From: Massilia antarctica
GTDB lineage: Bacteria; Pseudomonadota; Gammaproteobacteria; Burkholderiales; Burkholderiaceae_D
Length of the DNA: 64,000 nucleotides
NCBI RefSeq assembly: GCF_015689335.1
Contig: NZ_CP065053.1
Coordinates: 6,820,001 to 6,884,000 of the forward strand
Direction of reading: 5' to 3'
The position numbers were made by a program, and so were the translations under genes. Shown piece after piece: positions 1 to 64,000 of this stretch (position 1 is its first letter; each line of letters starts with the position of its first letter). The notes below the pieces were generated by a model, which saw only the letters and a program-made list of their open reading frames with translations, was not told the origin of the DNA and made no database searches.

Positions 1-536
1 CTGAGCCATTCGAAACCGGCCTCCGCGCAGTCGGCGAAACGCGCCGCACTGTGCACGCCATGCGCCAGGTGTGGACCGAACAGGGCCAAGACCTGGTATT
101 TGCCGCCGCGTACCACCGGCAAGCCGGCGCTGCAGTCGAGCGCGACCGCGCGCAAGGCGGGCGGCAGCTTGACCCCGTCGGCCGGCTGGCCGTCGACCAG
201 CACGCGGTAGCCCTGGTCGTGCAGCGCCAGCACGTGCTTGAGCGCCGCCTCGGCGCCGAGCGCGCCGGCATCGATGGCGAAGATCACGCGGTGCGGCGGC
301 ATCAGCGCCAGCAATGCCGGCGTCAGTACGGCGGGCGAAGCGAGGTGCAGGATGCAGTCGAGCGGCGCGATGGCGGTGAGCAGGTCGGGCGCGCCGAACA
401 CGGCATGCAGGGCGGCGGCCTGGTCAAGGCCGGGGCCGCAGCTCATGCGCACGCTCAGCGCCAGCCACTCGTTTTGCGCGTTGGCCGCCGCTTGCATTTC
501 TACCAACGGGAACGGTGTTGTGTCGAAGGCAGCCAT
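1..536 (-). CDS. EAL-like/HDOD-type signalling protein, N-terminal part (cut by window edge)
   Basis: A continuous frame of about 178 codons reads from an ATG at 534-536 to the window start with no stop. It begins MAAFDTTPFPLVEMQ. It continues with hydrophobic strand-like segments such as PAVLTPALLALMPPHRVIFA and HDQGYRVLVDG, which look like the TIM-barrel-like N-terminal half of the EAL/HDOD two-domain proteins common in Massilia relatives. The C-terminal HDOD half would lie outside the window, so the family call rests on general resemblance only. No strong ribosome binding site is visible before the ATG. It is transcribed away from the response regulator region. Certain: a coding frame on this strand. 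Uncertain: its exact family. Confidence 0.55.
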   Translation of the reverse strand, partial: MAAFDTTPFPLVEMQAAANAQNEWLALSVRMSCGPGLDQAAALHAVFGAPDLLTAIAPLDCILHLASPAVLTPALLALMPPHRVIFAIDAGALGAEAALKHVLALHDQGYRVLVDGQPADGVKLPPALRAVALDCSAGLPVVRGGKYQVLALFGPHLAHGVHSAARFADCAEAGFEWL

Positions 537-605
537 CGGCATCTTTGAATTAGGGGGGGTTCGGTAATCTTAGTTGAGTTAATGATCCGAGGCAACCACT
601 TCGTA

Positions 606-657
606 CCTCACGTAAGTGCCTCACGTAAGTGCCTCACGTAAGTGCCTCACGTACGTG
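606..657. repeat. 13-bp tandem repeat, four copies
   Basis: Four adjacent 13-bp units of CCTCACGTAAGTG start at 606, 619, 632 and 645. The last unit has one change, giving CACGTACGTG, a perfect palindrome. The array lies in the 173-bp gap between the start of the HDOD-like gene and the 3' end of the response regulator. It could be a binding array controlling the HDOD-like gene, or a slippage-prone minisatellite. Confidence 0.85.
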
Positions 658-709
658 GTGCCTGCAATAGCAGTTCGCCATCATTATTTCGCGTCAATGC
701 AAAAGGATA

Positions 710-1339
710 CTAGCTTCCTTCAAAACGTGCGTGCTGCACGGCGTATCGGATCAATTCGGCCTGGCCTTCGATGCCCAGTTTGCGCTTGATGTTGAGCCGG
801 TGCGTCTCCACCGTGCGGACCGACAGGTCGAGCGCGCGCGCGATCTGCTTGTTCGACTGGCCGCCGGCCAGTTGTTGCAGCACTTCGTGTTCGCGCGCCG
901 ATAACTGCTTATCTTGTACATTCGGGCGGGCCAGCTGGCGCGCCAGCGCGGCGCTGTAGTAAATACCGCCGGACATCACCGTTTCGATGGCCAACACGAT
1001 ATCCTTGCCGGGCGCATCCTTGAGCACGTAGCCGCGCGCGCCGGCCTGCATGGCCTGGCTGACGTATTCGATCTTGTCGTGCATCGACAGGATCAGCACG
1101 GCGATGGCCGGGTAGCGCAGGCGGAACTGGGCGGTGGCGTCGATGCCGCTCAGGCCGCGCATATTGATGTCCATCAGCACCAGGTCGATGGCATGCTCGC
1201 CGGCCTGGCGCAAGGCTTCCTCGCCGCCATCGGCTTCGGCCACTACGCGAAAGTGCGGCACCGCCTCCAAGCGCGCGCGCAAGCCGTCGCGCACCAGCGG
1301 ATGGTCGTCGACCAGCAGGATGTGAATGAGGTCGGTCAT
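710..1339 (-). CDS. NarL/LuxR-type response regulator
   Basis: 209-residue two-domain response regulator. The N-terminal receiver starts MTDLIHILLVDDHPLVRDG, with the acidic pair at residues 11-12, the phospho-acceptor Asp57 in LVLMDINM and the conserved Lys in LKDAP. The C-terminal LuxR-type helix-turn-helix (LSAREHEVLQQLAGGQSNKQIA) would bind DNA. The ATG at 1337-1339 overlaps the end of the upstream histidine kinase gene by 4 bp, so the pair is translationally coupled and is its cognate regulator. A longer in-frame extension has no receiver homology and was rejected. The nearby divergent cstA gene is the obvious target. Family certain, target inferred. Confidence 0.93.
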   Translation of the reverse strand: MTDLIHILLVDDHPLVRDGLRARLEAVPHFRVVAEADGGEEALRQAGEHAIDLVLMDINMRGLSGIDATAQFRLRYPAIAVLILSMHDKIEYVSQAMQAGARGYVLKDAPGKDIVLAIETVMSGGIYYSAALARQLARPNVQDKQLSAREHEVLQQLAGGQSNKQIARALDLSVRTVETHRLNIKRKLGIEGQAELIRYAVQHARFEGS

Positions 1340-2709
1340 GAGCGCCTGGCGGTGGGTGGAAGCGGAACCGAAGCCTGCACCGTGGTGCCTGCCGGGGACG
1401 AGGTGATGACGAGCTGGCCGCCGATGGCGTCCATGCGCTCCATCATGTTGCGCAGGCCGATGCCGCGCTTGGGGTGGATGGCGACCTTGGCCGCGTCGAA
1501 CCCGGCGCCGTCGTCGGCGATGGTGAGCGTGACGCAACCGTTTTCGCATGCCAGGGTGATCCCGACCTGATGCGCGCCGGCATGGCGTTCGATATTGGTC
1601 AGCGCTTCCTGGGCGATGCGGAACAGCACCGTGTTGGCCACGTCAAGCAGGCCGTCGCTGGCGCCGCGCGCCAGGAAACGCACCGGCAAGGCGCTGTTCT
1701 GGGTCGCTTCGTGCGCCAGGTGGTCGAGCGCGGCGGCCAGCCCCAGGTCGTCGAGAATGGCCGGGCGCAGGTTGTGCGAGATGCGCCGCACTTCGCCCAG
1801 CACATCGTTGAGCTGGCCGGCGGTATGCTCGAAACTCGTACGCGCCTTCTGCTGCTGGGCCGCGTCGCCGCCGAGACGGATCACGCCCGCCTCGATCTGC
1901 AGCTTGATCGAGACCAGCCACTGGCTGATACCGTCGTGCAGGTCGCGCGACAGGCGCGCCCGCTCCTGCTCCTGCGACTCGACCACGCGCTGGGCCAGCA
2001 CCTTGAGCTTGGCGTCGGCCACGCGCAGCTCGCTGATATTCAAGGCCAGCCCGGAACTGGCCACCACCAGCGCGCTGACAATGGCCAGCACGGCGATCCA
2101 CAGCAGGGTGCCCTGGATATTGCGCGACTGCTGGGCGTCGATCTTGGCCAGGGCGGCATCGACGTCATCGAGATAAATGCCGGTGCCCAGCATCCAGCCC
2201 CAGTTTTCCATCGGAATCACATAACCGAGCTTGGGCGCCGGCTTGTTGATCGAGGGCTTGGCCCAGATGTAGCGCTGCAGCCCGCCGCCGGACTTGGCGC
2301 GCGCGATCAGGCGCTGGATGGTCGGTTCGCCATTGACGTCGCGCATGTCCCACAGGTTGCGCCCCACCAGTTCCGGCTGGCGCGGATGCATCAGGCTATT
2401 GCCCTGGTAATCGTAGACAAAGAAATAGCCATCGTCACCGTAGCTCAGGGTCGACAGGATGCGCTTGGCCTCGTCCAGGGTGGCCTGGTCGCGCTTGCCG
2501 GAATTGACCAGATGCGCCACCGAGCGGGTGGCCAGCTCCACGTAGTGCTTGAGTTCGGCTTCCTTGCTGGCCAGGTAGGCTTGCTGGATGGTGTCGCGTT
2601 GCTGCTGGGCCAGGGTGATGGCTTGATGGCGCACGAACAGCGCGATCGTGCACAGCGCCAGGATCAGCGGCGTGATCGCGAGAAAGATGACCTTTTGCCT
2701 TAGTTTCAT
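1336..2709 (-). CDS. Cache-domain NarX-type sensor histidine kinase
   Basis: 457-residue membrane sensor kinase. TM1 lies at about 8-26. A periplasmic single-Cache domain at about 30-195 contains YGDDGYFFVYDYQG and MLGTGIYLDDVDAAL. TM2 is at about 201-223. A HisKA_3 dimerisation helix follows, with phospho-accepting His258 in SRDLHDGISQWL, then a HATPase domain with an N box (EALTNIERHA) and G boxes (DDGAGFD, RGIGLRNMMERM). Small Cache domains commonly bind carboxylates. With cstA divergent next door, a pyruvate-like or peptide-related ligand is an attractive inference but not shown. The ATG at 2707-2709 was chosen because the hydrophobic N-terminus starts there; upstream codons are basic and featureless. 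Confidence 0.92.
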   Translation of the reverse strand: MKLRQKVIFLAITPLILALCTIALFVRHQAITLAQQQRDTIQQAYLASKEAELKHYVELATRSVAHLVNSGKRDQATLDEAKRILSTLSYGDDGYFFVYDYQGNSLMHPRQPELVGRNLWDMRDVNGEPTIQRLIARAKSGGGLQRYIWAKPSINKPAPKLGYVIPMENWGWMLGTGIYLDDVDAALAKIDAQQSRNIQGTLLWIAVLAIVSALVVASSGLALNISELRVADAKLKVLAQRVVESQEQERARLSRDLHDGISQWLVSIKLQIEAGVIRLGGDAAQQQKARTSFEHTAGQLNDVLGEVRRISHNLRPAILDDLGLAAALDHLAHEATQNSALPVRFLARGASDGLLDVANTVLFRIAQEALTNIERHAGAHQVGITLACENGCVTLTIADDGAGFDAAKVAIHPKRGIGLRNMMERMDAIGGQLVITSSPAGTTVQASVPLPPTARRS

Positions 2710-2780
2710 GCAGCGCCCGGCCCGCCGTTGACGGCTTTGTGAAATGAGCCACATTCTACGTCGCTTCGGCCGCGGCTGCT

Positions 2781-2808
2781 TACGTAGTAATACGTATTGC
2801 TCTGCGTA
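2781..2808. promoter_or_regulatory. candidate operator: spaced TACGTA half-sites between kinase and cstA
   Basis: The divergent intergenic region holds TACGTA at 2781-2786 and again at 2791-2796, one helical turn apart. A related TGCGTA follows at 2803-2808. Self-complementary hexamers at about 10-bp phasing are what a dimeric LuxR-type regulator could bind. The location between the two-component genes and cstA fits, but binding is inference. Confidence 0.4.
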
Positions 2809-2928
2809 GTGGTGCGCTTGCCCGGCGGAACGTCCCATTCGATACTGATTCACCTTGTGCGGAGTCAAAAACCGGCTGTGACCGGTCAACCGGCATGGAC
2901 CATAAAAAAACATCTTGGAGGAGTCACC

Positions 2929-4992
2929 ATGAAACGTCTGTCAAGCCAGCTCGGCTGGGCCGGGCTGTCGATCTTCGGCGCTTGCGCGCTCGGCTACATC
3001 GCGCTCAGGCGCGGCGAAGCCATCAATGCAATCTGGATCGTCGCCGCTGCGCTCTGCGTGTACCTGATCGCCTACCGCTTCTATAGCCAGTTTATCGCCG
3101 ACAAGGTGCTCGGGCTCGACCCCAAGCGCCAGACCCCGGCCTACAAGTTCAACGATGGCCTCGACTACGTTCCCACCAATAAATACGTGCTGTTCGGCCA
3201 CCATTTCGCCGCCATCGCCGGCGCCGGCCCCCTGGTTGGCCCGGTACTGGCCGCGCAGATGGGTTACCTGCCCGGCATGATGTGGATCCTGGCCGGCGTG
3301 GTGCTGGCCGGCGCGGTGCAGGATTTTATTATCCTGTTCATTTCCACGCGCCGCGACGGCCGTTCGCTCGGCGACCTGATCAAATCGGAACTGGGCGACA
3401 TTCCCGGCGTGATCGCCCTGCTCGGCACCTTCATGATCATGGTCATCATTCTCGCCGTGCTGGCCCTGATCGTGGTCAAGGCCCTGACCGGCTCGCCGTG
3501 GGGCAGCTTCACCGTCATGGCCACCATTCCCATCGCCCTGTTCATGGGCGTGTACTCGCGCTACGTGCGGGTCGGGCGCATCGGCGAAGTGTCCCTGATC
3601 GGCTTCGTGCTGCTGATGCTGGCCATCACCGGCGGCCAGTATGTGCAGGAAAACGCCGTGCTCGGCCCCATGTTTACCTTCACCGGCACCGAACTGACCT
3701 GGATGCTGATCGGCTACGGCTTCGTCGCTTCCGTGATTCCCGTCTGGCTGCTGCTGGCGCCACGCGACTACCTGTCGACCTTCCTGAAGATCGGCACCAT
3801 CATGGGCCTGGCGATCGGCATCCTGATCGTCGCGCCGGACCTGAAAATGCCGGCCGTGACCAAGTTCATCGATGGCAGCGGCCCGGTCTGGTCGGGCAGC
3901 CTGTTCCCCTTCCTGTTCATTACCATCGCCTGCGGCGCGGTGTCCGGCTTCCACGCCCTCATTTCCTCCGGCACCACGCCGAAGATGATTGAAAACGAGC
4001 AACATGCGCGCTTCATCGGTTACGGCGCGATGCTGATGGAATCGTTCGTCGCCATCATGGCGCTGGTGGCCGCCTCGACCATCGAGCCCGGCATTTACTT
4101 TGCGATGAACAGCCCGGCCGCGCTGCTCGGCACGACGGCCGAATCGGCGGCCGCGGCCGTAACGCAGATGGGCTTTGTCATCACCCCCGAGATGCTGATC
4201 CAGACCGCCAAGGATGTCGGCGAACACAGCATCATTTCGCGCGCCGGCGGCGCCCCGACCCTGGCGGTGGGCATGGCGAATATTTTGTCGAACGTCATCG
4301 GCGGCAAGACCATGATGGCCTTCTGGTACCACTTCGCGATCCTGTTCGAAGCCCTGTTCATCCTCACGGCGGTGGACGCCGGCACCCGCGCCGGGCGCTT
4401 CATGCTGCAGGACTTGCTGGGCACCTTCGCGCCGTCCCTCAAGCGCACCGAATCGATCCCGGCCAACCTGATCGCCACCTCGCTGTGCGTGGCGGCCTGG
4501 GGCTACTTCCTGTACCAGGGCGTGGCCGATCCGCTGGGCGGCATCAACACCTTGTGGCCGCTGTTCGGCATCGCCAACCAGATGCTGGCCGGGATCGCCC
4601 TGATCCTCGCCACCTGCGTGCTGTTCAAGATGAAGCGCGCCAGATACGCCTGGGTCACCATGGTCCCGACCGCCTGGCTGCTGGCCTGCACCCTGACCGC
4701 CGGCTGGCAAAAGATTTTCCACGACAACGTGCGCATCGGCTTCCTGGCCCACGCGAAAAAGTTTCAGGCAGCAATCGACCAGGGCAGCGTGCTGGCGCCG
4801 GCCAAGTCGATGGCGCAGATGCACCAGATCGTGTTCAACGATGTCCTCGATGCGTCGCTGGCGGGCTTCTTCATGTTCGTGGTGCTGTCGGTGCTGGTGT
4901 TCGGTGTGCGCACGGTGCTCAAGGCGCGCGCCGCTGCCGCGCCGAGCTCGCAGGAAACCGCCTTCGTCGCCAACGCGGCCACACTGGCATGA
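2929..4992 (+). CDS. cstA: CstA-family carbon starvation / peptide-pyruvate transporter
   Basis: 687-residue polytopic inner-membrane protein of the CstA family, whose members import peptides or pyruvate under nutrient limitation. Visible signatures are the N-terminal [37 protein letters not shown], the hydrophobic segments throughout, and [15 protein letters not shown] in the middle. Length matches the family. The ATG at 2929 follows TTGGAGGAG at ideal spacing, and the 44 codons upstream in frame look non-coding. The downstream ybdD-like gene overlaps its stop codon. The gene is divergent from a two-component system that is the likely regulator. It is therefore comparable in layout to transporter/sensor pairs such as BtsT/BtsSR, although that sensor belongs to another kinase class. 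Confidence 0.95.
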
Positions 4993-5216
4993 GCATGTTC
5001 AGCACCCTGCTCGATGCCGGGCGCGATCTGGCCCAGGCCGGCCGCTACCTCGGGCAAAGCATGCGCCTGATGGTCGGCCTGCCCGAGTACGACACCTACG
5101 TGGCGCACATGGAGGCGACCCATCCGGACCAGCCGATGATGAGCTACGAAGCCTTCTTCCGCGAGCGCCAGGAAGCGCGTTATGGCGGCGCGGGCAAGCG
5201 CGGCGGGTGTTGCTGA
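4989..5216 (+). CDS. YbdD/YjiX-family small protein
   Basis: 75-residue cytoplasmic protein of the YbdD/YjiX (DUF466) family, almost always encoded directly after a CstA-type transporter. Typical residues are [40 protein letters not shown] and a Gly/Cys-rich tail ending GKRGGCC. The ATG overlaps the cstA stop codon, so translation is coupled. The biochemical role is unknown; co-conservation suggests it assists the transporter. A longer in-frame reading into cstA is an artefact of the overlap. Confidence 0.92.
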
Positions 5217-5239
5217 CAGGCCGCAGGGGGACGGCAACA

Positions 5240-5266
5240 GGGACGCTTCGGCGTCCCTTGCTCTTT
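5240..5266 (+). terminator. Rho-independent terminator after cstA-ybdD
   Basis: A 7-bp stem GGGACGC/GCGTCCC is closed by a TTCG tetraloop (5240-5257) and followed by TTGCTCTTT. It lies 23 bp after the ybdD stop and fits the end of the operon. Confidence 0.75.
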
Positions 5267-5358
5267 GCGCGCCTCGACCCGGGCCAGGGTACGCCGCCAC
5301 GAATGTCAGGGTCGGGCCGGGCAAGCGAACGGAACGCAACCCGACCAACAAGCATTTG

Positions 5359-5988
5359 TTACGATGGAACGACGGAATCGGGCTCCAGAGGCGCGAGCCT
5401 GGACAAGTCTGATCGCGCGGCGCGAAGCGCCAACATATTGTCCTGCATGGCGCGCGAGCGGAGGCCCTTGATGCGCGAGGAAAGCGCGATTCTTGTGTCG
5501 GCTTTGGCGCGCGCCGCACTGGCCATGCGGGCGACCAGTTCCTGGAGGTCATTGACCGACAGAATTCGATGAAATTGCTGATCCTTGCTGATGAAGACAA
5601 GCGAATTACGCTTGCGGGCCAGCAGTTCGATGACATTGTTCAGCGTTCCGGTGCTCATGCCATCCCATATCATCAGCCCCAGGTCGGCCGCGTTTGCCAT
5701 CGCCACGTCTTTTGCTGTGAAGTAGGCACGGGAGTGTTTCGCATGGTAGGTCGTGACCTGGCACACAGGCCAGCCGCCGAAGTTATTGCGGGGCAAGTCG
5801 CCGCTGCAGTAGACCGTGACCTTCGGGGCGCCCTGATCGAACAGGAACTGCTGGATGGCGCTGTCCGCGCCGTCCGCATCGCCGACGATCACGTCGTAAT
5901 TCATCGATAAAATATTCATCATGCGCACCTGCACTTCGTCGTGCAGATGCCTGATCTTGATCGACCCCGCGAGAAATACCGTTGTCAT
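5359..5988 (-). CDS. SLOG-like Rossmann-fold protein
   Basis: 209-residue soluble protein starting MTTVFLAGSIKIRHLHDE. The pattern recalls the SLOG/LOG/DprA-like nucleotide-binding superfamily. It has a first strand ending in AGS, a second strand followed by an acidic loop (VIVGDADGADSAIQQFL), and a later loop WDGMSTGTLNNVIELLARK resembling the distal ligand-binding loop. Such proteins bind or process nucleotides or nucleotide-derived signals, and some belong to defence systems. The C-terminal 60 residues are basic and without recognised motif. The ATG at 5986-5988 has GGAGG ten bases upstream, which decides against the longer frame. It stands alone, with no obvious effector partner. Function unknown. 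Confidence 0.6.
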   Translation of the reverse strand: MTTVFLAGSIKIRHLHDEVQVRMMNILSMNYDVIVGDADGADSAIQQFLFDQGAPKVTVYCSGDLPRNNFGGWPVCQVTTYHAKHSRAYFTAKDVAMANAADLGLMIWDGMSTGTLNNVIELLARKRNSLVFISKDQQFHRILSVNDLQELVARMASAARAKADTRIALSSRIKGLRSRAMQDNMLALRAARSDLSRLAPLEPDSVVPS

Positions 5989-6225
5989 CTTGGGCGCCTC
6001 CAAGTTAATGCCGCCACGTAAGCATGTCAATCTCCTGCTCAAGCTTGGGGGCACCGGTCGTCACCCGCCGGACGCCACCGGCACCAATGCAGCTCCACCT
6101 GTCGCATTTTTTGACACCGCCCCGGCACCTTTGTTCCTTGTCAAAGTCGTGCCAGATCAATCCCCGTATATTTTTCCTGCGGGACATATTTCCCGGATCT
6201 CACCACCATCTGCCGGGTCGTCCCC

Positions 6226-9168
6226 ATGCTGAACTTTGAACGCTCAAGCCTGAACAAGAAACTGACGATCATTTCGTTCCTGTCGACCGGCACCGCGCTG
6301 TTCTTTGTCTTCATCGCCTTCGCCGTCACCTCGGTCCTGGGCCACCGCAAGGATGAAGGCATGCAGCTATCCTCCTTCGCGGGCGTGATCGGCACCAACA
6401 GCGTCGACGCCCTGATGTTCAACGACCGCGATCAAGCCACGGCCACCTTGTCCGCGCTCAAGGCCAAGGTCGAAATTTCCAACGCGGTCTTGTTCGACCG
6501 CAAAGGCAAGCTGTTCGCCCGCTATGTGCGCAACGCCCAGGCCGAACCGGAACCGAGCGCGCCGGAAATGAACCTCGACGAAGACGTGCTGGCCGAGGCG
6601 ACCCGCCAGGGCAGCCGCTTCTGGTCCAGCCGCATGCGCCTGTACCGCCCGGTCATCAACGCCAACTACCAGGTCGGCATCGTCATGATCGAAGCCGACC
6701 TGACCCTGATGTGGCTCGACATCCTCAAGAGCCTGGGCGTGATCGCCGCCGCCATGAGCGGTTCGCTGCTGATGTCGCTGATGCTGGCCAGCCGCTTCAA
6801 GGCCAGCATCGCCGACCCGGTGGCCAAACTGATCAACGCGGCGCAAAAGGTCTCGGCCAGCCAGAACTACAACCTGCGCATCGCCCACGAGCGCACCGAC
6901 GAAATGGGCACCTTGATCGACAGCTTCAACGCGATGCTGGCCCAGATCGAAGGACGCGGCGCCGCCCTCACCCACCACCGCGACGAACTCGAACGCCAGG
7001 TCAGCGTGCGCACCGAGCAGCTGGAAAAGGCCAAGAACGCGGCCGAAGCGGCCAGCCGTGCCAAGAGCGCCTTCCTGGCCACCATGAGCCATGAAATCCG
7101 CACCCCCATGAATGGCGTGCTCGGCATGACCGAAATGCTGCTCAGCACCGCCCTTAACGACACCCAGCGCAACTACACCAAGCTGGTCAAGCGCTCCGGC
7201 GAACACTTGCTGGTGATCATCAACGACATCCTCGATTTTTCCAAGATCGAGGCCGGCAAGCTGTCGATCGAGTACATCAACTTCAACCTGTGGGATTTGC
7301 TCGACGACATCAATACCATTTACACCCCGCAAGCCCAGGCCAAGGGCATCGCGCTCGACTTTGCGATCGCCAACGATATTCCGATCGCCATCTGTGGCGA
7401 CCCCAACCGCCTGCGCCAGATCATGGCTAACCTGATCGGCAACGCGCTCAAGTTCACCGACCGCGGCCAGATCCTGGCCAAGGTCGATGTCGAAACCGAG
7501 GACGGCGCCAGCGTCGGCCTGCGCTTCGAGGTGCACGATACCGGCATCGGCGTCTCGCGCGAAGCGCGCAGCCGGATCTTCGATGCCTTTTCCCAGGCCG
7601 ACAGTTCGACCACGCGCAAATATGGCGGCACCGGACTCGGCCTGGCCATTTCGCGCCAGCTGGTCGAACTGATGGGCGGCACGATCGGGGTCGACAACGC
7701 CCCCACCCAGGGCTCGATCTTCTGGTTCACGGTCAGCTTCGACAAGCGCCGGGTCGACCCCAACATGCTCGACGCCAGCCTGCGCATGACCGAGGGCATG
7801 CGCGTGCTGATCGTCGACGAACAGGCCGACAGCCGCGCCAGCCTGGAACACCAGCTGGCCGAGTGGCAGGTCGCCAGCGACAGCGCGGTGTCGGCGCGCG
7901 ACGCGGTCGACCGCCTGCTGGCCGCGTCCCACGCCGGGCGCCCGTACGAAGTGGCGATCATCGACATGGACCTGGAGCGCACCAGCGGGCTGTCGCTGGC
8001 GGCCGGCATCAAGGGCGACCCCGCCACCAGCGCCACCCGCATCATGCTCATCAGCGACAACCGCCTGGCGGCCGATCCGGTGCAGCGGCGCGACGCTGGC
8101 GTGGCCTACCAGTTGATCAAACCGGCGCGCGCGGCCGACCTGTTCGAATGCATCATGACGCGCCCGCGCGGCAAGCCGGCCGTTTCCCTGGTACCGGCGC
8201 CGGCGGCGCATGCGCCGCTCGCGCCGGCCGGGCGCAAGCTGCGGCGCCAGCGCGTGCTGCTGGCCGAGGATAACCCGGTCAACGTCGAAGTGGCCACCGC
8301 CATGCTCGACTCGCTCGGCCTGGGCGTGTACTGCGCGCGCAACGGCGCCGAAGCGCTGGCCGCCGCCCGCACCGACGGCTACGACGTGGTGCTGATGGAT
8401 TGCCAGATGCCGGTGATGGACGGCTTTGCCGCCACCGCCGAAATCCGCCGCCACGAACGCGAATGCGGACGCGCGCGCACCCTGCCCATCATCGCCATTA
8501 CCGCCAACGCGCTGCAGGGCGACCAGGAAGCCTGCCTCGCGGCCGGGATGGACGATTACCTGAGCAAGCCATTCAGCCAGCAGGAGCTGGCCGCCGTGCT
8601 GGGACGCTGGATCGCGCTGCCGCTGGCCACCAGTGCGATCCACGGCGGCGCGGCGATGGCGCCGCCGCCGGCCGCGCCACCCCCGCCCGCGCCGCCGGCC
8701 GTACGCACCGATGCCGCACCGCGCCAGGCCGGACCGCATGACGCCGTGCTGCGCGAGGTCGAGCCAAGGCCGCCTGGCGCGCGCCTGCCCGCCACGCCGG
8801 GCGCGCTGCAGCGCGACGTGATCAACCGCCACGCGCTCGAAAACATCCGGGCGCTGAGCAAGGAGCGCGGCGACGCGCTGGTGCAAAAAGTGATTGCGGC
8901 GTACGTCGACGACACGCCGCAGCACCTGCGCACCTTACGCCAGGCCATCACCGGACTCGATCCCGGCAACCTGCGCAAAGTCGCGCACAGTCTCAAATCG
9001 AGCAGCGCCAACGTCGGCGCCGAAACCCTGGCGCAGATGTGCAAAGACATGGAAACGCTGGGCCGCACCGATACCACCGAAGGCGCGTCCGGCATCCTTA
9101 CCGACATGGAGCGGGAATTCCAGGCCGTGTGCCACTCGCTCAATGCCCTCCTAGAGAAGGAACATTAA
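6226..9168 (+). CDS. BarA-like hybrid sensor histidine kinase with two receivers and HPt
   Basis: 980-residue unorthodox kinase. TM1 is at about 13-38, a periplasmic CHASE8-like sensor at about 40-160, TM2 at about 165-187, and HAMP at about 188-245. A coiled linker leads to HisKA with His289 in [15 protein letters not shown], then HATPase ([21 protein letters not shown]). Receiver 1 starts [12 protein letters not shown] and keeps its acceptor in IIDMDL. Receiver 2 starts [11 protein letters not shown], with [11 protein letters not shown] and the Lys in YLSKPF. A Pro/Ala-rich linker of about 50 residues precedes a C-terminal HPt domain with [11 protein letters not shown]. This allows an internal four-step phosphorelay. 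The next gene follows after 2 bp and encodes a receiver-GGDEF-EAL protein, the likely relay output (inference). Confidence 0.93.
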
Positions 9169-9170
9169 AA

Positions 9171-11276
9171 ATGGCTGCTACCCCAATCAAGCGCGGCGTC
9201 GTCCTGGTGGCGGACGACGATCCGGTCATGCGCCTGCTGATGCTCGAAATGCTCGGCCAGGTCGGCCTGGACGCGATCGAAGCGGAGGACGGGCTGCAGG
9301 CCGTCGCCCTCTACCAGAGCATGGCGCCGGACCTGATCCTGCTCGACGTCGACATGCCCAACATGGACGGCTTCTCGGCCTGCCGCGAAATCCGCCGCAT
9401 CGAAACCGGCGCCCCGGTACCGATCATCATGGTCACCGGCGGCGACGACATCGAAGCCGTCACCAATGCCTACGAGGCCGGCGCCACCGACTTCGTGTCG
9501 AAGCCGATCAACTGGCCAATCCTGGGCCACCGCGTGCTGTACGTGCTGCGCGCCAGCGACGCCATCGTGCGGCTGCGCATCGCCGACGCCCACAACCGCG
9601 CGGTGCTGGCCGCCATCCCCGACACCTTTTTCCGGCTCGGCAAGGACGGCGTCTACCTCGATTACGAACAGGGTCACGACGCCTCGGCCGCCATGCCGGC
9701 GGAGCTGTGCGTGGGCAAGCACATCACCGAGGTGCTCCCGCGCGACATCGCCGAGCGCCTGCTCGAACAGATGCACTGCGTGCTCGATACCCAGCACGTG
9801 CGCTCGGTCGAATATGAACTGGTCAGCTTCGGGCTGGTGCAGCACTTCGAGGCGCGCCTGGTGGCCACCGGGCCGAATGAAGTGCTCGGGCTGGTGCGCG
9901 ACATCAGCGAACGGCGCCGCACCGAGGAACAGATCCGCCGCCTGGCCTATTGCGACAGCCTGACCGGCATCCCGAACCGCCAGGCGTTTCTCGAAACCCT
10001 GGAACGCGAGCTGCACCGCTCCAAGGTCGGCAAGAAGAAGTTCGCGGTGCTGTTCATGGACCTCGACGCCTTCAAGCGCATCAACGACACCCTGGGCCAC
10101 AACGTGGGCGACCATCTGCTCAAGATCGTCTCGGAGCGCCTGCGCGAAACCATCCGCCCGAGCGACCTGGTCTCGCGCGGGGACCAGTCGCACAACCTGG
10201 CGCGCCTGGGCGGCGACGAATTCACGATCCTGATTCCCGACCTGGAGCGGGTCGAGAACGCGCTCAATGTGGCGCACCGGGTCAAGGAAGCGATGCGCCG
10301 CCCCTTCCTGATCGAGGGACACGAGATTTTTGTCACGGCCAGCATCGGCATTTCGCTGTTCCCCGAGGACGGCGATGATTGCGATTCGCTGCTCAAGTTC
10401 GCCGACACCGCCATGTATCACGCCAAGAACTGCGGCAAGAACAACGCCAAGCTATACAGTTCCTCGCTGACGATGCAGATCATGAGCCACGTGAAGCTCG
10501 AAGTGGGCTTGCGCAAGGCGCTCAGGAACGAAGAGCTGTATTTGCTGTACCAGCCGCAGATCGACGTGCGCTCGTCCGAGATCGTCGGCGTCGAAGCGCT
10601 GGTGCGCTGGCGTCATCCGGAGCGCGGCATCATCTCGCCGACCGAGTTCATTCCGCTGGCCGAGGAGACCGGGTTGATCGTGCCGATCGGCGAGTGGGTG
10701 CTGCGCACCGCCTGCAACCAGGCCAAGGCCTGGCACAAGGCGACCGGGCGCTCGATCCGCATGGCGGTCAATCTGTCGGCCAAGCAGTTCAAGGATGAAA
10801 ACCTGACCCAGATCGTGCTCTCGGCGCTGCACGATTCGGGACTCGATCCCAAGATGCTGGAGCTGGAATTGACCGAAGGGACCTTGATGGACGACGCCAA
10901 GGCGACCATGGGGACCCTGGAGCAGTTGCGCGGGATTGGCGTGTACCTGTCGATCGACGATTTTGGTACCGGGTACTCGTCGATGAATTACCTCAAGCGC
11001 TTTGACGTGCGCGCACTCAAGATCGACAAGAGCTTCATTTGCGGGCTGCCGCAGGATTCGGAAAACGCCGCGATCACGCGCGCCATCATCGCCATGGCGC
11101 ATGGATTGAAGATGGTGGTGGTGGCCGAAGGCGTCGAGACCGATGAACAGCTGGTGCTGCTGGAGGAGTACGGGTGCGACCTGGTGCAGGGCTTCTATCT
11201 GGGACATCCGTCGCCGCATGAATCGATCACCTTGATGCTCAATAAGGCCAGTGCGATGGCGCTGGCGATGAAATAG
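9171..11276 (+). CDS. response regulator with PAS, GGDEF and EAL domains
   Basis: 701-residue c-di-GMP signalling protein. The receiver (residues about 8-130) starts [17 protein letters not shown], with Asp59 in [13 protein letters not shown] and Lys in [13 protein letters not shown]-like region follows at about 145-250. The GGDEF domain has an intact LGGDEF at about 347-351, and the EAL domain has [34 protein letters not shown] and [11 protein letters not shown]. Both catalytic domains keep their signature residues, so cyclase, phosphodiesterase or bifunctional activity are all possible. The ATG at 9171 follows GAGAAGGA and lies 2 bp after the hybrid kinase stop, so the two are one operon and probably one phosphorelay. 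The upstream in-frame extension overlaps the kinase and was rejected. Confidence 0.94.
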
Positions 11277-11310
11277 AGCGGGCCGCATCCTCACACCGTT
11301 ATCCTGAAAA

Positions 11311-11394
11311 CCGTCGTTCCCGCGCAGGCGGGAACCCATATCACATCAACTGAACGAAGGTGCTATAGGGGGAACGCATGCGCGGGAACGACGG
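11311..11394. repeat. REP-like inverted repeat between convergent genes
   Basis: A perfect 14-bp inverted repeat, CCGTCGTTCCCGCG at 11311-11324 and its complement at 11381-11394, brackets a 56-bp spacer. The left arm continues CAGGCGGGAACCCA and is itself self-complementary. It lies between the convergent ends of the GGDEF-EAL gene and the acylase gene. A close relative occurs at 56544-56631, which marks it as a dispersed extragenic palindrome. It could also act as a bidirectional terminator. Confidence 0.8.
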
Positions 11395-11445
11395 AACGGG
11401 ATGCTGGGCGAGGAAGACGGCGTGTAGGCCACGGTTCAATCAGGG

Positions 11446-13845
11446 TCACTTGAACGTCAGCGTATGCCGCGCCACCCCCGGCAGCAACGGCGTCGGTTTC
11501 CCACTGACCCAATCGGCATGACCATCCATGAAATACGGCGACAGCGGATGTCCGCTCTGCCCACCCGGCATGTTGAACACGCCCTGCTCTTCCTTCCCCG
11601 GCGACACCGTCATCCGCTCCGACTGGCCGAAATTTTTACCCGCCACGCGCGGCATGTTGGCGTCGCCCGGCAGCATGTCGGCCGGTGCGCTGATCCAGCG
11701 CGCCAGGAATGGCGCGGCGGCGGCAATCGGATGCGCAATGGCCGCCGTATTGCGCTGACCCCAGGTCGCAGCGGACAATGGCGTGCCATCGGCCGCCAGT
11801 TCCGTGATCACCCTGTCGATCGCTTCGAGCTGCACCGACTGCCAGTTCGCATGCCCCGGCGGTAACCAGGCCAGCGGCTGTTCATCGAGCAGGCGCGCGA
11901 CCACTTCCGGCCAGCGCGACGTCGCCAGCGCCATGTTCGACTTCGGATGCAGCGCCGCCAGTTCGCCGTCGGCTCCCTCGAACAGCACGTTCCCCACCGC
12001 CCACATGAAGTGGCGCGCCAGCCGGTAGCCGACCGAATCGACGCTGGCGCGTCCGCTCCAGCTCTTGTTCAACAGGTCCAGGAACTGCGCGCGCTGCGGC
12101 TTGTCCCGCAGCGCCGCAGGATCGAGCACCTTGACCGCGCGCGCGCGCCACGGGGCGATGAACAGTGCGCGGTCGTCCAGCGCCACGCCGTACACGCCCG
12201 CCAGGTCGGTCTTCGGTCCCAGCGCGGCCAGTCCATCGCGGATCTGGCGGTTGCGCGCGCCGATGTCGAAGCCGCCGTCGCCGAGGATCTGCGCCTGCGC
12301 GCCATTTAACTGGCGGCTGTTGGCCGTGGACAGCTGGCCACCGGGCGGATTGACCACGCGCGGATAATCGGCTGGCGCCAGCGCACCGTCAAACGTGGCT
12401 TGCCCGCCATCGACGGCCAGCGGATAGGTGGCGCCGCTGCCCGGCTGCGCGCGGCGCGGCAGCGGCCCGGAGATGGTCCAGCCGATATTGCCCTTGTCAT
12501 CGCCGCCGACGAAATTCTGCGACGGGATGCCGATGGTGGCCGCGATCGACAAGGCTTCATCAAGCGTGTCGGCCATCTCGAGCCGGATCGGATCGAGATT
12601 GAGCGAGGCCGGCGCGTGCGCCAGCCAGTGGATGGCATACGGCCGCCCGCCGCTCTCGCGCACGGGGCCGAGCGAGGTGTCGAGCACCGTCATCCGCTCG
12701 GCTGGCGCGCCCTTGACCAAAATGGTTTCGACCACGCCGGCCGGCTTCTCCCAGCCCGCCGGGGTGCGCAACTGGTCCCGGTGCTGCGCGTCCTGGCCCA
12801 GCATCACCAGGTCGAGCAGATCGGCGTAGCTGTTGGTGTAGCCCCAGGCCACATGGCCGTTGCTGCCGGCGATGATGACCGGCGGCGCGCCCGGCAAGGT
12901 GACGCCGACGATGCGGCGCGGCGCGCCCTTGGCGTCGGGGTACTGGATCGCCAGGCGGTACCAGATGTTGGGCAGGGAGAGGCCCAGGTGCATGTCGTCG
13001 GCGACGATGGCCACGCCATCCTTGCTGCGGCTGCCGGCCAGCGCCCAGTTGTTGCTGCCGACCGAATCGATGAAGTCGGCAGCGGCGCTCTTGTGCACGT
13101 CGGCGTGGCGCGGCTTGCCCCACCATGCCGGCGGCAGCGGCGGGACCGGCACCGGCGCGACGGCGACACCGTCGGCGTCGAGCGGGGCATCCCACTTGCT
13201 GGCCTCGGGCAGCAGGAAGGCCAGTTGCGCGGCGTCGCTGTGGTCGCGAATCCAGCCGCGCGTCAGTTCGCGCGGTTCGACCGTGCCTTGCAGGTCGAAG
13301 TACATCGCGCACACCACCAGCAGCGAGTCTTCCGCGCTCCAGGGACGCGGCTTGACGCCGATCAGGGCGTATTCGAATGGGTTGGCGCCGAGCGCCGCCA
13401 GGCCGGCATTGACGCCGGCGACATAGCGCTCGAGCAGCTGGCGGTCGGCGGGAGCGAGCAGCTTGAGCGACGCGGCCACGCGCGCGCGGAAGCGGTGCAG
13501 GCGGTTGGCGCGGTCGCGCGGCAAGGCGCGCGCGCCGAACAGTTCGGCCAGTTCGCCGGCGCCCACGCGGCGCAGCAAATCCATCTGGAAGTAGCGTTCC
13601 TGCGCATGCACGAAGCCGGTGGCGTAGGCGACGTCGGCGCGGCGCTCGCCTGTGATCAGCGGCACGCCGCGCTCGTCGCGCGCCACCGTGACCGGGGCCG
13701 ACAGGCCGGGAGCCCGGATCTCGCCGTCCAGCAGGGCCAGGCTGGCGCGCAGGTACAGCCACACGGCCAGCGCGGCGAGCACCAGCAGGACAAGCAGGCC
13801 GAGCAGCAGCCGTAAGGACCAGACTTTGATTCCACGCGTACGCAT
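11446..13845 (-). CDS. penicillin-acylase-family Ntn hydrolase
   Basis: 799-residue precursor of a peptidase S45 amidohydrolase. Family members autocleave into alpha and beta chains and hydrolyse N-acyl groups of beta-lactams, homoserine lactones or lipids. The N-terminus carries one membrane or signal segment (LRLLLGLLVLLVLAALAVWL). The alpha-chain motif is TGFVHAQERYFQMDLLRR. The cleavage site and catalytic N-terminal Ser is Ser264 in DSVGSNNWALAGSRS, after a Pro-rich spacer. Downstream motifs include NVVW-like GHVAWGYTNSYAD and the late GKNFGQSERM region. The ATG at 13843-13845 starts just before the hydrophobic segment. Substrate cannot be told from sequence; acyl-homoserine-lactone or penicillin-type amides are both possible. 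Confidence 0.93.
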   Translation of the reverse strand: MRTRGIKVWSLRLLLGLLVLLVLAALAVWLYLRASLALLDGEIRAPGLSAPVTVARDERGVPLITGERRADVAYATGFVHAQERYFQMDLLRRVGAGELAELFGARALPRDRANRLHRFRARVAASLKLLAPADRQLLERYVAGVNAGLAALGANPFEYALIGVKPRPWSAEDSLLVVCAMYFDLQGTVEPRELTRGWIRDHSDAAQLAFLLPEASKWDAPLDADGVAVAPVPVPPLPPAWWGKPRHADVHKSAAADFIDSVGSNNWALAGSRSKDGVAIVADDMHLGLSLPNIWYRLAIQYPDAKGAPRRIVGVTLPGAPPVIIAGSNGHVAWGYTNSYADLLDLVMLGQDAQHRDQLRTPAGWEKPAGVVETILVKGAPAERMTVLDTSLGPVRESGGRPYAIHWLAHAPASLNLDPIRLEMADTLDEALSIAATIGIPSQNFVGGDDKGNIGWTISGPLPRRAQPGSGATYPLAVDGGQATFDGALAPADYPRVVNPPGGQLSTANSRQLNGAQAQILGDGGFDIGARNRQIRDGLAALGPKTDLAGVYGVALDDRALFIAPWRARAVKVLDPAALRDKPQRAQFLDLLNKSWSGRASVDSVGYRLARHFMWAVGNVLFEGADGELAALHPKSNMALATSRWPEVVARLLDEQPLAWLPPGHANWQSVQLEAIDRVITELAADGTPLSAATWGQRNTAAIAHPIAAAAPFLARWISAPADMLPGDANMPRVAGKNFGQSERMTVSPGKEEQGVFNMPGGQSGHPLSPYFMDGHADWVSGKPTPLLPGVARHTLTFK

Positions 13846-14060
13846 ACGATTCCCCGGGGTTGATTTCGCAAGGCATCTTGCCAGAAAAAACCGGCTGCGC
13901 GCAAACATTGTTGATATCACCGTCAGCGCGAGACTGGAACATGTGCGAGGTTCCCCTTGACCGTTTGATATGGATCACGCCCATGTCCAACCGTCCACTT
14001 AAGCTATGTCAAGGAGATGCACGACCGCGCGCAAAGTGGGCGTGCGGAAAGGAGATAGTG

Positions 14061-14345
14061 ATGCGTAAGCTCATGACGGTGTGGATTGGCGCGCTGCTGC
14101 TCGCCGGCTGCGCCACGCCGCAGGAACGGGCCGCCGCGGCGCAGGCGGAGATGGAGCGGATGATAGTCGTGTACGGCCCGGCTTGTTCCAGGCTCGGCTA
14201 TCCCTCCAGCTCGGATTCGTGGCGCAATTGCGTACTGCAACTCAGCGCGCGGGACGATCTCGAGCGCTACGGCTATCCGCACTATGACGGCGCCCTGGGC
14301 CGGTCGCACTGGTCGCTGGGCGGCTATTGGGGGCCTTACTGGTAA
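14061..14345 (+). CDS. small lipoprotein
   Basis: 94-residue secreted protein with a clear lipobox: MRKLMTVWIGALLLAGCATP, cleavage before Cys. The mature part contains CSRLGYPSSSDSWRNCVLQL, with two further Cys that could pair, and an aromatic C-terminus GGYWGPYW. AAAGGAGATAG lies directly before the ATG, so the start is secure. The last 104 bp overlap the 3' end of the convergent deacetylase gene. No function recognised. Confidence 0.85.
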   Translation: MRKLMTVWIGALLLAGCATPQERAAAAQAEMERMIVVYGPACSRLGYPSSSDSWRNCVLQLSARDDLERYGYPHYDGALGRSHWSLGGYWGPYW

Positions 14346-15111
14346 GGTCCGCGCCCCATTGACGGGCAAAGCCGCTCTTGGTCAGCGCCACGCGCGATTG
14401 CAACAAATGGTTGATGAGTTGCTGCGCATGGCGCACCAGCGCGGGGTGGCGGGCGTCGCGCGGGTGCAGGGCCAGGCGTATCAGTGGCGACGCGTGCAGG
14501 AGCCGGGCAAGGGTCCAGGCGAGCCGGGGCGAAACGATACGCCCGGTGCGGTTGCGCGCCGCATACACCAGGGATGGCGATAGCAAGGCGGGGGGCGATG
14601 GCGCGGGCATCAGAAGGTGAAAATGGCTCCATGTGGTCGTGTAGAGAAACGGGTAGCTGCGCACCGCCTCCCATGCACCGTCACTGAGCAGCCACGCAGG
14701 CGCGACAAACCCGCTGACGGGCCAGCCCCGCTCATCGAACCAAGCCAGTCCCAGTTCGATGCGGCGCCTCGCCTCGTCCGGATCGAGCGCGGCGAATTCG
14801 CCCTCGCCTTCGGTGTACACACTGCGCAAAAAGCGGCCGCGCCAGCCGCCACCCGGCGCGGCCGTATCTACATGCGTGTAACCGTGCAGCGCGATTTCGT
14901 GACCATCGGCCAGCAGGCTGTCGAGCGTCGCATCGCACGCAAGCGAGCGCCCTCCGCCGCCATGCCAGCGCGGCACCGCCAGCCACGTGACGGGAATATC
15001 GGCCACCGCCCGCACGGCCAGCAGCAGGCGCCGGCAGTCGGGCCAGGTGGCCGGCGCGACGTCGTGGATGACGACGCACAGCGCCGCCTGCTCATTCAGC
15101 GGCGCAGACAC
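14242..15111 (-). CDS. DUF2334-type polysaccharide deacetylase
   Basis: 289-residue NodB-like carbohydrate esterase. Features are the metal-binding Asp in CVVIHDVAPATWPD, the His pair in LHGYTHVD, PVSGFVAPAWLLSDGAWEAV, and a late LALHPRDARHP. It starts at a GTG (15109-15111), overlapping the end of the glycosyltransferase gene by 20 bp, so the two form one operon and probably act on the same surface glycan. The last 30 or so residues (after ARQWGADL) are low-complexity and read antisense through the lipoprotein gene, which suggests loss of an older stop codon. Confidence 0.85.
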   Translation of the reverse strand: MSAPLNEQAALCVVIHDVAPATWPDCRRLLLAVRAVADIPVTWLAVPRWHGGGGRSLACDATLDSLLADGHEIALHGYTHVDTAAPGGGWRGRFLRSVYTEGEGEFAALDPDEARRRIELGLAWFDERGWPVSGFVAPAWLLSDGAWEAVRSYPFLYTTTWSHFHLLMPAPSPPALLSPSLVYAARNRTGRIVSPRLAWTLARLLHASPLIRLALHPRDARHPALVRHAQQLINHLLQSRVALTKSGFARQWGADLTSKAPNSRPATSATGPGRRHSADSRSARDRPAR

Positions 15112-16228
15112 GCTCGGCCTCCAGGTCGGCCCGCGCGCGCGACGCCAGCAAGCCCGCGTAGCGGTTCATCAGCTGCGGCATGATGCGGTTCCAGTCGTAA
15201 TAATCGTGCGCCTTGCGCGAGGCCGCGCGCGACATCGATACCAGGTCCTTGCCGAAGATCGCCTCGATGCCTTGCGCCAGGCTGTCGACACTGTTGGGCG
15301 GCACCACGATGCCCGTGCTGTCGTCGATCAGTTCGGCCACGCTGCCGCCGCGCGTGCCCACCACGGGCAAGCCGCACGCCATCGCTTCGGGCACGATCAG
15401 GCCGAAGGTTTCGCAGTCGCCGGGATGGACCAGCACATCGCAGCTGGCCAGCAGGCCGGCCAGCACGCGCTGGTCGCGCTGGAAGGCGATCACCTTGGTG
15501 CGGGCGCAGCGCGGCACCGCGGCGCCGCCGCCGATCAGCAGCAAGTGGTATGGCGCCCCCAGTTTGCGCACGGCGTCGATCAGCACCGTCAGCTTTTTCT
15601 CGGCGGTGAAGCGGCCGGCGTAGACCAGCAGCCGCGTATCCGGCGCCACTCCGAGGCGTTCGCGCAGGGACGCGCTGCGGCGCTGCGGACAAAACGTGTG
15701 GATGTCGATTCCGAGCGGCTGGTGCACCACGTCGCGCACGCCCATGCCGGCCAACTGGTGCATCATCAGCCGGCTCGGCGCGAACACCAGGTCGAACTGG
15801 CCGTACAAATGGGCCAGGTAGGCGCTGGCGGCGCGCCGCGCGGCCTGGCCGAAGCGGTCGAGCACGAGGCGCGACAAATCGGAATGGTAGAAGGCGACCG
15901 CCGGCACGCCCAGCTTGCGCCGCACGCGCAACGCCGCCCATGCGCCATGGCCGGCGTCGCCCGCTTCGATCAGGTCCGGCCGCAGGCCGAGCATGATGCG
16001 CGCGGACGCGCCGATCGCGAGCGGCATGCGAAAGCCATGCACGCCGGGAAAGGCGATGGCGGGAACACGCCGCAATGCCGGTGTGCCGTCGCGGCTGTCG
16101 ACATTGGTACTGAGGATGGTGTGGCGCACCCGGTTGCGCTGCGCGAGCCAGGCGGCCTTGGCGTTGAGATAGGTGCTCACGCCGCCGCCTTGCGCGGCAT
16201 AAAACATGGTGATGTCGACGAGGTGCAT
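15092..16228 (-). CDS. GT4-family glycosyltransferase
   Basis: 378-residue retaining glycosyltransferase with the GT-B fold. The N-terminus MHLVDITMFYAAQGGGVSTY is the acceptor-side Rossmann loop. The nucleotide-sugar side has LLVYAGRFTAEKKLTVLIDA and the E-x7-E motif in DCETFGLIVPEAMACGLPVV. The best general resemblance is to GDP-mannose-dependent alpha-mannosyltransferases, though the donor is not proven. No membrane segment is present, so it acts at the cytoplasmic face. The ATG at 16226-16228 fits the family start. The deacetylase gene downstream overlaps its 3' end, giving a two-gene glycan unit. Confidence 0.9.
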   Translation of the reverse strand: MHLVDITMFYAAQGGGVSTYLNAKAAWLAQRNRVRHTILSTNVDSRDGTPALRRVPAIAFPGVHGFRMPLAIGASARIMLGLRPDLIEAGDAGHGAWAALRVRRKLGVPAVAFYHSDLSRLVLDRFGQAARRAASAYLAHLYGQFDLVFAPSRLMMHQLAGMGVRDVVHQPLGIDIHTFCPQRRSASLRERLGVAPDTRLLVYAGRFTAEKKLTVLIDAVRKLGAPYHLLLIGGGAAVPRCARTKVIAFQRDQRVLAGLLASCDVLVHPGDCETFGLIVPEAMACGLPVVGTRGGSVAELIDDSTGIVVPPNSVDSLAQGIEAIFGKDLVSMSRAASRKAHDYYDWNRIMPQLMNRYAGLLASRARADLEAERVCAAE

Positions 16229-16365
16229 GCTGGTGGACTCGGTTGGGAGAGCACACCATAGCAGCGGACAGCGGGTGGAGTTTGAGCGCACGCAAACGCG
16301 CGCCGCGCGGCGCCAGGGTGGAAACCGCTAGCTGCGAGCCCGGCCTGCCCGCCGCCGGGATGCGT

Positions 16366-17586
16366 CTACAGCACCTTGGCCTGTCTCAGGGCGGCAATCG
16401 CATCGGCGTCATAGCCGAGGCTGGCAAGGATGTCGTCGGTGTGTTCACCCAAGGTCGGGCCGAGCCAGCGGGTCTGGCCCGGCGTGGCCGACAGCTTGGG
16501 CGTGATGGCGGGCAGCTTGACCGGCGTGCCGTCGGCGAAGTGGTGCTGCTCGAACATGTCGCGCGCGAGGAACTGCGGGTCGCTCATCATGTCGCGCACC
16601 GAATAGATCTTGCCGGCCGGGACATCGGCGGCTTGCAAGGTCGCCAGCGCGCTATCGATGCTTTGGGTGGCGCACCAGGCTTGAATAGCCTCGTCGATCT
16701 CGGCGCTGCGCGGCACGCGGCCATCGTTGCGCGCCAGCTGCGGATCGCCCGCCATGTCGATGCGGCCCATGGCCAGCATCAGGCGCTTGAAGATGGCGTC
16801 GCCATTGCCGGCGATGACGATGTTCTCGCCGTCGCCGGTGGTGTAGGTATTCGACGGCACGATGCCCGGCAGCGCGCCGCCGGTACGCTCGCGCACCACG
16901 CCGGCGTGGTCGAACTCGGGCACCAGCGACTCCATCAGATTGAACACGGCTTCGTACAGGGCCACGTCGACCATCTGCCCTTCGCCGTCCACCCTCCCGC
17001 CGGTGGCATCGCGGTGGCGCAGCGCCATCATGGCGCCGATCACGCCGTGCAGCGCGGCCACCGAGTCGCCGATCGACACGCCCACCCGCACCGGCGGGCG
17101 GTCCGGATGGCCGGACACATAGCGCAGCCCGCCCATCGATTCGCCGATGGCGCCGAAGCCCGGCTGGTCCTTCATCGGGCCCGTCTGGCCGAAGCCGGAC
17201 AGGCGCACCATGATCGCGGCCGGGTTGAGGGCCTTGATCTGTTCATAGCCGATGCCCCATTTTTCGAGCACGCCGGGGCGGTAATTTTCGATGATGATGT
17301 CCGCTTCCAAGGCCAGCTGCCTGGCGATGGCGCGGCCGCGTTCATCCTTCATGTTGAGGGTGATGCTTTTCTTGTTGCGCGACTGGACCGACCACCACAG
17401 CGAGGTGCCGTCCTTGAGGATGCGCCACTGGCGGATCGGATCGCCGCCATCGGGCGCTTCGACCTTGATCACATCGGCACCGAATTCGGCCAGCATGCGC
17501 GCGCAGAACGGGCCGGCGATCAGGGTTCCCAGTTCGAGCACCTTGATACCGGCCAGTGCGCCAGGCTTGAATGGCGGCGCCGTCAT
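16366..17586 (-). CDS. class III (CaiB/BaiF) CoA-transferase
   Basis: 406-residue acyl-CoA transferase. The N-terminal LAGIKVLELGTLIAGPFCAR and FGADVIKVEAPDGGD are the family signature. The catalytic Asp is probably the one in VSIGDSVAALHG. C-terminal features include YSVRDMMSDPQFLARDMFE. The enzyme moves CoA between organic acids as a dimer of interlocked rings; the substrate is unknown. The ATG (17584-17586) shares one base with the recR stop (TGATG), so the gene is translated as the last member of dnaX-ybaB-recR, although its role is unrelated. Confidence 0.93.
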   Translation of the reverse strand: MTAPPFKPGALAGIKVLELGTLIAGPFCARMLAEFGADVIKVEAPDGGDPIRQWRILKDGTSLWWSVQSRNKKSITLNMKDERGRAIARQLALEADIIIENYRPGVLEKWGIGYEQIKALNPAAIMVRLSGFGQTGPMKDQPGFGAIGESMGGLRYVSGHPDRPPVRVGVSIGDSVAALHGVIGAMMALRHRDATGGRVDGEGQMVDVALYEAVFNLMESLVPEFDHAGVVRERTGGALPGIVPSNTYTTGDGENIVIAGNGDAIFKRLMLAMGRIDMAGDPQLARNDGRVPRSAEIDEAIQAWCATQSIDSALATLQAADVPAGKIYSVRDMMSDPQFLARDMFEQHHFADGTPVKLPAITPKLSATPGQTRWLGPTLGEHTDDILASLGYDADAIAALRQAKVL

Positions 17587-18176
17587 CAGGTGCTGCGCCG
17601 GTCGAGCATCGCGCGCGCGATGGTGCCCGGGTCGACGTATTCGAGTTCGCCGCCGACCGGCACGCCGCGCGCCAGGCGGCTCACTTTCAGGCCGCGCGCC
17701 TTGAGCATTTCGCTGATGTAGTGGGCGGTGGCTTCGCCTTCGTTGGTGAAATTGGTCGCCAGGACCACTTCGCCGACCACGCCGTCGGCCGCGCGCACCA
17801 GCAGTTTTTCGAGGTGGATGTCTTTCGGGCCAATGCCGTCGAGCGGCGACAGACGCCCCATGAGGATGAAGTACAGGCCCTTGAAGGTCAGGGTCTGCTC
17901 GATCATCATCTGGTCGGCCGGCGTCTCGACCACGCAAAGAAGAGTGGTGTCGCGCTGGTCGTCCAGGCACAGGTCGCACACTTCGGTTTCGGCGAAGGTG
18001 TTACACAGGGCGCAGTGGTGAACCGAATCGACCGCCTGATACAGCGCGCGCGAGAGCATGGCTGCGCCCTCGCGGTCGTGCTGCAGCAGGTGGAAGGCCA
18101 TGCGTTGCGCCGACTTCGGGCCAACGCCAGGCAAACGGCGCAGCGCTTCGGTCAGGAAGTCGAGCGATTTGGACAT
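17586..18176 (-). CDS. recR: recombination mediator RecR
   Basis: 196-residue RecR, which with RecO/RecF loads RecA on gapped DNA. It contains the helix-hairpin-helix [19 protein letters not shown], a four-Cys zinc finger (CALCNTF...CDLCLD), a Toprim domain ([15 protein letters not shown]) and the C-terminal [14 protein letters not shown]. Length is normal. Its ATG immediately follows the ybaB stop with no gap. Conserved dnaX-ybaB-recR order supports the call. Confidence 0.97.
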
Positions 18177-18503
18177 TTAGAACGGCATCTTGAAGCCGGG
18201 CGGCAGCTGCATGCCGGCCGAGAGGCCACTCATTTTTTCGGCGGACGTCGCTTCGGCCTTGCGCACGGCGTCGTTGAAGGCAGCGGCGACCAGGTCTTCC
18301 AGCATGTCCTTGTCGTCGGCCAGCAAGGACGGGTCGATCGAAACGCGCTTGACGTCGTTCTTGCAGGTCATGACGATCTTCACGAGGCCGGCACCGGACT
18401 GGCCTTCGACTTCGACGTTGGCCAACTGTTCCTGCGCCTTCTTCATGTTGTCCTGCATGGCTTGCGCCTGTTTCATCAAGCCTGCGAGCTGGTTCTTCAT
18501 CAT
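18177..18503 (-). CDS. ybaB: YbaB/EbfC nucleoid-associated protein
   Basis: 108-residue YbaB/EbfC DNA-binding protein. The N-terminal helix is [20 protein letters not shown], then a [19 protein letters not shown] strand region, then [17 protein letters not shown] and a Gly/Met/Pro-rich tail. It binds DNA as a dimer. It sits between dnaX (45-bp gap) and recR (no gap) as in most bacteria. Confidence 0.96.
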
Positions 18504-18548
18504 AGTGGTTCTCCGGGATTCAAAAAATAGTCAATTAGGGGTGTGGGG

Positions 18549-20720
18549 TCAGGCGGACGCGCTTGGGGCGGGACGCACCGAGCCGGGCACGATGAAGGCG
18601 CCAAGGTCGCGCATCACGTCTTTCACGAACGGGTCGTTGGCCACGGTTTCCTCGGCCACGCGCTGGCATTCTTCGCGGTAGGCGATCGCTTCGGCGCTGG
18701 CCGTGTACCACACCTGGCCGATGTCGATCTCGAGGTGGATCTTGGTCGTGGCGAAGCGTTCCTGCAGCGCGGCGCACAGTTTTTCGGTATTGCCGCTGGC
18801 GCGCAGGGTGTCGATCGGCACGCGCAGGTTGAAGGTGGTGACGTTACCGTCCACCACACAGGACACCAGTTCCGTTTGCAGCGCCAGTTGCTGCGACACG
18901 CCGCGCAAGGCCAGGCCGGCGGCCAGGCCCGGCCAGTTGCCATCCCAGTCGATCTCGGGCACAGCGGTGATGACGTAAGCGGGGCGCGGCCGCGCGGGCG
19001 CGCGCGGGGCCGCGGCCGGTGGCGCTTCCTGTGCGACGGCGGTGTCGTCGGAAAATTCGGTAACCCACGACGGCGGCTCGTCATCCGGCATCTCGGGATA
19101 GTGCGCTTCGGGCATCGGTGGCGCTGGCGGCGGTGCGGCCTGGGGCGCGGCAGCCTGGGGCTCGCCCTGCTCCCACGGCGGCGGCGCCTTCGATGCGGCT
19201 GGCGCGGCCGGTGCCGCGGGTGCGGATTCCGGTGCTGTTTCCGGGGCCGCCTGCGGTGAGGCAGCGGCGGCGGCGTTGGCGGCCGCCTGATTCGACATGG
19301 CGGTCGGACGGCGCGGCGAGGAGGTCTGGCCACGGCTGGCCGAACGTGCCGCTTCCAGGGCGGCGTTGATCGCGGCACGCGCCGAATTCATGGCCGGTAC
19401 GCTGGCCGCCGGCGCCGCAACCGGCGCGGGTGCCGCCGCTACTGGCGCTGGCGGCGGTGGCATGCGTGGCGCCGGCGGCGGCGCGCTCACCACGGCGTGG
19501 CTGGCGACGGCGGCCGATGCGGCGCGTGCCGGCGCGGCGGCGGCAGCAGCGGCGGCGCGCGCCGGCGTGGGCGAACGGGCCGCGCCGGAACCTGTCGGCG
19601 GCGCGCCTTCGGCACCACCGTTACCGGGGCGGAAAGCGAGCATGCGCAACAAGGTCATGGTGAAGCCGGCGTATTCGTCGGGCGCCAGGCCGATCTCGTT
19701 GCGGCCGTGGACGGCGATCTGGTAAAACAGCTGCACTTCCTGGGCGTCGAAAGCCGCCGCCAGACGCAGGATGTCGGCCAGTTCGGGCAAGTCTTCGGGC
19801 ACGGCGGACGGCACGCTTTGCGCCAGCGCGATCCGGTGCAGCAAGGTACCCAGGTCTTGCAGCGCGCCGTTGTACGACAGGCTGCGGCTGGCCATTTCGT
19901 CGGCCACCGCCATCAGGTCGGCGCCGTCCTGCGCCAGCAGCGCATCGAGCAGGCGCACGAGGTAAGTCTGGTCGAGCGCGCCGAGCATGCCCTGCACCGC
20001 GTCGAGCGTGACTTCGCCGGCCGCGTAGGCGATGGCCTGGTCGGTCAGCGAGAGCGCGTCGCGCATCGAACCGTGCGCGCCCTGGGCCAGGAGGCGCAGG
20101 GCCGGCTGCTCGAAGCTGATGCCTTCCTGGCCGAGGATGTTATCGAGGTGGCTGATGATATGCCCCGGCGGCATCTGCTTGAGATTGAACTGCAGGCAGC
20201 GCGACAGCACGGTGACGGGAATTTTTTGCGGATCGGTGGTCGCCAGGATGAACTTGACGTGCTCGGGCGGCTCTTCCAGGGTCTTCAACATGGAGTTGAA
20301 GGCGTGGTTGGTCAGCATGTGCACCTCGTCGATCATGTAGACCTTGAAGCGCGCGTTCGAGGGGGCGTACACGGCCTGCTCCAGCAGCTGCGCCATTTCG
20401 TCGACGCCGCGGTTCGATGCGGCATCCATCTCGATATAGTCGACGAAGCGGCCGGCATCGATGGCGGTGCAGGCGTCGCACACGCCGCACGGGTCGGCGG
20501 TGATGCCGCCGTTGCCGTCAGGGCCGATGCAGTTGAGCGACTTGGCCAGGATGCGCGACAAGGTCGTCTTGCCGACACCGCGGGTGCCGGTGAACAGATA
20601 GGCGTGGTGCAGGCGGCCGGTTTGCAGGGCGTGCGTCAGCGCGCGCACCACGTGCTCCTGGCCGACGAGCGTGTCGAAATTCTTGGGACGGTATTTGCGG
20701 GCGAGGACTTGATAGGACAT
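18549..20720 (-). CDS. dnaX: DNA polymerase III subunit gamma/tau
   Basis: 723-residue clamp-loader ATPase. The AAA+ N-terminus reads MSYQVLARKYRPKNFDTLVG, Walker A GTRGVGKTTLSR, a zinc module (CGVCDACTAI), Walker B-type MIDEVHML and the SRC motif in VTVLSRCLQF. A long Ala/Pro-rich linker at about residues 375-570 leads to the tau C-terminal domain that binds the polymerase and helicase. I saw no obvious A-rich slippery site like that of E. coli, so a short gamma form is not predicted from sequence. The SRP RNA gene lies upstream on the same strand. Confidence 0.97.
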   Translation of the reverse strand: MSYQVLARKYRPKNFDTLVGQEHVVRALTHALQTGRLHHAYLFTGTRGVGKTTLSRILAKSLNCIGPDGNGGITADPCGVCDACTAIDAGRFVDYIEMDAASNRGVDEMAQLLEQAVYAPSNARFKVYMIDEVHMLTNHAFNSMLKTLEEPPEHVKFILATTDPQKIPVTVLSRCLQFNLKQMPPGHIISHLDNILGQEGISFEQPALRLLAQGAHGSMRDALSLTDQAIAYAAGEVTLDAVQGMLGALDQTYLVRLLDALLAQDGADLMAVADEMASRSLSYNGALQDLGTLLHRIALAQSVPSAVPEDLPELADILRLAAAFDAQEVQLFYQIAVHGRNEIGLAPDEYAGFTMTLLRMLAFRPGNGGAEGAPPTGSGAARSPTPARAAAAAAAAPARAASAAVASHAVVSAPPPAPRMPPPPAPVAAAPAPVAAPAASVPAMNSARAAINAALEAARSASRGQTSSPRRPTAMSNQAAANAAAAASPQAAPETAPESAPAAPAAPAASKAPPPWEQGEPQAAAPQAAPPPAPPMPEAHYPEMPDDEPPSWVTEFSDDTAVAQEAPPAAAPRAPARPRPAYVITAVPEIDWDGNWPGLAAGLALRGVSQQLALQTELVSCVVDGNVTTFNLRVPIDTLRASGNTEKLCAALQERFATTKIHLEIDIGQVWYTASAEAIAYREECQRVAEETVANDPFVKDVMRDLGAFIVPGSVRPAPSASA

Positions 20721-20883
20721 GCTGAATTTTACCGTAGATAGCGAACGCGGCGGGGATTCCCGCTCCCCGAAAAGGCAATTGTAGCAAGAGCGCGCGGGAA
20801 TGCGAAAGTACCGCTTGTGCGGACGATCTGCGACTGTGCTGGGGGAAGGTAGAACGGAGACTGGACAACAGGGAGATCAAAAA

Positions 20884-20979
20884 GGCGAGCCTGATCTGCG
20901 GCACTTATGGTTAACGGCCGTGGCTGCTTCGTTCCCGACCTGACCAGGTTAGCCATGCCACAATGCGCAGGGGCCCGCC
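20884..20979 (-). ncRNA. ffs: 4.5S signal recognition particle RNA
   Basis: Read on the minus strand, the region contains the SRP domain IV core CTGGTCAGGTCGGGAACGAA followed by GCAGCC. The ends pair: the 5' arm GGCGGGCC matches the 3' arm GGCTCGCC with one G-U, and CTGC matches GCAG. The transcript of about 96 nt ends with a T run (20879-20883). A location just upstream of dnaX is usual in beta-proteobacteria. It partners Ffh in membrane targeting. Confidence 0.93.
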
Positions 20980-20986
20980 AGCGACA

Positions 20987-21016
20987 ATTATAACCGACCG
21001 GGAGAATTTGTGTGAA
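20987..21016 (-). promoter_or_regulatory. sigma-70 promoter of ffs
   Basis: On the minus strand a perfect TATAAT (20987-20992) ends 7 bp before the predicted RNA start. TTCACA (21011-21016) lies 18 bp further upstream as the -35 element. Confidence 0.75.
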
Positions 21017-21029
21017 ACAGCTTGCACCT

Positions 21030-21554
21030 TCATCCCGGCAGTTCGAGCACCTGCATGTTCTGCTGCAACTGGGCGGTCATGGCCGGCAGCGCGTCGGCTT
21101 GTGTGAGGACGATTTCGAAGCCGAAGTCGACCACCACATTATTTTCCACCTTGCGGAAACCGTTGACCGCGGCCGCGTAGCATCCGTGCGGCACATCGAT
21201 GCGCTGCCAGCCCTCTTCCGGATACCATTCGAGGAACACGGCCAGGTCCGCAATGATGAGCCGGCCAGTGACCCGCAGCGGGAACCACGCATTCCTCACA
21301 ACGATCAGCTCGTCAGGAACGGCGGACGGCTCCCCGTCCATGCGCACCAGCACCCGGTAGATACTGTCGTTCACGCCAATGATGGGAATCACGATCCCCT
21401 GCTCCACCACCTTGTCGCCATCGTCGCTGGTGGTGAAGCGCGTATAAAGATTGTCGCCCTCGGCGATGTGGCCGAAATACGCCTGCAAGCCCTTGTCGTC
21501 GAACACCACGATGCCGCCAAAGTCGACGACCACCTCGAATTGCTGCATGTTCAT
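21030..21554 (-). CDS. candidate immunity protein for the RHS toxin
   Basis: 174-residue acidic soluble protein starting MNMQQFEVVVDFGGIVVFDD, with no signal peptide and no family I recognise. Its start is 21 bp after the stop of the RHS gene on the same strand, with GTGGAG before the ATG, so the two are co-transcribed. A small acidic gene directly after an RHS toxin tip is normally the cognate immunity gene, and that is the inference here. It lacks the features of Eag (DUF1795) adaptor chaperones, which usually lie upstream. Alternative: an unrelated hypothetical protein. Confidence 0.65.
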   Translation of the reverse strand: MNMQQFEVVVDFGGIVVFDDKGLQAYFGHIAEGDNLYTRFTTSDDGDKVVEQGIVIPIIGVNDSIYRVLVRMDGEPSAVPDELIVVRNAWFPLRVTGRLIIADLAVFLEWYPEEGWQRIDVPHGCYAAAVNGFRKVENNVVVDFGFEIVLTQADALPAMTAQLQQNMQVLELPG

Positions 21555-21575
21555 AGCTCCACTGTCCTATTGTAA

Positions 21576-24500
21576 TCAGCAGCCGCCTGACGGGGGCCGC
21601 GGCGGCATTGCCTGCTTCCTGCCCCACGTCAGCAGCGCAGAAAAAGCCTGGCGCGGCGTGACATTGTGCGCGATGACTTCACCCGTTGCCGGTATTTTCA
21701 GGTCGCCGCGGATATGCGATACCGCATCCAAGCCCTTGCCCGCGGCCCGGACCAGGTCCATCGGCTTGCCGCTCCACGACCCTGTCAGGCGCCCGACAAA
21801 CGGTTTCTGGGCCGCGTGAATGGCTTCATGGCTGCCCGACACATACGGCTTCGAGAAGAAGAAGGTCGGCGTCTGGGTGTTACTGCCAAACAGGGTCGCC
21901 ACCAGGCTGGGGCCAGTCGAGCGGGCCAGGCTTTGCGGCACCAGGTGGTGCCCGACATTGACCGGATCGACCCACGGCATCAGCCCCCACGGGTCCATCC
22001 AGCCGGACGGATTGGGCGCGTACGCATAAAGATTGTCGCCGCCGGCCAGACCGATCGGGTCGGGGCTGATGAAGCGCCCGATGTCGGGGTCGTAAAAGCG
22101 GAAGGTATTGTAATGCAGCCCGGTGCCTTCGTCGGCGTACTGGCCCGGGTAGCGCAAGGGCTGGTCGATGGCGCCGGGGAGCGCCACATCGTCGTCGGTG
22201 CCGAGCTTGCCCCAGGCCTGGTAGGTGCCGGCCCATGCCGGCTCGCCCGCGTCGTCCGTCATTTCCAGCGGCGCGCCAACCAGGTCGGTATGAAAGTGAT
22301 ACACGCGCGCCGTGTTTTGCGCGGTGGCGATGGCGGCGGCCGTCGCGGCGGCGGCGATCACCGCATCGACCCGCGCCAGCGGCGTGTAAGTGGCATCGGG
22401 ACTGAACACATAACTGCTCACGGCATTCTCGCGCCGCTCCTGCACCATGCGCAGCCCCTGCCAGACGAAGCGCTTGACGGCCGTGCGCGCGCGCCCGCCC
22501 GCTTGCGCACGGGTCTCCGTGGTGGCGATGCGGCGGCCCAGCGGATCGTACGCCATCCGCGTTTCCGACACGCCGTGCGGGTTTTCCGTCACCACGCTCA
22601 CCAGCCGGTCTTCGGCGTCGAAACTGAAGCGCTGGACCTGATGCGCGCCCTTGCGCTTGGTGACCATATTGCCCCAGGCATCGTACTCGAAGCGCAGGTC
22701 TTGCCAGACCTTGAGCCGGTTGCCCTCGACCTGGCCGCGGCTCTTTTCGCCCGCGTCCTGCAACAGGTTGCCGGCGGCATCCCACACAAAACGTTCCTGC
22801 TGCTGGTCGGCGTGGCGGGTCTGGCGCTGCAACTGGCCGAGCGCATCGTACTGGAAATCGATCGCGCCGCGCACGCTGTCGCGCTGCTCGGCCAGGTCGC
22901 CGGAGGGATGGTAGCGATAGCTGCGCCACAGGCGCGCCTGCGCGGCCGCCAGTTCCGGCGCGCTGCCCGCCGTCTGCGAGGTGCGCCGGCCCAGGATGTC
23001 GTACCCGATGCGCTGCGTCAGGCGGCCCTGGGTGCGTTCGACTTCGCGGTGCAGGTCGTCGCGCTCGAAGTCGCAAATCACCTGGCCGGCGCAGCGGATC
23101 TGATGCACGTGGCCGGAACCGTAGGTGAGCATGTCGATGCGCTGGCCGTGCGGCAGCGCCAGCGATACAAGGTTATCGAGCGCGTCGAGTCCATAGCCGA
23201 CCGTGCCCTCGGCGCCATGTTCGGCCACCATGCGGCCCGCCGCGTCGTACTCGAAGCGCACCGCGCCCGCCGCCACGCCCAGCGCGGCGCCATCGGCGTT
23301 CGGCTCGGACGCCGCTTCGAGCAGGTGGTCGCCATCGTCCCAGGTGTAGCGGGTGGTGGCCGTTGCCGTGGTCTGGGCCAGCATCCTCCCGGCCTTGTCG
23401 CGTTCATAGACAACCGTGCGGCGCGCACCCTGGCCCTGGGCGGCGCCAATTTTTTCGATCTCCTGAAGCTCGCCCGCCGGGTCGTAGCGCATGCGGCGCT
23501 CGGCGCCGTCCGGGCGCACTTCGCGCGCCAGGCGGTCGCCTGCATCGTATTCGAAGCGGTAGCGCGCGTCCTCGCCGCGCGCCAGTTCCACCACACGCCC
23601 GCGCACATCGTAGCGGTAGCGCAGATGATGCTGCGCCGGATCGATGACATCGAGCACCTGGCCGCGCGCGTTGCGCACCCAGCGGCGCGGCTGCTGGCCG
23701 GCGCCACGCTGCTCGACCAGCAGGCCGGCCGCATCGTACGCGAATTGTTCGGTGCTGCCGTCGGCCAGCACCACCTGGGTCGGCTCGCCCGTGCGCAGGT
23801 AGTGGTAGCGCGTGGTCTGGCCCAGGGCGTCCGTCAGGCTGGCCAACTGGCCGTCGGCGTTGTACTGGTAGCGCGTGACCTTGCCCGAGCAGTCGGTGTG
23901 CGACGTCATCTGGCCGCGCCGGTTCCATTCCATCTGGCGGCGCCCGCCGCCGGCATCGATGTGCGCGACCGGCCAGGGACTCAGGCCATCCGGGTATTCA
24001 TTGCGTTCCTCGCGGCCGAGAGGATCGGTGGTCGCCAGCAGGCGCCCCAGATAGTCGTACTCGGCGCGCCAGCGGGAGCCGTCGGGCAGAATCAGTTCGC
24101 TGATGCGCAGGCTGTTTGTGTCGTAGCTGGTGCGGGTGACGCGGCCGAGGGGATCGGTTTCGGCGATGATGCGCGCGGCGAGGTCGTATTCGAAGGCCAC
24201 TGCGCGCTCGCCCGGCAGCGAAACCGCCTGCGGCATGCCGGCATCGTTGAAGGCGATGCGGTAGCTGGCGCCGTCGAAATCGGTGCACGCGGTGATCTGG
24301 AACTGCGCATCGTATTGCCAGTGGGCGGTGCGCCCCTGTTCGTCCTGGGCCCAGGTCTGGCGCGCCTCGCGGTCGTAGCGAAAACTGGTGTGGTCGCCCT
24401 CGCTGGTGCGGCAGGCGACGACGCGCGCGGCGCCGTCGATCTCGGCCCACTCGTAAGTACAAACCAGGCCGAGGGCGTTGGTGTGGCTGGCCATGCGCCC

Positions 24501-25826
24501 GTCAAGGTAGCTGAAGCGGCGCGCCACGGCGCCGTTGGCGTCGGTGACGGATACCAGCTGGCCCGCGCCGTCATAGCCATAGCCGACCAGGGTGCCGGGG
24601 GTGCCGCCATCGGTGCAGTCGATCGCGGTCAGGCGCGAGGGGGCGTCCGCGTAGTGCAGTTGCAGCTGCTGGCCGCCGCTGGTGCGAATCACGCTCACGC
24701 GGCCGGCGTCGTCGCGCAGGTAGCTGTGCCACTGGCCGGTGCGGTCTTCCCTGCGCCGCACCCAGGCGATGGCGCCGCCGGGGTCGAGCTGGCCGAAGTC
24801 GTGATACACCTCGTTCAAGTCATACAGGATGAACTGTCCGGTCGCGGTGCAGGACAGGTAGCACTGCTCCGCGTCGCTGTAGGCGCAGTGACCCGGCTGC
24901 ACCAGCGGGAAGCCCGTCTCGCGGCCCTGGCCATCGGCAAACCAGATCCTGCCGTCGCGCTGCTGGAGGCGCAAATCCCAGGGCAGCACCCAGCCCTTGC
25001 CCAGGCTGCCCTCGAAAGCGAGGTCGCTGGCGTAAAAGCGCGAACAGACCAGCGGGATGGGGCTTTGGACCACGGCGTCGATTTCGTGCTGGGCCAGCAG
25101 CACCTTGCGTCCGGTCGCCACCTCGACCGGGTTGCCCAGCAGGCCGCCCATCACGCGCGAGATGATGGGGGCGGCCACGTAGCGGCCGACCGCTTCGCCG
25201 GCCACGTAGCCGGCGATGAATTTCGCTGCGCACGGCAGCACCGCGCGCGACAATCCTCCGGCGGCCTTGAGCATGCCACCCAGGCCGCCCGCCAGCCCGG
25301 CCAGCGCGAACGCCCAGTCGACCGTGGTACGCAGCCATGGCGGCACTTCGTCGGCGACCGGCAGGTATGCCTTGGTGCCGCCGCCGATGAACACGTTCGA
25401 GGAACCGTCATCGATCTCGGCGCCGCAGGTCGTGTGGTCTTTCTTGCGCGCGGCGGCGAAGCCGTTGATGAAGACATTCGTCGAACCCTCCGCCACCAGC
25501 GGCACCGGACTGTGTTTGTCGCACAGGACCGTGCTGGCCTTGGCGAAGGCGGCCGGCCGACTGTTGGTAAAGACCGTGGGCGAGCCGCTGGTGATGGTGC
25601 CGGCGGGCGACATGAACGACTTGCCGATCGCCTCGCCTATGCCGAGTATCAAGGAGGCGCCCACGCCGGCCGCCAGGCCGGCCAGCAGTGCGACGCCGAA
25701 ACCGCAGGTGAAGGTGGCAAACGCCACGGCGGCGATCAGCGCGATGCCGATCAGGGCGCCGACGAGAAAGCCGGCCAGGGCGCTGCTGTGGGCGATGGGG
25801 TCGGTGAGACGGGCGGCTTCAAACAT
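21576..25826 (-). CDS. prePAAR/PAAR-RHS polymorphic toxin with GHH nuclease-like tip
   Basis: 1416-residue type VI secretion effector. The N-terminus [11 protein letters not shown] matches the prePAAR pattern AARxxDxxxH and leads into hydrophobic segments (about 15-66). The PAAR domain is at about 75-160 and a DUF6531-type start of the RHS shell ([13 protein letters not shown]) is at about 231. Dozens of YD repeats follow, then the RHS core end [20 protein letters not shown] and the cleavage-region DPWGL. The last 134 residues (about 1283-1416) form the toxin, with GHHLVPQSL at about 1292, as in GHH-type HNH/EndoVII nuclease toxins, and a later [14 protein letters not shown]. The ATG at 25824-25826 puts the prePAAR motif at the very start. 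No VgrG or Eag gene is adjacent. Confidence 0.9.
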
Positions 25827-26148
25827 GGCGGGTTGGTACCTGGTTGGTGAAGGCCAGTGCCTCGGCACGCCTTTTCCGGTTTGTCATCGGACGCCAGTGT
25901 GCGCCCGGGCTTGTTATCGGTGCCAGCTTGCTGCTGAACGAATCCACAAGAATACAACTATAACAACACTTAATCAGTGCAAGAATACACTGAAACCGAC
26001 GAGCTTGTCACCACGGTCCGAACGGCCGCGCGTGCGGATCGCCCCGCATCCCATGCCCCCGGCTCAACGAGCTGGCCGACGACAAGGCGGAGGCCGAAGT
26101 GGGGTCTGGAAGCCAAGCCCCCCCGCTTCTACAACTTACATACCCAGC
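25827..26148. other. 322-bp gap between RHS gene and ubiD
   Basis: Most of this gap is GC-rich, with an AT-rich patch at about 25939-25990 that may hold the RHS promoter on the minus strand (TTGCAC and TATAGT are present but only 14 bp apart). No convincing gene, RNA or repeat is seen. No eag-like chaperone gene fits here. Confidence 0.5.
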
Positions 26149-27633
26149 TCAAATACCCAGTTCCTGCCAGATCGAATCGACCCGCGCCTTCACTTCCGGC
26201 GTCATGCTGATCGTCGTACCCCACTCGCGGCTGGTCTCGCCCGGCCATTTATTGGTCGCGTCAATCCCCATCTTGCTGCCCAGCCCACTGACGGGCGAGG
26301 CAAAATCGAGGTAATCGATCGGAGTATTGTCGACCAGCAAGGTGTCGCGCAGCGGATCGACCCGCGTCGTGATGGCCCAGATCACCTCTTTCCAGTCGCG
26401 GATATCGACGTCCTCGTCCACCACCACGATGAACTTGGTATACATGAACTGGCGCAGGAAGCTCCACACGCCGAACATCACGCGCTTGGCGTGGCCGGCG
26501 TACTGCTTTTTCATCTGCACCACGGCCATGCGGTAGCTGCAGCCTTCGGGCGGCAGGTAAAAGTCGGTGATTTCGCTGAACTGCTTTTGCAGCAGCGGAA
26601 TGAACACTTCATTGAGCGCCACCCCGAGCACGGCCGGCTCGTCCGGCGGCTTGCCTGTATACGTAGAGTGATAAATCGGGTCGCGCCGCATGGTGATGCG
26701 GTCGATGGTAAACACCGGAAAACTGTCCTGCTCATTATAGTAGCCGGTATGGTCGCCGAACGGCCCTTCCAGCGCGTGCTCGTAGCCGGTCGGATGGTTC
26801 GGATCGGCGTAAATATGCCCTTCGAGCACGATCTCGGCCGAGGCCGGCACACGCAACTCGCTGCCGATGGCCTTGGTCAGCACCGTACGGCTGCCGCGCA
26901 GCAAGCCGGCGAACTGGTATTCGGACAGGCTGTCCGGCACCGGCGTGACCGCGCCGAGGATGGTGGCCGGGTCGGCGCCCAGCGCCACCGCCACCGGATA
27001 CGGCTGGCCCTTGGTGGCGATGCCATGCTCGCGGAAGTCGAGCGCGCCGCCGCGGTGCGCCAGCCAGCGCATGATAACCTTGTTCGGCCCGATCACCTGC
27101 TGGCGGTAGATGCCCAGGTTCTGGCGCTTCTTGTTAGGGCCCTTGGTGATCACCAGGCCCCAGGTGATCAGGGGCGCGATGTCGCCCGGCCAGCAATGCT
27201 GGATCGGCAGGCGCGCCAGATCGACCTCGGCGCCTTCCCAGACGATATCGTGGCAGGCGGCGCCGCGCACTTCCTTGGGCGACATGTCCCACACGGCCTT
27301 GACCAGGGAACCGAGCCCCATCAAATCCTTGAAGCCCTTGGGCGGCTCCGGCTCCTTGAGGCGGGCCAAGACATGGCCAATTTTTCGCAACTCGCTCACA
27401 TCGTCGGCGCCCATGCCGAGCGCCACCCGGCGCGGCGTGCCGAACAGATTGCCAAGGACCGGAATCGTATGGCCGGTCGGATTTTCAAACAAAATGGCCG
27501 GTCCGGCGGCCCGCAAAGCGCGGTCGCACACCTCCGTCATCTCCAAATAAGGGGAAACTGGCAAGGAAATGCGCTTCAATTCGCCCATTTCTTGCATTTT
27601 CGACATGAAATCGCGCAAGTCTACGTAATTCAT
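26149..27633 (-). CDS. ubiD: UbiD-family 4-hydroxy-3-polyprenylbenzoate decarboxylase
   Basis: 494-residue prenylated-FMN-dependent decarboxylase of ubiquinone synthesis. It starts [20 protein letters not shown] and has the family segments [80 protein letters not shown] and [19 protein letters not shown]. Length is normal. The ATG at 27631-27633 is the usual family start. The prenyltransferase UbiX that makes the cofactor is not in the window. Confidence 0.96.
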
Positions 27634-28103
27634 CGGTTTTAAATTCTTTTTTTCATGTAAGCATGGTTGTTCAATTAGCCATGGCAAGTGGTTGATTTCA
27701 TAGGACTTTGCTGCAACGCAGCACTAAAAGCTAGATTTAAAAGTAATATAGAACGTTCGTGCTAGTATTGACTTAGTATATACCGGCTTCTACAATTCGC
27801 CCTACTTGATGAGCAGGCACTGTCTACGGACTCGATTCTAGCCTGTCTCATAACTTCACGGGGTCGGGGCCCCAATGACATTTTAAGGAGTGTTTTCAAT
27901 AGGCGTCTGCCTTCTCCCCCGAAACAGTTGTTTAGCTACTGGTCCAATACCACAGGGAACGACCAGCTGAGGCGAGCAATGACGGCGTTAATCGCGCGCC
28001 CATGCGGCGGCGATGGACGATATTTCTGATGCACGGCATAAGTCTGCCCGCTGCGCTAACGCGCGGTGCCGGGATGGCTTTTTCCGCGACAAAGGGGAAT
28101 TCG
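27634..28103. other. 470-bp AT-richer divergent intergenic region
   Basis: Separates ubiD (minus) from the lytic transglycosylase gene (plus). The stretch 27640-27900 is distinctly AT-richer than its surroundings. No gene is supported. A plausible plus-strand promoter is listed separately; the leader to the transglycosylase ATG would then be about 300 nt. Confidence 0.5.
27768..27796 (+). promoter_or_regulatory. candidate sigma-70 promoter for the lytic transglycosylase
   Basis: TTGACT at 27768-27773 and TACAAT at 27791-27796 with exact 17-bp spacing, in an AT-rich context upstream of the only plus-strand gene nearby. Confidence 0.5.
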
Positions 28104-29012
28104 ATGATACATCGTTTCAACGGGGCGACAGCAAAGCTCGCCCAAACCATGGCCAGCCAGCCATTCACGTGGTCTTCCGTGAGCAAAACGGCGCGTGGTC
28201 TCTTGACTACAATGCAGCACACACTGACGTTTTTCGGTGTTTCCGCACTGGCCATGATGGCCTTGCTCTATCTGCGTCCGGAAGTGGCGCACGAAGCGTC
28301 GCAACTGCTGGCCCCGCCGCACAAGCAGGCGCCCGTCGTCGTGCGCGCGCCCGTGCAGGCGCCCGCCCTGTCGGCCCTGATGACGGCGCCAACGCCGGCA
28401 CCGGCGCCCTTGCCCGCACCAGCCGTGCTGGCGCCGAACGAGCCGCCGATCCTGGCGCTCGACGAAAAGGCAAGCAAAGCGAACCGCAAGCAGCAGGAGT
28501 TCGTCACCACCTGGCTGTCCAAGCGCTACCGCGTGGCTGGCGACGCCGCCAACATGCTGGTGTCGACCGCCTATTCGACGGCGCGCGAAATCAAGCTCGA
28601 TCCGCTCCTGATCCTGGCGGTGATGGCCATCGAATCAGGCCTGAACCCGTTTGCCGAGAGCCCGGTGGGCGCGCAAGGCTTGATGCAGGTGATGTCGAAG
28701 ATTCACCATGAGAAGTTCCAGGACATGGGCGGCACCAAGGCTGCGCTCAATCCCGTGGCAAATATCCGGGTTGGCTCGCTGATCCTCAAGGAATACGTGA
28801 AACGCGGCGGTTCGGTGGAAGCCGGCCTGAAGACGTACGTGGGCGCCGCCGCCTTTGAAACCGACCAGGGTTACGGCTCGCGCGTGATGAACGAATATCA
28901 GAAGCTCAAGCTCGTTGCGAGCGGCAAAAAAGTGCCGACCGTGACGACGCCCGCCGCGCCGAAGCCGGTCATGGGCGAAAAAGCCTCGCAGGAGCAGATC
29001 GCCCGCTTGTAA
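28104..29012 (+). CDS. SLT-type lytic transglycosylase
   Basis: 302-residue envelope protein. An N-terminal membrane anchor (LTFFGVSALAMMALLYLRPE, about 37-56) is followed by a Pro/Ala-rich spacer and a C-terminal SLT lysozyme-like domain. The catalytic Glu lies in LAVMAIESGLNPFAESPVGA, followed by QGLMQVM and NIRVGSLILKEY. It would cleave peptidoglycan strands to 1,6-anhydromuramyl ends on the periplasmic side. The ATG at 28104 follows AAAGGGG, better placed than the in-frame codons upstream. The gene ends in a strong terminator that is duplicated near nusB. Confidence 0.9.
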   Translation: MIHRFNGATAKLAQTMASQPFTWSSVSKTARGLLTTMQHTLTFFGVSALAMMALLYLRPEVAHEASQLLAPPHKQAPVVVRAPVQAPALSALMTAPTPAPAPLPAPAVLAPNEPPILALDEKASKANRKQQEFVTTWLSKRYRVAGDAANMLVSTAYSTAREIKLDPLLILAVMAIESGLNPFAESPVGAQGLMQVMSKIHHEKFQDMGGTKAALNPVANIRVGSLILKEYVKRGGSVEAGLKTYVGAAAFETDQGYGSRVMNEYQKLKLVASGKKVPTVTTPAAPKPVMGEKASQEQIARL

Positions 29013-29035
29013 GGTGCTGTTATATATATGGATGT

Positions 29036-29067
29036 AAAAAAGCCCGATGCGTGCATCGGGCTTTTTT
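29036..29067. terminator. bidirectional Rho-independent terminator, left copy
   Basis: AAAAAAGCCCGAT pairs with ATCGGGCTTTTTT around a GCGTGC loop. It ends the transglycosylase transcript on the plus strand; the A run also gives a T run on the minus strand. Confidence 0.88.
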
Positions 29068-29144
29068 ATGGTCGGGAAGGACGTCTTGGCGGCAGGTGTC
29101 GCCGGCGACTTCGTCCGCGTGCAGCTTCGGTGCCAGCTTGTCGA
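29068..29144 (-). pseudogene. nusB 3'-end remnant
   Basis: Read on the minus strand this encodes [15 protein letters not shown] then CRQ, nearly the same as the true NusB C-terminus [21 protein letters not shown]. The stop codon TAA has become CAA, and no upstream nusB sequence is present beyond 29144. It is a non-functional fragment left by duplication or insertion. Confidence 0.82.
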
Positions 29145-29347
29145 TCCGCCGTCCCGAATGGATGCTCGCCCGCCGCAAGGAACAGGATTTGTTTTCATTT
29201 ATTTAACATAGTCATGTTACGATTTGTGCATGTTCAACAAGGATTGCCACTGCGGCTAGAAGCCGAGTGGGTCTGATCGTGCCTTCGTGCAGACCGCCGC
29301 AGCGATGGCAGTCCGCGTGCTCACCTAACCTTCAACAGCATTCGACA

Positions 29348-30526
29348 ATGATATCCAGCAAACATTTCCTTCACGTTTCAACATCGCGTCCTAACGCCCT
29401 ACTGCGCAGCCTGGTAATCGGCACCACGCTTCTTTGCGGTGCGAACAATGCGAACGCGAGTCCTACAACGATCACGGCAGCGAGCTGCGAATTCGCGGAC
29501 GTGGCAAGCGCAGCATCCACCGCCGCCGCCGCCGGCGCCGAAATCTTGGCGATCCCGGCAGGCACATGCGACTGGCACGGGAATCAACTGGTGGTCAATG
29601 CGGGTATCGAGATCCGGGGTGCTGGTGTCCATGCAACCATCCTGGAACGTACGGAATGGGATTCAAAAGAAGCAATGATCCAGATGCAATGCTATTCCGG
29701 AGGTAAACAAGCGCTATTTTCAGGAATCACACTGAAAGGCCACCTGAACAGTACAGACAGGCACAAGGGGCTGCAGCTTGCTGGGGGGTGCGTTGATTTT
29801 ATCGTGAGGCATTCTCGCTTTGAAGGATTTGTCGCCGCTGGTGTTGAAGTCATCGGACCATCCCGCCAACGTGGCGTTATATATGGAAATGAGTTTGTTA
29901 ATAACTATAACCCAACGCTGCATAACCTTGGTTATGGGGTCGTCTTGAATGCATTGGGTGCTTGGACCGATGTCGCGCTTGGTACTGCTGACGCTGTTTA
30001 TGTGGAAAATAATTACATGTATGGCAACCGGCATCACATCGCTTCGAATAATGGAGCCAAGTACGTCTTCCGTCATAACACAGCTGTCGCTAACATGCAA
30101 ACCAGAAACTTTCCACAGCTTGATGCACATGGTTTGGGCAATGGATCAAAGACCGGCACACGTAGTTGGGAAATCTACAACAACGATTTCCAAACCGATT
30201 TCCCCCCTGGCTCCGGCTTCGCAAACGATGCCATTGGCATCCGTGGGGGGGCCGGTGTTATTTTTGGGAACACCTATGGGAAAAACATTGCGGCGCATGT
30301 GAAGCTGCTGACGGAGGCATACTACAATGCGCAGATGAGCTGTTCTACGACGGTGGTTAGCCCAGCTCCGCAAGATCAGGTTCAAGACGCTTATATATGG
30401 GAGACGAATCCGGCAAAAATTGCAAATCCGTGCTCCAAGCAAATTGTCGCCGGCACGCATTTCTTCCTTACGCCACGGCCGGACTATACCCCCTATACCT
30501 ATCCGCATCCCTTACGGCCCCAGTAA
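29348..30526 (+). CDS. secreted right-handed beta-helix (pectate-lyase-fold) protein
   Basis: 392-residue exported protein. The signal peptide ends near CGANNANAS. The body shows repeated short strands typical of parallel beta-helix proteins, for example GIEIRGAGVHATILER, VDFIVRHSRFEGFVAAGVEV, GVIYGNEFVNNY and DAVYVENNYMYGNRHHIASN. These folds occur in polysaccharide lyases, epimerases and adhesins; I see no family-specific catalytic motif, so activity is open. Base composition is visibly lower in GC than its neighbours. It is flanked by the duplicated nusB 3' end, which implies acquisition between the transglycosylase and nusB. The right-hand copy of the terminator ends its transcript. Confidence 0.8.
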   Translation: MISSKHFLHVSTSRPNALLRSLVIGTTLLCGANNANASPTTITAASCEFADVASAASTAAAAGAEILAIPAGTCDWHGNQLVVNAGIEIRGAGVHATILERTEWDSKEAMIQMQCYSGGKQALFSGITLKGHLNSTDRHKGLQLAGGCVDFIVRHSRFEGFVAAGVEVIGPSRQRGVIYGNEFVNNYNPTLHNLGYGVVLNALGAWTDVALGTADAVYVENNYMYGNRHHIASNNGAKYVFRHNTAVANMQTRNFPQLDAHGLGNGSKTGTRSWEIYNNDFQTDFPPGSGFANDAIGIRGGAGVIFGNTYGKNIAAHVKLLTEAYYNAQMSCSTTVVSPAPQDQVQDAYIWETNPAKIANPCSKQIVAGTHFFLTPRPDYTPYTYPHPLRPQ

Positions 30527-30563
30527 TCACAACAGACTCCCCGAGCCCCCATATCGGGCGCAC

Positions 30564-30677
30564 GATGTAAAAAGCCCGATGCATGCATCGGGCTTTTTTT
30601 ATGGGTGGGAAGGACGTCTTAGCGGCGGGTGTCGCCGGCGACTTCGTCCGCGCGCAGCTTCGGCGCCAGCTTGTCGA
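30564..30677. repeat. 114-bp direct repeat, right copy (intact nusB 3' end)
   Basis: Partner of 29031-29144. This copy contains the true nusB stop (30619-30621) and the terminator hairpin. Confidence 0.9.
30569..30600. terminator. bidirectional terminator shared by beta-helix gene and nusB
   Basis: AAAAAGCCCGATGCATGCAT with its complement ending in seven T forms a nearly perfect palindrome. It lies between convergent genes and works on either strand. Confidence 0.88.
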
Positions 30678-31089
30678 GCACGCCGTTGACGTACTTGTGT
30701 CCGTCGATACCGCCAAACGACTTGGTCAGCTCGACCGCTTCGTTGATGACAACGCGATAAGGAATATCCAGGTTGTTCTTCAGCTCGAACGCACCGATCA
30801 GCAGCACGGCGTGCTCGATCGGGGACAGCTCGGCCACGCCGCGGTCGATCAGGGGCGCAAACGCTTCGCGCAGGGCGACCGAATCCTTGATCGCGCCGTA
30901 CAGCAAGACCGCAAAGTGGTCGGCGTCGGCCTTTTCAAAGCCGTGCGCTGCCCGGATGTTGGTCACGACCGTGGTGGCGTCTTCATTGTTCAGCAGCCAT
31001 TGATACAGCCCCTGCAAGGCGAACTCGCGCGCCCGGTGACGCGGCGTGCGGTTCTTGCTGGGGTTGGCGTGCAAGGTTTTCTCTGTCAT
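30619..31089 (-). CDS. nusB: transcription antitermination factor NusB
   Basis: 156-residue all-helical RNA-binding protein that pairs with NusE (S10) at boxA of rRNA operons. Signatures are [20 protein letters not shown] near the start and [20 protein letters not shown] followed by [14 protein letters not shown]. The first 17 residues are a basic extension usual in beta-proteobacteria. It is last in ribBA-ribH-nusB, 58 bp after ribH. Confidence 0.97.
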
Positions 31090-31147
31090 GGTGTTCTTAC
31101 CTTCTTATTACCGTTTGTTCTTGACGAGGTGTTCTGGGAGGGACAAT

Positions 31148-31627
31148 TCAATCTTCGTCGGCTTGCAGCTCTTCGAGCGCGATCAGCAGATTGGCCATCT
31201 CGACGGCGCAGCGCGCCGCTTCGGCACCCTTTTCCGCCATGCGCGCTTCGGCCTGCTCGTCATTTTCGGTGGTCAGCACGGCGTTGGCGATGGCGATGCC
31301 AAAGTCGAGGCCGACGCGGGTGATGCCGGAACCCGATTCGTTCGAGACCAGCTCGAAGTGATACGTTTCGCCGCGAATGACCGCGCCGAGCGCGACCAGG
31401 GCGTCGAACTGCTGGGTCTCGGCCATTTTTTGCAGCGCCAGCGGAATTTCCAGCGCGCCGGGCACGGTCACGTGCAGCACGTCTTCGTCGCTCACGCCCA
31501 GGTGTTTCAGTTCGGCCAGGCAGGCCGACAGCAGGCCATGGCCCACATCGGCGTTAAAACGCGCCTGGACGATGCCAACGCGCAGGCCTGCACCGGTCAG
31601 ATTGCTTTCATAAGTTCCTACGGTCAT
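31148..31627 (-). CDS. ribH: 6,7-dimethyl-8-ribityllumazine synthase
   Basis: 159-residue lumazine synthase, the penultimate riboflavin step, joining the ribityl pyrimidine to dihydroxybutanone phosphate. Landmarks are [54 protein letters not shown] and GVLTTEN-type [14 protein letters not shown]. It normally forms pentamers or icosahedra. It lies between ribBA (45-bp gap) and nusB. Confidence 0.97.
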
Positions 31628-31672
31628 GGCAGACCCCTTTTATATGTGTGATTGAATGAGAAGTGTACCGCT

Positions 31673-32818
31673 TCAGGCGACCGATTTGGTGGATAGCTCG
31701 CCGTTCGGCTCGCCGTTCGGCCTGGCGCGGTAACCGGTCACTTCCAGGTCGAAACCGGTCATGGACGGCATTTTGCGCGGGCTGGCCAGCAATTCCATCT
31801 TGCCCACGCCCAAGTCCTTGAGGATCTGGGCGCCGATGCCGTAGGTGCGCAAATCCATGCTGGCGGCGCGCCCGGTCGGCTTGGCGCCGGCGTCGAGGGC
31901 GGCGAACTGGGCGAACAGCTGGTCGGCCGTCTCGCCGCAGTTGAGCAGCACCATGACGCCGCGGTCGGCTTGCTTGATCGCCTGCATCGACGAGGCCATG
32001 GTCCACGAGTGGGTGGTCGCTTCGCTGTCGAGCAGGTCGAGGATGGACACCGGCTGGTGCACGCGCACCAGTGCATTGAGGTTCGGCGCCAGGTCGCCAT
32101 GCACCATGGCCAGGTGGGCCGAGCCGCTCGGCTTGTCGCGGAAGGCGATCAGGCGGAACTCGCCGTAGGCGGTCTGCATGGTGCGCTCGGCGATGCGCTC
32201 GACCAGGCACTCGTTCTGGCCCCGGTAGTGGATCAGGTCGGCAATGGTGCCGATTTTCAAATTGTGTTCCCTGGCGAACTCCAGCAGGTCCGGCAGGCGC
32301 GCCATGGTGCCGTCATCCTTGAGGATTTCGCAGATCACCGAGGCCGGGGTCAGGCCGGCCATCTCGGTCAGGTCGCAGCCGGCTTCGGTGTGGCCGGCGC
32401 GCATCAGCACGCCGCCGCGTTGGGCCTTGAGCGGGAAAATGTGGCCCGGCTGGACGATATCGGCCGGGCTGGCGTTCTTGGCCACCGCCACCTGGATGGT
32501 CTTGGCGCGGTCGGCCGCCGAAATGCCGGTGGTCACGCCCTCGGCCGCTTCGATCGAGACCGTGAAGTTGGTGCCGTAAAAAGTACCGTTGCTCGACGTC
32601 ATCATCGACAGGTTGAGCTGCTTGCAGCGCTCTTCGGTCAGGGTCAGGCAGACCAGGCCGCGCGCATGCTTGACCATGAAATTGATGGCTTCGGGGGTGA
32701 CGAAATCGGCCGCCAGCACCAGGTCCCCCTCGTTCTCGCGGTCTTCTTCATCGACCAGGATGACCATGCGCCCTGCGCGCAACTCTTCAACGATTTCGGG
32801 GGTACTGGAGATAGACAT
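31673..32818 (-). CDS. ribBA: 3,4-dihydroxy-2-butanone 4-phosphate synthase with degenerate GCHII domain
   Basis: 381-residue RibB-type enzyme making the four-carbon unit of riboflavin from ribulose 5-phosphate. The N-terminal domain (about 1-205) is complete: [20 protein letters not shown], the substrate loop [17 protein letters not shown] and the acidic DREN. The C-terminal half is related to GTP cyclohydrolase II but lacks the zinc cysteines (C-x10-C-x-C) and the RQEGRGIGL loop; the equivalent region reads [20 protein letters not shown]. It should therefore not hydrolyse GTP, and a separate ribA is expected elsewhere. AGAGGAT precedes the ATG. No FMN riboswitch is visible upstream. Confidence 0.93.
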
Positions 32819-33169
32819 GAAAGATCCTCTGAGGCGACAAAGCTGCTGGAGCGTAATCCGCTATTTTAAAGGATTTACCCGACTTCAACCGCCCCAAGCT
32901 TGGGAAGATTGTCGAACAGGCGCGGCGGCGCAAGCCGGGCACACCTCGATTTGTTGCCACGTGACAACAATATGGCGTGAATGATAAGAAAATGTTACGT
33001 TTTACCGGGTGTTGCGAAACAAATCCGGAGAGTGTGCGCCGACCTGCATTATCATCACAGCAGGCCTCGCCTTCCGTGCTTCTTGCATGCCGGAGCGATG
33101 CCCGGAGCCCTTGATGCCAGCATCTTTTCAATCTCATTCCGCCCCATCCCGGCACCCGGAGCCAGGCGC
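32819..33169. other. 351-bp divergent intergenic region
   Basis: Separates ribBA (minus) from the receiver-GGDEF-EAL gene (plus). It contains a 12-bp palindrome CCCAAGCTTGGG at 32893-32904 and a TAAAAT-like element near the ribBA start. No gene and no RFN element is seen. Confidence 0.45.
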
Positions 33170-36004
33170 ATGTCGACCATCCTGATCGTCGACGACCGGC
33201 CGTCGAACCGGCGCTACCTGAGCGCCCTGCTCGGCCACACCGGCCACCGCCTGCTCGAAGCGTACGACGGCGCGCACGCGCTGGCCCAGGTGCGCGCCGA
33301 GCGGCCCGACCTGATCATCACCGATATCCTGATGCCGGCCATGGACGGCTACGAATTCGTGCAGCAGTTGCGCGCCGACCCGGACCTGGCCGCCACCCGC
33401 GTGATTTTTTATTCAGCCGTCTACGCCATGAGCGAAACGACCGCGCTGGCGCGCAGCTGCGGCGTGACCCGGGTGCTGGCCAAGCCGGCCGACCCGGACG
33501 ACATCCTGGCCGCCGTGCACGGCGAACTGGGACTGGTGGACGGCCCGGTGCCCGAACAGCTCCCCGTTCCCGGCAAGGATATGCCCAGCCCGGGCGAGGA
33601 CATGAGCAGCAGCATCGACGACGCGCTAGTGTCGGCGCGCCAGGCGCTGGGCGCCCTCTTGCAGCGCCATGGCGCCACCAATGCGGCGCTGGAGGCGGAC
33701 CTGGGCGCCCTGCTGGGGGAGCGCATGAACGGCTTGCGCAACCTGGCCGCGCGCCTCGGCGCCATGGAAGACATGAGTCTGCGCATGACGGGCGAGCGCA
33801 ATGCGGATGCGATGATCGGCGTGTTCCTGCAGGCGGCGGCCACCATCCTCGATTGCGCCTGCGTGGCCGTGTGCCTGCTCGACAGCGGCGAGCAGCGCGT
33901 GCGCCACCTGGCCGCGCGCGGAGTCGACAGCGCGCTGCTGGCCGCGCGCGCGCTCGATGCGCACCAGTTGCCCGGCGCCCTGCTGCTGCAACCACTGGCG
34001 CTGCGCCTGCAGGAGGGCGCGGCGCTGCCCGACGGCCATCCGGCGGTGCATGGCTTCCTGGGCCTGGCGATCCGCGACCGCAACCATTTGTACGGCTGGA
34101 TGTACTGCGCCCGCGCGCGCGGCGCGGCCCCGTTCAGCCATGAAGATGAACGCATCGGCGTGACCCTCGGCGCCCAGCTGGCGGTGGCGTACGAAAATAT
34201 GGGCCTGTACGAAGTGGTGCAGCGCCACGCCGCCCAGTTGCAGCTGGAAGCGGCGGCGCGCCTGCAAGCCGACCGCGCCCTGCGCGACAGCGAACAGCGC
34301 TTGCGCCTGTCGGCCCGCATTTTTGAAAGCACGCAAGAGAGCATCATGATGACCGATGCGATGGGCACCATCATCGCAGTCAACCCGGCCTTCGAGCTCA
34401 TTACCGGCTACAGCGAAGCGGAAGTGGTGGGACGCAATCCGCGCCTGCTGCAGTCGGGCCGCCACGACAGCGCCTTTTACCGCGCCATCTGGGCCAGCCT
34501 GGCCACTAGCGGCCAATGGCGCGGCGACATCACCAACCGGCGCAAGAACGGCCAGGTGTACCCGGAGCGGCTCAGCATCAATGCGGTGCGCGGGGCTGGT
34601 GGCGCGATCGACGCGTATGTATCGGTATCGAGCGACATCAGCGCGCTCAAGGCCGCCCACCACCAGGTCGACTTCCTCAGCAACCACGATCCATTGACCC
34701 TGCTGCCGAACCGCGCGGTGCTGGTCGAGCGCATGCAGCAGGCGATCGCCTCGGCGCGCCACGGCGACCGCCAGATCGCCCTGCTGCTGTTTAATATCGA
34801 CCGCCTGCAGCGCATCAACGACAGCCTGGGACACGAAGCCGGCGACGCCCTGCTGCGCGAAGTGGCGCGCCGCGCCGGCATGCTGGCCGGTCCTGCCGAC
34901 GCGCTGGCGCACCTGGGCAGCGACGAATTCGTGCTGCTGCTGACCGAATGCCTGGACTCGGACGCCATCATCGTGGCAGTGCGGCGCCTGATCGACGAGA
35001 TCGCGCTGCCGTTCCAGGCCGACGGCCATGAACTGATCGTCACCACCAGCGTGGGCATCAGCATCTACCCGCGCGACGGCGCCAACCCGAGCGAGCTGCT
35101 GAAAGCGGCCGACGTGGCGCTGTCGCACATGAAGGATGCGGGACGCAACGGCTTTCGCTTCTTCAAGGGCGAGATGAACGCCCACGCGCTGCGCTGGATG
35201 GCGCTCGAAACGCACCTGCGGCGCGCCATCGAACGCAAGGAACTGTCGCTGCACTACCAGCCGCAGGTGGCGCTGGCCAGCGGCCGCATGTGCAGCATGG
35301 AAGCGCTGCTGCGCTGGAACAGCCCGGAACTGGGCCAGGTAGGACCGGGCGACTTCATCGCGCTGGCCGAGGACACGGGCCTGATCCTGCCAATCGGGAA
35401 CTGGGTGATCCGCGAAGCCTGCATGCAGAACAAAGCCTGGCAGGACGCCGGCCTGCCGCCGCTGAAGGTGGCGGTCAACGTGTCCGCGCACCAGTTCACG
35501 GCCGGCACGGTGCCCGCCGTGGTGCGCGAGGCGCTGCGCGAGAGCGGCCTGGCGGCGCAGTACCTGGAAGTCGAACTGACCGAAAGCGTCATGATGCGCG
35601 ACAGCGAGGCGGCCGAAACGCAACTGGCCGAACTGACCGGCATGGGCGTATCGATCTCGCTCGACGACTTCGGCACCGGCTACTCCTCGCTCGGCTACCT
35701 GTCGCGCTTCATGCTCGACAAGCTGAAGATCGACCAGAGTTTTGTCCGTAACATCATCAGCGACCCGCGCAGCGCCGCGATCGCCCAGGCCACTATCGCG
35801 CTGGCGCACGGGCTGTCGCTCGCGGTGGTGGCCGAAGGCGTGGAGACAGTGGAGCAGCTGGCATTTTTGCAGCGCATCGGCTGCGACGAGGTACAGGGCT
35901 ACCTGTTCAGCCGTCCGCTGGCCGCCGACGCGATGGCGACCTTGATGGCGTCCGATGCGCGCCTGACCTTGCCACCGCCGGTAGGTGTTTTGCCAAAGGA
36001 GTAA
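33170..36004 (+). CDS. receiver-GAF-PAS-GGDEF-EAL c-di-GMP protein
   Basis: 944-residue soluble signalling protein. The receiver starts MSTILIVDDRPSNRRYLSAL, with Asp52 in LIITDILMPAMDG. A GAF-like middle (about 200-360) and a PAS/PAC region with FESTQESIMMTDAMG and GYSEAEVVGRNPRLL come next. The GGDEF domain reads AHLGSDEFVLLL, and the EAL domain has [34 protein letters not shown] and [11 protein letters not shown]. The change to GSDEF departs from the usual cyclase active site, so phosphodiesterase activity is the better guess. The ATG at 33170 begins the receiver exactly. It stands between ribBA and an M16 protease without an obvious kinase partner. Confidence 0.93.
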   Translation: MSTILIVDDRPSNRRYLSALLGHTGHRLLEAYDGAHALAQVRAERPDLIITDILMPAMDGYEFVQQLRADPDLAATRVIFYSAVYAMSETTALARSCGVTRVLAKPADPDDILAAVHGELGLVDGPVPEQLPVPGKDMPSPGEDMSSSIDDALVSARQALGALLQRHGATNAALEADLGALLGERMNGLRNLAARLGAMEDMSLRMTGERNADAMIGVFLQAAATILDCACVAVCLLDSGEQRVRHLAARGVDSALLAARALDAHQLPGALLLQPLALRLQEGAALPDGHPAVHGFLGLAIRDRNHLYGWMYCARARGAAPFSHEDERIGVTLGAQLAVAYENMGLYEVVQRHAAQLQLEAAARLQADRALRDSEQRLRLSARIFESTQESIMMTDAMGTIIAVNPAFELITGYSEAEVVGRNPRLLQSGRHDSAFYRAIWASLATSGQWRGDITNRRKNGQVYPERLSINAVRGAGGAIDAYVSVSSDISALKAAHHQVDFLSNHDPLTLLPNRAVLVERMQQAIASARHGDRQIALLLFNIDRLQRINDSLGHEAGDALLREVARRAGMLAGPADALAHLGSDEFVLLLTECLDSDAIIVAVRRLIDEIALPFQADGHELIVTTSVGISIYPRDGANPSELLKAADVALSHMKDAGRNGFRFFKGEMNAHALRWMALETHLRRAIERKELSLHYQPQVALASGRMCSMEALLRWNSPELGQVGPGDFIALAEDTGLILPIGNWVIREACMQNKAWQDAGLPPLKVAVNVSAHQFTAGTVPAVVREALRESGLAAQYLEVELTESVMMRDSEAAETQLAELTGMGVSISLDDFGTGYSSLGYLSRFMLDKLKIDQSFVRNIISDPRSAAIAQATIALAHGLSLAVVAEGVETVEQLAFLQRIGCDEVQGYLFSRPLAADAMATLMASDARLTLPPPVGVLPKE

Positions 36005-36040
36005 AATCCGCGCTCCACCAAACATATTGCAGAGACGCCG

Positions 36041-38857
36041 ATGACCAAGTATTTCGTTCGATCCGCCTGTGCGGCTACCCTCCTGATGGCGTGTGTCTTC
36101 GGCGCCCAGGCCGCGATCAAGCTGGGCGACGCGATACCGGCAGGGCCGCAGGTCAAGGTGGGCAAGCTGGCCAACGGACTGACGTACTACATCCAGAACA
36201 ACGCCAAGCCCGAGAAAAAACTCGAACTGCGGCTGGTCGTCAAGGCCGGCTCGATCCTGGAAGACGAAGACCAGCAAGGGCTGGCCCACTTCACCGAACA
36301 CATGGCCTTCAACGGCTCGACCAATTTCAAGAAACACGAACTGATCTCGTACCTGCAATCGATCGGGGTCAAGTTCGGCGCCGACCTGAATGCCTACACC
36401 AGCTTCGACGAAACGGTGTACATCCTGCCCATCCCCACCGACAACCGCGACAACATCGACAAGGGCTTCCTGGTGCTGCAGGACTGGGCCGGCGGGTTGA
36501 CCATGAACGCGGCCGACATCGACAAGGAACGCGGCATCATCCTGGAAGAGCTGCGGCTCGGCAAAGGCGCCAACGACCGCATGAACAAGGTGCTCATGCC
36601 GAAGCTGTACAACGGCTCGCAGTACGCCCGGCGCCTGCCGATCGGGCAGGAACGCATCATCAAGGGCTTCAGGCATGAGGCTATCCGGCGCTTCTACAAG
36701 GACTGGTACCGGCCCGACCTGATGGCAGTGGTGGTGGTGGGCGACATCGACCCGCTCGATGCCGAGCGGCGCATCAAACAGCATTTCGGGCAGCTGAAAA
36801 ATCCTGCCAGGGAGCGCGCGCGCACTTACGCCGCCATTCCCACGCGCGCCCATACCGAGGCGCTGGTCGTCACCGACAAGGAAGCGACCGCCAATGCGCT
36901 GCTGATCCGCTATCCGGTGAAGGAAGCGATCGACAAGGGCACGTTCGGGGCCTACCGCGAAAAGCTGGTCGAGGCGCTGTTTACCGGCATGCTGGGCCAG
37001 CGCATGCAGGAACTGGCGCAGCAAGCCGACCCGCCGTTCATGGCCGGCAGCAGCTCGGTGGGCAAGCTCACGCCGCGCTACAACTCGTACAACGCCTTCG
37101 CCGCCCTCGGCAAGGGCGGCGCCACGCCGGCCATCGAGGCGCTGATCCAGGAAAACGCGCGCACGCGCCAGTTCGGCTTCAGCGCCCAGGAATTCGAGCG
37201 GGCGCGCAAGAACATGATGCGCCACTACGAACTGGCCTACAACGAACGTGACAAGACCGATTCGAGCAGCTATGTCGGCGAATACGTTCGCAACTTCCTC
37301 GAACAGGAAAGCATCCCTGGCATCGAGAACGAATTCGCCTACGTGCGCGAACTGCTGCCGGCGATCACCCTCGACGAAATGAACCGCTACGCGCGCGCCA
37401 CCATTCCGGCCGACTCGGCCAAGCTGGTGGTGTACATGGGCAGCACCAAGGGCGATTCCCCGGCGCCGAGCAGCGCCCAGCTGCTGGCGGCGGTGGCGGC
37501 GGCCGAAAAAGTGACAGTGAGCGCGCTGGAACAAAAGACCCTGGCCACGGAGCTGATGGACAAGCCGCCGGCGGGCGGCAGCATCGTCGCCCAGAGCGAA
37601 GACAAGGTGCTGGGACTGACCAGGCTGACCTTGTCGAACGGCGTGAAAGTGATCCTCAAGCCGACCGACTTCCGCAACGACGAAGTGATCATGAGCGCGG
37701 CGCGCTTCGGCGGCCAGACCCTGTTCGGCGATGCCGACATCATCAACGCGCGCTACGCGAATGCGGTGGTAGGCACGATGGGCCTGAAGGACCACTCGCC
37801 GCTCGAGCTGCAGAAAATTTTGGCGGGCAAGGCCGCCACGGTCAACGTCACCTTGGGGAACCATGTGGACGGCATCACCGGCAGCACCGCCAACGACGAC
37901 ATGGAAACCATGCTGCAACTGGTGTACCTGCGCATGACGGGCGTGCGTCGCGACGAGGGCCTGTACAAGTCCTTCGTCGGCAAGCAGATGGAGGCGGCGC
38001 GCAATGCGATGGCGCAGCCGGAATCGGTGTTTCGCGACACCCTGGTGAGCACCCTGTACCAGGACAATCCTCGCGTGGGCCGTACGGCGCGCCCGGGCGA
38101 CTTCGACAAGCTCGATCTGGAACGCGCACTGGCGGTCTACCGCGCGCGCTTTTTCAGCGCGAAAGACATGACCTTCATTTTCGTGGGAAGTTTTGACATG
38201 GCCAAGGTCAAGCCGCTGCTGGCGACCTACCTGGGCGCGCTGCCGGTAGGCGATATCGAGATCGGCTACAAGGATGCCGGCGTACGTCCGGTGCGCGGGG
38301 TGGTGAAAAAGGAAGTGCGCAGCGGCTCGGAAGCGAAGAGCAGCGTGTCGCTCAATTTCAGCGGCGAGGCGCCGTACTCGGACGACGAAGCGATGCGTTT
38401 CCAGGCGATGCTGGAAGTGATGAACATCCGGATCACCGACATCCTGCGCGAAAAGCTGGCCCTGATTTACGGCGGCGGCATGAACGGCAGCTTGAGCAAA
38501 TACCCGTACGAGAATTATCTGATCACGGCCTCGCTGCCGACCGGGCCGGCCAATGTGGACAAGGTGATCGCCGCCGCGATGGCCGAAATTGCGCGCATGA
38601 AGGAGCAAGGGCCGGACCTGGGGGACTTGAACAAGGTCAAACAGAACTGGCTGCAGAACCACCAGAAATCGCTGCGCGAGAACGGTTACTGGATCAACCG
38701 CCTGCAGGCGGCCGAGCTGCAGGGCAGCGATCCGCACGAGATCCTGGCGTATCCGAAGAAGGTGGAGGCGATCACGCCGGAGCAGCTCAAGCAGGCCGCG
38801 CGGCGCTACTTCGACATGAACAATTACGTGCAGCTGGTGCTGTATCCGGAAAAATGA
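36041..38857 (+). CDS. M16-family zinc protease (periplasmic insulinase-like)
   Basis: 938-residue exported protease. The signal peptide MTKYFVRSACAATLLMACVF ends near GAQAA. The first M16 domain carries the inverted zinc motif HFTEH (residues 83-87) and the downstream Glu region ERGIILEELRLG. The second half is the non-catalytic M16_C repeat pair (for example VTLSNGVKVILKPTDFRNDE-like LTLSNGVKVILKPTDF). Overall size and layout match PqqL-like periplasmic proteases that clear peptides. Its start is 36 bp after the GGDEF-EAL stop, and co-transcription is possible. Substrate unknown. Confidence 0.93.
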   Translation: MTKYFVRSACAATLLMACVFGAQAAIKLGDAIPAGPQVKVGKLANGLTYYIQNNAKPEKKLELRLVVKAGSILEDEDQQGLAHFTEHMAFNGSTNFKKHELISYLQSIGVKFGADLNAYTSFDETVYILPIPTDNRDNIDKGFLVLQDWAGGLTMNAADIDKERGIILEELRLGKGANDRMNKVLMPKLYNGSQYARRLPIGQERIIKGFRHEAIRRFYKDWYRPDLMAVVVVGDIDPLDAERRIKQHFGQLKNPARERARTYAAIPTRAHTEALVVTDKEATANALLIRYPVKEAIDKGTFGAYREKLVEALFTGMLGQRMQELAQQADPPFMAGSSSVGKLTPRYNSYNAFAALGKGGATPAIEALIQENARTRQFGFSAQEFERARKNMMRHYELAYNERDKTDSSSYVGEYVRNFLEQESIPGIENEFAYVRELLPAITLDEMNRYARATIPADSAKLVVYMGSTKGDSPAPSSAQLLAAVAAAEKVTVSALEQKTLATELMDKPPAGGSIVAQSEDKVLGLTRLTLSNGVKVILKPTDFRNDEVIMSAARFGGQTLFGDADIINARYANAVVGTMGLKDHSPLELQKILAGKAATVNVTLGNHVDGITGSTANDDMETMLQLVYLRMTGVRRDEGLYKSFVGKQMEAARNAMAQPESVFRDTLVSTLYQDNPRVGRTARPGDFDKLDLERALAVYRARFFSAKDMTFIFVGSFDMAKVKPLLATYLGALPVGDIEIGYKDAGVRPVRGVVKKEVRSGSEAKSSVSLNFSGEAPYSDDEAMRFQAMLEVMNIRITDILREKLALIYGGGMNGSLSKYPYENYLITASLPTGPANVDKVIAAAMAEIARMKEQGPDLGDLNKVKQNWLQNHQKSLRENGYWINRLQAAELQGSDPHEILAYPKKVEAITPEQLKQAARRYFDMNNYVQLVLYPEK

Positions 38858-38875
38858 TGCGCCGCGCCCAGCTCC

Positions 38876-40816
38876 TTACTTGAGATAGCGCTCGAACCAC
38901 CCCACCGTGCGGGCGCGCTGGTCGCGCTGGTGTTCGGGTTTGCGGATCGCGTGGCCTTCGCCATCGTAGACAACCAGCGCGGTGGGCGTGCCCATGGCGC
39001 GCAAGCCGTGCCAGAACTCCATCGACTGCACCGGCGGCGTTTCGACGTCGCGCTCGCCCACGTACAGCAAGGTTGGCGTCCTGGCGGCCTTGATCGATTC
39101 GATCGGCGAGGCGGCCCGGTACACGGCCGGGTCGTCGTAGGCCGATGCGCCGAAGAAGGGAATCATCCACTGGTCGATACCGTTCTGGCCGTAGTAGCTG
39201 ATCCAGTTGGCGATGCCGGCGCCGGCCACCGCGGCCTTGAAGCGGTCGCTGTGCGTGACGCCCCACATGGTCATGAAGCCGCCGTAAGAGTGTCCCATCA
39301 GGCCGAGGCGGCCCGCGTCCACCGGCGCTGTCTTGAGCACGGCGTCGACGCCGGCCAGGATGTCGCGCCAGTCGCCGCCGCCGAAATCGCGTTTGTTGGC
39401 GCCGCTGAAGGCAATGCCCTGGCCGAAGCTGCCGCGCGGATTGGGCAGGAACACGTAGTAGCCCTTGCGCGCCAGGTCGCGCAGCAGCGGGTTGGCCTGT
39501 TCGCCGCCGGAGACGAAGCGCGGCGAGGCTGCCGATGCGGGTCCGCCGTGCACCTGTACCACCATCGGATATTTTTTACCCGGCTCGGTCGCCAGCGGCG
39601 CGAGCAGCCAGCCCTGCATTTTGAAGCCCTCGTTGGTCCATTCGACGCTGGTGGCGCGCACCTGCGGCGCGAAGCCATCGTTGTCGCGCGTGATGGCGGC
39701 CAGCCGCGGCAAGCGTCCGGCGACGATGCGTGGCGCGCGCGCGAAATCTTCATGCACGGAGGCGGCGATGGCGCCATCGGCGCTGAAGACGAAGCGTCCC
39801 TGGCGCGAGCCGGCCGCGCCGACGGCGCCCGACCACAGGGTGCGCGTGCTGCGTTTGGCCGGGTCGATGCTTAGCACCGCGTGCTCGCTGCCGACCAGCG
39901 CCGAGGCAATCAACTGCCTGCCCTGCCAGGCCAGCCCGTTGAAGGAGCCGGCCAAGCGCGGGGTGACGTTGTGCGGCTCGCCGCCGGACAGCGGCACGGT
40001 ATAGACGTCGCCGCCGACCGCGCCGAAGTCACTCATCATGCCTCCGATGAAGGCGACGCTGCGCCCGTCGGGCGAGACGCGCGGAATATTCATTTGCATC
40101 TTTGGCGATGCCAGCACCCGCAGCGCGCCGCTGGCGGCATCCACGTGGCCGAGGGTGGCGACCCACCAGTTGTTGTCGCCATTGCCCCTGGCGCTGGTGA
40201 CGACGAAGCCTTTGCCGTCCGGGGTCCAGTCGTATTCGTAGATGTAGCTGTCGGGCGGGGAGAGCATGGTCAGTTCGCCGCCGCGCGGGGCGATCAAGGC
40301 CAGGCGCTGGGCGTCTTCCTGGGTGCCGATTTCACCGATCTGGCGCGCGCCCGCTTCGACCGCGCCGGCGAGCTTTTTCGCCCCAAGGGTGGCCAGCAAG
40401 GATATCAGCTTGCCGTCCGGCGACCAGCGCGCGGTGCTGGCCACGCCCTTGATCGAGGCGACCGGCATGGCGCCCGCGGAGCCGGCGACGTAGACGGTGG
40501 CGCTGCCGGCCCTTGTGTCGGCGCTGATGAAGGCCAGCGATTGCTGGTCGGGCGACCAGGCCGGATGGTCGTAGATGCAGGTGGCGCAGGGGTCGTACTG
40601 GGCCAGGATGGCGCCGCTGGCGGCGTCGCGCACGACCACGATGGCGTGTGGGCGCAGCGGCAGGCCGCCCGGATCGAGCGATTCGAGGGTGGCGATGCGC
40701 TTGCCGTCGGCGGTGATGGCCAGGCCGCGGTAGTCGCGCAGGGCGGCTGGCTCGGCCAGCGCGGGAGCGGCGGCGGCCATCATGGCGGAGAACACGATTG
40801 TGTGCAGGTGTGCCAT
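38876..40816 (-). CDS. S9-family prolyl oligopeptidase
   Basis: 646-residue exported serine peptidase. The signal peptide ends near PALAEPAA. A WD/Kelch-like propeller (about 30-360) contains repeated DGK/SPDG motifs such as ARWSPDGKLISLLA. The C-terminal alpha/beta-hydrolase has the nucleophile Ser in LMGHSYGGFMTMWG, HGGPASAASPRF upstream and the catalytic His in DGEGHAIRKPEHQ. Likely a dipeptidyl- or acylaminoacyl-type peptidase in the periplasm. It is convergent with the M16 protease gene, only 18 bp apart. Confidence 0.93.
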   Translation of the reverse strand: MAHLHTIVFSAMMAAAAPALAEPAALRDYRGLAITADGKRIATLESLDPGGLPLRPHAIVVVRDAASGAILAQYDPCATCIYDHPAWSPDQQSLAFISADTRAGSATVYVAGSAGAMPVASIKGVASTARWSPDGKLISLLATLGAKKLAGAVEAGARQIGEIGTQEDAQRLALIAPRGGELTMLSPPDSYIYEYDWTPDGKGFVVTSARGNGDNNWWVATLGHVDAASGALRVLASPKMQMNIPRVSPDGRSVAFIGGMMSDFGAVGGDVYTVPLSGGEPHNVTPRLAGSFNGLAWQGRQLIASALVGSEHAVLSIDPAKRSTRTLWSGAVGAAGSRQGRFVFSADGAIAASVHEDFARAPRIVAGRLPRLAAITRDNDGFAPQVRATSVEWTNEGFKMQGWLLAPLATEPGKKYPMVVQVHGGPASAASPRFVSGGEQANPLLRDLARKGYYVFLPNPRGSFGQGIAFSGANKRDFGGGDWRDILAGVDAVLKTAPVDAGRLGLMGHSYGGFMTMWGVTHSDRFKAAVAGAGIANWISYYGQNGIDQWMIPFFGASAYDDPAVYRAASPIESIKAARTPTLLYVGERDVETPPVQSMEFWHGLRAMGTPTALVVYDGEGHAIRKPEHQRDQRARTVGWFERYLK

Positions 40817-40890
40817 TGGAGTGCTGTTGTGTGTGAAAGACTGGATCGCCTAAGGTCCTACCCGCACGCCGGAACTGACGCCGAAAATGG

Positions 40891-41364
40891 TTATAAAGCA
40901 GCCGGGGCGGCGCCGTCAAGGCGGATTTCGGCATACATTTCGCCCTCCTCGTCCAGGCCGGTTTCAACGAAGCCCAGGCTGGCGTAGAAGTCTTTTGCCG
41001 TCGGGTTCGTTGGCCAGTAGCAAATCTGGATGACCCTTGCATCGGGACGGCTGCGGATTTCGTCGAGCACCAAGCCGATGGCGCGCCGCCCGTAGCCTTT
41101 GCCCTGCTCGCCGCTGTCGACCATGAAGCGGTAGATCGCGTACGCGCCCGGCTCGCCTTCGTCGGCGAGCGACACGTACATCAGGAATCCGATAGGCTTG
41201 TCGTCGAGATAGATGGCGCGTGTGAAAAAGCTGTCGGGGTAAAAACTTGCTTGCGCGATCGAATAGGCGTTGCTGGCGAGGTAGTCTTGCTGCTCAGGGA
41301 GCAAGGGCAGCTCGACAATCGTGTCGAAATTGTCTTCGGTTACGGCTTGCAGGGTGATCATCAT
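40891..41364 (-). CDS. GNAT-family N-acetyltransferase
   Basis: 157-residue acetyltransferase. The acetyl-CoA loop is DSGEQGKGYGRRAIGLVLDE; the strand before it is GAYAIYRFMV and the C-terminal ICYWPTNPTAKDFYASLGFV completes the fold. Resemblance is to polyamine (spermine/spermidine) acetyltransferases of the BltD/PaiA type. The start is either of two adjacent ATG codons (41362-41364 or 41359-41361), with no clear ribosome binding site. A much longer frame upstream is not coding. Confidence 0.87.
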   Translation of the reverse strand: MMITLQAVTEDNFDTIVELPLLPEQQDYLASNAYSIAQASFYPDSFFTRAIYLDDKPIGFLMYVSLADEGEPGAYAIYRFMVDSGEQGKGYGRRAIGLVLDEIRSRPDARVIQICYWPTNPTAKDFYASLGFVETGLDEEGEMYAEIRLDGAAPAAL

Positions 41365-41453
41365 CGGCGGCTTTTTTTGGATTGCGCTGGAGCGCGGTTG
41401 AACCAGGTGGCAGCGGCGCGGCCGCGCGGGCCGGCCGCGGAAAATGATGCCGG

Positions 41454-42083
41454 TCAGGCCTTGCCGACCGAGAGCATGCGCTCGACGTAGCGGGCGATCA
41501 GGTCGATTTCCAGGTTGACCTTGCTGCCGGCACGCAAATGCTTGAGCGTGGTGACGGAAATGGTGTGCGGAATCAGGTTGATCGAGAAACGGCACAGCTT
41601 GCCCGAAGCGAGGTCCAGGTCTTCCACCCGGTTGACCGTGAGCGAGACGCCGTTGACGACGACCGAGCCCTTGAATGCAAGAAATTTGGCCAAGTCGTGC
41701 GGGGCGTCGATGACCAGTTCCCATGATTCGCCGACGGCCTCGAAGCGGTGCACCAGCCCCAGCCCGTCGACGTGGCCGGATACCAGATGGCCGCCCAGGC
41801 GCTCGGCCAGGGTCAGTGCTTTTTCGAGGTTGACCTCGCCGGGCACATCGAGGCCGGCCGTGCAGTTGAGGCTTTCGCGCGAGACATCGACCTTGAACGC
41901 CGTGTCGGTCCTGGCAACCACGGTCATGCAGGCGCCGTTGATGGCGATGGAGTCGCCCAGGGCGACGTCGGCCAGCGGCAAGCCGCCGGCATCGATGTCG
42001 AGCCGGACACCCGCATCGAGGCCGCCTTCGATTGCTTGGACGGAGCTGATCTTGCCGACGGCGGCGACGATTCCTGTAAACAT
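41454..42083 (-). CDS. ribE: riboflavin synthase alpha subunit
   Basis: 209-residue lumazine dismutase that completes riboflavin synthesis. The N-terminal MFTGIVAAVGKISSVQA, the internal repeat with SIAINGACMTVV and SVVVNGVSLTVNRV, and GGHLVSGHVDGLG are diagnostic. It forms a homotrimer of two-barrel subunits. It starts 6 bp after ribD on the same strand and is clearly its operon partner. Confidence 0.97.
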   Translation of the reverse strand: MFTGIVAAVGKISSVQAIEGGLDAGVRLDIDAGGLPLADVALGDSIAINGACMTVVARTDTAFKVDVSRESLNCTAGLDVPGEVNLEKALTLAERLGGHLVSGHVDGLGLVHRFEAVGESWELVIDAPHDLAKFLAFKGSVVVNGVSLTVNRVEDLDLASGKLCRFSINLIPHTISVTTLKHLRAGSKVNLEIDLIARYVERMLSVGKA

Positions 42084-42089
42084 GCTGGT

Positions 42090-43193
42090 CTATTCCTTGG
42101 TGTGAGTGAAGCGGGCGAGGATGCGCAGATCCTCGCCCAGCGGGTGAACGTTGTGAAAGCGCAGGCGTTGTTGCTGGTCGAGGCTGCTCAAGGCGGGCAG
42201 CGCGAACATGCCCTGGGCTTCGCCCAGCAGGCTAGGCGCCAGGTAGACGAGCAGTTCATCGACACAGCCCTCGCGGATCATCGATCCGCCCAGCCTGGCG
42301 CCGGCTTCGACGTGCAGCTCGTTGATCTCGCGCCGACCCAGTTCGCGCATCAGGGCCGGCAGATCGACCTTGCCGGCTTCGTTGGGCAGCAGGATAACGT
42401 CGTGCCCGGCGGCGCGCAGCACGGCTTGCCGGGCGGGATCGGGCACGGCAGCCACGATCCAGCAAGGGGCGCCCGCCAGCACGCGGGCGGCGGGATCGAT
42501 CTCGAGCCGGCTGTCGACAATGATGCGGCGCGGCTGGCGCGGGGTATCGACGCCGCGCACGGTCAATTGTGGGTCGTCGGCCTTGACGGTACCGATGCCG
42601 GTGAGAATGGCGCAAGCGCGCGCGCGCCATGCGTGGCCGTCGGCACGCGCCTCGGGTCCGGTAATCCATTGGCTGGCGCCATTGTGCAGGGCCGTCATGC
42701 CGTCGAGGCTGGCGGCGGTCTTGAGGCGGACCCAGGGCACACCGCGCTGCATGCGTGACAGGAAGCCGACATTGAGTTCGCGCGCTTCGGCCTCATGCAG
42801 GCCGGAACTGACGGCGATGCCGGCGGCGGCGAGCTTGGCCAGCCCCTGGCCAGCGACCAGGGGATTGGGGTCGACCATGGCGGCCACGACCCGGCCCAAG
42901 CCGGCCCGCACCAGCGCCTCAGAACACGGTGGGGTGCGTCCATGATGGTTGCACGGTTCGAGGGTGACGTACGCGGTGGCGCCGCGCACGTCGTTGCCGC
43001 GGGCCTCGGCATCGCGCAGGGCATCGATTTCGGCATGGGCCTGGCCCGCCGGTTGCGTATGCCCGGCGCCAATGACCACGCCGTCGCGCACGATGACGCA
43101 GCCGACCCGCGGATTGGGCGAGGTCGTGTACAGCCCTTTGGCGGCCCAGTCGAGGGCCAGTGTCATGGCGGCAGAATCGGTAAGTAATTGCAC
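42090..43193 (-). CDS. ribD: bifunctional deaminase/reductase RibD
   Basis: 367-residue enzyme for two riboflavin steps. The N-terminal deaminase has the zinc residues AHAEIDAL and LEPCNHHGRTPPCSEALV. The C-terminal reductase has LKTAASLDGMTALHNGASQW, RIIVDSRLEIDP and ELHVEAGARLGG. I chose the GTG at 43191-43193, giving MQLLTDSAAMTLALDW: a GGGA element lies at workable spacing and the length then fits the family. The ATG at 43164-43166 has none. No RFN riboswitch is visible upstream. ribE follows after 6 bp. Confidence 0.95.
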   Translation of the reverse strand: MQLLTDSAAMTLALDWAAKGLYTTSPNPRVGCVIVRDGVVIGAGHTQPAGQAHAEIDALRDAEARGNDVRGATAYVTLEPCNHHGRTPPCSEALVRAGLGRVVAAMVDPNPLVAGQGLAKLAAAGIAVSSGLHEAEARELNVGFLSRMQRGVPWVRLKTAASLDGMTALHNGASQWITGPEARADGHAWRARACAILTGIGTVKADDPQLTVRGVDTPRQPRRIIVDSRLEIDPAARVLAGAPCWIVAAVPDPARQAVLRAAGHDVILLPNEAGKVDLPALMRELGRREINELHVEAGARLGGSMIREGCVDELLVYLAPSLLGEAQGMFALPALSSLDQQQRLRFHNVHPLGEDLRILARFTHTKE

Positions 43194-43457
43194 GGATATC
43201 CCAGCGTAAATGGCTGACCGCGATTTTACGCCAAGACAGCCGTTCCCGCCCGCTGGGCGTACCGGCGGCAACGCCTGCCCGCCGGAACAGGCCGGGAACG
43301 CCCGGCAAAACCTCTCGACGCAGCTCCAACAGATGAGAGAGCGGGAAAGCGAAAGGACGGCCTGGTGATTGTCCGCCCGCCGCTCGTGGCTGATGCGCAG
43401 TCCGCAGAATCGATGAAGCCACATCCACGGACGTGGTATTTGGCGCCGGGCTTGCCT

Positions 43458-44357
43458 TTACTGGCCGGATGTGGGCCTTTGATTTGCGCTCGTCTTGCCG
43501 AGAGCCGCCTCAGCAATGAGCGTCTGGGCAAGGCTCGCGCGCGCCTTGGCCGCATAGTGACGGCAGGCGTCGGCATCGATGAAGGCGGCATTGCCGAGTG
43601 CCGCCTGTTGAGCCTTGCGCTCCCACAGGCCGCCAGCTTCCGGATGCGCAGAGACGAGGACGTCGCAAGGCAGCGCTTCGATGGTGACGGACGAGCGCTC
43701 GACGTCCGCCTGCGCCTGCGGGTAAAGCGGATTACCGCTGAAACGCAAGCCTTTGGCGGCTAGCGCAGTCAGGCTGTCGGCAAACACGACATTCACGGTC
43801 CGCCCATTTTCTTCGGCTTGCCAGGTCCAGCTGGTTCCGCCTTTGGTGTGTCCTGGCGTGAAGTGCGCGGTCACGGCCAGCGGCCCGAGGTGGATGGTTT
43901 CGCCGTCACGCACCACGCGAGTGTGTGCGACTGGTGACATGGGAGTCAAGTTCGGATATTGCGCATCGGCCCGATCTGGCTGACCGCTCTCAAGCACCAG
44001 GACCGCGGCCGGACTGGCCAGCACGGTTGCACCGCTCAGCTTCTGCAAATCCGCGATGGCGCCAGCATGATCCTGATGGGCGTGCGAATTGAGGATGTAG
44101 CGGATATCTTCAACCCGGAAGCCCAGCTTGCGAATATGCGCCACAACTTGGGCCGCTGCCTCGGGGCCGCCGGCATCGACGAGGATGTGTCCCGCGGACG
44201 ACGTCATCAGCACAGCACTTATCCCGCCCGTGCCGACGTAATAGGTATTTCCAAGCAATCGGAAAGGGTCTTGCGGCGCATACCAGTCTGCCGCACTGGC
44301 AGCGGTGAGGAATGCTCCTAAGAAAAACATGGAACACCCGAGAAGTTGCTTTTTCAT
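43458..44357 (-). CDS. subclass B3 metallo-beta-lactamase
   Basis: 299-residue periplasmic zinc hydrolase. The signal peptide MKKQLLGCSMFFLGAFLTAA ends near SAADW. All B3 zinc ligands are present: His92, His94, Asp96 and His97 in SHAHQDHAG, His170 in FTPGHTKGGTSW and His238 in SAHPEAGGLWERK. GTGGISAVLMTSSAGHILVDAG and FADSLTALAAKGLRFSGNP are typical of B3 enzymes such as THIN-B from a related genus. Hydrolysis of penicillins, cephalosporins and carbapenems is known for the family; activity here is predicted, not shown. It follows the MEDS kinase gene by 106 bp on the same strand. No insertion sequence or integron is adjacent, so it may be chromosomal and intrinsic. Confidence 0.9.
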   Translation of the reverse strand: MKKQLLGCSMFFLGAFLTAASAADWYAPQDPFRLLGNTYYVGTGGISAVLMTSSAGHILVDAGGPEAAAQVVAHIRKLGFRVEDIRYILNSHAHQDHAGAIADLQKLSGATVLASPAAVLVLESGQPDRADAQYPNLTPMSPVAHTRVVRDGETIHLGPLAVTAHFTPGHTKGGTSWTWQAEENGRTVNVVFADSLTALAAKGLRFSGNPLYPQAQADVERSSVTIEALPCDVLVSAHPEAGGLWERKAQQAALGNAAFIDADACRHYAAKARASLAQTLIAEAALGKTSANQRPTSGQ

Positions 44358-44463
44358 TTTTGTTCTGAGAATAATTGAAGGATGCCTGTCCCGGTGACGA
44401 CATCACAGCACGCGGCGATTGATCAGCGTCAGCGCCACCATTGAAGAGATCCAATTTGCTCCG

Positions 44464-46299
44464 CTATCCAAGGATTGGGACGAGTTTGGGTCCACTTCGC
44501 TCATTATCTGCATTGCCAAGATCGTTCGGCAACCGCGGCAAGCGGATTATGAATGTACTTCCCATACCGGTACCCTTGCTGGCAGCAGCGATCGACCCTC
44601 CGTGTAGCTCCACCAAACTCCTCGCCAAGGCAAGTCCAAGACCTAGCCCCCCCTGAGCTCTGTCGGGCGTACGACGCCCCTGCACGAACAGGTCGAATAA
44701 GTGTGCCAATAGTTCCTCATCCATGCCAATGCCTGTGTCTGACACGATCAATTCTGTTTCGCCCACATCGGCACGCAAGCGCATATTGATGGTGCCGCCA
44801 TTTGGTGTGAACTTGTTGGCGTTGACGAGGATGTTAGCCACAACCTGGACGATGCGTTTGCGGTCGGCCATGACAAGCACTGGTTCGCGCGGGATGTCGA
44901 GCTGCAAGCTTTGATTGCTAGCTTGGACACGCGAGGCAATCTGCTCTGCGGCATCAGTTAAGATCGCACGAAGATCGAGCACGGACGTGTCGAGAGCGAT
45001 CAGACCCCGCGTGACCCGAGCGACGTCAAGCAAATCGTCAACCAGGCCAGTCATGTGCCGTACTTGCCGCTTGAGGACACCAGCCACATGTTGCACCCGT
45101 TCAGGATCGTTCGCGACGATTTTGAGCACCTCTGCAGCTGCGCTGACAGGCGCGAGCGGATTTCGCAATTCATGGCCGAGCATCGCAAGGAATTCGTCCT
45201 TCGCACGGTTGGCTTCGGAGAGTTTTGTTACCAGGACTTCTCGCTCACGGTGCAGTTGTACCAGCAAGTGGCGTTCGGTCGCGTCGCGTGTGAAACAACG
45301 GGTGTAGCGCAAGTGGCCATTCTCGAAGCAACCGTTTGAACTGATGACCACATGCTGGATTGAGGCGTCCCTGCGATTCAGCCGCGCTGGCTCGTCAAGC
45401 AAAGTTTGTCCTTGCTGCAGGCGGGTCAGGATGGACGCGATGACATCGGAGTCGGTATGGAACTCCGAGATGTGATGCCCCACATATTCATCCCATCGGT
45501 AACCGAGCATCGCTAGTTCGGCCTTGTTAGCCCATAGGATCGTACCGTCTGGTCCAACGCGGTGCAGGGCTTCGGCAGCGTTCTCCAGGAAGTCCATTAA
45601 TTCCCGCTCGCGGTCCTGCAGTGTCGCTTCCGCTTCTCTGCCTCGGACAACCTCACAGCGCAGAGCATGATTCTCCTGCTGCAGGATGGCGAGCTGTCGA
45701 GACACATCTGGATCGCTCTTCTCTAGAGCCTGGATCGAATGACAGACTTGGTCATGCGCGAAGCAAATGCGTTGAAACGCAGCAGCGTCTCCGGGCCTCG
45801 AAAATTGTTGCCATGGGTAGGCACAAAAAAGCGCAAACCGGCATTCCCGAGCCAAGCTGTTCCACAGTTCTTCAAGCCGCACTGCTGCGTTATACAGGCC
45901 GCGGGAACATAGTACAGCGACCATTTCACCAAACGCGTGAACTACTGTTCCAGAATCACAGGCACTGCGGACGACACTGCCGACCGTGCGGTCAAACAGC
46001 CGCTCGTCCGGCCAGTCGTCGACCATGAACAGCGCTAGCGTGTCTTCCGCATTCAGCACGATCAGGTGCTTTAGGGGTTGTTCCTCGCCGTTCAAGGAAG
46101 CCAGCCCTTGCAGCTGATCTTGCAACGCAGTTATGTGATCGTTGGTAGCAATGACAATTGCCGTGCCACTAGTGCGCAATCCCTGCTCAATGAACTCGGC
46201 AACCTCGCTCAGAAGCGTGACCTCGTCTTGGTAGAAGCGTACGAAATGAGGTGGAGGATGAGATTGATGGAGAGTCGGATTTTGGCGTTGCGTGGACAT
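44464..46299 (-). CDS. MEDS-domain sensor histidine kinase
   Basis: 611-residue soluble hybrid-free kinase. The N-terminal MEDS (DcmR-type sensory) domain, about 16-180, contains HFVRFYQDEVTLLSEVAEFI and GTAIVIATNDH. A PAS domain (about 235-350) has LENAAEALHRVGPDGTILWA. HisKA has its His in FLAMLGHELRNPLAPVSAAA, and HATPase has VVANILVNANKFTPNGG, SDTGIGMD and [26 protein letters not shown] precedes the ATG. No response regulator gene is adjacent. Base composition is somewhat lower in GC than the flanking pil and rib genes. It may be co-transcribed with the beta-lactamase gene. Confidence 0.9.
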   Translation of the reverse strand: MSTQRQNPTLHQSHPPPHFVRFYQDEVTLLSEVAEFIEQGLRTSGTAIVIATNDHITALQDQLQGLASLNGEEQPLKHLIVLNAEDTLALFMVDDWPDERLFDRTVGSVVRSACDSGTVVHAFGEMVAVLCSRGLYNAAVRLEELWNSLARECRFALFCAYPWQQFSRPGDAAAFQRICFAHDQVCHSIQALEKSDPDVSRQLAILQQENHALRCEVVRGREAEATLQDRERELMDFLENAAEALHRVGPDGTILWANKAELAMLGYRWDEYVGHHISEFHTDSDVIASILTRLQQGQTLLDEPARLNRRDASIQHVVISSNGCFENGHLRYTRCFTRDATERHLLVQLHREREVLVTKLSEANRAKDEFLAMLGHELRNPLAPVSAAAEVLKIVANDPERVQHVAGVLKRQVRHMTGLVDDLLDVARVTRGLIALDTSVLDLRAILTDAAEQIASRVQASNQSLQLDIPREPVLVMADRKRIVQVVANILVNANKFTPNGGTINMRLRADVGETELIVSDTGIGMDEELLAHLFDLFVQGRRTPDRAQGGLGLGLALARSLVELHGGSIAAASKGTGMGSTFIIRLPRLPNDLGNADNERSGPKLVPILG

Positions 46300-46340
46300 A
46301 CGTGTCCCCTTACATTAGCGCAGGTAACACACCTATAAAA

Positions 46341-46385
46341 GAGCAATTGTACCAGCCGATACACGTCAAAATGTGACAATTGCTC
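46341..46385. promoter_or_regulatory. 10-bp inverted repeat upstream of the MEDS kinase
   Basis: GAGCAATTGT (46341-46350) and its exact complement ACAATTGCTC (46376-46385) bracket 25 bp, 42 bp before the kinase start. It could be an operator, or a hairpin ending transcription from upstream; no T run follows. Confidence 0.4.
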
Positions 46386-46534
46386 CCCAGATCACACCCG
46401 GTTTGATTTTGCGCTACCGATACCCGATTGATTTGATCTTGTGATGTCCGCTTTTGGCCGATAGCGGACGGCCGGAATAGCTAAGTGTACGCGGTTGTTG
46501 CTCTCGTCGCAAGTATGAGGTTTTATCAAGCGTT

Positions 46535-47104
46535 CTAAGGCTCTTCCTCTTCGCCAGCGCAGTCGGCGCCGTCGCGCGCGGGGTCGCACACGCGGGCGCG
46601 GCCGAGCATATTGATCTTGATGCGGCGCGTCTGTCCGTCCTGGAACAGCGAAAGCGTACCCCAGCGCGCGGCGGCGCTGCTGTTTGCGCTGCAACTGCGC
46701 CCGGCAGGGTTGTAGGCAAGGTAGTCGGGCAATTTCTGGCTGGTGAACACGGCGCTGACGACGATACCGCTCCCGACCGGGCCGTGCATGGAAACCAGTT
46801 CGTCGGCGGCGCCAGGCCGGCGGTCGCCGTCGCGGTCGACGAATGCCACCCAACCCAGGCTCCAGTCGGCGCCGCCAGGGTCGGCCGGTGCGAGCATGAC
46901 GCGCTGGCCGCGCGCCATCGCTTGCGTGCGCGTCATGTCGATGGCGCCGGCGAGGTCGTTCACCGCCGCGTTGAACCGGTAGTGGCGGATCAGCGCGCGC
47001 ACGTCGGGCATGGCGACGGCGAGCACGATGGCGGCGATGAACAGCACCGTCATCAGCTCGACCAGCGAAAACGCCTGCACGGGGCAAGCCCGCGCACGGT
47101 TCAT
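46535..47104 (-). CDS. GspH/FimT-family minor pilin
   Basis: 189-residue type IV pseudopilin. A short basic leader precedes the prepilin helix FSLVELMTVLFIAAIVLAVA, with Glu at the fifth position after the processing site. It continues with the GspH domain (YRFNAAVNDLAGAIDMTRTQ) and ends in an acidic EEEEP tail. The ATG overlaps the preceding pilE-like stop by 4 bp (ATGA). It is last in the minor pilin operon; FimT-like pilins often come first in such clusters. Confidence 0.88.
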   Translation of the reverse strand: MNRARACPVQAFSLVELMTVLFIAAIVLAVAMPDVRALIRHYRFNAAVNDLAGAIDMTRTQAMARGQRVMLAPADPGGADWSLGWVAFVDRDGDRRPGAADELVSMHGPVGSGIVVSAVFTSQKLPDYLAYNPAGRSCSANSSAAARWGTLSLFQDGQTRRIKINMLGRARVCDPARDGADCAGEEEEP

Positions 47105-47550
47105 GGCCAGCAACCGGCGGCGGCGCCGCTGGCCGTGTGTTCGCCCCCGCTGCTCAGCGCCAGGGTTTTGCAGTCGCCATCGCGGAAGGTGGAGTCGACC
47201 CGGTCGGTGCCGGGGATGGCTTCGATGACGATGCAGCGCGTAATCGTCTGGCCCGGACAAGGCTGGCCGCGCAACTCGTAGGCGCTGGACTTGGCGCTGC
47301 CGCTCGACCACCACTTGAAGTGTGCCTGCTCCGGGCTGCCGGCGTCGGCCGAAAACGCCAGGTAGCTATTGTGCTGGGTGTAATAGCGCTCCTGCTTTTG
47401 CATCAGTTCAAGCAGGACCGCCTGGGCTTCGGCGCGGCGCGCCTTGATGATGAAGTCCTGGTAGCCGGGATAGGCCAGCGCGGCCAGCACGACGACGATC
47501 GTCATTACAATCATCGTTTCGATCAGGGTAAAGCCTTGGCTGCGTTTCAT
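47101..47550 (-). CDS. pilE: PilE-like type IV pilin
   Basis: 149-residue pilin with leader MKRSQG and mature N-terminus FTLIETMIVMTIVVVLAALA, followed by YPGYQDFIIKARRAEAQAVL. Four Cys in the C-terminal half allow a disulfide-bonded D region. AGGGAG lies before the ATG. It lies between pilY1 (23-bp gap) and the FimT-like gene, the usual place of the minor pilin PilE in this operon type, so it is probably a minor subunit rather than the major pilin. Confidence 0.9.
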   Translation of the reverse strand: MKRSQGFTLIETMIVMTIVVVLAALAYPGYQDFIIKARRAEAQAVLLELMQKQERYYTQHNSYLAFSADAGSPEQAHFKWWSSGSAKSSAYELRGQPCPGQTITRCIVIEAIPGTDRVDSTFRDGDCKTLALSSGGEHTASGAAAGCWP

Positions 47551-47573
47551 TGCCGACTCCCTTCGCTCAGTGG

Positions 47574-50500
47574 TCATTTTTTCTTGCTGGCGTCGTGCAG
47601 GTCTTGCCAGTTGGGTATTTCGCGCCAGCCAAGGCGGCGCGACGGGAACCTGACGATGACCTGCTGCGTCGACGCAGCCTTGCCGCCTTCCTGCGGGCGC
47701 ACGATGGCGTAGGTGTGGACTGCCTCGGCGCGTCCGGTGGCGGTGGGCACCCCGCTGTCGACGCCGGCCGCGATCATCAGCGGCGCCACGCCGGCAAGGG
47801 CGGCGTAGCGCTCGCCCGTGCTTTCCCCGGAACGGGCCACGCCGTCGGGGCCGATGGCAAAGCCGCTCAGTGCGTCGATCACGTAGCTGCGCGACGCCGG
47901 CCCGGTGCACAGGTCGGCGCCGGGCAGCAAGGTGTCCACGATCAAGGTTCCGGCCCTGGACAGCGGGCTGGCGACAACCCGTTCGCCGTCCAGCGCGGTC
48001 TGGGGGAAATCGAAGAACCAGCCCTTGGGAGAGTCCGGCGCTTCCGGCCCGCCGAACTCGATATGCGCGCCGGTGACCGTGTAGCGCGCCGTGCCGGTCA
48101 GGGTGCGTGGCGCGAGCCGGGCGCGCGACAGGGGCGGCAGCGGCTTGCCGGCGGCGTCGTGGACGGCGTAAAACGATTGCGGCAGAAAGCTGCTGCGCTC
48201 GGTATCGGCCTGTTCCAGGAACTTGCCGGTGCCGAACAGCACCAGGTAGCCGCCGCCGGGGGCGAACACGATGCGGGGCGCGTGCGTCATCGGCTGGCGC
48301 CGCCCGCCGGCGTCGCGCGCGTCAAACAGGGGCGAGACGGCCGAACCCCATGGCGCCGGTCCGCTGAAATCGACACGCCACAGCCGGCCCTGCAAGTCGC
48401 CCGCGTAGGCGTGGCGCACGCTGCTGTCGCCGGCCATGGCCAGCGCCGGGGGCGACAGCGCGTTGGCCAGTGCACGGTCGGACGCCGGCGCATCGAAGCG
48501 GTAATAGTTGACGCCGCGCCGCCAGCGCTGCGAGGCGGGCTTGTCGGGCGCGAGCAGGAACAGCGCGCCGTCGCCATCGGCGCTGCCGTTGTTGATGCCG
48601 CTGCTGACAACGACAAAGTCGCGGTACAGCGGCACGCCATCCTTGACGGCGACGCGAAAGCGCGCGACCAGAGGCGGCGCGGCCACATGGCCCATGGCCG
48701 GGTCGTCGCGCTCGGTAAATTCCCACAGCGCGCCCAAGCCAGCATGGAAGGCGGCGGGGTCGGAGATATCGAGCGCAAACACGCCGCGCGCACCCATGCC
48801 CATGCCGGACGCGAGGATGGTGCGCCAGCGCCCGTCCACCAGCGCTTCGCCGCTGCCGGCGCTGGCGTCGACATAAGGCCGGTGGCGCACGCCAGGGCTG
48901 GCGAGGAGCGGCAGCGCGGGCAATAGCGCATTGGGCACATAGGCGAACAGTTCGGCGCCGCTGGCCGTGTCGAAGGCGTGCAGCATGCCATCGTTGGCGC
49001 CGACGTAGGCCACCTCGGGGCGCGCATGGTGGCGCCGGTAGAAATCGGCATAGGCCGGGTCGGAGCGCGATGCCGGCGGCGGCCCGACCAGCAAGGGCAC
49101 GCTGTGGACGATGTCGCCAAGCACGCTTGCGCGGCGGCGGAAAACGCCACCCTTGCGCCCTTCCTCCATGCCGCGTTCGCCGCGCAGGAAGGCGGTGCGG
49201 GCTTCGCCCAGCCCGTCCGCCGCGCCACCGGCGAGGGAAACGTCGAGCAGCGCACGCGAGTCTTGAGGCAGGCTCGGCCATTCAAAAGGAATCGTGACCG
49301 TCTTGTCCGGCCGGTAGTCCAGGGTATAGATCTTGCGCGCCGCCGGGTTCAAGGGTGGCAGCGGCGGCGCTGCGCTGGCGTTCCCGCTCAGCAGGTCGGA
49401 AGCGTCCCAGTCCGGCGCCGGGGCGATGGCCGGTTCGCCGCCCTTGCCGATGGCCAGCGCGCGGCGCTGCAGAGTGCCGCTTCCGGCGGCCAGGTCGTGA
49501 CTGGCCTGGAGGATGAAGCCGCGTCCCTTGACCACCGGGCTGACCACGGTGGCGCCCGGCGTCGCGCCGCCGGCATTGCCGGCCGCGGCGAACAGGGCGT
49601 CAATGGCCGGCCCGATCGCATGCGCGTCCCGCGCGGCAAAAAAGCCCGCCGGGGTGCTGCCGTCGGCGCTCCATTCGGTATTGTCGTGCCGGTTGCCGGA
49701 GGTGATGAAGGGATTGCCATCGTCGTTGCGGTCGGTGAAGGCGCCATATTTGGCGGCCAGGTAAAGTGCGCTCGCGCCCTTGTCCGATTCAGGGCCGAGC
49801 TCGAGCGCGATGCTGCTGACCGTGACGGGATTGTCGCGCCGGATCGGGTTGGTGTGCGCCCAGTACGCCGCACCGGCCAGATACAGGCTGCCCGCGCCGT
49901 CCGGGCCGTCGTTGCGCAGGTCGAGCCCGCTCAAGTCCGGCCTGGGCGCGCCGTTGCCGAAAACGCCGCCGCGGTCAGCTTCCATGTCGCCCACGCGGCG
50001 CGTTGCCTGCATGACGTCGAAGCGGACCGGAGCGAAGGTGTCGACGGCGCGCGCGGTATCGTTGTGGTCGGTCCTGGTGTTGCCGGGCACATGACGGTCG
50101 TCGATGAAAGCAGTGTGGCCGATGGTGGCGATGACGTTGCGCTGGCAGGCGGCGCTGACCGGGTCGGCCCGGCTCGACCACGCCGGCAAGCCGTCGCCGG
50201 GAGCTACGCCCGCACCGACGCCAGGTTCGCGCCCTTGCAGGTAGCGCAGGGCTTCGTAATACAGCTCGGCCCCGGGATCGCTGGCCGCATAGCTGCCGGC
50301 AGTGGCCGGATGGCTCCTGCCCGCCAGGTTGATGGCCGCGATCGTGCCGCTGGCCGCGCCGCTGCTGCGGTCGGGATTGGGCACGAGCACGCCGGTCGTG
50401 GCGTTCCATTCGGCGCGCTGGTTGGCCTGCGCTTCATGGCGCGCATCGAAGGCCTTCTCGCCGATGAACTTGAGCGGCGCGCGCAGGACTCCGCCGTCCG

Positions 50501-51383
50501 GCGCCGCGCCTTTCTCGCGCATCGCCGCCAGATATGCCATGAGGCCGATGCGCACCGCCCCCGCATGCCGCTGTAGCGCACCCTCCGGCTTGTATCCGGC
50601 GCCGTAGGGATGGCACAAGCCGGGCCGGCTGGTGCTGTCGTCGACGTTGCAGACCCGTACGCGCGCGAGAAATTCGCCATGGAATTTGTCGGAGACCAGC
50701 CGCGCGCCGCTGGCGCCGTAGCGGGGCGAATCGCAGTTGCCGCCCTTGCCGGTGCCGCTGAACAGTACGCGGTTGCGGCAGGACACGATGTACAGGTCCG
50801 CATTGCCGAACGGCGTCAAGGTCGCGCTGTCCGCCGCCGCCAGCTTCTTGCGCGGAAAATGCCGCGGATGGGCGTAGAAATCGGGATGGACAGCGCCATC
50901 GGGCAGCCATGCGCGCTGCAGCACGGTGATGCCGGGCTCATCGATGACACGGTCGCCCCCGGTCAAGCCCAGGCGCACCAGGTCGAGGGTGGATGCCGCG
51001 GCCCAGTTGAGCAGGTTGCCGCTGAAAGAGTCGCCGCCGCAGCGGTGCGCATCGGCCGGCCCGGCGGGCGAAAAATACCCGTTGCGCTCATCCAGGTCGG
51101 GCTCGCGCACGGAGCGCGAGTGCGCCCTGGTCGGGTACTGGTAGCACAGGCGCGGATTGAAGTAGCCGGGATAGTCAAGCCCGTTCGCGTACTCGCCACG
51201 GTAAGCCGCGCCGGCATCCTCGAACGTGAGCGACAGGTTGAGCAGCAGATTGGGCGGCAACTGGCCGGGCGCGCCGAGCACGCCGTCGGGCAACACCAAG
51301 GGCGGCGCGGCCCATGCCAGGCAGGCGCCACAAACGAGCACGAGTGCCAGCAAATGGCCGACGCAGGCGCGCAGCGGCTTCAT
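47574..51383 (-). CDS. pilY1: PilY1-type type IV pilus tip adhesin/assembly protein
   Basis: 1269-residue secreted protein. The signal peptide ends near CLAWAAP. The large variable N-terminal part (about 30-720) contains a von Willebrand-like Cys-poor region with repeated dates of FNPRLCYQYP and DSFSGNLLNWAA motifs. The C-terminal PilY1 beta-propeller (about 760-1200) holds VAYVGANDGMLHAFDTASGA and VFALDISDPAAFH. In the family this domain binds calcium and tunes retraction and twitching. The ATG overlaps the pilX stop (ATGA), so translation is coupled. It is conserved in position between PilX and PilE. Confidence 0.93.
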   Translation of the reverse strand: MKPLRACVGHLLALVLVCGACLAWAAPPLVLPDGVLGAPGQLPPNLLLNLSLTFEDAGAAYRGEYANGLDYPGYFNPRLCYQYPTRAHSRSVREPDLDERNGYFSPAGPADAHRCGGDSFSGNLLNWAAASTLDLVRLGLTGGDRVIDEPGITVLQRAWLPDGAVHPDFYAHPRHFPRKKLAAADSATLTPFGNADLYIVSCRNRVLFSGTGKGGNCDSPRYGASGARLVSDKFHGEFLARVRVCNVDDSTSRPGLCHPYGAGYKPEGALQRHAGAVRIGLMAYLAAMREKGAAPDGGVLRAPLKFIGEKAFDARHEAQANQRAEWNATTGVLVPNPDRSSGAASGTIAAINLAGRSHPATAGSYAASDPGAELYYEALRYLQGREPGVGAGVAPGDGLPAWSSRADPVSAACQRNVIATIGHTAFIDDRHVPGNTRTDHNDTARAVDTFAPVRFDVMQATRRVGDMEADRGGVFGNGAPRPDLSGLDLRNDGPDGAGSLYLAGAAYWAHTNPIRRDNPVTVSSIALELGPESDKGASALYLAAKYGAFTDRNDDGNPFITSGNRHDNTEWSADGSTPAGFFAARDAHAIGPAIDALFAAAGNAGGATPGATVVSPVVKGRGFILQASHDLAAGSGTLQRRALAIGKGGEPAIAPAPDWDASDLLSGNASAAPPLPPLNPAARKIYTLDYRPDKTVTIPFEWPSLPQDSRALLDVSLAGGAADGLGEARTAFLRGERGMEEGRKGGVFRRRASVLGDIVHSVPLLVGPPPASRSDPAYADFYRRHHARPEVAYVGANDGMLHAFDTASGAELFAYVPNALLPALPLLASPGVRHRPYVDASAGSGEALVDGRWRTILASGMGMGARGVFALDISDPAAFHAGLGALWEFTERDDPAMGHVAAPPLVARFRVAVKDGVPLYRDFVVVSSGINNGSADGDGALFLLAPDKPASQRWRRGVNYYRFDAPASDRALANALSPPALAMAGDSSVRHAYAGDLQGRLWRVDFSGPAPWGSAVSPLFDARDAGGRRQPMTHAPRIVFAPGGGYLVLFGTGKFLEQADTERSSFLPQSFYAVHDAAGKPLPPLSRARLAPRTLTGTARYTVTGAHIEFGGPEAPDSPKGWFFDFPQTALDGERVVASPLSRAGTLIVDTLLPGADLCTGPASRSYVIDALSGFAIGPDGVARSGESTGERYAALAGVAPLMIAAGVDSGVPTATGRAEAVHTYAIVRPQEGGKAASTQQVIVRFPSRRLGWREIPNWQDLHDASKKK

Positions 51384-52000
51384 GGCGCCTCCTCCGGCAC
51401 GGCCTTGAGATAGAACGATTGCAGCACCACCCGGGTAGTGTCGAGCGCGCCGAAGCCGATGGCGGTGATGCGGTAAAAGTTCGCCGGCGGGCGGGCGGCA
51501 TCGGCGCCGGCCCGGGTGGGTGGCAACAGTTCAATCAGGTAGCGCGGCAGCTTCAGTGGCAAGGTGCCTTTGCCCGATGGCAGTCGCGCGCCCGTGAAGC
51601 GGCCGTATTCGACCCCGCCCGGCACCGGTCCGTCATTACCCGACAGGTCGGCGCCTTTCCACGCCGCTCGCGCGGGCACATGCCGGCACAGTCCGGCATT
51701 GACCTCGGTGTCGGCTCCGCAACCGTCGACGAAACCGAGCGCGCTGCCACGGGCAAACAGCGCCGCGCGCCCCGACAGAGGATCGCTGCCGCCTTCGATA
51801 TCGCGCTCGGCATCGGCCAGCGCGGCCTCGGCCGCCTGGAAGGCGATGTGCCGGTCGCGCTCGTGGCGGGCGGATTTTTCGCCGTCGAGCGCGTTGCGGG
51901 CGGCGGACACGCCGATGATCATCAGCGCCAGCAGCACGAACAGTGCCGTCAGCAGGACGGCGCCATCCTGGCGGTCGAGGAGGTGGGGAGCGTGCGTCAT
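51380..52000 (-). CDS. pilX: PilX-type minor pilin assembly protein
   Basis: 206-residue protein with a hydrophobic N-terminal helix (AVLLTALFVLLALMIIGVSA) after a short leader MTHAPHLLDRQDG. Then RNALDGEKSARHERDRHIAF and QAAEAALADAERDI are typical of PilX. It helps initiate the pilus at the inner membrane. It starts 6 bp after the pilW stop. Confidence 0.9.
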   Translation of the reverse strand: MTHAPHLLDRQDGAVLLTALFVLLALMIIGVSAARNALDGEKSARHERDRHIAFQAAEAALADAERDIEGGSDPLSGRAALFARGSALGFVDGCGADTEVNAGLCRHVPARAAWKGADLSGNDGPVPGGVEYGRFTGARLPSGKGTLPLKLPRYLIELLPPTRAGADAARPPANFYRITAIGFGALDTTRVVLQSFYLKAVPEEAP

Positions 52001-52006
52001 GACATC

Positions 52007-52954
52007 TCACAGGGCCGCATTGCGCAGCACGATGGTGGCGGCGAAGCTGCGCCGTTCGCGCCAGCGCAGCGAAGGCGGCATGCGCGCTTCATCGGGCCGG
52101 GTGCCGGGGTCGGCCGCGCCGCCGTAGCCCGCGCCGAACAGGTCGTAGGCTTGCGGCTCGCGCTCTGGCATGCCGCGCCGGGCGCCGTGCAGCAGCAGCG
52201 CCACCTTGATGCTGGCCACCCGTTTCCAGTGGGTTTTACGGCGCAAGTCCTGCTCGCGCTCGGCCGGGCTCGCGCCATCGAGCGCCAGGGCGGCATCGAG
52301 CGCGTTGATGGCGTCCGCGCTGAGATACTGGTTGGGCAGGCCGTCGGCCGGCGCATCGGTGTCGAGGCCGTACAGCACCTGGAAGGTGTCGACACCCGCC
52401 ACGAGCGCATCGCTGCGCCAGTTTTTCTGGCCCCGGTATTTGCAGCGCAGCTCGGCTTCGCCGCCCGCCGCCTGGGCGACATAGAAAATGCTCCAGCCCT
52501 CGCCGCCCGCCCCCACGCCGAAGCCGGCGCAACCGAGCATGCTGCCATCGCCCTCGGCGCCCTCGCCCACGCCATCGAAGCGCAGCGCCAGCACGTCGCT
52601 GCCGTTGACGCCGCCCGCGCGCGCGCTGTCGATGCCGGCCCCGCCACCGAGCACGTGGTCATCCAGCCCGCCGATGCGGGCGGCAACGCTGGCCGGCGAC
52701 GGCGGCGCGTCTTCACGGTCGAGGTCGACAAAAGCGCCCTGGCGCGCCGCGCGTTCGATCATGTCCAGCGCAAAACGGCCGGCCTCGTCCACCTGCGCCA
52801 GTTCGACCTGGGCGAGGTAGCCGGTCTGGCCCGACACCAGCACCGATGCCGCGGCCAGTGAAACCAGCAGGCCGAGCAGCAGCGCGACCAGCAATTCCAC
52901 CAGGGTCAGCCCGGCCTGGAGCGGTCCGCGCCGCGCCGCCGCATGCGCGCTCAC
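52007..52954 (-). CDS. pilW: PilW-type minor pilin
   Basis: 315-residue minor pilin. The leader ends in QAG and the mature helix is LTLVELLVALLLGLLVSLAA, followed by SGQTGYLAQVELAQVDEAGR typical of PilW. The C-terminal domain ends FAATIVLRNAAL. I chose the GTG at 52952-52954, which overlaps the pilV stop (GTGA); longer readings run antisense to nothing recognisable. Confidence 0.9.
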   Translation of the reverse strand: MSAHAAARRGPLQAGLTLVELLVALLLGLLVSLAAASVLVSGQTGYLAQVELAQVDEAGRFALDMIERAARQGAFVDLDREDAPPSPASVAARIGGLDDHVLGGGAGIDSARAGGVNGSDVLALRFDGVGEGAEGDGSMLGCAGFGVGAGGEGWSIFYVAQAAGGEAELRCKYRGQKNWRSDALVAGVDTFQVLYGLDTDAPADGLPNQYLSADAINALDAALALDGASPAEREQDLRRKTHWKRVASIKVALLLHGARRGMPEREPQAYDLFGAGYGGAADPGTRPDEARMPPSLRWRERRSFAATIVLRNAAL

Positions 52955-53532
52955 GGCGCACCCGTACCGAGCATCAGCGCCACGGCCGGCGCCGATGGTG
53001 CGCCGGCCGCGGCATCGGCGGCGCCATCGGCCCGCCTGGCGCGCCAGCCGAGCTTGATCACGACGGGGGCGCCGGCCGCGCTGGCGCATTCCCAGGTCAG
53101 CGCCCGGCGCGACGCATCCCACACGGCGGCGTCGCGGCAGACCGCGATGCGTCCACCGGGGAAGCCCGCATGCAGCGCGGCCACCGTGTCGGCGATGTCG
53201 AATTGGGCCAGCTGGGCGCTGCTGCAGCGGTCCATGCCATAGCATTGCGCGGGCGCCGGTGGCGGCGCGCCGTCGGCCGCATCGTAGCGCAGTTGCAGGT
53301 AGGGGTTGCCGAGGTCGTCGCGCAGCATCTGGCCGGCGTTCGCCTGCATGCGCCCGGCCAGGCTGCTGGCCAGTTGCACCCCGCGCGACATCAGGCCCGA
53401 TCCCTGGCGCGTGCGCAGCGCCGCAAGCTGCGTGCCGAGCGCGCCCAGGATGGCGACGGCAAGCAGCAGCACCGCCACCAGCACTTCGATCAGCGTGAAT
53501 CCGCCAGTGACACGTTTTCGCAGTAAGCGCAT
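52951..53532 (-). CDS. pilV: PilV-type minor pilin
   Basis: 193-residue minor pilin, first in the operon. Leader MRLLRKRVTGG is followed by FTLIEVLVAVLLLAVAILGA and the PilV segment LRTRQGSGLMSRGVQLASSL. Two Cys in CYGMDRCSS may pair. A GGGGGAG ribosome binding site precedes the ATG at 53530-53532, which excludes the longer frame. Expression of V-W-X-Y1-E-FimT as one unit is expected from overlaps and short gaps. Confidence 0.9.
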   Translation of the reverse strand: MRLLRKRVTGGFTLIEVLVAVLLLAVAILGALGTQLAALRTRQGSGLMSRGVQLASSLAGRMQANAGQMLRDDLGNPYLQLRYDAADGAPPPAPAQCYGMDRCSSAQLAQFDIADTVAALHAGFPGGRIAVCRDAAVWDASRRALTWECASAAGAPVVIKLGWRARRADGAADAAAGAPSAPAVALMLGTGAP

Positions 53533-53691
53533 GACTCCCCCGCAACGTTGAACAGACACATCCGGTCATGGCGCCGCGGCCGCGCAGGCGTGCCTGCAAG
53601 GTGCGTGGTCGAATGATCCGGATCGCGTGGGAGCTACGTTAACAGCGGTGGGGACAGGCGCGCATGGCCTGCCTCAAGCGTGTGAGCTGAA

Positions 53692-54159
53692 CTATTTTCG
53701 TGGTTTGCGCTCGTGGCCTACTTCGGCAATGGCTTCCTGGAACTCGGCCAGGTCTTCGAAGTTTTTATACACGGAGGCGAAGCGGATGTAGGCAATCTTG
53801 TCGAGGCGTTTCAATTCCTGCATGACCAGTTCGCCCACGTGGCCGGTATCGACCTCGCGCTGTCCGCTGGTGAGCAGCTTTTCCTCGATCGAGGCGACCG
53901 CGCCGTCGATCGCTTCGGCCGACACGGGCCGCTTGCGCAGCGCCAGCATCAGGCTGCCGCGCAGCTTGGCCGAGGCGTACTCGGTGCGGCTACCGTTTTT
54001 CTTGACGATGATCGGCATCGACAATTCGATCCGTTCATAGGTGGTGAAGCGCTTGTCGCACTTGACGCAGCGGCGCCGGCGCCGGATTGAATCGCCCTCC
54101 TCGGAGACGCGCGTATCGAGCACTTGCGTGTCTTCATGCTGACAGAAAGGACATTTCAT
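53692..54159 (-). CDS. nrdR: transcriptional repressor NrdR
   Basis: 155-residue regulator of ribonucleotide reductase genes. A zinc ribbon uses Cys3, Cys6, Cys31 and Cys34 ([18 protein letters not shown]), followed by an ATP-cone starting [13 protein letters not shown]. It senses ATP/dATP and binds NrdR boxes at nrd promoters. Its start is 38 bp after the glyA stop, matching the common glyA-nrdR order. Confidence 0.97.
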
Positions 54160-54197
54160 GGGGCGCCGGGCTCGCTGTTAAGTGAGGTGAGCTTAGA

Positions 54198-55445
54198 TCA
54201 AGCCGCGTAGACCGGGTACTTGTCGGTCAGCTTCTTGACTTCGGCCTTGACCCGTTCGACGACGCCGGCATCGTTCGGATTGTCGAGGATGTCCGCGATC
54301 AGGTTGCCGACCGTGGTCGCATCTTCTTCCTTGAAGCCGCGCGTGGTGAACGCCGGGCTGCCGAGGCGGATGCCGGAGGTCACGAACGGTTTTTGCGGAT
54401 CGTTCGGGATGCCGTTCTTGTTGCAGGTCATGTGGGCGGCGCCCAGCAAGGCTTCAGCTTCCTTGCCGGTCAGGTTCTTGGCGCGCAGGTCGACCAGCAT
54501 CACGTGCGATTCGGTGCGGCCGGAAACGATGCGCAGGCCGCGTGCGATCAGCGCCTTGGCCAGCGCGTCGGCGTTCTTGACGACCTGCTTCTGGTACTCG
54601 GTGAACGATGGCTCCAGCGCTTCCTTGAAGGCGACGGCCTTGCCGGCGATCACGTGCATCAGCGGGCCGCCCTGGATACCGGGGAAGATCGCCGAATTGA
54701 TGGCCTTTTCGTGCTCGGCTTTCATCAGGATGATGCCGCCGCGCGGGCCGCGCAGCGACTTGTGCGTGGTCGAGGTGACGAAGTCGGCGTGCGGGACCGG
54801 GTTCGGGTACACGCCGGCGGCGATCAGGCCGGCGTAGTGCGCCATGTCGACCATGAAGTACGCGCCCACGGCCTTGGCGACCTTGGCGAAGCGCTCGAAA
54901 TCGATCTTGAGCGAGAAGGCCGATGCGCCGGCGATGATCATTTTTGGCTTGTGCTCATGCGCAAGACGCTCCATGGCCTCGTAGTCGATGTCTTCCTGTT
55001 CGGTCAGGCCGTAGGACACCACATTGAACCACTTGCCCGACATGTTCAGCGCCATGCCGTGGGTCAGGTGGCCGCCTTCGGCCAGGGACATGCCCATGAT
55101 GGTGTCGCCCGGCTTGAGCATGGCGAAGAACACGCCCTGGTTGGCTTGGGAGCCGGAATTCGGCTGCACGTTGGCCGCTTCGGCGCCGAACAGTTGTTTG
55201 ACACGGTCGATCGCCAATTGTTCCGCGATGTCGACGAATTCGCAGCCGCCGTAGTAGCGCTTGCCTGGATAGCCTTCGGCATATTTGTTGGTCAGCTGCG
55301 AGCCCTGGGCTTGCATGACCGCTGGCGAGGTATAGTTTTCGGACGCGATCAGTTCGATATGATCTTGCTGGCGTGCGTTTTCCTTCTGGATTGCACCCCA
55401 CAATTCCGGGTCAACATGGGCGAGCGTGTGTTCTTTTGAAAACAT
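54198..55445 (-). CDS. glyA: serine hydroxymethyltransferase
   Basis: 415-residue PLP enzyme converting serine and tetrahydrofolate to glycine and methylene-THF. Signatures are [58 protein letters not shown] and the PLP lysine in [14 protein letters not shown]. The ATG at 55443-55445 follows TTGGAG. A ZTP riboswitch in the leader links expression to the folate/purine one-carbon state. nrdR lies downstream. Confidence 0.98.
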
Positions 55446-55550
55446 GAAAAAACTCCAATCGATAAGAGTGCGAGGCACCTGATTGCAAGGATCGAATGAG
55501 GGGAGCCGTCGGAAATGGAACAGGCAGCCTCATCGTGCGCTTCCATCGGT

Positions 55551-55653
55551 GGCTGCCCAGGCGAACGGCTGATGAAATCTCACGTTCCCCGGTGGATGCC
55601 CACCTTTCGCCGCCAGGCAGCAATGCGCCGCGACTTTTCGCCAGTTACGTGAG
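55551..55653 (-). promoter_or_regulatory. ZTP (pfl) riboswitch upstream of glyA
   Basis: Read on the minus strand, a paired stem CTCACGT (55647-55653) with ACGTGAG (55579-55585) encloses the conserved ACTGGCG (55639-55645), a CCACCGGGGAACG segment and a hairpin loop. The second conserved block GCCGTTCGCCTGGGCA (55554 to about 55569) lies just outside. These are the two hallmark parts of the pfl motif that senses ZTP. GGCAGCC (55551-55557) can instead pair with GGCTGCC (55523-55529), a likely part of the switching platform. The glyA start is about 105 nt downstream. Confidence 0.85.
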
Positions 55654-55787
55654 ACGTAATGGAGCCCAAATTGTAAGTTAAGTCCTCGAATAGGGCAAGG
55701 AATGGACTTGCCTAAATGGCAGCTAGCGGTCAATCCAGTGACTTGGACTACAATTGAGCACAGCTTCGTACTTCTTCAGGACACCCT

Positions 55788-56534
55788 ATGATCGTTTTCA
55801 TCACCGGCGCCTCCGCCGGCTTCGGCGCCGAAATGGCGCGTACTTTCGTCAATCACGGCCATCAGGTCGTCATCAGCGGCCGCCGCAAGGACCGGCTCGA
55901 CGCCCTGGCGGCCGAGCTGGGCGACCTGGCTTTGCCGATCGTCATGGACGTCACCTGCAAGGAATCGATCAATGAAGCCTTGTCGATGCTGCCGCAATCG
56001 TGGCGCCAGGTCGATGTGCTGATCAACAATGCGGGGCTGGCGCTCGGTACCCAGCCAGCCCACGAAGCCCCGCTGGCCGACTGGGAAACCATGATCGCGA
56101 CCAACTGCACCGGGCTGGTGACGATGACGCGGGCCCTGCTGCCGGCCATGGTCGAACGCGGCAGCGGCTTGATCATCAACCTGGGCTCGGTGGCGGGCCA
56201 CTACCCCTACCCGGGCGGCAATGTGTACGGGGCGACCAAGGCGTTCGTCGACCAGTTCACGCTCAACCTGCGCGCCGATTTGGCGGGCACGGGCGTGCGC
56301 GCGACCAACGTGGCGCCGGGCTTGTGCGGGGGGACCGAGTTTTCCAATGTGCGCTTCAAGGGCGACGATGCGGCTGCGGCCAAGGTGTACGAAGGTACGG
56401 TGCCGCTCACGGCCAAGGATATCGCGGCGACGGTGTTCTGGATCGCCACGCTGCCGCCGCACATCAATATCAATACGATCGAGATGATGCCGACTTGCCA
56501 GGGGTTCTCGCCGTTTGCGATCAAGCGCACCTGA
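55788..56534 (+). CDS. ydfG: YdfG-like SDR dehydrogenase (3-hydroxy acid/malonic semialdehyde)
   Basis: 248-residue short-chain dehydrogenase. NADP-binding MIVFITGASAGFGAEMARTF with the Arg pair in SGRRKDRLDA, the structural LINNAGLALGT, the catalytic Ser in INLGSVAGHYPYPGG and Tyr/Lys in VYGATKAFVDQF are all intact. Close to YdfG, which oxidises L-allo-threonine and reduces malonic semialdehyde. It is divergent from glyA and followed by a dispersed inverted repeat. Confidence 0.92.
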   Translation: MIVFITGASAGFGAEMARTFVNHGHQVVISGRRKDRLDALAAELGDLALPIVMDVTCKESINEALSMLPQSWRQVDVLINNAGLALGTQPAHEAPLADWETMIATNCTGLVTMTRALLPAMVERGSGLIINLGSVAGHYPYPGGNVYGATKAFVDQFTLNLRADLAGTGVRATNVAPGLCGGTEFSNVRFKGDDAAAAKVYEGTVPLTAKDIAATVFWIATLPPHININTIEMMPTCQGFSPFAIKRT

Positions 56535-56543
56535 GGCCTCCCA

Positions 56544-56631
56544 CGTCGTACCCGCGCAGGCGGGGACCCAAGTATGTCGATCTGCCGATGGCTACAGCAG
56601 AACTTGGGTACCCGCCTGCGCGGGTACGACG
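56544..56631. repeat. 30-bp dispersed inverted repeat (REP-like)
   Basis: Arms 56544-56573 and 56602-56631 are complementary over 30 bp with one mismatch (CGTCGTACCCGCGCAGGCGG and continuing) around a 28-bp spacer. It is related to the element at 11311-11394, which shares CGTCGT-CCCGCGCAGGCGGG. It lies just after the dehydrogenase gene and could serve as terminator. Confidence 0.88.
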
Positions 56632-56742
56632 GAGCGGCAAGTAACACAAGTACAGCCCATGTAAGCGATTGTTACAGAACTTGGCACTTCGCTATCACTC
56701 ACGTCTACTTGTGCCCCACCCCACCCGCGCTGGGTCATCTTT

Positions 56743-56785
56743 ATGTACGCTTGCGTACATTTACAGCCCGGAAATCGCGTAAAAT
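56743..56785 (+). promoter_or_regulatory. palindrome and -10 element before ybgC-tol-pal
   Basis: ATGTACGC-TT-GCGTACAT (56743-56760) is a perfect 8-bp inverted repeat; TAAAAT at 56780-56785 could be the -10 box of the ybgC-tol-pal operon. The palindrome would overlap the -35 region, where a regulator could bind. Function is inferred. Confidence 0.4.
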
Positions 56786-56802
56786 GTTTCCAATATTCAC
56801 TT

Positions 56803-57219
56803 ATGGCAAATGAAATGCCCTCAGTATTCAGTTGGCCGGTACGGGTCTATTACGAAGACACCGATGCCGGCGGCATCGTCTTTTACGCGAATTACCTCAA
56901 ATTCTTCGAACGCGCCCGCACCGAGTGGCTGCGCGCGGCCAAGGTCGGCCAACAGGCGCTGCGCGACGAACACGGCGCGATCTTCGTCGTCAAGAATGCC
57001 AGCATCGACTATCACGCGCCAGCCCGCCTCGATGATGCATTAAACTTGACATTGAGCATAGAAAAACTGGGGCACGCATCGGTCCTGTTCCTCCAGCAAG
57101 CCTGGCACGGCGACGTTTTGCTGGCCAGCGCACGGGTCAAGGTCGGTTGCGTCGATGCCGCATCCTTGCGGCCACGCGCCCTGCCCGACGCAACCGCTGC
57201 TAAAATGCGTGCCGCCTGA
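56803..57219 (+). CDS. ybgC: YbgC acyl-CoA thioesterase
   Basis: 138-residue hot-dog thioesterase, first gene of the tol-pal operon. The active-site segment is VYYEDTDAGGIVFYANYLKF, followed by FERARTEWLR and VVKNASIDYHAPARLDD. The family acts on short acyl-CoA and associates with phospholipid synthesis enzymes. The ATG at 56803 (MANEMPSVF) or the one at 56815 could start it. Confidence 0.94.
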   Translation: MANEMPSVFSWPVRVYYEDTDAGGIVFYANYLKFFERARTEWLRAAKVGQQALRDEHGAIFVVKNASIDYHAPARLDDALNLTLSIEKLGHASVLFLQQAWHGDVLLASARVKVGCVDAASLRPRALPDATAAKMRAA

Positions 57220-57248
57220 CACTTCACATCTAGAAAAATCCAACGCCC

Positions 57249-57938
57249 ATGAATGCAGCCCAAGACCTTTCCTTTCTCGCCCTGATCGGTAACGCGCACC
57301 TGATCGTGCAATTGATCATGGCACTCTTGCTGGGCCTGTCCATCATGAGCTGGACCTATATCTTCCGCAAAGCCTTTGCCGTGCGCGCCGCCCGTCAGCA
57401 GACCGAACAGTTCGAGCGCAGCTTCTGGGCCGGCGGCAACCTGCACACCCTGCACCAGAACGCCAGCACCACACGCGAGCAAAGCGGCGCGCTGGCGCGC
57501 ATCTTCGAGGCCGGCATGGGCGAGTTCATCAAGGGCAAGCAAGCCTCTTCCCAGCGCGACCCGCTCGATACCGGCGCCGTGCTCGACGGTGCCCGGCGCG
57601 CCATGCGCGCCGCCTTCCAGCGCGAACTCGACGGCCTCGATTCGCACCTGAACTTCCTGGCTTCGGTTGGTTCCGTCTCGCCTTACATCGGCCTGCTCGG
57701 CACCGTGTGGGGCATCATGAACGCCTTCCGCGGCCTGGCCAACGTGCAGCAAGCCACCCTGGCCGCCGTCGCGCCCGGCATTGCCGAAGCCCTGATCGCG
57801 ACCGCCATCGGCCTGTTCGCGGCCATTCCGGCCGTGGTCGCGTACAACCGCTTCACCCACGATATCGACCGCCTGGCCATCCGCTTCGAGAGCTTCGTCG
57901 AAGAATTCTCGAACATCTTGCAGCGCCAGTCGCGCTGA
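57249..57938 (+). CDS. tolQ: Tol-Pal system protein TolQ
   Basis: 229-residue inner-membrane proton-channel subunit with three helices: about 17-38 (HLIVQLIMALLLGLSIMSWT), about 135-157 (LASVGSVSPYIGLLGTVWGI) and about 170-195 (VAPGIAEALIATAIGLFAAI). With TolR it forms the motor that energises TolA. It is 29 bp after ybgC and 12 bp before tolR. Confidence 0.97.
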   Translation: MNAAQDLSFLALIGNAHLIVQLIMALLLGLSIMSWTYIFRKAFAVRAARQQTEQFERSFWAGGNLHTLHQNASTTREQSGALARIFEAGMGEFIKGKQASSQRDPLDTGAVLDGARRAMRAAFQRELDGLDSHLNFLASVGSVSPYIGLLGTVWGIMNAFRGLANVQQATLAAVAPGIAEALIATAIGLFAAIPAVVAYNRFTHDIDRLAIRFESFVEEFSNILQRQSR

Positions 57939-57950
57939 TCGGAGGCACTC

Positions 57951-58385
57951 ATGGCATCGTTTTCCAGCAGCCTGCGCGGCGGACGCAAACGCAAGTTCAA
58001 GTCCGAAATCAACGTCGTTCCCTACATCGACGTGATGCTGGTGTTGCTGATCATTTTCATGGTCGTGCCGCCGGCCAACAGCCCGAGCGTGATCAACCTG
58101 CCGAGCGCGGAAAAATCGTCCTTGCCGCCTGACGACTATATCCAGATCGTGCTCAAGCCCAACGCCAGCCTGAGCATCGGCGTGAACGGCAAGAACAGCG
58201 CCGCGCCCGAGGAACTGGCGAACCGCGCCGCCGTGCTGCGCCGCCTGCGCACCTTGCATGGCGAGCACCCCGAGTACCCGGTCATGATTGCCGGCGACCG
58301 CGAGAGCAAGTACGACGACGTGATCCAGCTCATTTCCGAAGCGAAGAAGATGGGCATCAACCGGGTCGGCCTCGCCACCAAGTGA
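57951..58385 (+). CDS. tolR: Tol-Pal system protein TolR
   Basis: 144-residue stator protein with one N-terminal membrane helix containing the essential Asp in VVPYIDVMLVLLIIFMV, then a periplasmic ExbD-like domain. GGAGGCACTC precedes its ATG. Its stop overlaps the tolA GTG start. Confidence 0.97.
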   Translation: MASFSSSLRGGRKRKFKSEINVVPYIDVMLVLLIIFMVVPPANSPSVINLPSAEKSSLPPDDYIQIVLKPNASLSIGVNGKNSAAPEELANRAAVLRRLRTLHGEHPEYPVMIAGDRESKYDDVIQLISEAKKMGINRVGLATK

Positions 58386-59404
58386 AGACGATGGCGCCCC
58401 TGACCCCCGCCGCCCATGCTGGCGGCCCTTACATTGTTCCGCCGGAGCCGAGCCGCACCCCGGCCATCTTGCTGGCGCTGGCGGTGCACGCCGGCTTGCT
58501 GCTGTTCCTGTGGGCCGGCATCAGCTGGCAGAACGTCGCCCCGACCACCACCGAGGCCGAAGTGTGGGACATGAAAGTGCAGCAAGCCGGACCGTCGGCG
58601 CGCGACGACCCGCCGCCACCGCCGCCGCGCGTGGTCAAGCCGGTGCCGCCGCCCAAGCCGGTGGAGAAGGCCGTGGAAAAAGCGGTCGAAAAACCGCCGG
58701 CCGTCAAGCCGCCGGACATCGCGCTCGAACGCGAAAAGAAGCTCAAGGAACAGAAACTCAAGCAAGAGCAGCGCCTGGCCGAGGAAAAGCGCGACCTCGA
58801 GAAAGCCCGCAAGGAGCTGGCCGAGCAAAAGAAACGCGACGAGAAGAAACTCGACGAGCAAAAGAAACTGGCCGAGCAGAAGAAGCTCGATCAGAAGAAG
58901 CACGAACAGGAAAAGGCGGAACAGGACAAGCTCGCCGACAAGGCCGAGAAGCTGGCCCAGGAGAAAGCCGCCAAGGCCGAGAAAGCCGCCAAGGACAAGA
59001 AACTGGCCGAGGAAAAGAAGAAACTCGACCAGCTGCATGATGCCGAAATGCGCCGCATCACGGGCGGCCCCGGCGGCCCTGGTGACAGCGAGCACAAGAG
59101 TGGGCCGAAAGGCGATCCGAGTTATTACGGCGCGATCGGCGCCAAGATCAAGAGCAACCTGAATTACACGGGCAGCACCAGCATGGCCGGCGATCCGGAA
59201 GCGATTTACCAGATCGAACAATGGCCGACCGGCGAAATCAAGTCGGTCAAGAAGATCAAGAGCAGCGGTGTGCCGGCGTACGACCAGGCGGTGGAAAACG
59301 CGATTGCCAAATCGTCGCCGCTGCCACGGAAAAAAGATGGTACGGTAGATCGTTCAGTTCCCGCGGCATTCAAATTGAAGGAAACCCAGAAAAACCATGA
59401 CTAA
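58382..59404 (+). CDS. tolA: Tol-Pal system protein TolA
   Basis: 340-residue envelope-spanning protein. A single membrane helix (about 29-46, AILLALAVHAGLLLFLWAGI) is followed by a Pro-rich stretch (DDPPPPPPRVVKPVPPPKPV). A long Lys/Glu/Ala/Gln coiled coil (about 100-218) comes next, then a Gly-rich break and the C-terminal TolA domain with GAIGAKIKSNLNYTGSTSMA. It transmits TolQR energy to Pal and TolB at the outer membrane. The GTG at 58382 overlaps the tolR stop; the ATG at 58391 is an equally good start. Confidence 0.95.
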   Translation: MKTMAPLTPAAHAGGPYIVPPEPSRTPAILLALAVHAGLLLFLWAGISWQNVAPTTTEAEVWDMKVQQAGPSARDDPPPPPPRVVKPVPPPKPVEKAVEKAVEKPPAVKPPDIALEREKKLKEQKLKQEQRLAEEKRDLEKARKELAEQKKRDEKKLDEQKKLAEQKKLDQKKHEQEKAEQDKLADKAEKLAQEKAAKAEKAAKDKKLAEEKKKLDQLHDAEMRRITGGPGGPGDSEHKSGPKGDPSYYGAIGAKIKSNLNYTGSTSMAGDPEAIYQIEQWPTGEIKSVKKIKSSGVPAYDQAVENAIAKSSPLPRKKDGTVDRSVPAAFKLKETQKNHD

Positions 59405-60662
59405 ACTCAGCACACTGATCCTGACCGGCGCCCTGATCGCCGGTTCGTCGGCCTACGCGCAAATGCGCGTGGAAGTCATCGGCGTCGGCAGCAACCAGAT
59501 TCCGATCGCCATTGCCGCCTTCGCCGAGGAAGGCGTGGCGCCGGCGCAGATTTCGGCCATCATCCGCGCCGACCTCGAACGCAGCGGCATGTTCAAGATT
59601 ATCGATGGCGGCAGCACCCTGTCGGAAACCTCGACGATCGATTACAGCCAGTGGAAATCGCGCGGCGCAGATGCGCTGGTGGTGGGCAGCGTGCAAAAGC
59701 TGGCCGACGGCCGCTTTGAAGTGCGCTACAAGCTGCACGACACCATCAAGACCAACCAGCTGTCGAGCCTGACCCAGGCCGCGCAAGCGAAATACACGCG
59801 CCTGTCGGCCCACAAGATCGCCGACGATATTTACGAAAAGCTGACCGGCAGCCGGGGCGCCTTCGCCACCCGCGTCGCCTACGTGAACGAAAACCGCGGC
59901 GCGCACGATTACCGCCTCGAAATCGCCGATGCCGATGGCGAAGCGGTGCAGGTGGCGGTGCGCTCGAACGAACCAATCATTTCCCCTGCCTGGTCGCCGG
60001 ACGGCACCAAGGTCGCCTACGTCTCGTTCGAAAAACGCAAGCCGATCATCTACGTCCAGGACCTGGTAACGGGCGGGCGCAAGATCGTGGTCAATGAAAA
60101 AGGCAGCAACTCGGCGCCATCCTGGTCGCCTGACGGCACCCGCCTGACGGTGGCGCTGTCGAAGGACGGCCATACCCAGGTCTACGTGGTGGGTGTCGAT
60201 GGCAGCGGCCTGCGGCGCGTCTCGAACAGTAACGGCATCGATACCGAACCGCAATTTTCGGCTGACGGCCAGACCATTTATTTCACCAGCGACCGCAGCG
60301 GCGGTCCACAAATTTACAAAATGCCTGCGGCCGGCGGCAACGCACAACGCGTCACCTTCAATGGCAGTTACAATATCAGCCCGCGCGTCTCCTCGGACGG
60401 CAAAACCCTGGCCTGGGTATCCCAGCGCGACGGTGGCTATTCCCTCTATGCGATGGACCTGGCCAGCAGCCAGGAACTGCGCCTGGCCGATGCGGCCACC
60501 GAACCGAGTTTTTCGCCCAACGGCAAATACATCATGTACGCAACCAAAGGCGGCGGCCGTACTTCGCTGGCTGTGGTGTCGGTCGATGGAAGGGTCAAGC
60601 AGCGCTTAACAACCCAGGCAGGAAACATCAGGGAGCCCAACTGGGGTCCCTTCATGAAGTAA
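59397..60662 (+). CDS. tolB: Tol-Pal system protein TolB
   Basis: 421-residue periplasmic protein. Signal peptide MTKLSTLILTGALIAGSSAYAQ is cleaved near SAYA-Q, an N-terminal alpha/beta domain binds TolA, and a six-bladed propeller carries repeated WSPDGTK/FSADGQT motifs that bind Pal. Its ATG overlaps the tolA stop by 8 bp. The last residues are REPNWGPFMK. Confidence 0.97.
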   Translation: MTKLSTLILTGALIAGSSAYAQMRVEVIGVGSNQIPIAIAAFAEEGVAPAQISAIIRADLERSGMFKIIDGGSTLSETSTIDYSQWKSRGADALVVGSVQKLADGRFEVRYKLHDTIKTNQLSSLTQAAQAKYTRLSAHKIADDIYEKLTGSRGAFATRVAYVNENRGAHDYRLEIADADGEAVQVAVRSNEPIISPAWSPDGTKVAYVSFEKRKPIIYVQDLVTGGRKIVVNEKGSNSAPSWSPDGTRLTVALSKDGHTQVYVVGVDGSGLRRVSNSNGIDTEPQFSADGQTIYFTSDRSGGPQIYKMPAAGGNAQRVTFNGSYNISPRVSSDGKTLAWVSQRDGGYSLYAMDLASSQELRLADAATEPSFSPNGKYIMYATKGGGRTSLAVVSVDGRVKQRLTTQAGNIREPNWGPFMK

Positions 60663-60722
60663 AAAGAAACCAAGTCCCAACGTCATTCACGTCATTTTTA
60701 ACACCGACCAGGAGAAGAACCC

Positions 60723-61247
60723 ATGCGCAATTTTAAAAGCCTAGCATTCATCATCACGAGCGCCGCCCTGCTCTCAGCCTGCAACACCCCAGTCAAGGAA
60801 ACCCCGACCCCCGTGACCGAGATTCCGGTCGTCGCCAAGCCCGACGTTGCCGCCGACAAGCGCGATGTCAGCCCGGTCGAAACCGGCTCGGTCGATCCGC
60901 TCAACGATCCAAAAGGCGCCCTGGCAGCCCGTAGCATCTACTTCGACCTCGACAGCTATGTCGTGCGCGAAGATGGCAAGCCGATCGTCGAGAACCACGC
61001 CGGCTACCTGAGCAAGAACAAGAGCCGCAAGATCATCATCCAGGGCAATACCGATGAACGCGGCGGCACCGAGTACAACCTGGCACTGGGCCAGAAACGC
61101 GCCGAAGCCGTGCGCAAGTCGATGGCATCGCTGGGCGTAGCCGAGTCGCAGATGGAAGCGGTCTCGCTGGGCGAAGAAAAGCCAAAAGCGAGCGGCAGCA
61201 ACGAAGCGGCATGGGCGGAAAACCGTCGTGCCGATATCGTCTATTAA
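60723..61247 (+). CDS. pal: peptidoglycan-associated lipoprotein Pal
   Basis: 174-residue outer-membrane lipoprotein. The lipobox is in ITSAALLSACNTPV and the OmpA-like domain has SIYFDLDSYVV, IIIQGNTDERGGTEYNLALG and ENRRADIVY, the peptidoglycan-binding residues. AGGAGAAGAACCC precedes the ATG. It completes the Tol-Pal complex that constricts the outer membrane in division. Confidence 0.97.
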   Translation: MRNFKSLAFIITSAALLSACNTPVKETPTPVTEIPVVAKPDVAADKRDVSPVETGSVDPLNDPKGALAARSIYFDLDSYVVREDGKPIVENHAGYLSKNKSRKIIIQGNTDERGGTEYNLALGQKRAEAVRKSMASLGVAESQMEAVSLGEEKPKASGSNEAAWAENRRADIVY

Positions 61248-61386
61248 TCGCTTGCCGTAAGCGGCATCCGGACCATCGGGGCGGCGCGCAGTGCGAACTG
61301 TGGCCGCCCCGCTGACCTTGCGCGGCGCCGTCCGCCGCCGCGGTCCCGTGGTTTTCAGTTTCAACGGTTTTGAAAGAGTCACGATC

Positions 61387-62148
61387 ATGATCACACTGTC
61401 CAAATCCCGCATCGCCGCCGCCTGTGTCGCGCTGGCCGCCTGGATGCCGCTGCAAAGCCACGCCGGCCTGCTCGACGACGATGAAGCGCGCAAGGCCATC
61501 CTCGACCTGCGCGCCAAGGTCGAGAACCTGACGCGCGAGCTCAACGCCCGCATCGACACCAAGGCCGACCGCAGCAGCGCGCTCGACATGGTGAACCAGC
61601 AGGAACAGGCCCTGTCCGAGATCGCCAAATTGCGCGGCCAGGTGGAAGTGCTGAGCAATGAACTGGCCAATGCCCAGAAGCGCCAAAAGGATTTATACGG
61701 CGACCTCGACGAGCGCATGCGCAAGCTCGAACCGCGCCAGGTGACCATCGACGGGCGCGAAGCGGCGGTCGATCCGAACGAGCAGCGCGCCTACGATGCG
61801 GCCATGGGCCTGTTCAAGGGCGGCGACTACAAAACCGCGGCGGCGGCGCTGGGCGACTTCGTGCGCCGCTATCCGGCCTCGGGCTATGCGGCCAACGCCC
61901 AGTACTGGCTGGGCAATGCGTATTACGCGCTGCGCGACTACAAGAACGCGATTTCGGCGCAGGAAGTGGTGGTCAGCCAGTACCGCGACAGCGCCAAGGC
62001 ACCGGACGCCATCCTGAACATTGCCAGCTGCTATACCGAGTTGAAGGATATCAAGAACGCCAAGAAAGCCCTGAAGGAACTGGTGCTCAAGTATCCGGAC
62101 TCGAGCGCGGCGCAAGCGGCCAAGGACCGGCTGGCCGTGCTCAAGTAA
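61387..62148 (+). CDS. cpoB: CpoB/YbgF division coordinator
   Basis: 253-residue periplasmic protein. The signal peptide ends near QSHAGL. An N-terminal coiled coil (about 30-105, LDLRAKVENLTRELNARIDT) trimerises and binds TolA, and the C-terminal TPR domain (about 125-250) has AYDAAMGLFKGGDYKTAAAA and YWLGNAYYALRDYKNAI. It links peptidoglycan synthesis to Tol-Pal. It is last in the operon; the ATG at 61387 starts the signal peptide. Confidence 0.94.
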   Translation: MITLSKSRIAAACVALAAWMPLQSHAGLLDDDEARKAILDLRAKVENLTRELNARIDTKADRSSALDMVNQQEQALSEIAKLRGQVEVLSNELANAQKRQKDLYGDLDERMRKLEPRQVTIDGREAAVDPNEQRAYDAAMGLFKGGDYKTAAAALGDFVRRYPASGYAANAQYWLGNAYYALRDYKNAISAQEVVVSQYRDSAKAPDAILNIASCYTELKDIKNAKKALKELVLKYPDSSAAQAAKDRLAVLK

Positions 62149-62191
62149 CAGCGCGATGTAACACGGCGGTAAAAAATGTATGCAGGGGCAT

Positions 62192-62220
62192 TTGACAGAA
62201 GCACGGATGCCCCCTATAAT
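62192..62220 (+). promoter_or_regulatory. consensus sigma-70 promoter of tRNA-Lys
   Basis: Perfect TTGACA at 62192-62197 and perfect TATAAT at 62215-62220 with 17-bp spacing, ending 11 bp before the tRNA. A consensus match this good fits a stable RNA gene. Confidence 0.9.
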
Positions 62221-62231
62221 CTTGCTTCTTC

Positions 62232-62307
62232 GGGTCGTTAGCTCAGCTGGTAGAGCAGCGGACTTTTAATCCGTTGGTCGCAGGTTCGAATCCCGCACGG
62301 CCTACCA
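62232..62307 (+). tRNA. tRNA-Lys (UUU)
   Basis: 76-nt cloverleaf: acceptor GGGTCGT with ACGGCCT, D arm with GCTCAGCTGGTAGAGC, anticodon stem GCGGA/TCCGT enclosing CTTTTAA (anticodon TTT), and T arm GCAGGTTCGAATCCCGC. The CCA is encoded. Confidence 0.97.
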
Positions 62308-62330
62308 CGAATACAGCAGTAGTCAAATCA

Positions 62331-62362
62331 AGCAGTTACGAGCAATCGTAATTGCTTTTTTT
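62331..62362 (+). terminator. terminator after tRNA-Lys
   Basis: AGCAGTTACG pairs with CGTAATTGCT (one G-T) around AGCAAT and leads into seven T. It lies 23 bp after the tRNA. Confidence 0.88.
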
Positions 62363-62750
62363 GTTTCTGGATCTGATCCGTTCAATACCATTCCTGTACC
62401 GCGGATTTTATCGCGACCGGCAGCAAGCATGGCGCGGTCTGCCGCCGCGTGCGTCGCCATCCGTGCAGCGCACCATCCGTGCTCACTTCCATCCGCCCAT
62501 CTCCTGCCCGAAGCCTTGTTGCCCATCGCTGCTCGGCTTCGCGTTCCGGATGAGCGGACTGGCCGCCCTTGGCGGGGGATGTCGGAAGGGTCGGGGTCAA
62601 ACCCCGATTGCAGGGGTTTTAGCAGTTGTTTTGTCGGACTGCGCCTGGGGACCAGCCGAGTTTTTACCAGGGCGAGATTCCGGTGGGCAGCCCGGTCGTG
62701 CCCGACGTACAATACTGGATTGTTCTTTCCATCCGCATCGAGGAATCGCC
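62363..62750. other. 388-bp gap before the RidA-family gene
   Basis: No credible gene: open frames here lack coding character and ribosome binding sites. TACAAT at about 62708-62713 could be a -10 element for the RidA-family gene. Otherwise nothing is recognised. Confidence 0.4.
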
Positions 62751-63212
62751 ATGACCGTCTACGACAAACTGAAATCGCTCAATATCACCCTCAGCCCGCC
62801 CGCCGCACCCGTCGCCGCGTATGTGATGTACGTGCAGACAGGAAATCTGGTGTTTATTTCCGGACACATCGCGAAGAACGCCGATGGCTCCGTGAACGCC
62901 GGCCAGCTGGGCAAGGAAATCACCACCGAACAGGGCACCGCCGCCGCGCGCGCCATTGCCATCGATCTGATGGGTACGCTTCAGGAAGCCTGTGGCGGCG
63001 ACCTCGGCCGTGTCAAGCGCGTGGTTAAACTTATGAGCCTGGTTAATTCGACCCCCGGCTTCACCGACCAGCACATCGTCACCAATGGCGCGTCCGAACT
63101 GCTGGGCGAAGTCTTCGGCGATGCCGGCAAGCATGCCCGCTCGGCCTTCGGCGTGGCCCAGAACCCGCGCGGCGCCTGTGTGGAAATCGAAATGATTGTG
63201 GAAGTCGCTTAA
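62751..63212 (+). CDS. RidA/YjgF-family protein
   Basis: 153-residue member of the RidA superfamily, of the longer YjgH-like type. It has VFISGHIAKNADGSVNAGQL in place of the short RidA turn, an Arg-containing NPRGACVEIEMIVEV end, and HARSAFGVAQ. RidA enzymes hydrolyse reactive enamine/imine intermediates; whether this subgroup keeps that activity is uncertain, though the C-terminal Arg is retained. GAGGAATCGCC precedes the ATG at 62751. The next gene is a PLP enzyme, a source of such intermediates. Confidence 0.88.
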   Translation: MTVYDKLKSLNITLSPPAAPVAAYVMYVQTGNLVFISGHIAKNADGSVNAGQLGKEITTEQGTAAARAIAIDLMGTLQEACGGDLGRVKRVVKLMSLVNSTPGFTDQHIVTNGASELLGEVFGDAGKHARSAFGVAQNPRGACVEIEMIVEVA

Positions 63213-63326
63213 CCTATCATCAACATCCCGGACGCTGCTTATCCGGCGGCGTCTTTCCAGCCGCTTACCCAGCGTGCTCTATAATCGGCCCATTGCGAAC
63301 CCGGCCGCCTTGACTGTGAGACCAGT

Positions 63327-64000
63327 ATGAAAATCGAAAACCCAAACCCGATCGAGTGGCGTTTTTCCGAGCGCGCCAGCCAGCTTCAGAGTTCGTTCAT
63401 CCGCGAAATCCTGAAGATCACCCAGCGTCCGGAGATCATCTCCTTCGCCGGCGGCCTGCCCTCGCCTGCCACTTTCCCGGTCGAACACATGAAGGCGGCC
63501 TTCGACAAGGTCTTGACCGACAACGGTAAAGTGGCGCTCCAGTACGGCCCGACCGACGGCTACCCGCTGCTGCGCGAATGGATCGCCAATTCGCTCTCCA
63601 CCGCCACCTGCAAGATCCTGCCCGAACAAGTCTTGATGACCTCCGGCTCGCAGCAGGCGCTCGACCTGCTGGGCAAGGTGCTGATCGACGAAGGCAGCCG
63701 CGTGCTGGTCGAAACGCCGAGCTACCTGGGCGCGCTGCAGGCGTTCTCGGTCTACCGTCCCGAATTCAAGTCGGTCGCAACAGACGAGCATGGCCTGGTG
63801 CCGTCCTCGATCGCGCCTGTGGCCGAAGGCGCGCGCCTGCTGTACGCGCTGCCGAACTTCCAGAACCCCACCGGCCGCAGCCTGTCCATCGAGCGCCGCC
63901 AGGAACTGGTCGAAACCTGCGCCCGCCTCGGCCTGCCGCTGATCGAGGATGATCCGTACGGCGCGCTGAGCTACAAGGGCGAGCCCTTCCCCAAGATGCT
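63327..64000 (+). CDS. PLP-dependent aminotransferase, N-terminal part (cut by window edge)
   Basis: First 224 residues of a fold-type I aminotransferase of the LysN/MocR-like group (2-aminoadipate or aromatic aminotransferases). Motifs are EIISFAGGLPSPATFPVEHM, LQYGPTDGYPLLREWI, MTSGSQQALDLLGKVLIDEG, YALPNFQNPTGRSLS and LIEDDPYGALSYKG, the last containing the cofactor-binding Asp. The PLP lysine lies past the window end. A TATAAT at 63280-63285 may be its -10 element. Substrate undecided. Confidence 0.9.
   Translation, partial: MKIENPNPIEWRFSERASQLQSSFIREILKITQRPEIISFAGGLPSPATFPVEHMKAAFDKVLTDNGKVALQYGPTDGYPLLREWIANSLSTATCKILPEQVLMTSGSQQALDLLGKVLIDEGSRVLVETPSYLGALQAFSVYRPEFKSVATDEHGLVPSSIAPVAEGARLLYALPNFQNPTGRSLSIERRQELVETCARLGLPLIEDDPYGALSYKGEPFPKM

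Follow-up and report, generated by a model that had tools for sequence, protein, structure and literature searches.

Integrase-driven genomic islands that attach at gene 3' ends leave direct repeats of that gene end, a whole target gene and an empty site. Insertion sequences and transposons leave target duplications of ~2–14 bp. Long target duplications made without an enzyme are, to our knowledge, not the usual mark of any single named pathway. Small variable segments of bacterial genomes that are flanked by direct repeats have been attributed to illegitimate recombination; in the part of that work describing them, 10–18% of such segments are repeat-flanked, most of the repeats are shorter than 30 bp, and deletion between repeats is discussed (PMC2884548). 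Homology-facilitated illegitimate recombination, as outlined in its description, combines homology at one end with an illegitimate join at the other (PMC3240628).

The junction between slt and nusB in Massilia antarctica can be set beside each of these. Like the segments of PMC2884548, in so far as that report describes them, it holds a short insert between conserved genes with direct repeats on both sides; unlike them, its repeat is 114 bp long and includes a gene end and a hairpin, and relatives indicate insertion. The nusB-junction insert can be placed among those segments as a case with a long repeat: the insert is lineage-specific, its neighbours are conserved, and no mobile-element genes were found in it. 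It shares with the route outlined in PMC3240628 the integration of DNA without a dedicated recombinase and with the help of a homologous stretch, but here the repeat lies at both ends. Like integrase-driven islands at gene 3' ends, it has direct repeats that hold the 3' end of the target gene, a whole nusB and a single-copy junction in relatives. In contrast to such islands, no integrase was found, the repeat also spans the hairpin, and both copies look like the host lineage's own. The literature we searched gave no account of a nusB-tail duplication, which is no proof that none has been published.

The repeat pair between slt and nusB

In the window, by which we mean the whole 64-kb stretch of DNA analysed, the junction comprises the following features.

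28002..29012, + strand: slt, lytic transglycosylase with an SLT domain (PF01464, E = 1.2e-15), flanks the junction on the left and converges on nusB; relatives have its orthologue in this position
29031..29144, no strand assigned: left repeat copy, made up of a terminator-like hairpin, an 18-bp spacer and the decayed last ~20 nusB codons with the stop lost (repeat search, pairwise alignment)
29036..29068, no strand assigned: left terminator-like hairpin (A-tract, GC stem, T-tract), directly after slt (RNA fold −22.5 and −21.5 kcal/mol on the two strands)
29145..30563, + strand: unique insert of 1,419 bp, absent at the same junction in relatives (comparison with relatives)
29225..29323, + strand: leader hairpin of the beta-helix gene (fold −45.9 kcal/mol, z −2.17; 6 of 200 shuffled sequences fold equally well)
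29348..30526, + strand: gene for a secreted right-handed beta-helix protein of 392 aa with a carbohydrate-active-like fold
30564..30677, no strand assigned: right repeat copy, continuous with intact nusB, its hairpin also directly after the beta-helix stop (repeat search, alignment)
30569..30599, no strand assigned: terminator-like hairpin of the right copy, separating the beta-helix gene from nusB (RNA fold −20.4 and −19.7 kcal/mol on the two strands)
30619..31089, − strand: nusB, intact (PF01029, E = 8.8e-27)

The two 114-bp copies lie 1532–1533 bp apart, and their alignment of ~115 columns shows 7 substitutions and 2 one-base indels (~92% identity). An initial annotation of this DNA had described two copies of this length, position and identity, and both repeat search and alignment confirm them. 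The pair is the sole direct repeat reported in the window (exact seed of 14, length of at least 45, distance of up to 8 kb), and blastn of the nusB 3' end against the DNA downstream of it returns a match at E = 6e-38. The TAA stop of the right copy is CAA in the left one, so the loss of the nusB stop codon noted in that annotation is real. The intact nusB encodes a protein 100% identical to those of two relatives, G016 and G005.

Folding and position suggest that both hairpins serve as terminators. A consensus terminator scanner listed neither of them, probably because their A- and T-tracts pair into the stem. Integration associated with a tRNA gene was considered and rejected, the nearest tRNA gene in the window being at 37069.

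The junction in relatives and the origin of the two copies

Comparison with related genomes points to a lineage-specific insertion. The distance from slt to nusB is 136–523 bp in 12 of 14 genus loci, and the other two hold ~3.3–3.5 kb of other cargo; this single-copy junction in relatives supports the initial reading of an insertion between the two genes. G016 provides the empty junction that was to be looked for, with a 144-bp spacer and one terminator-like hairpin. The opposite outcome, a duplication present in all close relatives, is not what the genomes hold: the nusB tail is duplicated in none of 94 other nusB loci, and the cargo occurs in 1 of 17 genus genomes. These 94 loci are the best 80 of 573 named loci plus 14 of the 16 other genus genomes (left out were G006, with no slt or nusB DNA match, and G011, split over contigs); four genomes appear twice and six loci have less than 2 kb of downstream DNA. 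Matches of 16–42 bp in 9 loci, two of them from the same genome, were attributed to chance, or in the case of G009 to palindromic repeats of the spacer, and were not counted.

The initial annotation had also proposed an ancestral order of slt, one terminator and nusB. This order fits G016, G002 and G009, whereas G005 and several more distant relatives show, by inspection, another terminator-like hairpin towards nusB. One terminator shared by both genes is therefore not a genus-wide rule. The two hairpins in the G005 spacer (L006, 2037–2088 and 2208–2259) are 75% alike over 52 bp and have ~120 bp between them, with no gene-sized cargo. In the slt–nusB spacers of G009, G007 and G002 (L049, L051, L052), recurrent palindromes of the form ACCGGGGTCAGACCCC resemble REP-type elements.

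Unrelated cargo occupies the slt–nusB junction in other species (L062, 6472–9646; L067, 6478–10308; L072, 4201–7359), which makes the junction a variable spot. In M. cavernae the cargo consists of a dehydrogenase-like gene and a toxin-antitoxin-like pair; in a Duganella and a Pseudoduganella it consists of a DJ-1-like gene and two-component genes (all named by eye).

Both repeat copies carry marks of the M. antarctica lineage. The 18-bp spacer is common to the two, with 2 sites differing, and occurs in none of 15 relatives. Four sites of the 60-bp nusB tail separate the copies, and at each of them it is the left copy that departs from the rest; the right copy has no change of its own there. 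Three of the left-copy changes are G:C to A:T; two alter conserved arginines and one removes the stop. The copies also have in common two tail base states that are missing from the six nearest relatives (G016, G005, G002, G009, G003 and G007). Both states recur singly in a few more distant relatives, so the argument from shared states rests mainly on the spacer and the left-private changes.

A tree of the 60-bp tail with 15 relatives, short and weak at this length, places the two copies together at an ultrafast bootstrap of 85; the branch of the right copy has zero length, that of the left 0.07. Building such a tree had been suggested as a way to learn whether one copy comes from another species, and its answer goes against that origin. 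Given the shared spacer and base states, and tail changes confined to the left copy, the junction appears to have been duplicated within the host lineage, or to derive from a donor closer than G016, with the left copy decaying afterwards. The change in the left-copy tail (4/60) is about half of the fourfold-site divergence between the window and G016 (54/370, over slt, nusB and ribH), so the duplication may be about as old, within a wide error, as the split from G016.

The insert and its beta-helix gene

The insert holds one convincing gene, which encodes the beta-helix protein. Its GC content is 0.526 and its GC3 0.546, against ~0.63 and 0.77–0.84 for slt, nusB and ribH. The composition is foreign, and the lower-GC secreted beta-helix gene of the initial annotation is confirmed. 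At genus level the gene occurs in 1 of 17 genomes, at family level in 5 of 294 and at order level in 2 of 399; each count includes the M. antarctica genome itself, and the family and order counts each include one weak broken match.

The protein has no Pfam or NCBIfam match. Its fold matches alginate epimerase/lyase-type enzymes, with which it shares the right-handed beta-helix of the alginate C5-epimerase/lyase type, and two residues, D259 and H261, are invariant across 41 sequences. Of four homologue loci, three are part of polysaccharide gene clusters, with one of the three judged by layout only. The most likely role predicted for the protein is the modification or cleavage of extracellular polysaccharide.

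The closest homologues are 77–82% identical and sit on short contigs; scans of genome and viral contigs returned no close relatives. Plasmid and phage collections gave no match at E 1e-5, on which ground we rejected a plasmid or phage cargo; one weak PHROG match to a tail protein covers 50 residues (E = 6.5e-4). Bracketing by repeats is not a habit of the gene family, as the 4 homologue loci compared, which belong to 3 genomes, show none. One of these loci has a 90-nt repeat, 130 bp apart, that lies upstream of the gene and not around it. No Rfam family was listed for the leader hairpin: none of 12 Rfam matches reached gathering score and none lay over the leader, and a genome search gave weak short matches only, with no clear second copy.

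Routes of insertion

The reading we favour, and consider probable, is that foreign DNA of ~1.4 kb was captured at the slt–nusB junction by an illegitimate event of the repair or replication type, with duplication of the lineage's own target. After the split from the nearest sampled relatives (e.g. G016), the foreign segment with its one beta-helix gene would have entered between the convergent slt and nusB, and 114 bp of host junction, comprising the hairpin, the 18-bp spacer and the last ~20 nusB codons, would have been duplicated along with the insertion. One copy would have stayed joined to nusB and kept that gene whole. The other would have stayed beside slt and retained its hairpin, while its nusB tail decayed as a non-coding relic. 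The duplication could have arisen by template switching in the repair of a break or fork, or when a long staggered break was filled in with captured DNA. The point of breakage or stalling may have been the base of the hairpin, which lies at most ~5 bp from one repeat edge. On this account both neighbouring genes would have kept their endings because the cell's own junction sequence was copied in the insertion.

Signs of an enzyme were sought in the insert. Searches of Pfam and PHROGs found no recombinase or transposase family (E ≤ 1) in the five other insert ORFs of at least 80 aa or in three upstream pieces, which agrees with the initial remark that no integrase is present, and we rejected a recombinase relic in the insert accordingly. 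By inspection, the 60-base ends of the unique part contain no inverted repeat. With no transposase family in the tested ORFs, no terminal inverted repeats and a duplication of 114 bp, the insert does not match an insertion sequence or transposon.

The main rival to capture during repair is a small site-specific integrative element that attached at the nusB 3' end, restored nusB and later lost its integrase. An island relic of this sort would look similar to the observed structure: the direct repeats include a gene 3' end, the target gene is whole, and the site is single-copy in relatives. Against it, the insert ORFs and upstream pieces tested contain no integrase family, the nusB-side copy has the host lineage's own 18-bp spacer and the slt-side hairpin, none of the 94 other nusB loci has the repeat, and the papers checked for nusB islands contained nothing relevant. 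We regard such a relic as unlikely. Less likely still is a single-crossover (Campbell-type) event in which the incoming DNA, circular or joined, came from the species itself or a very close strain and had repeat and cargo together beforehand. It would yield exactly the order repeat, cargo, repeat, and a very near donor would agree with the own-lineage marks in both copies; it merely shifts, however, the question of how repeat and cargo were first joined, and none of the 16 other genus genomes showed such a donor.

The initial annotation had nusB restored by an incoming, diverged copy, with the right copy arriving together with the cargo from another species. The ~8% difference between the copies and the foreign composition of the cargo would suit this proposal. 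It finds no support in where the differences fall, since all four private tail changes fall in the left copy and none in the right, and the lineage-specific states are common to both; we hold it to be very improbable. Divergence between repeat copies does not by itself imply a foreign origin: once a copy is displaced, relaxed selection on it produces the same picture. An artefact of assembly is the least credible reading of all: the genome is a single contig of 7.43 Mb, the two copies are not identical (7 substitutions and 2 indels), and the cargo protein cluster has 3 member sequences on 2 contigs, although one strain, assembled more than once, may account for these.

The reading we favour, capture with the host junction duplicated, would make the locus a clean case resembling one event, with a single-copy junction in relatives, the cargo, an own-lineage 114-bp duplication, one copy conserved and one decaying. 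A lone gene can thus enter at a conserved gene end with neither neighbour damaged and with no visible mobile element. The locus is a tidy instance of an ordinary kind of genome change. A broader idea, on which we would place little weight, is that bidirectional terminator hairpins between convergent genes are recurrent points of breakage or stalling, at which single foreign genes are taken up during repair and the junction becomes duplicated. If true, it would amount to gene gain without an enzyme, both neighbours keeping their ends and terminators.

Between the window and G016 there are four differences of at least 500 bp. Only the beta-helix insert has long flanking repeats, those of the other three being at most 32 nt, so bracketing by repeats is not a general habit here.

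Two other blocks in the window were noted in passing, each free of long flanking repeats. Positions 5260–6083 hold 824 bp where G016 has 78 bp. A 3.3-kb block at 43253–46534 is absent from G016, which has a 6-bp gap there. It contains a sensor-histidine-kinase-like gene, for which no NCBIfam cut-off was reached among the 25 matches listed, and a subclass B3 metallo-beta-lactamase-like gene that scores above the cut-off of NF033105.
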